Shown here in pieces: positions 1 through 35,550 of a stretch of DNA of 35,550 nucleotides (position 1 is the stretch's first letter; each line of letters opens with the position of its first letter). The notes beneath the pieces are model-generated. The model saw only the letters and a program-made list of their open reading frames with translations, was not told the DNA's origin and made no database searches. The position numbers and the translations under genes were made by a program. The stretch is taken from NCBI GenBank assembly GCA_007123715.1, contig SKKO01000173.1, positions 1 to 35,550 of the forward strand, in the 5' to 3' direction. The DNA is from Balneolaceae bacterium (GTDB taxonomy: Bacteria; Bacteroidota; Rhodothermia; Balneolales; Balneolaceae).

Positions 1-1
1 T

Positions 2-88
2 TATTTTGAAGTGCCTGCTTCTGAAATCCATGAGATTACTGTTTTGGAAACCTGGCTGGCTGGTAATAAAGTTTTTTCTGCAAACTGA
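2..88 (+). CDS. C-terminal fragment of probable amidohydrolase (partial)
   Basis: An open frame enters from the left edge and ends in a TGA at 86-88. The visible 28 residues end in VLETWLAGNKVFSAN. This resembles the C-terminal strand of YtcJ-type amidohydrolases (amidohydrolase_3), which commonly end in a V-L-E-T-W-V-x-G-x-x-V-Y type sequence. No catalytic residue lies in the visible part, so the family call rests on this short tail alone. The stop codon shares one base with the nadE start (TGATG), which suggests translational coupling. Confidence 0.5.
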   Translation, partial: YFEVPASEIHEITVLETWLAGNKVFSAN

Positions 89-1776
89 TGCATATCAGAA
101 TCGAACAACTAAACCCAATCATTGGCGATCTGTCAGGCAACGCTGAATTGATCGTTCAATCACTTGAAAAAGCAGAGGCGGAAAACATCGGGTTGCTGAT
201 ATTACCGGAAATGGTCGTAACCGGATACCCGGCACAGGATCTGCTTGAGAATGATTCCTTCCGCAATTCCTGCTATGATTATAACCGGCTCATCATCAGT
301 AAGACAAAAAATACGGCACTTCTGTTTGGAACAATCATTCCAAATGAAAGCAAACCGGGGCGGAAAATGTATAATGCAGCGATACTTGCCAAAAATGGAC
401 AGCAAAAAGGAGTGGCCTGTAAATCACTGCTGCCGACATATGACGTCTTCGATGATCTTCGATATTTTGAACCAAACCTGGAGTTTGATTGTCTCGATCT
501 GGATGGTTTGCAGCTTGGCGTAACCATTTGCGAAGATATCTGGTATAATCAAAATGAGGTACAATATCACACATATTCTACCGACCCTGCACAGATATTG
601 AAAGAGAAAGGCGCACAGATTATCATCAATATTTCAGCATCGCCCTATACGAAGTCGAAACATGAAAACAGGGAAAGAATGCTTAGAAATCATGCCCGCA
701 AACTCAGGCTTCCAGTATTATACAGTAACCAGACTGGTGCCCACACAGAAATTATTTTTGACGGGGATTCCATGGCAGTATCCGGATCGGCTGAAGTAGT
801 TGCCCGGACATGTTCATTTCAACCATCTTACAATGATGTTCACTGGAATCAGACAACCGGAGATATTGAGCCAGCCAGTTCGAATCGCCGCATGCCGCCA
901 TATCCCTTGAAAGGGCCAGAACGGCAATTCGCAGCCATAAAAACCGGGCTCAGGGATTACGTTGCCAAAACCGGAATCGCAGAAAAAGTGGTTCTTGGCC
1001 TTAGCGGTGGTATAGATTCAGCATTGGTTTGCGTTATTGCCGCAGAAACTTTGGGTGCGGATCATGTAGTGGCCGTAACCATGCCGGGTGAATTTTCGAG
1101 CGCTGGCAGTGTGGAAGATTCTGAAAAACTGGCAGATAACCTTGGAGTTGAGCTGCACCATATCGGTATTCAGCCAGTATATGATGAATTGGAAAACAGT
1201 TTGGCCCCTTATTTTGAAGGCCACCCATTTGGTGTGGCTGAGGAAAACCTTCAAAGTCGTATTCGTGGCACTATTCTGATGGCCTTCGCGAATAAATTTG
1301 GATATTTCCTGCTTGCTACCGGGAATAAATCAGAATATGCCGTAGGTTATGCAACACTGTATGGTGATATGAACGGAGCACTCGCAATCATTGGCGATCT
1401 GTATAAAACCGAAGTTTATGAGATGTGCGAATGGCTGAACAAGGATTATTACCAAAAAGAGGTGATACCAACGGCCATTATAACAAAAGAGCCAAGTGCT
1501 GAATTAAGGCCGGATCAAAAAGATATTGACAGCCTTCCGGAATACAACGTGTTGGATGATATACTTTATCGTTATATTGAACTGCAGGAAAATCCGGGAC
1601 GTATTATTTCCGGTGGTTATCCATCCGAAATCGTTAATAAAGCAATCCGTCTGGTTGATATGAACGAATTCAAACGGTACCAGGCAGCGCCTATTTTAAA
1701 GCTTAGTTCCAAATCGTTTGGTATCGGCAGAAGATGGCCGATGGTGCAGCGATGGACTTCAAATAATAAAAAATGA
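88..1776 (+). CDS. nadE: Glutamine-dependent NAD+ synthetase
   Basis: Catalyses the last step of NAD biosynthesis in the cytoplasm: nicotinate adenine dinucleotide is amidated with ATP and glutamine-derived ammonia. The 562-residue protein has two domains. The N-terminal nitrilase-type glutaminase shows the Glu-Lys-Cys triad as E41 (LPEMVVTGYP), K112 (KSLLPTYDVFD) and C148 (TICEDIW). The C-terminal synthetase carries the ATP-pyrophosphatase loop SGGIDS at 306-311 and the conserved TGNKSEYAVGYATLYGD stretch. The length suits the two-domain bacterial form, which needs no separate glutaminase. The ATG overlaps the upstream TGA by one base and has no clear Shine-Dalgarno sequence, so coupled translation is likely. 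A 105-base gap follows, with no recognisable terminator. Confidence 0.96.
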   Translation: MHIRIEQLNPIIGDLSGNAELIVQSLEKAEAENIGLLILPEMVVTGYPAQDLLENDSFRNSCYDYNRLIISKTKNTALLFGTIIPNESKPGRKMYNAAILAKNGQQKGVACKSLLPTYDVFDDLRYFEPNLEFDCLDLDGLQLGVTICEDIWYNQNEVQYHTYSTDPAQILKEKGAQIIINISASPYTKSKHENRERMLRNHARKLRLPVLYSNQTGAHTEIIFDGDSMAVSGSAEVVARTCSFQPSYNDVHWNQTTGDIEPASSNRRMPPYPLKGPERQFAAIKTGLRDYVAKTGIAEKVVLGLSGGIDSALVCVIAAETLGADHVVAVTMPGEFSSAGSVEDSEKLADNLGVELHHIGIQPVYDELENSLAPYFEGHPFGVAEENLQSRIRGTILMAFANKFGYFLLATGNKSEYAVGYATLYGDMNGALAIIGDLYKTEVYEMCEWLNKDYYQKEVIPTAIITKEPSAELRPDQKDIDSLPEYNVLDDILYRYIELQENPGRIISGGYPSEIVNKAIRLVDMNEFKRYQAAPILKLSSKSFGIGRRWPMVQRWTSNNKK

Positions 1777-1881
1777 AAAACAGAGTGAAATCTCTTATGA
1801 TTTTATTCGTTTTGACTAAATTACAGACGGATTACAGTTCTTAAACTAATTTTAACCACACTCTTTTCCGGAATCATAAAA

Positions 1882-3882
1882 ATGAAACAGGTATTGCTAT
1901 TTCTCTCTTTTTGGGTGATCGGATCCGCAACATTAGCACAGCAAAATCAGCCAACAATCATGGAAGTAGAGATGCCGCCAGCATTGTTGCCATATTCCAA
2001 TCCTTTATTGGAATCCCGTGATGATTTGGGTTCTGTAACAACCCCTGTCATTAACGGGGAATTGGAAAAGGAAATTCTCAGGAGAATTTCCAATGTTTAT
2101 AAAAGGCACGTGCTTGCCATAGATGCCCAGGTGCAGGGTGATCTTGTTTCGGCTGAGAATTATATCAATGAATCATTTGCAGCTATTCAATCGCTGATGA
2201 ACGATTATCCGGAAGTACAAAGCAACCGGCGGTTTACGGAACTTTATAGGTCTGTAATGGCAGAACATAGTGAGTTTTACGGAATTACTGAAGTACGCAC
2301 AGAAACAGAGGGAGATATATTTGATATCAGGGCAGAACTTTTTGCAGAACAGGACGACTGGATTGCAGAGGGATACGCTTTGCCGGAAAATCTCACTATC
2401 AACCAGACTCAGGTTCCATTGATTCAAAACCAGCATGTGAACCGTCACCTGATGTATTATACACTCAGAAGGCCAGATGTGATGGAAAGGTGGCTTGAGA
2501 GATCAGAAAAATATTTTCCGATGATGCGTGAAATTTTTCAGGATGAAGGTGTACCCCTCGAGCTGATACATCTTTCTATGATAGAAAGCGGCCTTGTGCC
2601 AACTGCAAGAAGCTGGGCCGCCGCGGTTGGTTTATGGCAATTTATCAGGGCAACAGGGGCTTTTTATGGTCTCGAGGTAAACTGGTGGATTGACGAGCGA
2701 CGTGATCCAGTAAAATCGACCCGTGCAGCTGCACAGCATTTACGCGACCTTTATGAATTCTGGGGAGACTGGCACCTTGCATTGGCCAATTATAATTTGA
2801 GTCCGAGAGGGCTGCGCAGAGCTATTAATGCAGCCGGAGGAGTTCAGGATTATTGGGTGGCTTATCCATATCTCCCCCGCGAAACAAGAGGTTATGTTCC
2901 GGGATATATCGCTGCCACCATGATAGCCATGAACCCTGAACAGTTCGGCTTTCAACGGAATTACGGTGGCGTGTCCTACGCATTTGATGTTGTTGAAGTA
3001 GATGGACTGATGCCGCTAGAGGATCTTGCGAAAGCAGCCGGCATAACAGTGGAAGAACTTAAAGATAAAAATCCCGAATTGCTGAGGTGGGCCACCCCGC
3101 CTGTCGACAAATATCCTTTAAAACTTCCATTGGGTCTGAAGGACGATTTTCTATTGGCATATCAGGATATACCTAAAGAAAACCGGGCACAGGAAATTGC
3201 GATGCATACAGTAAGCCGCGGGGAATCACTCGGGATTATAGCTCAGCGTTACGGTACATCAGTTCGTTCACTATACGATTCTAATGAAGGCCTCACAAGC
3301 ATGATACATCCGGGGCAAAGAATAGTTGTGCCGGTTGCAGCGAGTTCTGTTTCCAGCATAGCTTCAGACAGGCCATCCAATGCAGCCGCCCGGGTAACAA
3401 CCACTCAGGCCCAGCCTCAGCAACAACAAACCCAGACGCAGGCTCCGTCCAATACAACACCGATTACCTACACCGTTAAAAGTGGCGATACTACAGGGCA
3501 TATTGCCGAATGGTATGATGTGCGTTCATGGCAGATTCGACAGTGGAATGGAATCTCGGATGTGATAAGGGTAGGCCAAAGGATAACTATTCATGTTCCA
3601 ACTTCACGGCTTGATTATTACAGACAAGTGAATGATCTCACATTTGCACAAAAACAGGAACTGAAGCGGCGTCAGCGTGCCGGCGAAGATATTTACGCTC
3701 TCCGGTTTGACGGATCATCGACCGGTTCATCCGCTACAGTAACATATACAGTTCGCCGAAATGACACGTTAACAGGTATAGCCAACAGGCACGGGGTTTC
3801 GGTGTCTGATATACAGAATGAGAACAATATTAGCGGCACCCGTATTTATGCAGGCCAGCGGCTGAGGATTACAAGAAGATAA
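1882..3882 (+). CDS. LysM-containing lytic transglycosylase, MltD-like
   Basis: Probable periplasmic or outer-membrane-associated murein lytic transglycosylase that cleaves glycan strands to 1,6-anhydro products. Residues 1-19 form a signal peptide ending near ATLAQ; there is no lipobox cysteine. The transglycosylase (SLT) domain spans about 215-320. It shows the family sequence PLELIHLSMIESG with catalytic Glu at 235, then AVGLWQFIRATG and ALANYNLSPRG. Three LysM peptidoglycan-binding repeats follow at about 441-485, 527-575 and 623-666. A Gln/Thr-rich linker of low complexity separates the first two. At 666 residues it is longer than E. coli MltD because of an N-terminal region of about 200 residues and the third LysM. 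The S41 protease starts five bases downstream, so the two are probably cotranscribed. Confidence 0.92.
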   Translation: MKQVLLFLSFWVIGSATLAQQNQPTIMEVEMPPALLPYSNPLLESRDDLGSVTTPVINGELEKEILRRISNVYKRHVLAIDAQVQGDLVSAENYINESFAAIQSLMNDYPEVQSNRRFTELYRSVMAEHSEFYGITEVRTETEGDIFDIRAELFAEQDDWIAEGYALPENLTINQTQVPLIQNQHVNRHLMYYTLRRPDVMERWLERSEKYFPMMREIFQDEGVPLELIHLSMIESGLVPTARSWAAAVGLWQFIRATGAFYGLEVNWWIDERRDPVKSTRAAAQHLRDLYEFWGDWHLALANYNLSPRGLRRAINAAGGVQDYWVAYPYLPRETRGYVPGYIAATMIAMNPEQFGFQRNYGGVSYAFDVVEVDGLMPLEDLAKAAGITVEELKDKNPELLRWATPPVDKYPLKLPLGLKDDFLLAYQDIPKENRAQEIAMHTVSRGESLGIIAQRYGTSVRSLYDSNEGLTSMIHPGQRIVVPVAASSVSSIASDRPSNAAARVTTTQAQPQQQQTQTQAPSNTTPITYTVKSGDTTGHIAEWYDVRSWQIRQWNGISDVIRVGQRITIHVPTSRLDYYRQVNDLTFAQKQELKRRQRAGEDIYALRFDGSSTGSSATVTYTVRRNDTLTGIANRHGVSVSDIQNENNISGTRIYAGQRLRITRR

Positions 3883-3887
3883 ATTAT

Positions 3888-5534
3888 ATGAAAAATACCC
3901 GTAGTCACGCGGTATTGCTTTTACTTGCCGCTTTTTTAATCATCACGGCAGCATTTGCAAGAAGCAGTGATCTGTTTTTCCAAATTAAAAAACAGCTCAC
4001 AATATTCAGTGACGTATATAAGGAAGTAGCCACTCAATATGTTGATGAAGTAGGACCCGAAGAGTTGATGAAGCGCAGCATTCTTGCCATGCTCGACGGT
4101 CTGGACCCATACACCGTATTTATCGATGAAGGAGAACAACAACAGATCGAAATTCTCTCCTCAGGCTCGTATGGGGGCATTGGGATTGAAGCCGGATACC
4201 GGGGGGATGACATAGTTATTATTGCTCCTCTTGACGGATATCCAGGTCAGCGTGCAGGTTTGCGACCCGGTGATATAATCGAACAAATCAACAATATAAA
4301 TGTTAAGGATATGTCGCCGGAAGAAGTGCAGCTGCTTACTGTCGGGGATGTTGGGAGCGGTATTTCAGTTACAATCAGAAGGCCAGGAATTGATGAAAGC
4401 ATAACATTCCATTTAATCCGTGAGCGCATTGAGGTGAGAAATGTGAATGTTGCAACAAGGCTTGGCGAAAATGACAAGTTTGGGTACATCCAGCTTTCAC
4501 GATTCGGCCAAAATGCAGCCGAAGAAGTAAGGCAGGAACTGGCAGGCATGAAACGTAACGGTGGCTTGCATGGGCTGATTCTCGATTTACGTAACAATCC
4601 GGGTGGCCTGCTTCATGAAGCCATTGAACTTGTAGATAAATTTGTGGAACCGGGCGTAACTATCGTTGAAACCCGAGGCAGGCTGCAAGCACACAATACC
4701 ACAATTGCAACCACCGAACCGGTTATGTTCGAAGATCTCCCTCTGGTAGTATTGATTAATCACGGGAGCGCGAGTGCTTCAGAAATAGTTGCCGGAGCGC
4801 TGCAGGATCTTGATCGTGCTGTTATTATTGGAGAAAACAGTTTTGGGAAAGGCTTGGTACAAACGATCCGGCCTTTAGCTTATAATACATCACTAAAAAT
4901 AACCATCTCCAAATATTATATTCCGAGCGGACGAAGTATTCAATCTATTGATTATTCGCACAGAGATGCTGACGGTAACAGCAATGCAATTCTTTCTCCT
5001 CGAAGGGCATTTGAAACGAAAAATGGCAGAGTTGTCTATGACGGCCGCGGAATAGAACCGGATATTCGTGAATCAGAAGACTTATCCTCTCTGATTGATC
5101 TTGCACTTCAAAGAAATAATATGTATTTCTTTTTTATGAATGATTTCATCAGGGATTCCGGAGAAAATCAAACTGACTTACCGCAGGATATCTTCAAAAG
5201 GTTTACAAGGTATCTGATTGAACAAAACTTTACCTTCGAAACTCCGGCTGACAGGCATCTTAATTCCCTGGAATCAAATCTGCAGAATTTTTCCAAAGAG
5301 AGTACAGCTCTCAAGAATATTGAAGAACTAAAAGCATTGCTCAGGGATTATAAGATTGCCCAGGTTTATGATAATCAGGCCATTATTCAAGAAAATCTGC
5401 ACAGGGAGTGGATTTCACAGGTACTTGCAGATAAAGAAAGGAATCGAGCGATGCTGTCAATAGATAAAAGTGTAAATCGTGCAATTGAGGTGCTGGAAGA
5501 CAGATTTCAGTACCAGGTTGTCTTAATGCCATAA
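3888..5534 (+). CDS. S41 family C-terminal processing peptidase (CtpA/Prc type) with PDZ domain
   Basis: Exported serine protease that trims or degrades periplasmic proteins from the C-terminus. An N-terminal hydrophobic segment (about residues 8-24) acts as a signal peptide or anchor. A PDZ domain lies at about 95-180 (SYGGIGIEAG, then GQRAGLRPGDIIEQIN). The S41 core shows DLRNNPGGLL at 233-242, NHGSASASEIVAG at 291-303 and GKGLVQ from 320. By the 25-residue spacing known for Prc, the catalytic dyad is S296 and K321. The C-terminal 150 residues are helical and unassigned. It starts five bases after the lytic transglycosylase and ends three bases before the PHP gene. Pairing of a murein hydrolase with a Ctp protease could mean proteolytic control of the hydrolase, as known for Prc and MepS; here that is inference. 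Confidence 0.92.
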   Translation: MKNTRSHAVLLLLAAFLIITAAFARSSDLFFQIKKQLTIFSDVYKEVATQYVDEVGPEELMKRSILAMLDGLDPYTVFIDEGEQQQIEILSSGSYGGIGIEAGYRGDDIVIIAPLDGYPGQRAGLRPGDIIEQINNINVKDMSPEEVQLLTVGDVGSGISVTIRRPGIDESITFHLIRERIEVRNVNVATRLGENDKFGYIQLSRFGQNAAEEVRQELAGMKRNGGLHGLILDLRNNPGGLLHEAIELVDKFVEPGVTIVETRGRLQAHNTTIATTEPVMFEDLPLVVLINHGSASASEIVAGALQDLDRAVIIGENSFGKGLVQTIRPLAYNTSLKITISKYYIPSGRSIQSIDYSHRDADGNSNAILSPRRAFETKNGRVVYDGRGIEPDIRESEDLSSLIDLALQRNNMYFFFMNDFIRDSGENQTDLPQDIFKRFTRYLIEQNFTFETPADRHLNSLESNLQNFSKESTALKNIEELKALLRDYKIAQVYDNQAIIQENLHREWISQVLADKERNRAMLSIDKSVNRAIEVLEDRFQYQVVLMP

Positions 5535-5537
5535 TTT

Positions 5538-6383
5538 TTGAGCCGGGCAGATTTACATACACACACAAAAGCTTCGGATGGAGAATTAACCGCAAAAGAG
5601 TTGCTGAAAAAAGCAAAATCAAAAGGCCTTACAACATTAGCCATCACAGATCATGATACTATCGATGGTTATCTTGAGGGGTTAAAGGAATCTGAAAGGG
5701 TAGGAATCGAGCTCATTCCAGGAGTGGAATTAACCACCTTGTGGAACAACAGGGAAATACATTTACTTGCATACGGATTTGACCCGGAAAATTCTGACCT
5801 GAATTATCTGCTCATCAGGCAGAAAAGAGCAAGAAAACTGAGAATGCATAAGATTGTTCAAGTTTTGAATAAACAAGGAGTGGAAGTAGATTATGATGAA
5901 ATAATGGCATATGCAAGAGGCGCTAACATTGGCAGGCCTCATGCGGCAGCGGTGCTCATAAAAAAAGGATATGCTGCCAATGTTGCTGATGCTTTTATAC
6001 GTTATCTTGCCAAAAAGGATATTATGAATATCCCTACCGAGTTTGCAGATGTTGATTCTGCAATCAGGATCATTAAAAAAGCTGGTGGCGTTGTTTCGAT
6101 TGCACATCCAGGTCCGATGTATTCAACTGATGAAATAAAGGAGCTAATCCTTTTGGGCATTGATGGTATCGAATGTATTCATCCAAGCCATAATTTTAAC
6201 GTTCAAAAGGTTTTTACGGCATTGGCTAAATCTATGAATCTGCTGATTACAGGGGGCAGTGATTATCACGGTTCACCAAAATCGGAATATGATCCTTATC
6301 TTGGAGTTGTAACTCTTGGTATACAACATGTAGAAGCACTTAAGAGAACTTGTAAAAACCGAAGGTCGCTGATAAGCAATTAA
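5538..6383 (+). CDS. PHP domain phosphoesterase (YciV/RNase AM-like)
   Basis: Metal-dependent phosphoesterase of the PHP superfamily, 281 residues. Metal-binding motifs are visible: DLHTHTKASDG (H7, H9, D14), ITDHDT (D38, H39), PGVE (E64), a later SIAHPG and a C-terminal GGSDYHG. The size and motif order fit stand-alone PHP proteins such as E. coli YciV (RNase AM), which hydrolyse 3',5'-bisphosphonucleotides or 5' ends of RNA. The exact substrate cannot be read from sequence. The start is a TTG three bases after the protease stop; no ATG lies near enough upstream of the DLHTHT motif, which must be close to the N-terminus. The ribH start follows three bases after the stop. Confidence 0.85.
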   Translation: MSRADLHTHTKASDGELTAKELLKKAKSKGLTTLAITDHDTIDGYLEGLKESERVGIELIPGVELTTLWNNREIHLLAYGFDPENSDLNYLLIRQKRARKLRMHKIVQVLNKQGVEVDYDEIMAYARGANIGRPHAAAVLIKKGYAANVADAFIRYLAKKDIMNIPTEFADVDSAIRIIKKAGGVVSIAHPGPMYSTDEIKELILLGIDGIECIHPSHNFNVQKVFTALAKSMNLLITGGSDYHGSPKSEYDPYLGVVTLGIQHVEALKRTCKNRRSLISN

Positions 6384-6386
6384 TGG

Positions 6387-6878
6387 ATGATGGTAAAAGT
6401 GAAACAGATGCAAATTGAACAGATAAATTGGTCGCAAATAAAAATTGCAGTAGTTGCAGCCAGATGGAATTCTTTTATAACAGACGAAATGATGGAGGCG
6501 GCTGTCAATGCAATCAAGAAAAAGGGTGTTCAGCACGAAAATATTTTCGTTACGAGATGCCCGGGCTCGTTTGAGTTGCCCCTTTCATGCAAATGGTGCC
6601 TGGATCACCTGGATGTTGACGGTGTTGTGGCAATAGGTGCAGTGATTCGCGGCGGTACACCTCATTTTGATTATGTGTGCGATGCGGTTACCCGTGGTAT
6701 TACAGATCTGAATTTGCAGTCGGGCAAGCCGGTTTCATTTGGTGTTTTAACTACAGACACGGTTGAACAGGCAGTAGAGCGTGCCGGCGTGGATAAAGGG
6801 AATAAAGGCGCTGAAGCCGCATTAGCTTTATTCGAAATGATTGCATTGGAAAGTTTTATAAAGAGCCAAAACAGTTAA
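6387..6878 (+). CDS. ribH: 6,7-dimethyl-8-ribityllumazine synthase
   Basis: Penultimate enzyme of riboflavin synthesis. It condenses 5-amino-6-ribitylaminouracil with 3,4-dihydroxy-2-butanone 4-phosphate and usually forms icosahedral or pentameric assemblies in the cytoplasm. Family signatures are complete: the substrate-stacking aromatic position is W27 in ARWNSFIT (often F in homologues), then PGSFELP at 59-65, GAVIRGGTPHFDYVC with catalytic H93, and FGVLTTDT near the C-terminus. The 163 residues match the usual length, apart from about ten extra N-terminal residues. Two adjacent ATGs (6387, 6390) are possible starts, with a further in-frame ATG at residue 8. No other riboflavin gene lies in the window, so the pathway is dispersed. 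Confidence 0.95.
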   Translation: MMVKVKQMQIEQINWSQIKIAVVAARWNSFITDEMMEAAVNAIKKKGVQHENIFVTRCPGSFELPLSCKWCLDHLDVDGVVAIGAVIRGGTPHFDYVCDAVTRGITDLNLQSGKPVSFGVLTTDTVEQAVERAGVDKGNKGAEAALALFEMIALESFIKSQNS

Positions 6879-6911
6879 TTTGAGCTTGAATTCCGTCAGG
6901 ATATACTCTAA

Positions 6912-6927
6912 TTTACAATGCTGTAAA
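6912..6927. promoter_or_regulatory. Short perfect palindrome upstream of uppS
   Basis: TTTACA-ATGC-TGTAAA is a perfect 6-base inverted repeat with a 4-base centre, ending 14 bases before the uppS ATG. It is followed by A/T-rich sequence and has no T-run, so it is not a terminator. It may be an operator or a small mRNA hairpin near the ribosome entry site. Function unknown. Confidence 0.25.
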
Positions 6928-6941
6928 ATAATATAAATAAA

Positions 6942-7775
6942 ATGGCAAGCGATCCCTTAATATCTGCCCGAACCACCCAGTCAAAGGATGACATAGAACT
7001 CCAGAATGAGTTGAAATCCTCTGGCAAATTACCTGCGCATATCGCCATCATTATGGATGGTAATGGGCGCTGGGCTCAAAAAAAAGGAAATATCAGATTG
7101 CACGGGCATAAGGCCGGAGTCAAATCAGTACGGGATGTTACGGAATCATGTGCACAGCTTGGGGTAAACTATCTTACTCTATACGCATTTTCTACCGAGA
7201 ATTGGAACAGGCCTGCATCTGAAATAAACGGGCTCATGAAACTGCTGGTTCAATCATTACGGGATGAGACTGAAACGCTTCAAAAAAATGATATAAAACT
7301 GATAACAATTGGCCAAACCAACCGTTTACCTGCCAAATGCCGTACCCAATTGCAGGAAGTAATGGACTTAACTAAAAATAACAAACGGATGCAGCTTTGT
7401 CTTGCACTCAGTTATTCGGGAAGATGGGATATTACAGAAGCGGTAAGAAGCATAACCCATGAAGTTCAAAAAGGAAATATTGCCCCGGAAGATGTGAACG
7501 ATGATCTTATCAGTTCGTATTTATCCACGGCTAATATTCCTGATCCTGATCTTATCATCAGAACGAGTGGTGAATACAGAATTAGTAATTTCCTATTGTG
7601 GCAACTTGCATACTCGGAATTGTACATTACACATACATATTGGCCAGATTTTAGAAGAGATGAACTATACGAAGCTATTCGTTCCTATCAGTCAAGAGAT
7701 CGCCGTTATGGAAAACTAAAAAATGGATATAACAAAAGTATCGCTTCAACAGTTATAAACCATATTATATCGTAA
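6942..7775 (+). CDS. uppS: Isoprenyl transferase (undecaprenyl diphosphate synthase)
   Basis: cis-Prenyltransferase that extends farnesyl diphosphate with isopentenyl diphosphate to the C55 carrier lipid for peptidoglycan and O-antigen assembly. It shows IAIIMDGNGRWAQKKG with catalytic D39, the HGHKAG loop, TLYAFSTENWNRP, and the C-terminal DLIIRTSGEYRISNFLLWQ plus WPDF motifs. The length is 277 residues, with an N-terminal extension of about 30 residues before the core; the ATG at 6942 is the first plausible start. It directly precedes bamA (22-base gap). This matches the uppS-bamA-ompH order common in the Bacteroidota and links carrier lipid supply with outer membrane assembly. Confidence 0.95.
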   Translation: MASDPLISARTTQSKDDIELQNELKSSGKLPAHIAIIMDGNGRWAQKKGNIRLHGHKAGVKSVRDVTESCAQLGVNYLTLYAFSTENWNRPASEINGLMKLLVQSLRDETETLQKNDIKLITIGQTNRLPAKCRTQLQEVMDLTKNNKRMQLCLALSYSGRWDITEAVRSITHEVQKGNIAPEDVNDDLISSYLSTANIPDPDLIIRTSGEYRISNFLLWQLAYSELYITHTYWPDFRRDELYEAIRSYQSRDRRYGKLKNGYNKSIASTVINHIIS

Positions 7776-7797
7776 ACGGAAGCAAAGTATTTAATGC

Positions 7798-10317
7798 GTG
7801 TTTAGAATAAAACATCTACGACTTCAATCAATTTTACTAATACTTATTCTCGGTCTGGCATTTGCACAGGAGTCCTACTCTCAAGATTCCGGAAATATTA
7901 CCATCGAGGATCCTACTCTTACAACTCAACGAGAGTTTGAAATTCGTGATATAACCATTTCGGGCCTTATTTCCGCGAGAGAATCTTTTCTTTTGAGCAG
8001 CAGTGGCCTGCGTGTTGGAGAGAGAATTCAAATTCCCGGTGATGCGATTTCAAACGCAATACGCCAGCTATTCAGGACAGGGTTGTTTTCAGATGTTACC
8101 ATCGATTATGAAAGAGCCGGGGGTAATGGTGTTCATATTTACATTAATGTTCAAGAGCAGCCCAGACTCCACAGGTATGAAATAGAAGGGGTAAGGCGTT
8201 CTCACAGAAGAGACCTTCGTGAACAAATGAACCTGCTTTCAGGCTTTGCAGTTACAAATTCTGTACGACAGCAGGCTATCAATACCATTCAGCGATATTA
8301 TAGGGAAAAGGGGTACTGGAATACCGAAATTGACATTCGTGAAGAGTTGACGGATGACGGTCGAAACAGGGTTATCCTTACATTTGATATTGATGCAGGA
8401 GAAAGAATAAAAGTCCGTGAAATCAATTTTATCGGGAATGAAGAGTTCAGTAACCGCAGGCTTCGAAAAGAATTTTCTGAAATTAAACAGGACCGATGGT
8501 GGAGAATCTTTAAGCGGCATGTTTTTACACAGGATGAGTATGACGAGGGGGTTGCAAATATATTACAATATTACCGCGATAATGGTTTTCGTGATGTAAG
8601 ATTTCTGAGTGACACGGTTTATGTGGATGACTGGAGAAATAAAGAAGGTGTTTATTTTGATATAAAAGTTGAGGAAGGCCCTCAGTACAGGATCCGGAAT
8701 ATTGAGTGGGAAGGCAATACAGTTTACACGGATGAAGAACTTACCATGTTTCTGGAGTTCGAAAGAGGAGATATCTTTAATGAAACCCGTTTCGAGCAAA
8801 ATGTTAACTATCGCAGAAACGAGAGTGATATTACCAGCCTTTATCAGAATATCGGGTACCTGTTCTTTCAAATTTATCCACAAATTCAGGTTACAGAGGG
8901 AGATTCCCTGGATATTACTTTTGAGATTATCGAAGATGAGATTGCAACGATACGCCGGGTATCTTTTACGGGTAATACCAAAACACACGATGATGTTGTA
9001 AGGCGTACGATCCGAACCGTACCCGGACAAACCTACAGCCGTTCCAATATCGTAAGATCCATCCGTGAACTGGGTCAGCTCGGTTATTTCAACCCTGAAG
9101 GTATATCACCCGATCTGCAGCCAGATCGCGAGAATCGGACTGTGGATATCATCTATGATCTTGACGAAACTCAGGGAACAGACAATTTCGAATTCTCAGG
9201 TGGGTTTGGCGGCCGGCAAATTGGGGTTATACTTGCAGCACGGGTAAACTTTAATAATTTCTCTGTTCGAAGAATGTTTGAGCCTGGAGGCTGGAACCCG
9301 ATTCCTTCGGGCGATGGGCAGCGTCTTTCTTTGGGTGTTCAGGTAACAGGAAGGGGTTATCAAAGTTACAGCTTCAGTTTTACCGAGCCATGGCTGCGCG
9401 GCAGACCCACTTCACTCGGGGTTGCAGTGTCTTATGATTTTCTGAATTACGGGCGATCAAGAGGATTTGGTTTTGGAGGGTTCCAGGCACCTGACAGGCG
9501 AAATGAATTGTTTTCTGCCAGTGTAAGCCTCGGTAAAAGACTTTCCTGGCCGGATGATTTTTTCTCTCAGCGCCTGATTCTGACCTATAACCGGTTCAAT
9601 GTGCTGGGGTTCAGTAACATTTTTGAAGATGGGAAAGCTGATATTCTATCCCTTAGAGGAGTACTGGAGCGAAGTTCCCTTGATAATCTTATTTCACCGC
9701 GCAGTGGATCAAAATTTAGTATGTCAGCCGAATCCGCATTGCCGATACCTGATTTCGCTCAATTTTATAAACTGCGTACCGAATATCAGCACCATCACAC
9801 GATAGTTGGCAGGCTTACTCTCAGCAGTTCTGCCGAATACGGATATATGGGGTATTATAGTGATAATAACAGGAGCAATTTTAAGCGCTTTTTCATCGGT
9901 GGCACACAAATTCAGCAGCGTCAAAACTTTTTAAACGATAATATTGACCTTCGCGGATTTCCGGGTGGTTTTAACGGGGTTATTTCTCCGCTTGATGAGA
10001 ACCAAAACCTGGTGGGCGGACGTGCATATAGCAAATATTCTCTCGAGCTCAGGATACCTGCTGTAAGTTCCGAGCAGATTCAGCTTATTCCCTACACATT
10101 TTTCGATGCCGGTAATGCATTCAACAGTTTATCGGAGTTTGATCCGTTTAAAGTAAAACGTGCAGTTGGTTTCGGTGCCCGGATATTTCTGCCGATTCTG
10201 GGTTTGGTTGACCTGAGTTATGGATACCGGCTTGATGGAACACCGGCATCTACAGAAGGCCCTGGCCTGCGTCCTGGCGAATGGGAATTCCTGTTTAACA
10301 TAGGGGCGCCATTTTAA
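7798..10317 (+). CDS. bamA: Outer membrane protein assembly factor BamA
   Basis: Central beta-barrel subunit of the BAM complex, which folds and inserts outer-membrane proteins. The 839-residue Omp85 protein has a signal peptide (residues 1-29, ending near SYSQD) and five POTRA domains at about 47-120, 124-202, 204-292, 296-380 and 383-458. A C-terminal 16-strand barrel runs from about 465 to the end. The conserved RGF of barrel loop 6 is at R719-G720-F721, and the chain ends in a terminal Phe as expected of outer-membrane barrels. The start is GTG: the ATG four bases upstream is in another frame and stops at once. Three OmpH/Skp genes follow, the first after 68 bases. Confidence 0.96.
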   Translation: MFRIKHLRLQSILLILILGLAFAQESYSQDSGNITIEDPTLTTQREFEIRDITISGLISARESFLLSSSGLRVGERIQIPGDAISNAIRQLFRTGLFSDVTIDYERAGGNGVHIYINVQEQPRLHRYEIEGVRRSHRRDLREQMNLLSGFAVTNSVRQQAINTIQRYYREKGYWNTEIDIREELTDDGRNRVILTFDIDAGERIKVREINFIGNEEFSNRRLRKEFSEIKQDRWWRIFKRHVFTQDEYDEGVANILQYYRDNGFRDVRFLSDTVYVDDWRNKEGVYFDIKVEEGPQYRIRNIEWEGNTVYTDEELTMFLEFERGDIFNETRFEQNVNYRRNESDITSLYQNIGYLFFQIYPQIQVTEGDSLDITFEIIEDEIATIRRVSFTGNTKTHDDVVRRTIRTVPGQTYSRSNIVRSIRELGQLGYFNPEGISPDLQPDRENRTVDIIYDLDETQGTDNFEFSGGFGGRQIGVILAARVNFNNFSVRRMFEPGGWNPIPSGDGQRLSLGVQVTGRGYQSYSFSFTEPWLRGRPTSLGVAVSYDFLNYGRSRGFGFGGFQAPDRRNELFSASVSLGKRLSWPDDFFSQRLILTYNRFNVLGFSNIFEDGKADILSLRGVLERSSLDNLISPRSGSKFSMSAESALPIPDFAQFYKLRTEYQHHHTIVGRLTLSSSAEYGYMGYYSDNNRSNFKRFFIGGTQIQQRQNFLNDNIDLRGFPGGFNGVISPLDENQNLVGGRAYSKYSLELRIPAVSSEQIQLIPYTFFDAGNAFNSLSEFDPFKVKRAVGFGARIFLPILGLVDLSYGYRLDGTPASTEGPGLRPGEWEFLFNIGAPF

Positions 10318-10385
10318 TAAGATGTGAATCTTGCATCATGAGATTATTGTTTCTCAAGGCTCACGACTCAAGACTAAAATAACAA

Positions 10386-10922
10386 GTGACTAAACAATCA
10401 TTATACATCATTTTCTTTATTTCTGTGCTCTGCGCTGAAATTGGTCATGCTCAAAATCAAAGAATAGGATTTATTGATTCGGATATCATTATGCAAAACA
10501 TGCCCGAATACAGTGGTATTGAGCAACGATTAGCCTTGTTGAGTGAAAATTGGAGGCAGGAAATTCGGGAAAGTGAGAATGAGATTTCGGACCTTGAAAG
10601 GGACTTTGAAGCCAGGGAAATCCTTTTTACGGATGAAATTCGTGAACAGCGTATGGCCGAAATCAATAGAAAGAAAGCGGAAGTTGAACGCTTTATAGAA
10701 GAAAAATTTGGCCCCCGGGGTGAATATTTCTCCAGACAAAAAGAATTACTGCAGCCTATACAAAGATTGATCTTTGATGCGTTAACACGCATAGCATCGC
10801 GCGATGGATTTGATTTTGTTTTTGACAGGGCTGATGGTACACGGTTTTTGTACGCACGCCAGGAGTGGAACTTAACCGACGAAGTGATGTTAGAATTGGG
10901 TATAGATAATGCAAGAAATTAA
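10386..10922 (+). CDS. OmpH/Skp family periplasmic chaperone, copy 1
   Basis: Probable periplasmic holdase that carries unfolded outer-membrane proteins to BamA. The 178-residue protein has a signal peptide (about 1-22, ending GHAQ) and then the typical OmpH opening QRIGFIDSDIIMQNMPEY. A long charged alpha-helical hairpin (about 45-125) resembles the Skp tentacles, and the C-terminal body strand is DGFDFVFDRADG. The start is a GTG at 10386, giving a complete signal peptide. It is the most divergent of the three copies: it has fewer Gln repeats, and its C-terminal strand lacks the T-x-x-G-D sequence shared by the other two. The preceding 68-base gap shows no clear promoter. Confidence 0.88.
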   Translation: MTKQSLYIIFFISVLCAEIGHAQNQRIGFIDSDIIMQNMPEYSGIEQRLALLSENWRQEIRESENEISDLERDFEAREILFTDEIREQRMAEINRKKAEVERFIEEKFGPRGEYFSRQKELLQPIQRLIFDALTRIASRDGFDFVFDRADGTRFLYARQEWNLTDEVMLELGIDNARN

Positions 10923-10965
10923 TTGATAAAAACCTTAATTTTGGAGCTTAATTAAATTTAGTGAT

Positions 10966-11487
10966 ATGAAAAAAATAATCATTGCAACTCTCTTTCTTAT
11001 GATGCCCGTTATGGCTTCAGCCCAGCTTAAAGTTGGTATAATGAGCCCTGATGTAGTATTGGATGCCATGCCGGAAGCGGCTCAGGTTCAATCGGAGTTG
11101 GAAAATTTTATACAACAGAGGCAAAATTCTTTTCAGAATCGATATCAGCAATGGATTGCAGATCTCACCGCCTATGCTGAACAAATGGAAAGTGGAACCA
11201 TGAGTGAAGCAGAACAAAGGCAAAGAGAAGAAACCCTAGCTGAACAGCAGGAAGAAATGAATAGCCTTCAGCAACGCATTGAAACCCAGATTCAGCAGCG
11301 CCAGGCTGAACTTTTCAATCCATTATTGGTAAAAGTAGAAGAAGCCATGGCAGAAGTATCTGAAGAACTTGGTCTGGATTTTGTACTAAATAGAACTTCA
11401 AACACTGGCGACCCGATTGTTTATTATGCATCACAGCGGGCAGCCGATATCACAGAACGGGTAATCCAAAAACTTACACAAAATTAA
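10966..11487 (+). CDS. OmpH/Skp family periplasmic chaperone, copy 2
   Basis: Second tandem Skp-like gene, 173 residues. The signal peptide is residues 1-19 (cleavage after MASAQ). The mature start LKVGIMSPDVVLDAMPEA matches the OmpH N-terminal strand and helix. The middle (about 50-120) is a Gln/Glu-rich coiled coil, and the C-terminal strand is LGLDFVLNRTSNTGDPIVYY. The gap from copy 1 is 43 bases and contains TAATTTTG at 10935-10942, which resembles the TAnnTTTG -7 element of Bacteroidota promoters. No matching upstream element is obvious, so an internal promoter is only possible. It most likely forms trimers in the periplasm like E. coli Skp. Confidence 0.9.
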   Translation: MKKIIIATLFLMMPVMASAQLKVGIMSPDVVLDAMPEAAQVQSELENFIQQRQNSFQNRYQQWIADLTAYAEQMESGTMSEAEQRQREETLAEQQEEMNSLQQRIETQIQQRQAELFNPLLVKVEEAMAEVSEELGLDFVLNRTSNTGDPIVYYASQRAADITERVIQKLTQN

Positions 11488-11508
11488 TTCGATCTAAGCT
11501 ACAATAAT

Positions 11509-12054
11509 ATGAAAAAAATAAGCACATTCGGTTTTATTATTCTCCTGGCAATGACTGCTATGGTATTTGCCCCCGAGGCAAAAGCACAGGATATGAAAAT
11601 AGGTTTTGTTGAGCCGAGAGCTATTCTTGAAAGGATGCCGGAGATGCGGGCTGTACAACAAAGACTGCAAAACTTTCAGGAAAGAAAATTGAATGAACTC
11701 ATCGAAAAAGAGCGGGAACTGCAAACAGAAATCGAACTGTATCAGCAAAAAGTGGGTGTGATTTCTGAACAGGCACGCCAAAGTGAAGAAGAAAGATTGA
11801 CAAGGCTTGACCAGGAATTTCGGCAGATGCAGGGGCAGGCACAGCAGGAGCTTCAGGAACAAAGAGCGCGCCTGATGGCTCCGCTGCTCGATCAAATCCA
11901 ACAATCCATTAACAGTGTATCTGCACGAAAAGGGCTGGACTATGTTCTGAATACCACCACATCTACCGGTGATGTGATTATTCTCTACGTATCCCCGCAA
12001 GTTCAGGCGGAGTTTGATATTACTTCGGACGTAATGGCTGATTTGGATATCTGA
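11509..12054 (+). CDS. OmpH/Skp family periplasmic chaperone, copy 3
   Basis: Third tandem Skp-like gene, 181 residues, with a signal peptide at about 1-26 (ending AKAQD). The mature start MKIGFVEPRAILERMPEM fits OmpH, and residues about 50-130 form a strongly charged Gln/Glu/Arg-rich coiled coil. The C-terminal strand is KGLDYVLNTTTSTGDVIILY, closely like copy 2. It starts 21 bases after copy 2 and ends 34 bases before a strong intrinsic terminator, so it is the last gene of the transcription unit. Copies 2 and 3 look like a more recent duplication than copy 1. Confidence 0.9.
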   Translation: MKKISTFGFIILLAMTAMVFAPEAKAQDMKIGFVEPRAILERMPEMRAVQQRLQNFQERKLNELIEKERELQTEIELYQQKVGVISEQARQSEEERLTRLDQEFRQMQGQAQQELQEQRARLMAPLLDQIQQSINSVSARKGLDYVLNTTTSTGDVIILYVSPQVQAEFDITSDVMADLDI

Positions 12055-12088
12055 TAAACCGGAATCTTATCTGACTTAATTTCTGTAG

Positions 12089-12119
12089 AAGCAGCCATCT
12101 TATGGCTGCTTTTTTTTTT
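12089..12119 (+). terminator. Intrinsic terminator after the bamA-ompH cluster
   Basis: AGCAGCCAT (12090-12098) pairs perfectly with ATGGCTGCT (12102-12110) across a three-base CTT loop. An outer A-T pair can extend the stem. Nine T residues follow directly on the plus strand. This is a textbook Rho-independent terminator, 34 bases after the third ompH stop. Confidence 0.9.
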
Positions 12120-12367
12120 GATTCATTTCTGCTATTCCTGTTTTCTACAATGCAAGATCAAGCGCATCTCAACCCTGAAAGTGCCATCGACGCAGCCGGC
12201 ATTTCAAATAAACATACCCTGAAAGCACTCCGCATGACCCAATTAGAAAATAAATTCTAATAATTGATTGATGTTTCTATTTCGCAAGGAGGATACTTTT
12301 CCACATATCTGATAAAAAAACGAACGGAGGTTAACCAATCACCTCCGAACCTATATTCATTTTTTTC
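12120..12367. other. Intergenic region between convergent units
   Basis: Space between the ompH terminator and the Pcs-like gene. It holds a 36-codon plus-strand open frame at 12150-12260 (ATG to TAA) that is codon-like in composition but matches no family known to me. It also holds the minus-strand terminator at 12314-12347. Nothing else recognised. Confidence 0.4.
12314..12347 (-). terminator. Probable intrinsic terminator of the Pcs-like gene
   Basis: CGGAGGT (12325-12331) pairs with ACCTCCG (12341-12347) across a nine-base loop. Read on the minus strand, the hairpin is followed after four bases by seven T residues (12320-12314). It lies about 20 bases past the stop of the minus-strand gene. 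The four-base spacer makes it weaker than the terminator facing it. Confidence 0.6.
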
Positions 12368-13036
12368 TTATTTACGGGTAATAATGGCCGAGAGGATAAA
12401 GTAATAAAGCGGGTAATACAATGAAGCGATGGTTACCCACAGAGGAGTTACTTCAAGTTGCCAGAGCATATATACGATCATAAAAAAGTAAGGGATACTC
12501 AGGGTTAACGTTGTTTTCTGCAAGGTTTTTGTTCGGCTAGGATAGATGAATTTTATTGGGGCAAATATCAATGCCGAACAAAAGATCAGGATGGCAGACG
12601 ATAGTACTGCTTCAAATTGAAATAGCCAAAAGTAGAATACAAGAAAATTCCAGTAGGAGGGAAAGCCTCTGAAATAGTGATCATTTGTTTTTGCCTGTGT
12701 ATGACTAAACCCAAAAAGACTCGCAATCAGAACCACGGCACAAACAAGAAAATGAATATCGAGAAAATACCATGCCCAAAAAATTGGGGCAAAAACCCAT
12801 GTCACATAATCGACAAGATTATCAATCAACCCACCGTCTGTATTCGGTGTGTGGGTTTTAACATCGGCTTTACGTGCCAGAGTGCCATCTATAAAATCTA
12901 TTACCGCAGTGAGAGCAAGTACACGCATTGCATTTCCGGCATCACCTTTTACGATTAAAACAATAGACCAGAATGCAAGTACAATCCCCGAGGCAGTAAG
13001 AAGATGAACTGCCATGGCCAAAGCTTTTTTATACAT
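12368..13036 (-). CDS. pcs: CDP-alcohol phosphotransferase, phosphatidylcholine synthase (Pcs) type
   Basis: Integral membrane protein of 222 residues with about seven or eight hydrophobic segments. It carries a CDP-alcohol phosphotransferase motif with changed spacing: D50-G51-x2-A54-R55-x12-G68-x3-D72-x3-D76, followed by YVTWVF. The usual motif has x8 between AR and G. The x12 form is the known signature of bacterial phosphatidylcholine synthase, which condenses CDP-diacylglycerol with choline. The family assignment rests on this motif and the length (Pcs is about 240 residues); the choline substrate is inference. Start chosen at the ATG at 13036; a TTG directly upstream (13039) is an alternative. 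It is a lone gene with its own terminator and no choline genes nearby. Confidence 0.7.
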   Translation of the reverse strand: MYKKALAMAVHLLTASGIVLAFWSIVLIVKGDAGNAMRVLALTAVIDFIDGTLARKADVKTHTPNTDGGLIDNLVDYVTWVFAPIFWAWYFLDIHFLVCAVVLIASLFGFSHTQAKTNDHYFRGFPSYWNFLVFYFWLFQFEAVLSSAILIFCSALIFAPIKFIYPSRTKTLQKTTLTLSIPYFFMIVYMLWQLEVTPLWVTIASLYYPLYYFILSAIITRK

Positions 13037-13136
13037 CAAATAAAGATAAGATTAATTCGATTTCAAGTCAGAAAGGTACGTATGGATTTACCAAGATGCT
13101 GAAGCTTTTTTTTACAGTAAGATTTTTTTTTGCTGG

Positions 13137-14249
13137 CTATCTCACATTCCGGATCCTGTTTTTAATGTAGTCGTGAAATATATAACCACCAAGATTGTTA
13201 AGAGATGCAAAGTAGGCCCGGCCTTGATTTGCCCCGGTAAATTCACGCACAAAGTTTTGCAGATAAGGATCGCGTGCAATCATAAAGGTAGTAATATCTA
13301 TCTGTTCCCGGCGGCATTTAACGGCTTCATCCAGTACTTTGTTTACAATCTTTCGATCCAGTCCGAAACTATTTTTATATAGCCTGCCATTTTCATACAT
13401 ACACGATGGTTTCCCGTCGGTAATCATGAAAATCTGTTTGTTCGAGAATTTTTTTCTCTGAAGTATGTGACGAGCTACCTGCAGACCATGAAGCGTGTTT
13501 GTATGGTACGGGCCAACTTTCAGATACGGCAGGTCTTTAATTTCAATTTGCCAGGCTTCATTGCCAAATGCCACAATGTCGAGGGAATCGTTGGCATAAT
13601 TATTCATAATGAGTTCTGATAGCGCCATTGCGACTTTTTTTGCAGGTGTTATCCGGTCTTCACCATATAAAATCATGGAATGGCTCAGGTCAATCAGTAA
13701 TACTGTTGAAGCAGAAGTATGATGATCAGTGTCATAAACATTCAAATCTTCTTCCCTGAGCTGAAATTGTTCAATATTACTGTGTCTGAGCATATTCAGG
13801 ATCGTTCCTGTACTATCGATGTGTGTAATATCTTCACCCGGCTTCCACTGTCGGGTTTCCGGCTGGCGTTCGAGCCCCTTACCGGTGTGAACGGTTTTGT
13901 GTTCTCCGGTTCCGCCTTTATGAAGCTGGTTAAAAATTTCATCCAGTGCTTTTCTCCGAATGCTTCGATCTGTTTTTGATGTGGGTATCATTACCGATTG
14001 TTCGTCATCGTAACGAATGTATCCGCGCTCTTTCATCTCTTCAATAAAATCACCCATGCCATAGCCATCTTCAAACTGGCCCGTAATGTTATGTTGCTCA
14101 TCAATTTGATTCATCCATCGAAGTGTTTGTGAAACATCACCGCCGGAAATGGTAAGCAGCTCCTGGAAAAGATCCCATAATGTATCGAATGGCCTCCGTC
14201 CCTGATTTTTTTTGAAACGATCGTCCCATTCTGAATAAATAAAATGCAT
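13137..14249 (-). CDS. VWA domain protein with intact MIDAS motif
   Basis: A 370-residue cytoplasmic protein without a signal peptide. The C-terminal half is a von Willebrand factor A domain (about 180-350) with the metal-ion site DLSHS (D187, S189, S191), a Thr near 250-252 and ITDGKPS with D278. The N-terminal 170 residues are charged, mostly helical and unassigned. Similar proteins in other bacteria often partner MoxR-type AAA+ ATPases in metal insertion or complex assembly. No such ATPase is adjacent here, so the partner and role are unknown. The gene stands alone between the Pcs-like gene (same strand, 100 bases downstream) and the divergent rnhB. Confidence 0.8.
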   Translation of the reverse strand: MHFIYSEWDDRFKKNQGRRPFDTLWDLFQELLTISGGDVSQTLRWMNQIDEQHNITGQFEDGYGMGDFIEEMKERGYIRYDDEQSVMIPTSKTDRSIRRKALDEIFNQLHKGGTGEHKTVHTGKGLERQPETRQWKPGEDITHIDSTGTILNMLRHSNIEQFQLREEDLNVYDTDHHTSASTVLLIDLSHSMILYGEDRITPAKKVAMALSELIMNNYANDSLDIVAFGNEAWQIEIKDLPYLKVGPYHTNTLHGLQVARHILQRKKFSNKQIFMITDGKPSCMYENGRLYKNSFGLDRKIVNKVLDEAVKCRREQIDITTFMIARDPYLQNFVREFTGANQGRAYFASLNNLGGYIFHDYIKNRIRNVR

Positions 14250-14311
14250 AAGGAAATGGTTAATGAAATTTCTTATTCTTATAGCCTTTGATTGTTTAAA
14301 TCATTGCATTA

Positions 14312-14319
14312 CAAATATA
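14312..14319 (-). promoter_or_regulatory. Possible -7 promoter element for the VWA gene
   Basis: TATATTTG on the minus strand fits the TAnnTTTG -7 consensus of Bacteroidota. It lies 63 bases upstream of the VWA start, inside the divergent spacer with rnhB. A good -33 TTTG at the expected distance is not evident, so this is a weak call. Confidence 0.3.
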
Positions 14320-14351
14320 GTTCATTATAACTTGCCATTTTTTCTAACTCT

Positions 14352-14987
14352 ATGAAAGACCGCTATTATTTCGAAAACTCTCTTTGGTCACAGGGATTTA
14401 CCAGGGTAATGGGGCTCGATGAAGTGGGGCGCGGATGTCTTTGTGGCCCGGTAGTTGCAGCCGGTGTAATTCTGAAACCGGGTGAGATGCTGGATAGCAG
14501 AGTAGCGGACAGCAAAACGATCGATCTGAAAGTCAGGGAAATTCTGGCTATTGAAATAAAATCAAAAGCATTGTTTTGGGCTATAAACGAATGTTCAGCG
14601 CTTGAAATTGACCGGTTGAATATATTAAAAGCTTCAATGAGGGCTATGTTTAAATGCACAGAGGAAAAAGAAGCAAGGCCCGATTATCTTCTTGTTGACG
14701 GTAACCGGTTCACCTCTACTGTGATACCTCATAGCTGCATCGTAAAAGGTGATGACCGGTCTGCATCGATTGCTGCCGCTTCTATATTGGCAAAAGTTTA
14801 CAGAGACCAACTAATGACAAGGCTTCATGATGAATACCCACAATATGGCTGGGATAAAAATGTAGGTTATCCAACGAAAAAACATTTTGAAGCTTTACAC
14901 AAATTCGGGTATACGAAATATCACAGAAAAAGCTTTTCGCTTCGCACTGTCAAATCATTTTCTGATGTAATTAGCGGTAGATACTGA
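14352..14987 (+). CDS. rnhB: Ribonuclease HII
   Basis: Removes ribonucleotides misincorporated into DNA by cutting the RNA strand of RNA-DNA junctions. The 211-residue protein has the family motif MGLDEVGRGCLCGPVVAAGV with metal ligands D23 and E24, the third acidic residue D116 in LLVDGNRF, and the C-terminal NVGYPTKKHFEAL with the substrate-binding GYPT region. Length is normal. It is transcribed away from the VWA gene, and its last 17 bases overlap the rodA 3' end on the other strand, so no intergenic terminator separates the two converging units. Confidence 0.95.
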   Translation: MKDRYYFENSLWSQGFTRVMGLDEVGRGCLCGPVVAAGVILKPGEMLDSRVADSKTIDLKVREILAIEIKSKALFWAINECSALEIDRLNILKASMRAMFKCTEEKEARPDYLLVDGNRFTSTVIPHSCIVKGDDRSASIAAASILAKVYRDQLMTRLHDEYPQYGWDKNVGYPTKKHFEALHKFGYTKYHRKSFSLRTVKSFSDVISGRY

Positions 14988-16221
14988 AAGTTCGTTTATT
15001 AAAGTCCAGATTGAGGCAAATAGCCAGCATAATTGTATTTGTCAGAAACGCGGTTCCCCCATAACTGATAAATGGAAGTGGAATACCGATAATTGGAAGT
15101 ACTGCCGTTGCACTGCCGATATTGATGATAAAATGCACGAAATAAACAAAGGTAATGCTTACAATTACAAGCTGGGCAAAAGGATGCTTCTGATTTGAAG
15201 CTATGTTTAGCAATTTTAGAAAAAGAAAAACATAAAGAAGAAGAATAGTTGATGATCCGATAAACCCAAATTCTTCTCCCACAACGCAAAAGATGAAATC
15301 TGTCCATTGTTCAGGCAGAAAGCGGAGTTGGGTCTGTGTTCCCTCCATAAAACCTTTACCCTGTAGCCCGCCGGAACCGATAGCTGTTTTTGCCTGTAAA
15401 ACATTCCATCCCGAACCCAGAGGGTCGAGCTGTGGGTTTGTAAAAGCTTCAATACGGGCACGCTGATGTGGTTGCAAAACATGATGCAGAGCAACTTCAG
15501 TACCAATTATTACGAGTGCCCCGAAAACCAGGGATGTAACGGTTAACCAGGTTCTTCGTTGAAGAAAAAAGATAATTACAGTTAAGATGAATGTTGCCAG
15601 AATTCCCCATTTCCAATTCAAAACCGTGAAGTAGCCGATGATTGCCGGTGCCACCATTAAAAGTGAAATCCCATGAGGTAATCCGGACCAAAACAGAACA
15701 ACAGGTAAAATTCCGATATATACTATTGCAACCCCTGCTTCATTCTGTAATAAAAGTAAAACTACCGGCAGGGCAAAAATCATAACTGTCACAATGGCGG
15801 TCTTCAGGTTCTCCGATGTTATATTTCTTCGGCTTGTTAAATAATTCGCTGCGGCAAGAATGGTGGTTAACTTGGTAATTTCACCTGTTTGAAAATTCAA
15901 TGGGCCAATTCGCAGCCAGCTTTTTGAGCCACTGACCTCTACGCCAAAAAAAATGGTAATGATCATTAAGATGATGGATATGGCGTATACGATATAGGCT
16001 CCTTCCTGAAATAAGCGCGGAGAAATAAACTGGATGGATACGAGTGCCACAACAGATAAAGCAACCCATAATGATTGCCGGAAAAAATTGTCCTGTATAT
16101 AAGATGGAAGGAATTGAGATACAGGGCCTTGTGTGGCACTGTAAATAGCAGTTAAACCAATGCTGAACAGACCTATCCAAATTAAGATAACAACCCAGCT
16201 AAATTCTCTTTTATCATTCAT
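14971..16221 (-). CDS. rodA: Rod-shape-determining SEDS peptidoglycan glycosyltransferase RodA
   Basis: Polymerises lipid II into glycan strands for lateral wall growth, together with PBP2. The 416-residue protein has about ten membrane spans. Typical SEDS signatures are GSKSWLRIGPLNFQTGEITK at 98-117, the periplasmic FLPEQWTDFIFCVVGEEFG with the essential Asp at 308, and PLPFISYGGTA near the C-terminus. The usual QPDLGT-like sequence reads QNEAGVA at 159-165, so the acidic residue is kept as Glu. It overlaps mrdA by eight bases and is the last gene of the elongasome cluster. Its 3' end overlaps rnhB tail to tail. Confidence 0.95.
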   Translation of the reverse strand: MNDKREFSWVVILIWIGLFSIGLTAIYSATQGPVSQFLPSYIQDNFFRQSLWVALSVVALVSIQFISPRLFQEGAYIVYAISIILMIITIFFGVEVSGSKSWLRIGPLNFQTGEITKLTTILAAANYLTSRRNITSENLKTAIVTVMIFALPVVLLLLQNEAGVAIVYIGILPVVLFWSGLPHGISLLMVAPAIIGYFTVLNWKWGILATFILTVIIFFLQRRTWLTVTSLVFGALVIIGTEVALHHVLQPHQRARIEAFTNPQLDPLGSGWNVLQAKTAIGSGGLQGKGFMEGTQTQLRFLPEQWTDFIFCVVGEEFGFIGSSTILLLYVFLFLKLLNIASNQKHPFAQLVIVSITFVYFVHFIINIGSATAVLPIIGIPLPFISYGGTAFLTNTIMLAICLNLDFNKRTFSIYR

Positions 16222-18055
16222 TTTCGATCGGCTGCGATGATGCGATTCGGGCTTTGAAATTTAATACGTGGTTGTAGATATGCTCGCGCTTGATTTCGCC
16301 CGTTAAATACTTTTCTATGAGTAAAGAGGCTATTGGTGTGGCAGAAACCGATCCAAAGCCGGAATTTTCCATAAGTACCGCAATTGCAATCTGAGGATTA
16401 TCTGCCGGCGCATACGCGATAAACCAGCCATGATTTTCACCATGCGGATTCTGTGCAGTACCTGTTTTGCCTGCAATGGAGATGCCCGGGATATATCCAT
16501 AATAGCGCGAACCACCTTCCATCAGGGCATTCATCATGCCTCTGTTTATTTCAGTGAGATAATTTGGCTGGATCCATTCAATTTTTTCGAATACAGGATT
16601 GGTGTACTGCATCTCACCGTTTGGTTCACGTACAGCACTTACAATATGAGGCTGCACCCGGTAACCGCCATTTGCCAAGGATGCTGTGGCAACAGCCATC
16701 TGTAATGGTGATACCGATACCATTCCCTGACCCACACCAAGGCTCATCAGGTCACCAATGCCCCAACGCCTTTCCCCGAAAGTACGGTTCATGTAAGTGC
16801 TGTCAGGTATAATGCCGGATCTTTCAAAGGGAAGATCAACGTTATTTAAAGGGCCCATTCCAAAATCCTGTATCAGTGACGACCAGGTATTTAACTGCCC
16901 GCGGGATGCGATGCGATCCATCATCCAGAAAAAATAGGTGTTGCTCGAGAAGGCAATCGCGCTTACAAGGTTGTAATTTCCCGGATCGGCAAGATCACCA
17001 TACCGCCTGCCCCTAAAGTAAAATCCCGGATTGTAAACTTGTGTTTGCGGAGTGATGAGCCCCATGTGCAATCCAATGATGCCCATGAATGGTTTAAATG
17101 TGGAACCAGGCGGTTGTCTCGCAGATATGGCACGATTAAATAATGGTCGTGAAGGGTCGGTATTGAGCTCCTGCCAATAGTTAAAATCGATCCGGCCTGA
17201 AAGCTTGGAAAGATCATATTGAGGGGCACTAACCATGGCAATGATACCGCCTGTGTGTGGGTCAATAGCCACAAGACCACCCTGTTTATTTTCCATGAGT
17301 TTTTCGGCCAGTGCCTGTATATCGGCATCCAGAGTGGTAATAAGATCGGTCCCTTTTACAGGGGGAATATTCAAATCCCCTTCGTTATATTGTCCTAAGG
17401 CTTGTCCATAGGCATTTACCCGAATATATTCAGTTCCTCTTTCGCCCCTCAGGTAATTTTCATATATATGTTCAATACCGCTTTTGCCAATGTAATCACC
17501 CATACGGATGTAGTCTGATGCCTGCAATTCTTCAAGATTTGCCTCTCTGAGGTAACCGAAAATATGTGAAGCATTTACATCTGTAGGATAATGGCGCTTA
17601 CTTTCAATTGTGTGGCCAATTCCGGGTAGTTGCCACAAATTTTCCTGAATTGCCGAAAAAACTTCAAAGGAGACTTCAGTAAATAATCTTGATGTGCGGT
17701 GCCAAGAGAAATTTTGTGCTTCCCTGATTCTTTGGAATAAAAGTTCTTCGTCAATTTTAAGTAGGGCTGCGAGAATTGGAACTTTATCCGGATTAAATTT
17801 AGCCGGAGTAATAGTGATTGTATAGATGGGTTGATTCTCCACCATTATGATGCCTTTTCTGTCATATATCAGGCCTCTTGAAGGTTTAACCAGCTCCATT
17901 CTCAGCGAGTTCTGCATACTGAGCGGGGAGTAGGTTTCATAGTCAATGATTTGCAGCTGAATTATTCTGCCTAACATCACCAGGAAACCAAAGATTATAA
18001 TTCCCTGCAATACGCGAATTGCCGCCCGACTTTTTTCTTTTTGTATGGTTGACAT
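16214..18055 (-). CDS. mrdA: Penicillin-binding protein 2 (elongasome transpeptidase)
   Basis: D,D-transpeptidase that crosslinks peptidoglycan made by RodA. The 613-residue class B PBP has a short cytoplasmic N-terminus and one membrane anchor (about 13-33). A pedestal domain follows, and the transpeptidase domain has all three active-site motifs: S318-T-F-K321 in PPGSTFK, S370-S-N372, and K530-T-G-T. The pedestal contains SRGLIYDRKGIIMVEN at 59-74, typical of PBP2. Length matches the E. coli protein (633). Start is an ATG. A 130-base gap separates it from mreD upstream, unusually long for this cluster and room for an internal promoter. It overlaps rodA by eight bases. Confidence 0.95.
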   Translation of the reverse strand: MSTIQKEKSRAAIRVLQGIIIFGFLVMLGRIIQLQIIDYETYSPLSMQNSLRMELVKPSRGLIYDRKGIIMVENQPIYTITITPAKFNPDKVPILAALLKIDEELLFQRIREAQNFSWHRTSRLFTEVSFEVFSAIQENLWQLPGIGHTIESKRHYPTDVNASHIFGYLREANLEELQASDYIRMGDYIGKSGIEHIYENYLRGERGTEYIRVNAYGQALGQYNEGDLNIPPVKGTDLITTLDADIQALAEKLMENKQGGLVAIDPHTGGIIAMVSAPQYDLSKLSGRIDFNYWQELNTDPSRPLFNRAISARQPPGSTFKPFMGIIGLHMGLITPQTQVYNPGFYFRGRRYGDLADPGNYNLVSAIAFSSNTYFFWMMDRIASRGQLNTWSSLIQDFGMGPLNNVDLPFERSGIIPDSTYMNRTFGERRWGIGDLMSLGVGQGMVSVSPLQMAVATASLANGGYRVQPHIVSAVREPNGEMQYTNPVFEKIEWIQPNYLTEINRGMMNALMEGGSRYYGYIPGISIAGKTGTAQNPHGENHGWFIAYAPADNPQIAIAVLMENSGFGSVSATPIASLLIEKYLTGEIKREHIYNHVLNFKARIASSQPIENE

Positions 18056-18185
18056 CTAAAATCTATTTTGATGAGGCTACGCAATGAATAACTTGCGGTT
18101 GTTGGAGTAAATTTAAGAAAATTGCAGGATCAATAAGTGATTGAAATTAAAGATTCCGCTCTGTTTTAAAGTAAACGGGTTATGA

Positions 18186-18662
18186 TTAAATATCATCTCT
18201 CACAAGATGAAGAAAACTGCCTAAAAAAGCAGTAAATAATGTCCCGGCTACAAGTAAGCTCCAGACTACGTAATCTGAAGAATATAGCTCTGAGAAGAGG
18301 CTTACTCCATAAAAAAGTAAATTATGAATCAATGCCGAGGCCAGAATGACCAGAAAAACCTGCCAGAAGATGAATTTGCTGTGCGCTATCCTGTTCAGGT
18401 ATCCATACAGTATGAAAACCAATAGAGTTTTCGAAAACATATTCAGGCCCCACAAATCGACCATTGCATCCTGCAGTAAACCTAAAAAAGCAGCATAAAT
18501 CAGGCAGTCCCTCATCGTTCGTTTGAGGCATAACCACAGTAAAAACAATAGCACGAGATCTGCTTCACCCCCGAAAATTTTCAGGTGACGCAATAAAACC
18601 ACCTGTATGGCTATTATCCCAATCCCGTAAAAGAAGGTGCGTATATTCTCAGACCTGATCAA
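18186..18662 (-). CDS. mreD: Rod shape-determining protein MreD
   Basis: Small inner-membrane component of the elongasome, thought to balance MreC in activating PBP2-RodA. The 158-residue protein consists almost wholly of hydrophobic segments (about five spans), with VLLRHLKIFGGEADLVLLFLLW near the N-terminus and GLLQDAMVDLWGLNMFSKTLL in the middle; the latter matches the conserved G-x-x-x-D-x-x-x-G-x-x-G region of MreD. The start is TTG, sharing four bases (TTGA) with the mreC stop, a coupling arrangement that supports this start. The nearest in-frame ATG would lose the first span. Confidence 0.88.
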   Translation of the reverse strand: MIRSENIRTFFYGIGIIAIQVVLLRHLKIFGGEADLVLLFLLWLCLKRTMRDCLIYAAFLGLLQDAMVDLWGLNMFSKTLLVFILYGYLNRIAHSKFIFWQVFLVILASALIHNLLFYGVSLFSELYSSDYVVWSLLVAGTLFTAFLGSFLHLVRDDI

Positions 18663-19486
18663 AATAGCTCGTTTTGTTCATTAATCAGGTTGATAATAGA
18701 CGTGTCCGGTTTAAATTCCATGATGAATGCTTCAGCGAGTGAATTTAAATCAGCAAAGGCATTTAGAAATATGATATGTGTCTGAACACCAATACCCGTT
18801 TCAACTCTTGTAACTTCACCAATAGGAATTCCTTCCGGAAACTGATTGCTTGCACCGGATGTTTGAATAATGTGGCCGGGTTCTACAGGTACGGTTTCCG
18901 GAACATACTGCATAATTAATTCCCGGGGAGATGATGCAGGCCATGAAACAATACCATAAGCCCTGCTTTCCTGAATTTGCGCACTAACCCTGAACATGGA
19001 ATTTGAATACGGCAATACCTGCGAGAAATTTTGATCGGCAATAATGACCTGCCCGATTAGTCCGTCAGAATTGATAACCGGCATTCCGACTTCCACGCCC
19101 TGATTACTGCCTGCATTAACGGTAATGGAACTGTTCATGCTGATGAGGTCTTTGGCTACAACTTTTACCGGTATAAGGGGAACAGCGCTTTCTTCACGTA
19201 AATTCAGTAAGCTTCTCAATACACGGTTTTGTTGTTCAGCTGAACGTAAGCGGCTAAGTTCATCCTGCAGAAGAATGTTTTGCCGGTGCAGATAATTGTT
19301 GGTTGATACAGCTTGGCGATAAATCCGGATATTCGACAGGGGCTGTTCAAGATAGCTTAGAATGGTAACTGATACTTTTCTCATATTCTGTAAACCGCCA
19401 TCGTGCCTGTTAACCATCAGGCCAATGGCAAATACAAGAATAAATGCAGTTAAGATATAATCTTGAACATCAGCGAATCGACGCAT
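18659..19486 (-). CDS. mreC: Rod shape-determining protein MreC
   Basis: Bitopic elongasome protein that activates PBP2 from the periplasm. The 275-residue chain has one N-terminal span (about 9-26) and a coiled coil at about 60-95 rich in Gln/Leu/Arg. Two beta-barrel subdomains follow, with the characteristic SSITVNAGSNQGVEVGMPVINSDGLIGQVI stretch at about 123-152 and a TSGASNQFPEGIPIGEV loop further on. The length is usual. It starts 17 bases after mreB and overlaps mreD by four bases. Confidence 0.94.
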   Translation of the reverse strand: MRRFADVQDYILTAFILVFAIGLMVNRHDGGLQNMRKVSVTILSYLEQPLSNIRIYRQAVSTNNYLHRQNILLQDELSRLRSAEQQNRVLRSLLNLREESAVPLIPVKVVAKDLISMNSSITVNAGSNQGVEVGMPVINSDGLIGQVIIADQNFSQVLPYSNSMFRVSAQIQESRAYGIVSWPASSPRELIMQYVPETVPVEPGHIIQTSGASNQFPEGIPIGEVTRVETGIGVQTHIIFLNAFADLNSLAEAFIMEFKPDTSIINLINEQNELF

Positions 19487-19503
19487 TCACAGCTAAACAA
19501 ATT

Positions 19504-20568
19504 TTAGGTAATTACGGTTTTGTAATAATTCAGGTCTTCAAGAATTTCACCGGTTCCGCGAACAACTGCTGTCAGCGGGTCTTCCGCTATATGAACGGGA
19601 AGATCCGTTGTTTCCATAATCAGTTTATCGAGATTCTTTAATAACGCGCCACCACCTGTAAGCATTATGCCCCGATCCAGAATATCGGCAGAAAGCTCGG
19701 GTGGGGTTTGTTCCAGTGATTTCGTGATAGCTTCAACGATTGTATTTACGGATTCGGATATTGCTTCCCTTACATCCTTTGATGTTACCTGGCGTGTTCT
19801 TGGCACCCCGTTAACAAGATCACGTCCTTTGGTGATCATTTCAAGTTCCACATCAAGGGGTGCTGCAGAACCGATTTCACATTTAATTCTTTCTGATGTT
19901 CGTTCACCAATCAGCAGGTTGTGGTTCCGCCTGAAATAGTTAACGATATCTTCGTTAAGTTCGTCACCGCCTAACCGTACAGATTGTGCATGAACGATAC
20001 CGGAAAGAGCAATCACGGCAATTTCGGTTGTACCGCCCCCAATATCTACAATCATGTTGCCAACAGGTTCGTGAACATTCAGCCCGATTCCGATTGCTGC
20101 CGCCATGGGTTCATCAACCAGATAAACTTCTTTTGCGCCGGCATGTTCGGCACTGTCACGCACAGCGCGGCGTTCAACTTCAGTAATGCCGCTTGGTACA
20201 CAAACAACCATTTGCCGGGTTGTGGAATACCACTTCATTTTCACTTTTTTGATCATATCCCGGATCATCAGTTCAGCAACTTCAAAATCGGCAATTACAC
20301 CATCGCGAAGCGGCCGCACCGTACGGATGTTGCCATGCGTTTTTTCGTGCATAAGCCTGGCTTCGTGACCCGTTGCTACCGGTTCATTCCGGTTATTCAG
20401 GGCCACTATAGAAGGCTCGTTGAGTACAATACCCTGTCCACGTGCATAAACAAGGGTATTGGCAGTTCCAAGATCAATAGCAATATCGGTATACAGAAAA
20501 TCGAAGAGTCCGCTTTTCTTTTGGTTTTTTTTATTTCTTTTGCTGGTTTTGATATAGGTTTCGGACAT
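19504..20568 (-). CDS. mreB: Rod shape-determining actin-like protein MreB
   Basis: Cytoplasmic actin homologue that forms membrane-associated filaments and positions the wall-elongation machinery. The 354-residue protein has phosphate-1 motif DIAIDLGTANTLVY at about 28-41, the connect and phosphate-2 stretch VGNMIVDIGGGTTEIAVIALSG, and the adenosine motif LTGGGALLKNLD. It has a Lys-rich N-terminal extension of about 20 residues compared with E. coli MreB, possibly aiding membrane contact. It is the first gene of the mreBCD-mrdA-rodA set, 99 bases downstream of purH on the same strand; no clear terminator lies in that gap. Confidence 0.97.
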   Translation of the reverse strand: MSETYIKTSKRNKKNQKKSGLFDFLYTDIAIDLGTANTLVYARGQGIVLNEPSIVALNNRNEPVATGHEARLMHEKTHGNIRTVRPLRDGVIADFEVAELMIRDMIKKVKMKWYSTTRQMVVCVPSGITEVERRAVRDSAEHAGAKEVYLVDEPMAAAIGIGLNVHEPVGNMIVDIGGGTTEIAVIALSGIVHAQSVRLGGDELNEDIVNYFRRNHNLLIGERTSERIKCEIGSAAPLDVELEMITKGRDLVNGVPRTRQVTSKDVREAISESVNTIVEAITKSLEQTPPELSADILDRGIMLTGGGALLKNLDKLIMETTDLPVHIAEDPLTAVVRGTGEILEDLNYYKTVIT

Positions 20569-20667
20569 TAGTTGAGTTGCTTTTCAAAATTTTTGCAGAC
20601 AGATCCAAAAATACATCATTAACTGCCTATTTGCGAACATTTTTGTTCAGTATTGTGGGCTAAATTT

Positions 20668-22242
20668 TCAGTGCTTAAAATGGCGTATGTTCGTGAATAC
20701 CATTGCCATATTGTGCTCATCTGCCGCTTTGATAACTTCCTGATCCCGGACACTGCCGCCGGGTTGAATAATTGCAGTGGCACCGGATTGAGCAGCGGCA
20801 ATCACGCCATCCGGGAAAGGGAAAAATGCATCTGAAGCAATCACACTTCCTTTGAGTGAAAGATCAGCGTTCATCGCTTTTCGAACGGCGATAACAGAAC
20901 TTTCTACCCTGCTTGTTTGTCCTGTGCCAATACCGCACGTCGCGCGGTTTTTTGCATAAACTATGGCATTCGATTTAACATGTTTCACAACTTTCCATGA
21001 AAACAACAGGTCGGTCAGTTCATCCTGAGTTGGTTTACGCTTTGTAACTACTTTTAAATCGTTTTGGCTAAGCATCACATGATCGGCCTGCTGATAAAGG
21101 GCCCCGCCAAATATTGAACGAATCCTGAACTCTGATTTACCTGTCGGAAATTTTCTGATGTTGACAAGGCGTCTGTTTTTTTTCTGTTTCAAAAATTCAA
21201 TTACTCCGTCTTCATAGTCAGGAGCAAGAATTATCTCAGTAAAAACAGAATCGATGGATTCAGCAGTCTTCAAATCAAGGGGCTGATTGACGATCACTAT
21301 TCCACCGAAAGGCGATACTTTATCTGTTGCAAAAGCCCTTTGATAGGCATCGTGTAATGTATTTGCTGCCGCTACTCCACATGGAACGGTGTGTTTGAAA
21401 ATTGCAACAGTTGGGAGATCTTCTTTAAAATCTGCCATGAATTCAAGAGCGCTGTCTATATCCAGGTAATTATTGAAACTCAGCTCTTTGCCATAAAAAC
21501 AATCGATATATTCTGATTGGCTGCCATATACAGAAGCCCGCTGATGGGGGTTTTCTCCATATCGGAGTTCGCCGGATTTTGGAACCGATAACGTAAGCAG
21601 TTCGGGCAGTTCCACTCCGTCATAATCACTGAAATAGCGAGCAATGTGCGAATCATAGTCAGCGGTGTGCTCAAATGCTTTTCGGGCCAGGGATCGCCGG
21701 GTTTCGAAAGATATCTGCGATTTTCGTTCAAATTCATCAATAAAATGATTGTATTGACCGGGTGATGTTAGTATGCAGACGTGTGCAAAATTTTTGGCTG
21801 CTGCCCGCACCATAGCTGGTCCGCCGATATCGATATTTTCAACAGCCTCCTCAGGGGTCACATTCTCCTTGTGTATTGTTTTTTTGAAAGGGTATAAGTT
21901 AACGACTACAAGTTCAATTGGGCTTATACCAAGTGATTGGAGCTCATTCAAATCTGGCTCATAACTACTTCTTGCTAATATGCCACCGTGAATTTTTGGA
22001 TGAAGTGTTTTCACCCTGCCGTCCAGGCTCTCTGGAAAACCAGTTAATTCTGTTACATCGATTACAGGGATCCCTTCATTTTTTAATTTTTCTGCAGTGC
22101 CACCCGTACTGATTATTTCAACTCCATGCTTGTGAAGGCTTCTTGCCAGCACGGAAATTCCGGTTTTGTCTGATACAGACAGAAGTGCTCTCTTAATATT
22201 CAGTGGTTTTTCAGGAAATGAAGATAATGGTTGTAGTGACAC
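20668..22242 (-). CDS. purH: Bifunctional AICAR transformylase / IMP cyclohydrolase
   Basis: Carries out the last two steps of de novo purine synthesis: formylation of AICAR from 10-formyl-THF, then ring closure to IMP. The 524-residue protein has an N-terminal cyclohydrolase domain of MGS-like fold (about 15-145; ALLSVSDKTGI, STGGTA, GRVKTLHPKIHGGILARS). The C-terminal transformylase domain carries the catalytic pair K283-H284 in IFKHTVPCGVA, ELRYGENPHQ at 225-234, and a closing SDAFFPFPDGV and IIQPGGSVRDQEVI. The start is a GTG 13 bases after purN. The first ten residues are extra compared with many homologues, so a slightly later start cannot be excluded. Confidence 0.96.
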   Translation of the reverse strand: MSLQPLSSFPEKPLNIKRALLSVSDKTGISVLARSLHKHGVEIISTGGTAEKLKNEGIPVIDVTELTGFPESLDGRVKTLHPKIHGGILARSSYEPDLNELQSLGISPIELVVVNLYPFKKTIHKENVTPEEAVENIDIGGPAMVRAAAKNFAHVCILTSPGQYNHFIDEFERKSQISFETRRSLARKAFEHTADYDSHIARYFSDYDGVELPELLTLSVPKSGELRYGENPHQRASVYGSQSEYIDCFYGKELSFNNYLDIDSALEFMADFKEDLPTVAIFKHTVPCGVAAANTLHDAYQRAFATDKVSPFGGIVIVNQPLDLKTAESIDSVFTEIILAPDYEDGVIEFLKQKKNRRLVNIRKFPTGKSEFRIRSIFGGALYQQADHVMLSQNDLKVVTKRKPTQDELTDLLFSWKVVKHVKSNAIVYAKNRATCGIGTGQTSRVESSVIAVRKAMNADLSLKGSVIASDAFFPFPDGVIAAAQSGATAIIQPGGSVRDQEVIKAADEHNMAMVFTNIRHFKH

Positions 22243-22255
22243 AGTTTATGTTTGT

Positions 22256-22825
22256 TTAGGTGATCAGTTTTTTTATTACCGAGGGGAGCAGTTCATGTTC
22301 CGCCTTCAAGACTCTTTTTGCTAAAATTTCAGGTGAATCTGATGGCAAAACCGGAACTTCTTTTTGTTCAATCATCCGGCCACGGTCATATTCATTGTTC
22401 ACGTAATGCACCGTACAACCGGAGATGGTATCGCCGGACTTTAAGACGGCTTCGTGAACCCGCAGCCCGTAAAACCCTTTGCCGCCAAATTTTGGCAGTA
22501 ATGCCGGATGAATATTGATAATTTTGTTTGGGAAACCGGTAATGACTTCCGGGGGAATTTTTTTCAAAAAACCGGCTAAAACAATGAGATCAGGCTGCCA
22601 TTTTTGAAGTTGATCAATCAATTTTAATTTGAAATCATCCCAATCAGTATCGTTAATCACATTTACCGGGATACGGTTCATTTTTGCGTGTTCAATCGCA
22701 CCGATCCCATCACGATTTGTGATTAAACCTGCTATTTCAATATTTAATTCATTATTCCTGACTGCTTCAATAATAGCCTGGAAATTACTTCCGGAGCCGG
22801 AAGCAAGTACGACAAGTTTTTTCAC
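22256..22825 (-). CDS. purN: Phosphoribosylglycinamide formyltransferase
   Basis: Third step of purine synthesis: transfers a formyl group from 10-formyl-THF to GAR. The 189-residue protein shows the phosphate-binding VLASGSGSNFQAI at 7-19 and the catalytic residues N104 and H106 (INIHPALLPKFGG). The third catalytic residue is D147 in YVNNEYDRG. The length equals the usual 190-210 range. The start is GTG. It lies 13 bases upstream of purH, making a two-gene folate-dependent purine pair. The gap upstream to the AI-2E-type gene is 85 bases. Confidence 0.95.
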   Translation of the reverse strand: MKKLVVLASGSGSNFQAIIEAVRNNELNIEIAGLITNRDGIGAIEHAKMNRIPVNVINDTDWDDFKLKLIDQLQKWQPDLIVLAGFLKKIPPEVITGFPNKIINIHPALLPKFGGKGFYGLRVHEAVLKSGDTISGCTVHYVNNEYDRGRMIEQKEVPVLPSDSPEILAKRVLKAEHELLPSVIKKLIT

Positions 22826-22910
22826 TCTTTAGATTGCTTGCGAAATTTAGCTCGTGTAAAGATAATGAAAAGGGATGGGATTATTTGAATGAATTCGGAA
22901 CTTTACCGTA

Positions 22911-24011
22911 TTATTTTTTTGAAATAGCCACGTTTTTTGCCGGTGTATGCCCTCCCTTTAAAACGTGGTAATGGTTGAAGCTCCAGGTTATCTGGTTTAC
23001 CGTAATTTTGATGATAGTTGCAATCGGTATGGCCACAAGCATACCCAGCATTCCAGCTGTTTGAGCCCCAATCATAATAATAAATAATATAGCCACGGGA
23101 TGAATGTCAGCAGATCTTGAAAATATGAGTGGCTGCAAGACTACATTATCCAGAATTTGAGCAAACATTACCGCAAGAATGCAGGGAATAACAAGTGAAA
23201 AATCTCCGGTTTCAATAATGGCGATCACAATTGAAAATAAGTATCCGATAATTGGCCCGAAGTATGGGATTGAGTTAGCAACACCGATAGCAATACCAAC
23301 GGCGCCCGCATTGTTGAGCCCTGCTACAGATAGTGCCAGCCATGAAACAACACCAACCAAGGTACATTGTAACAGTACGCTTCTGAAATAATGGCCAAGC
23401 CGGGTTTCGATTTTATCAATAAGACTCAGCGTGGTTTCAAAGTATTTATTTGGGACAAGCTGCAGGATATCCCGGCGTATTTTGTGTCCGTCTTTCAGGA
23501 AAAAGAATGTGGCAAAAGGTATCACAAGAAAAGCGGCAAACAGGTTAGTAAAAATACCTATTACGTTGCCGATAATGTCGGATACCCTGCTGAAATCAAA
23601 AATATTTTCTACAAAAATTGCAACGTTATCCCGTATATATCCCTGAGGTATAAAGTCAAAATTAGAACGAAGATGAACTTCAATCTGATTGGCGATCAGG
23701 ATTAAATTTTCAGCATGAAGTTGTCTTGTGAGAAATGCCATTCGGTTTGCGACAATCGGGATAATGCTTGTTGAGATCCAGATAATAAGGAGAAGTACCG
23801 TAGCCAGAACAATGGAGATGGACAAGGTACGATCAATACCGGCAGCCTGCATCCGGTTTACGATTGGGTCGAGCAAGTAGCTGAAAATCAATGCAATCAA
23901 AGCATAGATAGCAAGATTGCTATAGTTGTAAACAATCAATACAACCAGAACCAGCCCGGCAATGAACAAGGCGGTTTTTACAATTTTTTCTAATGTTAAA
24001 TTTTTAAGCAT
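22911..24011 (-). CDS. AI-2E/PerM family transporter-like membrane protein
   Basis: Polytopic inner-membrane protein of the PF01594 family (PerM, YdiK, TqsA), 366 residues. It has about eight hydrophobic segments, two near the N-terminus and the remainder after residue 150, separated by a soluble segment (about 85-140). Family features include the IPFATFFFLKDGHKIRRDI region at about 160-178, and GIAIGVANSIPYFGPIIG followed by DNVVLQPLIFSRSADIHPVAILFIIMIGA in the C-terminal half. Substrates differ widely across the family, so none is assigned. The ATG at 24011 is preferred over a TTG one codon upstream; it overlaps recX by eight bases. Lying in a recA-recX unit suggests cotranscription rather than a shared function. 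Confidence 0.88.
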   Translation of the reverse strand: MLKNLTLEKIVKTALFIAGLVLVVLIVYNYSNLAIYALIALIFSYLLDPIVNRMQAAGIDRTLSISIVLATVLLLIIWISTSIIPIVANRMAFLTRQLHAENLILIANQIEVHLRSNFDFIPQGYIRDNVAIFVENIFDFSRVSDIIGNVIGIFTNLFAAFLVIPFATFFFLKDGHKIRRDILQLVPNKYFETTLSLIDKIETRLGHYFRSVLLQCTLVGVVSWLALSVAGLNNAGAVGIAIGVANSIPYFGPIIGYLFSIVIAIIETGDFSLVIPCILAVMFAQILDNVVLQPLIFSRSADIHPVAILFIIMIGAQTAGMLGMLVAIPIATIIKITVNQITWSFNHYHVLKGGHTPAKNVAISKK

Positions 24012-24681
24012 CAATTTCAGATGTAATGAGAGGCAGATATTTCAAGATGTCAGACCCGGAAAATCCCCGTCCTGACAGATAGTTAAAAATTTTTTGTTTT
24101 CGCTTTTGGAGGTCTGGCTCCCTGAGAAAATGTTTCTTTCTCTTTAACGCCAAATCTAAACAAATCTGTTCTTGAGACAAATTTTCTGCAATATTTTTTA
24201 TTGTTTTCTGTATAGTTATCCGATCAATCTTTTTTTTCAGAAGAGCAAGTTCAATTTTTTTAGGACCCCACTTGTTTATAGCGGCTTTTTCAGTTGCATA
24301 TTTCAGTGCAAAATCAGGATCATTCAGATATTTTTTTTGTAAAAGATCGGTAATCAATTTTTCAATAGTCGCATAACTGAACCCTTTTTTTCTGAGTTTT
24401 TGCCGGATTTCAAATGAAGCGTGGTCTCTCCGCCCAAGGTATCTGAGACTACTTGTTTTTGCCGCTTCATATTCTTCAGCAGTAACGATTTGATTAAACA
24501 AAGAAGGCGTCAACATGACGCCTTCTTTGATTGAAAAATCGGTTAAAGTTTTGATGCATATACCAACCAGGAAATCTTTGTCATTGAAAAGGGAATACCG
24601 GCCGTTGTTTTTCTTTTGAACCTGTATCTTCGTTATGATCAGGGGGAGTTTATTCAAAATGTGATTTGCGTCTTGTATCAC
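24004..24681 (-). CDS. recX: Regulatory protein RecX
   Basis: Cytoplasmic modulator that binds RecA filaments and limits strand exchange. The 225-residue protein has three-helix RecX repeats: AKTSSLRYLGRRDHASFEIRQKLRKKGF at about 75-102, the LLQKKYLNDPDFALKYATEKAAINKWGPKKIELALLKKKI repeat at about 113-152, and a third C-terminal repeat ending NYLSGRGFSGSDILKYL. It is Lys-rich and somewhat longer than E. coli RecX (166). The start is GTG, 18 bases after the recA stop, the usual position. The 3' end overlaps the next gene. Confidence 0.9.
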   Translation of the reverse strand: MIQDANHILNKLPLIITKIQVQKKNNGRYSLFNDKDFLVGICIKTLTDFSIKEGVMLTPSLFNQIVTAEEYEAAKTSSLRYLGRRDHASFEIRQKLRKKGFSYATIEKLITDLLQKKYLNDPDFALKYATEKAAINKWGPKKIELALLKKKIDRITIQKTIKNIAENLSQEQICLDLALKRKKHFLREPDLQKRKQKIFNYLSGRGFSGSDILKYLPLITSEIDA

Positions 24682-24699
24682 ACTATTTAAAATTTAAAT

Positions 24700-25758
24700 T
24701 TATTGATCAGCTTCTACCAGTTCTTTTTCACCTGTGGCTTTTATTCCCACCTCCATTTTATCTGAAGGCATTAATTTTTCGCGTACAATTACTTCAATTT
24801 TATCACATAACTCCTTGTCTTCTTCAAGAAATTGCATTGCAGCATCCGTACCCTGGCCGATAGGTTCACCGTCATAACGATACCAGCTGCCGCGTTTTTC
24901 TATGACATCGAACTCTACTGCCAGATCAAGAATTTCTGAAATCCGTGAAATTCCCTGTCCATACAAAATGTTAAACTCAACAACTTTAAAAGGAGGCGCA
25001 ACTTTATTTTTTGCGATTTTTACTTTGGTACGGTTGCCCAGTACTTCCTCCCCTTTTTTGATGGCACCGATTCGGCGAATATCAATTCTGACGGATGAGT
25101 AGAATTTTAATGCCCTTCCTCCGGTAGTTGTTTCAGGATTTCCAAACATGACGCCGATTTTTTCCCGGACCTGGTTAATGAATACACAGGCTGTACGAGT
25201 TTTACTGACTACCCCGGTGATTTTACGGAGAGCCTGAGACATCAGGCGGGCGTGGAGCCCCATATGGGAATCACCCATTTCACCTTCCAGCTCAGCACGG
25301 GGTACAAGGGCAGCAACAGAATCAATCACAATGACATCAAGTGCCCCGGAACGGATGAGGGTTTCAGTGATTTCGAGGGCCTGTTCGCCGCTGTCTGGCT
25401 GAGAAACCAGCAGTTCATCGGTATTTATGCCAAGAGCCCGGGCATATTTAGGATCAAACGCATGTTCAGCGTCGATAAACGCTGCGTAGCCGCCCGCCTT
25501 TTGTGCTTCGGCAATTATCTGTAGTGCAAGCGTGGTTTTACCGCTGGCCTCAGGTCCATAAATTTCCGTGATTCGCCCACGGGGAATACCGTTCACTCCC
25601 AGTGCAAAATCAACCATAATGGAACCGGTTGAGATTGTGGCAATTTCAGTTGCTGCATGATCACCAAGCCTCATTACCGTGCCTTTTCCATGCTGTTTTT
25701 CAATCTGTCCGATCGCGATGTCTATTGCTTTTTTCCTGTCGTCTTTTGAGGCTGCCAT
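24700..25758 (-). CDS. recA: Recombinase RecA
   Basis: ATP-dependent recombinase for homologous repair and the co-protease that triggers SOS. The 352-residue sequence is canonical: Walker [10 protein letters not shown] at 68-76, Walker B around [26 protein letters not shown] (L1 region), the L2 region [30 protein letters not shown], and an acidic C-terminal tail. It heads the long minus-strand train, with recX 18 bases downstream. Two palindromes lie 54-78 bases upstream of the ATG and could be operator sites for an SOS-type repressor. No LexA gene is in the window. Confidence 0.98.
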
Positions 25759-26222
25759 ATTTTTTTTACAAGTTTGTTTCAGTTTATTTAACGGAAAATA
25801 AGGAATGAACGTGACAACATATTGTCATTGTACAATTATTTCTATACCTCTGTCATGGGTAAAGAATAAATCAAAAAACAAGAGAGATTTTATTCATTCG
25901 AATATATGTATAAAATATGTATACAGCAAATCTCACTATTCTCTCATAAAAAAATGCCACAGATGTTTTACGTTCAATATTCCGGTTTACAATATGTAAT
26001 TTGTAATAGTATGAACCGGTTTTTGCGATTTCCTTACAAACTTTTTTTTGCCATATATATTTTGCCTAAGGCATTCCGATGGGAAATGGAACATTAAGGA
26101 AAAATTCAGGGATTGAGGTCAGAAGACCGGTAACAGCTTTCGCCGGGAATCAGAAAATCCCGGGCTTTGAATTGGATCTATATATTTTCCGTCTGCATTG
26201 TTAAAGTATTCATATCAGGAGA
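25759..26222. other. 464-base non-coding region upstream of recA
   Basis: Separates recA from the kynureninase-like gene; both are on the minus strand. It is A/T-rich. Besides the recA-proximal palindromes it holds a 9-base direct repeat ATATGTATA (25904-25912 and 25915-25923, 11-base period). CCGGGA (26144-26149) and TCCCGG (26159-26164) form a hairpin with no T-run. The plus-strand open frames here have no family resemblance and look spurious. No tRNA or known RNA was recognised. Confidence 0.5.
25812..25836. promoter_or_regulatory. Two palindromes upstream of recA (possible SOS operator)
   Basis: TGACAA-CATA-TTGTCA (25812-25827) is a perfect 16-base palindrome. The decamer ATTGTACAAT (25827-25836), itself perfectly palindromic, follows and shares one base with it. 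They lie 54-78 bases upstream of the recA ATG, where recA operators usually lie. They do not match the E. coli or Gram-positive LexA box, so the binding protein is unknown. Confidence 0.45.
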
Positions 26223-27410
26223 TTACTTGCATTTCTTTAAATTTCTGAATAACACTTCTATGACCTGTTCACATTGATCTGAAGTCGTATAGGGCGCCGG
26301 CCCGATTCGAATGATATCATTTCGGGCATCAGTAAAGATATTCTCATCAAGAAGCATTGCTCTTATCGCCCGGGCATGCCCAGAACGAAGTGCGAGAAAT
26401 CCGCCCGACTCTTCCACCGGGCGTCTGTTTGCGTGTTCTATGCCAGACCCCTCAAAATTGGCATCATCAAAGAGGTTTCTGAGATAGGCTAACTGAGATG
26501 AATATTGCCGGAGGAGTACCTGAGGAGTGAGCCCGCTGGTGTTAAAAAAATCTGTTACGGCTGCTGCCCGGTATTGTGATATGGGATCATAGGTGCCGGT
26601 AGCAAATTTCTGGTCACCATTATCAAATTGAACCGGCTTCCCGGTGCGTGGTTTGTCAAGCTGCTGAAATGCCGCAAACCAGCCGGTGATGACTGGCCTC
26701 ATTCTGCAATTTGCGGGATAACGAAGGAAACAATTGGCTTCGCCCCACTGGAGGTATTTGTAACCACCGATCATCAGGTAGATGTGTTCCAGGTTTTCGT
26801 TAGTAAAGGAGAGGGGAACAACATTGGTTCCATGATAATCATCCACCAGGAGTGGCACTCCGGCCAACTTTGTAAGCTGGGCAATTTCGCGCAGTTTTGT
26901 GTTGATTTCTGCCGTTTCATAATAAACCCGGGAAAGCATAACGGCAGAGGTATGCTCATCCAGTTCACTTTTGATTGCTTCATACAGATTTTCGTCATTC
27001 TGGTGTGGCAAAAAAGTGATGTTCAGTCCGTTTTCCTGCAAGGCGCGTAGCTGACGGTACATCGAATGAAATTCACCGGTGGTAGTTAATATCTTGGGTT
27101 TGTTTTTCAGATCAAGTGATGACAGCCAGGATACAAGCAGTACGTGTGTATTTTGTTCACGACAGTATTTTCCTGTGGGGTCATCGTAAAAATTACGCAG
27201 ATAACCCCGCATGATTTCTGTTTTTTCAAAAGCGAAATCCCATTTTTTATCCACCTGTTCAGCGACCATATCCGAGTATTCGCGGATCCCATCAAAAGCG
27301 GCATCTGGCCAGGCCTGGTGCGAGTGACCGGTAAAGAGGAGGCGGTTGGCCACATTGAAACGGGAATAGTATGGTTGGAGAGTAAGGGCTAATTTGTCGA
27401 ATTCCTGCAT
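26223..27410 (-). CDS. Kynureninase-like PLP-dependent enzyme (aminotransferase class V fold)
   Basis: A 395-residue fold-type I PLP enzyme. Visible signatures are NRLLFTGHSHQAWPD at 22-36 (equivalent to the N-terminal substrate loop of kynureninase), PLLVDDYHGTN with cofactor-binding D190, GGYKYLQWGEANCFLRYP with the Schiff-base lysine K218, and VITGWFAAFQ, which resembles the kynureninase GW region. True kynureninase cleaves kynurenine to anthranilate, but the motifs are divergent and no other tryptophan-catabolism gene is present, so the substrate is open. The start is set at the ATG at 27410. The open frame continues 33 codons upstream to 27509, but that part is encoded by a palindromic repeat and is unlikely to be protein. 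Confidence 0.72.
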   Translation of the reverse strand: MQEFDKLALTLQPYYSRFNVANRLLFTGHSHQAWPDAAFDGIREYSDMVAEQVDKKWDFAFEKTEIMRGYLRNFYDDPTGKYCREQNTHVLLVSWLSSLDLKNKPKILTTTGEFHSMYRQLRALQENGLNITFLPHQNDENLYEAIKSELDEHTSAVMLSRVYYETAEINTKLREIAQLTKLAGVPLLVDDYHGTNVVPLSFTNENLEHIYLMIGGYKYLQWGEANCFLRYPANCRMRPVITGWFAAFQQLDKPRTGKPVQFDNGDQKFATGTYDPISQYRAAAVTDFFNTSGLTPQVLLRQYSSQLAYLRNLFDDANFEGSGIEHANRRPVEESGGFLALRSGHARAIRAMLLDENIFTDARNDIIRIGPAPYTTSDQCEQVIEVLFRNLKKCK

Positions 27411-27460
27411 ATAACGGGATGGATTTAAAGATCTGATTTTGTTATAAACATAATAAACAA

Positions 27461-27508
27461 TGCCACGGAGGTACGAAAAGTTCCGTGTTAATCCGCGCCT
27501 CCGTGGCA
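27461..27508. repeat. Long palindromic element downstream of mnmD
   Basis: TGCCACGGAGG (27461-27471) and CCTCCGTGGCA (27498-27508) are perfect 11-base inverted arms around a 26-base loop. The loop has its own partial pairing between ACGGAACT-like segments. The element starts 15 bases after the mnmD stop and ends 51 bases before the next gene on the same strand. The following sequence on the minus strand is only weakly T-rich. It resembles intergenic palindromic repeats (REP-like) and may also act as a terminator or mRNA stabiliser. Confidence 0.6.
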
Positions 27509-27523
27509 ATAAAAAACTTCATC

Positions 27524-28333
27524 TCATGAAAAATCCCCGTTCTCATATCTTATCGATAACTTTTTCTCATTTACCCGTTTGAAAGCATCCAGTTTTTCCG
27601 GGTTCAGAGAAGCAACCGTCATTTCTCTTTTTCCGAGGGCTCCCTGTGCCCGTGCAACGTACCACCCCCCCACAGCCATTGCCGCCCGGGCTGAGGTTGC
27701 CGCACAATATGTTGACAGCACCACATCAATTTTGCTAATAGCAGCCAACTTTCTGAAAACCTCTGGTGTCCATAAATCAGGATTTACCCCGGGAGAAAAG
27801 GGGTCATGAATTACGAAATCCATTTTTTCACTTTCCCTGATAAAATTTCCATCAAAAAAATCATCGAAAAAACCATTGAAAAGATGGAGTGTAAATTTTT
27901 CAGCCACATTTAAAGTATTGAGACCCGGCTTTAGTTTATCAAAAATTTTGATAAGGGTTGATTTGGATATGTTCAGATGAGGATTGTCGCCAAAATCAAA
28001 TTGTGCAGCAGTGTTTGAATCCAAAGGATAAGCCTCTACACTATAATAGGTTACAAGAGGTATTTTGGTGGATTGACGGATATAATCCAGCAGAAGCAGA
28101 AGGTTAAGCCCTGTACCGAATCCGGTTTCGAATACGGTGATTTTTTCATGGTGATTCAAAAACTTTGGCAGCCCCGGTGTTTCAAAGAAAATATGCCTGC
28201 TTTCAGCAACAGCCCCGTTTGGATTGTGATAATGCTGACTGAAACGGGATGAGTAGAGGGTGGTTGAACCGTCTTTGGTGGGTGTAATTTTGGGATATTC
28301 TTGTGATAGAGGTTTAAGGTGTATTTCTCTCAA
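27524..28333 (-). CDS. mnmD: tRNA (mnm5s2U34) methyltransferase MnmD
   Basis: SAM-dependent methyltransferase that completes the 5-methylaminomethyl-2-thiouridine at the tRNA wobble position. The 269-residue protein corresponds to the N-terminal half of E. coli MnmC. It has the SAM-binding VFETGFGTGLNLLLLL at 67-82, SVEAYPLD at 98-105, and IHDPFSPGVNPDLWTPEVF at 175-193 (usually DAFSP in the family). The C-terminal LSTYCAATSARAAMAVGGW and GALGKREM also fit. The FAD-dependent oxidase half of MnmC is absent, as in many bacteria. The start is TTG, one base after the upstream YciI-like stop. Possible cotranscription with that gene is inferred from the spacing. Confidence 0.88.
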   Translation of the reverse strand: MREIHLKPLSQEYPKITPTKDGSTTLYSSRFSQHYHNPNGAVAESRHIFFETPGLPKFLNHHEKITVFETGFGTGLNLLLLLDYIRQSTKIPLVTYYSVEAYPLDSNTAAQFDFGDNPHLNISKSTLIKIFDKLKPGLNTLNVAEKFTLHLFNGFFDDFFDGNFIRESEKMDFVIHDPFSPGVNPDLWTPEVFRKLAAISKIDVVLSTYCAATSARAAMAVGGWYVARAQGALGKREMTVASLNPEKLDAFKRVNEKKLSIRYENGDFS

Positions 28334-28334
28334 A

Positions 28335-28637
28335 TTAGTCCGGTTTTAAAGGGGATGTAGCCATTTTCCCGACAACGGTCAACCATGGACGCACTTCCCA
28401 TTTTTCGATAAGCCCGTTTTTTACGTAGGGATCATTTTCAGCAAATTTCTGGGCTGCAACCGGTGAATCTCCTTCAAAAAGAAGATAGGCTTTGTCAGCC
28501 GGTTCTTGCAGGGCACCGCCTAAGACCAGGTTGCCTGTATCATGTGCCTTCCAGGCAAGGGCAAGATGTTCGGCACGGAAATCTGCCCGCCGTTCAAGAT
28601 AATCGGGCTTTAAATGGTAGATAAGAAGATAGTGCAT
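28335..28637 (-). CDS. YciI-like (YCII-related) protein
   Basis: A 100-residue single-domain protein of the dimeric alpha+beta barrel (ferredoxin-like) class. The opening MHYLLIYHLKPDYLERRADFRAEHLALAWKA carries the conserved His of the R-x-x-H-L sequence. The middle GNLVLGGALQEPADKAYLLFEG and the ending VAAQKFAENDPYVKNGLIEKWEVRPW are typical of YciI. The family is small, has no settled function, and includes enzymes acting on small aromatic or chlorinated compounds. It lies one base upstream of mnmD. Confidence 0.8.
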   Translation of the reverse strand: MHYLLIYHLKPDYLERRADFRAEHLALAWKAHDTGNLVLGGALQEPADKAYLLFEGDSPVAAQKFAENDPYVKNGLIEKWEVRPWLTVVGKMATSPLKPD

Positions 28638-28965
28638 GGATAGTTATTGGTTGGATAATATGGATCAAATATACACAAACTGCTAAATCTTTTAAGAGCC
28701 TATTGCAGAGATACTTAAATAGAAACAGGCAAAAACCCCATTGGGAATGGTGAGACGTTTAAGCCATATCGGTATTATAGGCAGGCAGAAAAGACATGGT
28801 ATTTCTGTTCGTTTACTGAATCCGATGCTATTTCTAGTGTTATGTCGACTTTAAAATAGCATGGGATTACTTACCCGTCACTTCATCGTTGACACGACAC
28901 TTGTCAAGGTTCGTTTCGGATTAACAATTTGGTAAAGACTGAAATACCAAGCCTGATCAAGGTTG
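28638..28965. other. 328-base intergenic region with two hairpins after the porin gene
   Basis: Non-coding stretch between the porin stop and the YciI-like start. Near the porin it holds two perfect inverted repeats: TTGGTA/TACCAA (28929-28934 and 28945-28950) and TTGACA/TGTCAA (28889-28894 and 28902-28907, 7-base centre). Neither is followed by a T-run on the minus strand, so termination is uncertain. No gene seen in the remainder. Confidence 0.45.
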
Positions 28966-30102
28966 CTATGGAATGAAACGTAATTGGAATACGAGGACGA
29001 TGATGGAATTATCGAGATCCATCGGGCCGCTATTTCCGAATGAATAGTTCAGATGGGTACGCACTAATTCTGTGTTGCCATCATAGATGAAACGGGATAT
29101 CCCAATGGTGTAATTATTTGTCCCGAAGCGGTCAAATGTCGCAGCTAAACCGCCCTGTCCCGGCTTTTGGACCATTTCATCAAAACGGCCAAGTACATGC
29201 CATTCACGTGTGACGCGGTATCCCAGTTCAGCGTAAAACCCGTGGAGCTTATATTCTCTGTCAGTTCCAAGGTTTACCCCGCGGCTGTCGTCTTTTCCGG
29301 TCAGGCTCATATATTCAATTTGTGAGAATAGCCCTGCAATTCCAAAGTCATTGGTTGCAGCTCTAAGTGACCAGGATGTCCGGTCAATATCAAACGGGCC
29401 TGTGCCTCCCTGAACCACATCCCTCTGCTGGTTTGTGGCAGCGTGAGCACCGAGTGTAAAGCCATCAATTAACTCCACATCTACACGGGCGCCGTAGAGA
29501 CCACCCCCGCCTTTCCTCTCGGTTATGTTCGAGCCGGCATAATTAAACCTTCCGGCACCATTCCCTACATGCACACCGTACCATAATCTGCCGTGCTGCC
29601 CGTATGCCATGATGCCAACATCCCGGAAAGCACTATATCCCATTACGTTAGACAGCGTGGTAGTAATAGGTGCACGTTCATAAAAAACCAATCTTGATGA
29701 AACCAGGCGTGCAGTATCGAAAGACTGGCCGGGCATCATAAATTGCCCGAGCCTGATATTGAACCACGGCCGTATATGCGCATCCACATGAAAATCGAGA
29801 AGCGAGGGTGTGGTGCCTGCAAATTCGATCCATGTTGTGGCGCTGAAATTGTCGCCGATTCTTCCTCTTGCCGTAATTCTTGCCCTTCTGATTCTGAAAC
29901 CTTGTGTTTCGAGTGTTTCTGAACCCAATACGGGCAGATTACCCTGCGAAGGCGTCAATATTTCTGTACTTTGATTGGCAATGAACCAGTTTTGCATGTA
30001 ACCGCCAACATCCATTTTGATCTGGCTTTGAACAGGTTGAATATTCACACCAATAGATAGCAATAGCAGTATTGCCAAAGGAGCAGTAACTTTTTTAAAC
30101 AT
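28966..30102 (-). CDS. Phosphate-selective porin O/P family outer-membrane porin
   Basis: Outer-membrane beta-barrel of the OprO/OprP family (PF07396), 378 residues. A signal peptide covers about 1-26 (ending PVQSQ). The body begins GGYMQNWF and continues with ETQGFRIRRARITARGRIGDNFSATTWIEFAG and then FNIRLGQFMMPGQ, the strand pattern typical of this family. Later parts show alternating hydrophobic strands such as GFYAELGYRVTREWHVLGRFD and TIGISRFIYDGNTELVRTHLNYSFG. The C-terminus reads VFQLRFIP; the expected terminal aromatic is third from the end. Phosphate specificity cannot be read from sequence, and no phosphate transport genes are near. It is a stand-alone gene with a long upstream region. 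Confidence 0.85.
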   Translation of the reverse strand: MFKKVTAPLAILLLLSIGVNIQPVQSQIKMDVGGYMQNWFIANQSTEILTPSQGNLPVLGSETLETQGFRIRRARITARGRIGDNFSATTWIEFAGTTPSLLDFHVDAHIRPWFNIRLGQFMMPGQSFDTARLVSSRLVFYERAPITTTLSNVMGYSAFRDVGIMAYGQHGRLWYGVHVGNGAGRFNYAGSNITERKGGGGLYGARVDVELIDGFTLGAHAATNQQRDVVQGGTGPFDIDRTSWSLRAATNDFGIAGLFSQIEYMSLTGKDDSRGVNLGTDREYKLHGFYAELGYRVTREWHVLGRFDEMVQKPGQGGLAATFDRFGTNNYTIGISRFIYDGNTELVRTHLNYSFGNSGPMDLDNSIIVLVFQLRFIP

Positions 30103-30364
30103 CGTCTTGATATCAAATTTTTAAGTGGCTGATGTGTGCTTCATTGATTTTTTTGGCACTGTCTCGTCCCGTGAGAGCTCATCAATAATTAACGTTTGCA
30201 GATGATTTTCATCTATGTATATACCACCATATTACTGCTCAAGTGTGAAAAATAGATTAAGTGATTCCCTGATTTAATGTTGGTAAAAAGACTGATATTT
30301 GAATGATAAGCGAAATGTGCCATGAGGGATCGGAACCGGATATCACGTGTTTAACTGTTGAGTA

Positions 30365-30415
30365 TTCGCTACGCCTGCCATCCGTAGCTTTCCTGGTCTA
30401 CGTAGCTTTAGCGAA
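30365..30415. repeat. Small mosaic repeat with inverted ends
   Basis: TTCGCTA (30365-30371) and TAGCGAA (30409-30415) are perfect inverted ends. Inside lies a direct repeat CGTAGCTTT at 30383-30391 and 30401-30409 (18-base period). The words resemble dispersed intergenic palindromes seen in many environmental bacteria; a link to any known family is inference. Confidence 0.4.
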
Positions 30416-30499
30416 GTTGACAGCGCAGGGTGGCTCTCGTTAAACTGTTTAACTGATTGGTCAGTAACAATTCCAAAATCTGAAACCTCTAACATTAAC

Positions 30500-30551
30500 C
30501 CCCGACGCTGACAGGAACCCGAAAGGCACGGGGACGCTGTCAGGTCTTTGA
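30500..30551. repeat. Hairpin element A (REP-like)
   Basis: Outer stem CTGACAG (30508-30514) with CTGTCAG (30537-30543), extendable by GAC/GTC with one bulged G. Inner stem CCCG (30518-30521) with CGGG (30529-30532), and a 7-base AAAGGCA loop. The flanks CCCCGACG and GTCTTTGA are identical to those of element B. It lies in the spacer between the porin and the alcohol dehydrogenase gene. Confidence 0.65.
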
Positions 30552-30573
30552 ACCTTGAACCTGAAACCTTGAG

Positions 30574-30625
30574 CCCCGACGCTGACAGAATCACGAAAAG
30601 GACGTGAATGCTGTCAGGTCTTTGA
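30574..30625. repeat. Hairpin element B (REP-like), related to element A
   Basis: Outer stem CTGACAG (30582-30588) with CTGTCAG (30611-30617), the same as in element A. Inner stem TCACG (30591-30595) with CGTGA (30603-30607) and loop AAAAGGA. Relative to A, one inner C-G pair is an A-T pair, so the stem is kept while the sequence changes. It is offset from A by 74 bases and ends 13 bases past the alcohol dehydrogenase stop. Confidence 0.65.
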
Positions 30626-30637
30626 CTACAAAGTCTT

Positions 30638-31840
30638 TCATTTCTGATCTTCTGTCATTTTAAAGATCGTAACGATGCCTTCTTTATCCAATTTGCCGAT
30701 TGCATTCAGCGGGCTTCCGCTTCCGTATACTTTAATCGCATAATCTGCAATTTCTCCGAAGGCGTTTTCCGGTATGTTTACATCGGATAATCGCTGGTAA
30801 AGTCCGTTATCCCGGAGCCAGTTTTCAAATGTTTCGATGAATTCATAGGCCCCTTTTTTTTCATCTGAAGACTGAATTCCAAACAGCTTTTCGCCCAGGA
30901 GAGCGAACCGGTCGACAGCCCGGCCATTTTGAACCATCCATTTAAAATAGGCGGGGTAAAGGATAGCGAGACCGCGCCCGTGGGCAAGGTCGGGATTAAA
31001 ACCGCTGAGTGCATGTTCCAGGTTGTGCATAATGAAGACGGAGGGTTTACGCCCTGCAATCTGGATGGTATTAAGCGCCAGCGTGGATGCCCACATGAGC
31101 TGGCCGCGGAGGGCTTCGTTTCCGGGATCTTTTTCCACCAGCGGCATTGTATCGAGTACGGTTTGCATTACGCCCTCGCTGTAGCGGTCGGCCAGGGGTG
31201 AATCGTTGCCGCCGAGGATGTAGTTTTCAAACACGTGGCTCAGGATATCCGAGGCCCCGTCGCGTGTGGTTTCCAGCGGGATTGAGGTGTGATAAGAAGG
31301 GTTTAGCCATGATGCTGCCGGTTTGAAAAACGAGTAGCCGATAGGTGATTTCCCATTTACTTCAACGTTTGAGATAACAGCGTAGGCCGTAACCTCCGAT
31401 GCGGTTGCCGCAGTAGTCGGGATCGTAGCAATCGGAATCGCCCCTTTCATGGTTTTATGTTTTGGTTCTCCCAGAACGAACGGCCAAATTTCCTTTTCGT
31501 CATCATGTATCAGACCGGCGATGCCTTTGGACGCATCCATCACAGAACCGCCCCCGAGCGCCAGTACAAAATCAACACCTTTTGCTTTGCCAAGCACTGC
31601 AGCTTTGTCGATGGTTTGAGCGTGCGGGTTGGGTTCAATTCCTTCGAACAATGTATACGTAATATGATGTGCATTCAATTGCGAAGTCACTTCATCCAGA
31701 TAACCTGCACGTTTTACACTTCCACCCCCGATCACGAGTAAGGCATGGTTTCCAAGTTCTGCAAGCTTATCAAAAAAAAGACCGTCCTTCTCTTTACCAT
31801 AGAAGATGTGAGTGGGAATGTGGACTTCGAATGGGTTCAT
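30638..31840 (-). CDS. Iron-containing alcohol dehydrogenase (BDH/YqhD-like)
   Basis: NAD(P)H-dependent group III alcohol dehydrogenase, 400 residues, probably reducing aldehydes to alcohols in the cytoplasm. The nucleotide-binding domain has VIGGGSVKR at 37-44 and LALGGGSVMDASKGIAG at 94-109. Next comes the conserved IPTTAATASEVTAYAVISN at 140-158. The metal site is built from D198 and H202 (ASDILSHVFENY), with H276 (NLEHALSG) and H287 (LAHGRG) as likely partners. Overall pattern and length fit the butanol dehydrogenase/YqhD branch. The gene is divergent from the M20 gene, with an 84-base spacer containing GGAAT/ATTCC (31891-31905). The 3' end abuts the REP-like hairpins. Confidence 0.9.
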   Translation of the reverse strand: MNPFEVHIPTHIFYGKEKDGLFFDKLAELGNHALLVIGGGSVKRAGYLDEVTSQLNAHHITYTLFEGIEPNPHAQTIDKAAVLGKAKGVDFVLALGGGSVMDASKGIAGLIHDDEKEIWPFVLGEPKHKTMKGAIPIATIPTTAATASEVTAYAVISNVEVNGKSPIGYSFFKPAASWLNPSYHTSIPLETTRDGASDILSHVFENYILGGNDSPLADRYSEGVMQTVLDTMPLVEKDPGNEALRGQLMWASTLALNTIQIAGRKPSVFIMHNLEHALSGFNPDLAHGRGLAILYPAYFKWMVQNGRAVDRFALLGEKLFGIQSSDEKKGAYEFIETFENWLRDNGLYQRLSDVNIPENAFGEIADYAIKVYGSGSPLNAIGKLDKEGIVTIFKMTEDQK

Positions 31841-31890
31841 AATTGGTTAAATTTGGTTATTATTAGATTGATCTTATAAACACAATTTAA

Positions 31891-31905
31891 GGAATCACGC
31901 ATTCC
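31891..31905. promoter_or_regulatory. Short inverted repeat in the divergent adh/M20 spacer
   Basis: GGAAT-CACGC-ATTCC, 5-base perfect arms, sits 51 bases upstream of the alcohol dehydrogenase ATG and 20 bases upstream of the M20 ATG. It could be a shared operator. Arms this short also arise by chance. Confidence 0.2.
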
Positions 31906-31924
31906 CATAAAGAAAACATTTGAT

Positions 31925-33112
31925 ATGACAGACCTGAAAAAGGTTCTCCTGAGTAGAGCAGAAGAGTATTTTGATTACATGGTGCAGGTACGGCGGCATC
32001 TACATAAAAACCCTGAGGTCAGTTTCAAAGAGTACGACACTACGGAGTTTATTCTCCACGAGCTCAAAAAAATGGGCATCGAAACCGAAAGGCCGCTGGA
32101 AACAGGGTGCATCGGGGTAATTGAAGGGGGGAAACCCGGCCCGGCCATTGCTCTGAGGGCCGATATCGACGCTCTCGCGATGGATGAAGAGGGAGATGCC
32201 AAACAGGAATTTATGTCGGAACGTCCGGGAGCCGCCCACTGCTGCGGCCACGACGCCCACACCGCCAACCTGCTGGGTACGGCTAAGATTTTGAAGGAGA
32301 TGGAAGCGGACATTGCCGGGAAGGTTGTTCTGGTGTTTCAGCCGGCTGAGGAAAAACTCCCGGGTGGCGGGCGAATGATACGGGACAGCGGTATTCTTCA
32401 AAAGCATGGAGTGGAAGAAATTTACGGCCTGCACATGAACCCGAACTACGCACCGGGACAAATTGCCGTAAAACCGGGAGCGTTTATGGCCTGTACAGTT
32501 GAATTTGTAATTGCGGTTATTGGTAAAGGGGGGCATGCTGCAACTCCTCACCTTACCATTGATCCTATTGTACTTGCAGCACAAATCATCACACAGTTCC
32601 AGTCCATCATCAGCCGCTCGCTCGATCCCACTGAACCGGCCATTATTACTGTGGGGAAAATACAAGCCGGTTCGGCGTTTAATGTTATCCCGGCCAGGGC
32701 GGAGATGATCGGCACGGTGCGAGCCTTTTCGATGGAAACGGCACGGTTAATTAAAAAACGGATGGAGGAGATCATCAAAAGCACCACAGAAGGGGCAGGC
32801 GGTTCCTACCAGTTTGAATTTAACGAGGGCTATCCTGCAGTTGTGAATGATGTGAACTGCACACGGAGACTTGAAGAGACGGCCCGCATAGTTTTAGGTG
32901 ACGACAATGTTATAAAGCTGGAAAGGCCGATGATGGCAGGCGAAGATTTTGCCTTTTACCAGGAAGAATTTCCCGGCGCCTTTTTTTTCCTGGGCAGTGG
33001 AAGTGACGATACAGAATCAAAGTGGAGCTGGCATCACCCATGTTACAATATAGACGAGCGGGTATTTTTAGCCGGACCCGCTCTCCTTGCAGGATTGGTT
33101 CTCGGACGTTGA
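31925..33112 (+). CDS. M20 family amidohydrolase (HipO/aminoacylase type)
   Basis: Metal-dependent amidohydrolase of subfamily M20D (hippurate hydrolase, N-acyl amino acid or IAA-conjugate hydrolase type), 395 residues, without a signal peptide. It opens with VRRHLHKNPEVSFKEYDT and RADIDALAMDE. Zinc and catalytic residues are visible as C107 and H109 in AAHCCGHDAHT, E142-E143 in FQPAEEKLPGG, H170 in YGLHMNP, and the C-terminal HHPCYNIDE. The lid domain spans about 185-295 (GKGGHAATPHLTIDPI). It cleaves an N-acyl group from an amino acid or analogue; the actual substrate cannot be told. It is divergent from the alcohol dehydrogenase and followed by 237 bases without a clear gene. Confidence 0.9.
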   Translation: MTDLKKVLLSRAEEYFDYMVQVRRHLHKNPEVSFKEYDTTEFILHELKKMGIETERPLETGCIGVIEGGKPGPAIALRADIDALAMDEEGDAKQEFMSERPGAAHCCGHDAHTANLLGTAKILKEMEADIAGKVVLVFQPAEEKLPGGGRMIRDSGILQKHGVEEIYGLHMNPNYAPGQIAVKPGAFMACTVEFVIAVIGKGGHAATPHLTIDPIVLAAQIITQFQSIISRSLDPTEPAIITVGKIQAGSAFNVIPARAEMIGTVRAFSMETARLIKKRMEEIIKSTTEGAGGSYQFEFNEGYPAVVNDVNCTRRLEETARIVLGDDNVIKLERPMMAGEDFAFYQEEFPGAFFFLGSGSDDTESKWSWHHPCYNIDERVFLAGPALLAGLVLGR

Positions 33113-33349
33113 TCTGCTGAGATCCTGCCAGAATTTTCCGTGTTTAGCGGTTAAAATGTGACTTTGAAGCGCCTGGAGTATAGCGGAAGTCCTTCAAGCG
33201 TCACGATGTTGTCACCAAAAGAACGCTTCAATAACCTTACAGACGATTGATATGATGCAATGCGATGCCTTGGGCTAAGGTTCTCTATCAAATTACCGGG
33301 CAATAAGTATCGTGAGAAATAAGCTTCACTCAAATTACACCGAATTTTT

Positions 33350-33844
33350 ATGACAAAACTTGCTTTAAATAACGTAAAAGGAGACCTATTTGAACTGACC
33401 GATGAACGTATTCGGCAAGGAGTTGAAGGTTCCCGTAACAGTGCGAGAAAAAGAATTATTTTACCCATTCATCGCAAACAGGAAGCCGAAGTGCAGCGTA
33501 TGATCAACTTTCTTCAGCCCGGAACTTACATTCGCCCACACAAACACCCGCTGCACCACGCGAGTGAATCGATTGTGTTGCTTCAGGGCTCCATCCGGTT
33601 TTTTACATTTGATGATGACGGAAACCGGCACACATCGCGAATCATAGCAAGTAATCCTTTTCCCGGAATGATTGATATCGAGCCGAATGTCTGGCATTCA
33701 TTTAACGTAATTGAACCCGATACGATACTGTTTGAATGCAAAAAAGGCCCTTACAATGCAGAGACAGATAAAGTTTTTGCAGATTGGTCACCTACAGAGG
33801 GAAGTGAACAGGCAGAAAAGTGGGTTGACTTTATGTCGGATTAA
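33350..33844 (+). CDS. WbuC-family cupin metalloprotein
   Basis: A 164-residue single-domain cupin of the WbuC family. The conserved part starts with RKRIILPIHRKQEAEVQRMINFLQPGTYIRPHKHP, and the metal-binding positions appear as H64, H66, E73 and H116 (HKHPLHHASESIVLLQGS and EPNVWHSFNV). The ending KKGPYNAETDKVFADWSPTEGS is a strong family marker. WbuC proteins are often found in O-antigen gene clusters and their reaction is unknown; no polysaccharide genes lie nearby. The ATG has no Shine-Dalgarno sequence. The gene is flanked by 237 and 212 bases of non-coding sequence, so it is probably monocistronic. Confidence 0.85.
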   Translation: MTKLALNNVKGDLFELTDERIRQGVEGSRNSARKRIILPIHRKQEAEVQRMINFLQPGTYIRPHKHPLHHASESIVLLQGSIRFFTFDDDGNRHTSRIIASNPFPGMIDIEPNVWHSFNVIEPDTILFECKKGPYNAETDKVFADWSPTEGSEQAEKWVDFMSD

Positions 33845-34056
33845 CAATTTCCTCTCTTCATAAATCAAACCGGGAAAAATTCCAGATTCTTTTTTGAGTA
33901 TTAGCAACCGGCACTTTACTTTATCACAACCTGAAAAGTATTGATTTGATTAATATCCGTTCCGGACGAGTCAATTATACCAGGCAATTTTTTTGTTTTA
34001 TATCACAGTTCAGATATTGATAGCCCTGCCCATTTTAAATTGACATGTTTAGTTAA

Positions 34057-35544
34057 ATGATTGATCTTTTTTTAAATAACAAACCTGAATTAAATCTTTA
34101 CGACAAATCTGTTATCGAGGATAATGGCGACGTTTTTTTTATGATCCGCGACGGGTTCCGGAATTTTCTGATCATCCAGAGTGGAACAGGAGCTTTAGGT
34201 TTTGATTCATTTCATGGTGAAATTCTTGGAATAGGGGATGCCGAATTCATGAAATGTCCGCTTTCAGCGAATAATGCAGTTGCATTACGGGGCCGTTTTT
34301 CATTTACCCGCCCGGTTTTAATCGGAAAACAAAATTCATATGGTTTGGGTGACCGCCTTGGAAATGCCGGCGCAGCGCATTTGAAAGCGATCCGGAAGAC
34401 AAACTTCAGGCCGGTTCTTGCACAGCAGTCCATACGCGAACTTCAGAGAACCGGCCGTACAGCACAGGAGGTAATTGATGCTGCCACGTGGGCGGTTTTC
34501 AGGGAGGGTTACAGGGAGGGCTTTGGGGCCGATGGCGACCACCTCAAGACCACGGATGACATCGACTTGATGGTAAAAGCCGGCTATACCATGTTTACTA
34601 TCGACCCAAGTGAGTACGTGAAAAATGAGGCGATTAGCATGAGCAAGGGAGAGCTAGATATAGAGTTGATGAAGTTGCCCTGGGATGATATTGATGATAA
34701 ACTCATTACTTTCAAAGATCGATATATTGGACTGGAAGCAGAACTTGCCGACGGGTTTGTACTTGCTCCAACCGATCAGGAAATTGTAGCCGGGATGGTG
34801 AAGTACGGGCGGGTTATCTCACACACCAAGAAATTGGCAGACTACCTGCGAACAACCTATCCTGAGCACCCGGCTGAGCTGGAACTTTCTGTGGATGAAA
34901 CCGATCAGCCCACCACTCTTTTTGAGCATTACCTTATCGCATCGGAACTGAACCGGATAAATGTGGAACTTGTGAGCCTGGCCCCGCGGTTTTCCGGTGA
35001 TTTTGAAAAAGGGATCGATTTTAAGGGTGATCTGAAGCAGTTCAAAAAAGAATACCGTCAACACTTGGCTATCGCTGAAAAATTTGGTGGCTATAAGCTA
35101 AGCATTCATTCCGGGAGTGATAAATTTTCGGTTTATGAAGCTGTCGGATCCTTGAACCGGGGTGCAGTTCATGTTAAAACCGCCGGTACCAGCTATCTTG
35201 AAGCACTGAGGACTGTGGCTAAAGCAGAACCGTCCCTGTTCAGGGAAATCCTCGATTATTCAAAAAGCCGTTTTGAAACGGACAAAAAAACCTACCATAT
35301 ATCCTGTGATTTGAATAAAGTGCCCGACGGCAATGAATTGTCTGATCATGATTTAGAAAATCTGTTAGACGATGACGATGCCCGTCAGGTGCTTCATGTT
35401 ACATTCGGTTCGGTGTTAAACGGGTCTGAACGGGAGAAAAACCGGTTTAAAGAACGGTTGATGGAGTGTCTGAACGTCTGCGAGCAGCTATACGAAAAAA
35501 ACCTGGAGATTCATTTTGACAGGCATTTATTTTCATTTAACTGA
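34057..35544 (+). CDS. uxaE: Tagaturonate epimerase family protein (UxaE)
   Basis: Likely interconverts D-tagaturonate and D-fructuronate, which lets galacturonate catabolism feed the glucuronate branch. The 495-residue protein carries the family pattern SYGLGDRLGNAGAAH (GDRLG at 98-102), RPVLAQQSIRELQRTGRTAQEVIDAATW at about 118-145, GADGDHLKTTDDID at 157-170 and FTIDPSEYV at 180-188. The C-terminal half contains FGGYKLSIHSGSDKFSVYEAV and HVKTAGTSYLEALR. Length matches the family. No uronate isomerase, dehydrogenase or dehydratase is in the window, so the pathway link rests on family alone. The stop is followed by an ATG at 35546 at the window edge, which may start a further gene of the same unit. 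Confidence 0.85.
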   Translation: MIDLFLNNKPELNLYDKSVIEDNGDVFFMIRDGFRNFLIIQSGTGALGFDSFHGEILGIGDAEFMKCPLSANNAVALRGRFSFTRPVLIGKQNSYGLGDRLGNAGAAHLKAIRKTNFRPVLAQQSIRELQRTGRTAQEVIDAATWAVFREGYREGFGADGDHLKTTDDIDLMVKAGYTMFTIDPSEYVKNEAISMSKGELDIELMKLPWDDIDDKLITFKDRYIGLEAELADGFVLAPTDQEIVAGMVKYGRVISHTKKLADYLRTTYPEHPAELELSVDETDQPTTLFEHYLIASELNRINVELVSLAPRFSGDFEKGIDFKGDLKQFKKEYRQHLAIAEKFGGYKLSIHSGSDKFSVYEAVGSLNRGAVHVKTAGTSYLEALRTVAKAEPSLFREILDYSKSRFETDKKTYHISCDLNKVPDGNELSDHDLENLLDDDDARQVLHVTFGSVLNGSEREKNRFKERLMECLNVCEQLYEKNLEIHFDRHLFSFN

Positions 35545-35550
35545 TATGAA

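Follow-up and report, generated by a model that had tools for sequence, protein, structure and literature searches.

A Dispersed Family of Hairpin Elements in Balneolaceae and Its Probable Spread by a Divergent Clade of RAYT Proteins

Introduction

Two adjacent hairpins lie beside an alcohol dehydrogenase gene in a 35,550-nucleotide stretch of Balneolaceae DNA, hereafter called the window. They raise the question of what maintains a folded structure while the sequence that forms it changes. A preliminary description of the locus proposed selection on a folded RNA or on a single-stranded form of the DNA, as in REP elements moved by RAYTs. RAYTs are single-strand-specific HuH/Y1 nucleases related to the transposases of the IS200/IS605 family. 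Here, the fold, the family to which the two hairpins belong, the gene that accompanies this family in related bacteria and the competing explanations are considered in turn.

Two Hairpins in an Enlarged Intergenic Space

The relevant features of the window are as follows.

28966..30102, minus strand: porin gene (Porin_O_P; open reading frame, Pfam), at the far end of the enlarged intergenic space
30504..30546, plus strand: probable REP element A, G-type (GAC-G-CTGACAG...CTGTCAG-GTC), covariance model 65.0 bits, E 9.9e-21 in the window
30504..30506, plus strand: 5' foot GAC of A, pairing with GTC 30544-30546, G30507 bulged (fold)
30515..30535, plus strand: variable inner hairpin of A (G30515-C30535 pair; CCCG/CGGG stem 30518-30521/30529-30532; 7-nt loop)
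30578..30620, plus strand: probable REP element B, G-type, covariance model 64.9 bits, direct repeat of A at a spacing of 74 bp
30578..30580, plus strand: 5' foot GAC of B, pairing with GTC 30618-30620, G30581 bulged (fold)
30589..30609, plus strand: variable inner hairpin of B (A30589-T30609 pair; TCACG/CGTGA stem 30591-30595/30603-30607; 7-nt loop)
30638..31840, minus strand: iron-containing alcohol dehydrogenase (ADH) gene (open reading frame; Pfam PF00465/PF25137)

As originally described, both hairpins have identical outer arms, CTGACAG/CTGTCAG (30508-30514/30537-30543 in A, 30582-30588/30611-30617 in B), set between the same left flank, CCCCGACG (30500-30507 and 30574-30581), and the same right flank, GTCTTTGA (30544-30551 and 30618-30625). 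The two inner-stem differences reported there are also present in the sequence: C30519-G30531 of A is replaced by A30593-T30605 in B, which preserves the pair, and the A30517.G30533 mismatch of A corresponds to the pair T30591-A30607 of B. The exchange of G30515-C30535 for A30589-T30609 had escaped notice, and A and B thus differ by two full compensatory pairs and one repaired mismatch. Likewise unlisted was the pairing of GAC with GTC outside the stem, which leaves one bulged G. Two matches to CTGACAG N18-30 CTGTCAG lie in the window, 100 dinucleotide shuffles gave none, and the RNA folding z-scores of the two hairpins are -2.6 and -3.5. The window contains no match to Rfam at the gathering threshold, and no U-run follows either hairpin when its sequence is read directly. 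The two elements resemble the products of a 74-bp tandem duplication that have since diverged (78% identity, flanks included).

Seventeen bases separate the ADH stop codon from element B. The gap between the ADH and porin genes measures 535 bp here, with A and B, and about 210 bp, free of elements, in the relatives L042 and L048; this difference fits an insertion, although the enlarged gap also holds unrelated extra sequence and the empty sites belong to more distant relatives rather than to strains of one species. Directly 5' of element A, a further repeat-rich stretch (30345-30436, CCTGCCATCCGTAGCTTT / CCTGGTCTACGTAGCTTTAGCGAAG) looks like a second dispersed repeat family; its core, GTAGCTTTAGCGAAG, is found five times in the genome, four of them inside 600 bp of contig C280. 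Near-tandem heptamers, AACCTTGAACCTGAAACCTTGA-like strings, occupy positions 30551-30573, and similar strings adjoin elements in different genomes of the genus (L022, L031 and L013).

Selection on Folding

Base pairing was assessed in 155 sites retrieved by a pattern that did not constrain the outermost and central stem positions. The pair at the centre of the outer stem is Watson-Crick in 152 of them, against 89 expected from independent columns, and AT, TA, CG and GC are all represented. The outermost foot pair covaries between G-C and A-T and is likewise Watson-Crick in 152 of the 155 sites (87 expected from independent columns). In the 43-nt class of elements, 24 double-change cells were counted, compared with 7.8 +/- 2.1 after shuffling, where none of 500 shuffles reached 24, and with 1 to 5 in controls in which the structure was slid along the alignment; the 45-nt class gave the same outcome. 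In 61 of 79 comparisons, the 5' and 3' inner halves of an element fold better with each other than with halves swapped between elements (p 2e-8), although p-values of this kind overstate independence because the sequences are interrelated. The slide controls and the occurrence of all four pair types are unaffected by this kinship. The covariation anticipated among copies is thus present far above shuffled controls, and the idea that a stem kept under sequence change reflects selection on folding is borne out by pair-preserving changes in independent copies. Mismatches in the elements include six G.T and six A.C, equal counts that give RNA no preference over DNA as the folded molecule.

A Family Dispersed in the Genome and in the Genus

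The preliminary description had called for a search for further copies, and a covariance model derived from the 43-nt class indeed recovers 28 at E<=1e-3 in the genome that carries the window. With the same model, 24 of the 28 members of the genus have copies, up to at least 115 per genome, and the larger numbers may be lower bounds since scoring was limited to 150 candidates per genome. The more stringent exact-arm pattern occurs five times in this genome and 0 to 31 times in its relatives within the genus; altogether 20 genomes of the genus have it and none of 30 genomes from other genera does, and the reversed-pattern control gave 0 matches. For a gene near the hairpins, the closest named relatives come from Balneolaceae, Rhodohalobacter among them, which suggests that the host is a member of this family. 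All but two of the best 30 copies in the genome fall outside longer open reading frames, as judged from crude ORF calls. The family thus has the number and placement by which REPs are recognised, i.e., dispersed, mostly intergenic palindromes of 20-65 nt in tens to hundreds of copies. Among 62 cases of close neighbours, 53 are inverted, and 49 of the inverted pairs join a G-type element (GAC...GTC) to an A-type element (AAC...GTT), an arrangement of the BIME/REPIN kind. A and B, being direct repeats 74 bp apart, belong to the minority arrangement.

Many elements lie less than 200 bp from the ends of contigs C17, C40, C68, C206, C237 and C251 of genome G021, which suggests that the elements or repeats linked to them break short-read assemblies of the genus and that copy numbers are underestimated. 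A single GACGCTGACAG...TGTCAGGTC match at positions 62-100 of an IMG/VR viral contig (L050) is possibly due to chance.

A Divergent RAYT Clade Flanked by the Elements

The DNA between element copies of L026, L025 and L011 contains a divergent gene of about 212 codons, and a search with its product retrieved one clade of RAYT-like proteins. Its members have these elements on both sides, and elements of like architecture but with different stems, e.g., CACGATTGAAG...CTTCAATGTG together with AACGCTTCGAG...CTCGAAGGTT, flank the sister clade; RAYT and architecture also occur together in another five genera belonging to the order (L237, L239-L243). Taken together, 22 of the 23 loci of the clade, which span six genera, carry the element architecture and 20 carry two or more elements; the exception, L092, has visibly degenerate copies. 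Among 60 loci of other Y1/RAYT clades, the pattern matched at 10, nine of which look like chance, and the tenth (L077) has an element 3 kb from the gene (Fisher p 2e-11, a value to be read with the kinship of the loci in mind). In relatives, therefore, the elements flank a RAYT gene as REPs do in at least some of their genomes.

Profile searches recognise the proteins as divergent. They score 43-53 bits (E 4e-11 to 2e-14) against NCBIfam REP_Tyr_transpos (NF047646), below its curated cut-off of 80 bits, and at most 19.9 bits against PF01797 (Y1_Tnp), whose cut-off is 23, so that the latter fails as a detector of the cognate clade. Because these curated scores are missed, identification as RAYT rests on motifs, fold and flanking REPs. 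The HuH and catalytic tyrosine motifs of the Y1 family, N54-H55-x-H57 and Y144-I-H-x-N-P, are invariant in 13 proteins. The predicted structure (pLDDT 89.7) has the TnpA-REP fold: its best match in the PDB is 4er8, E. coli TnpA-REP with a bound REP hairpin (E 1e-6), and the next is the IS608 transposase. PF01797 detects many Y1 transposases in relatives, but its strong matches in the genus do not lie near these elements, which at first seemed to be evidence against an association with RAYTs.

At L024 (400-1430, G019:C41), a different RAYT gene is enclosed between hairpin repeats of its own, GCAGGCCTTCAGCCTGC and CTTGGGGC...GCCCCAAG, although it also adjoins an element of the present family. 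This arrangement suggests that several RAYT-REP families coexist in the genus. The next RAYT clades outward (L244-L253 and L260-L271) have no clear shared flanking hairpin except L267, where repeated AAAGCA...TGCTTT-type hairpins surround a RAYT relative that comes from a different family within the phylum (1396-2746).

Neither a cognate RAYT nor a PF01797 Y1 transposase was found in the 98%-complete assembly to which the window belongs. The predicted REP-associated Y1 transposase is thus found in relatives, flanked by the same elements, and is missing from this assembly, so that the local copies are probably remnants that are no longer mobile. Among near-complete genomes, copy number and presence of the RAYT show no significant correlation (p 0.30).

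Element Anatomy and Related Systems

The 65 distinct elements of cognate loci share the architecture x-A-C-(G/T)-C-T-n-n-n-A-G...C-T-n'-n'-n'-A-G-G-T-x', where x and x' are complementary. The scan that collected them imposed the AC, G/T and GT positions, the complementarity of x with x' and that of the stem; it imposed neither the CT...AG ends nor the identity of bases, and pairing also holds independently in the 155 sites, where x and the stem centre were unconstrained. The 7-bp stem sequence varies between RAYT clades. The foot consists of x-AC-(G/T) paired with GT-x', with a bulged G or T, in place of the unpaired 5' GTAG/GTGG tag of the GTAG superfamily, and for this reason the elements are not filed as GTAG REPs.

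The closest known system is that of the E. coli REP/BIME/REPIN elements and TnpA-REP (group 2 / subclass 2.2). Both comprise dispersed, intergenic, imperfect hairpins that have an irregular stem and frequently combine two types in an inverted pair, together with a flanking Y1 HuH gene whose fold, in the present case, matches 4er8. In E. coli, however, the foot is an unpaired GTAG, which is read by residues W94, Q95, E100, H101 and R104 of TnpA-REP. According to a weak HMM alignment, the present proteins differ at these residues and have an invariant Arg at E. coli position 100. A relationship is also apparent with the IS200/IS605 family (IS608, ISDra2), whose HuH/Y1 nuclease acts on single-stranded subterminal hairpins and among which the predicted RAYT has structural matches; here, in contrast, the hairpins far outnumber the gene, of which a genome has one or a few copies.

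Two-sided feet have been described before. The “double foot” REPs of RAYT subclass 2.4, found in Bacteroidetes and Cyanobacteria, have a foot on both sides (GT[AG]G...C[TC]AC), and their RAYTs have a variable insertion between the HuH and Y motifs; RAYTs with atypical repeats were also noted in Bacteroidetes (PMC6006769). The present elements resemble them in having a 5' sequence complementary to the 3' end, but their foot carries a bulge and reads x-AC-(G/T)...GT-x'. The present proteins lack the WQ motif of subclass 2.4, and their motifs NHFH, YIHRNP and SS, compared by motif description, fit no row of the published subclass table exactly (PMC6006769); 2.1, 2.4 and 2.6 are the candidate subclasses. 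Another kind of short palindrome without GTAG is the CGTC-tagged repeat. Such repeats occur in some Bacteroidetes and have an unpaired CGTC at the terminus, stems of 8-9 bp that begin with A-T pairs and loops of 4-5 nt; some of their families are mostly heterodimers, and no dedicated transposase is known for them (PMC3733652). The present elements differ from them in their 7-bp CTnnnAG stem, paired foot, bulge, long variable centres and RAYT.

Origin of the Hairpins

In light of these findings, A and B are very probably REP elements, parasitic DNA of a familiar sort with an unusual recognition end, spread by a RAYT that would recognise the single-stranded hairpin and whose gene is absent from this assembly. 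The other readings must account for the same observations. It is improbable that the hairpins are host functional RNA elements (terminators or stabilisers of mRNA 3' ends), with pairing preserved for the sake of an RNA that works at gene ends and with mobility secondary or past. B does end 17 bases beyond the ADH stop codon, the local copies are intergenic and, by crude ORF calls, few stand between divergent genes, and REPs are known to end transcription and to protect mRNA (PMC3733652, PMC6006769). The missing U-run and the mixed orientation of elements relative to genes nevertheless speak against such a role, as do the equal G.T and A.C counts, whereas selection on one RNA strand should favour G.U; the specific flanking of one RAYT clade would be left unexplained.

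Recombination sites of another machine are far less probable still. Integron attC sites have constant ends, an extrahelical base, a variable centre and an inverse core RYYYAAC...GTTRRRY, and the bulged base, the variable centre and the A-type elements, which start with AAC and end with GTT, recall them. The AAC/GTT core is, however, broken by the G-, C- and T-types (GAC/GTC, CAC/GTG and TAC/GTA), the sites are dispersed with no cassette arrays, and the associated gene is a RAYT rather than a tyrosine integrase. Pairs of elements 640-840 bp apart had been considered as gene cassettes, but the insert of L026 is a decayed RAYT and that of L029 has no clear gene. That A and B are a mere local tandem duplication is scarcely credible; their direct repetition and identity, flanks included, agree with it, but a family stands behind them that numbers 28 copies in this genome and hundreds across the genus, and a duplication is compatible with the REP reading. 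The points that weigh against that REP reading are the lack of a cognate RAYT in this genome and of a significant copy-number correlation, the direct orientation of A and B, NCBIfam scores under the cut-off, and empty sites that come from more distant relatives in a gap enlarged by unrelated sequence as well. The original REP/RAYT proposal is supported by the family, its covariation and the RAYT flanking in relatives, with two qualifications: the transposase is missing from this assembly, and the foot departs from the classical GTAG.

From this evidence we infer recognition, cutting, mobility and the loss of mobility in this genome, along the following lines. The RAYT would recognise the hairpin in single-stranded DNA, reading the foot (5' x-AC and bulged G/T; 3' GT-x') and requiring that stem pairing be kept more than stem sequence, and would cut and join beside the foot. 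The probable mobile unit would be the inverted pair of G-type and A-type elements (REPIN-like). Folding would be selected during spread, leaving compensatory differences between copies. RAYTs of the E. coli type cleave single-stranded REP DNA beside the hairpin, and part of their GTAG guide is believed to select the cleaved dinucleotides through complementarity; when the guide of one enzyme was changed, its cut site changed as well, and with AC at the end of the guide, cuts fell at GA and GT (PMC8266576). By analogy, the GT immediately 3' of the stem, which is invariant in the present elements, could be selected by the AC of their foot, which is likewise invariant.

Implications

REPs, REPINs and RAYTs are already known, and a RAYT clade with paired AC...GT feet would, on present sequence evidence, be a variant of them. 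The open-access literature searched yielded no description of a RAYT clade whose elements have paired x-AC...GT-x' feet. We tentatively raise the possibility, which we hold to be somewhat doubtful, that this is an undescribed RAYT-REP lineage in which a paired AC...GT foot replaces GTAG, AC serving as the guide and GT as the cleavage site, and in which RAYT and stems (CTGACAG, CTGCCAG, CTTGAAG, CTCGCAG and others, by clade) co-diverge via compensatory changes. The present elements would give the biology of RAYTs and REPs a second, non-GTAG recognition foot, with natural stem covariation across many species, and both guide-cleavage pairing and the co-evolution of enzyme and hairpin would become directly testable. 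The cognate RAYT sits in a protein clade largely missed by the Pfam Y1_Tnp model, and short palindromes seemingly devoid of a transposase in one genome can find their cognate RAYT in relatives.
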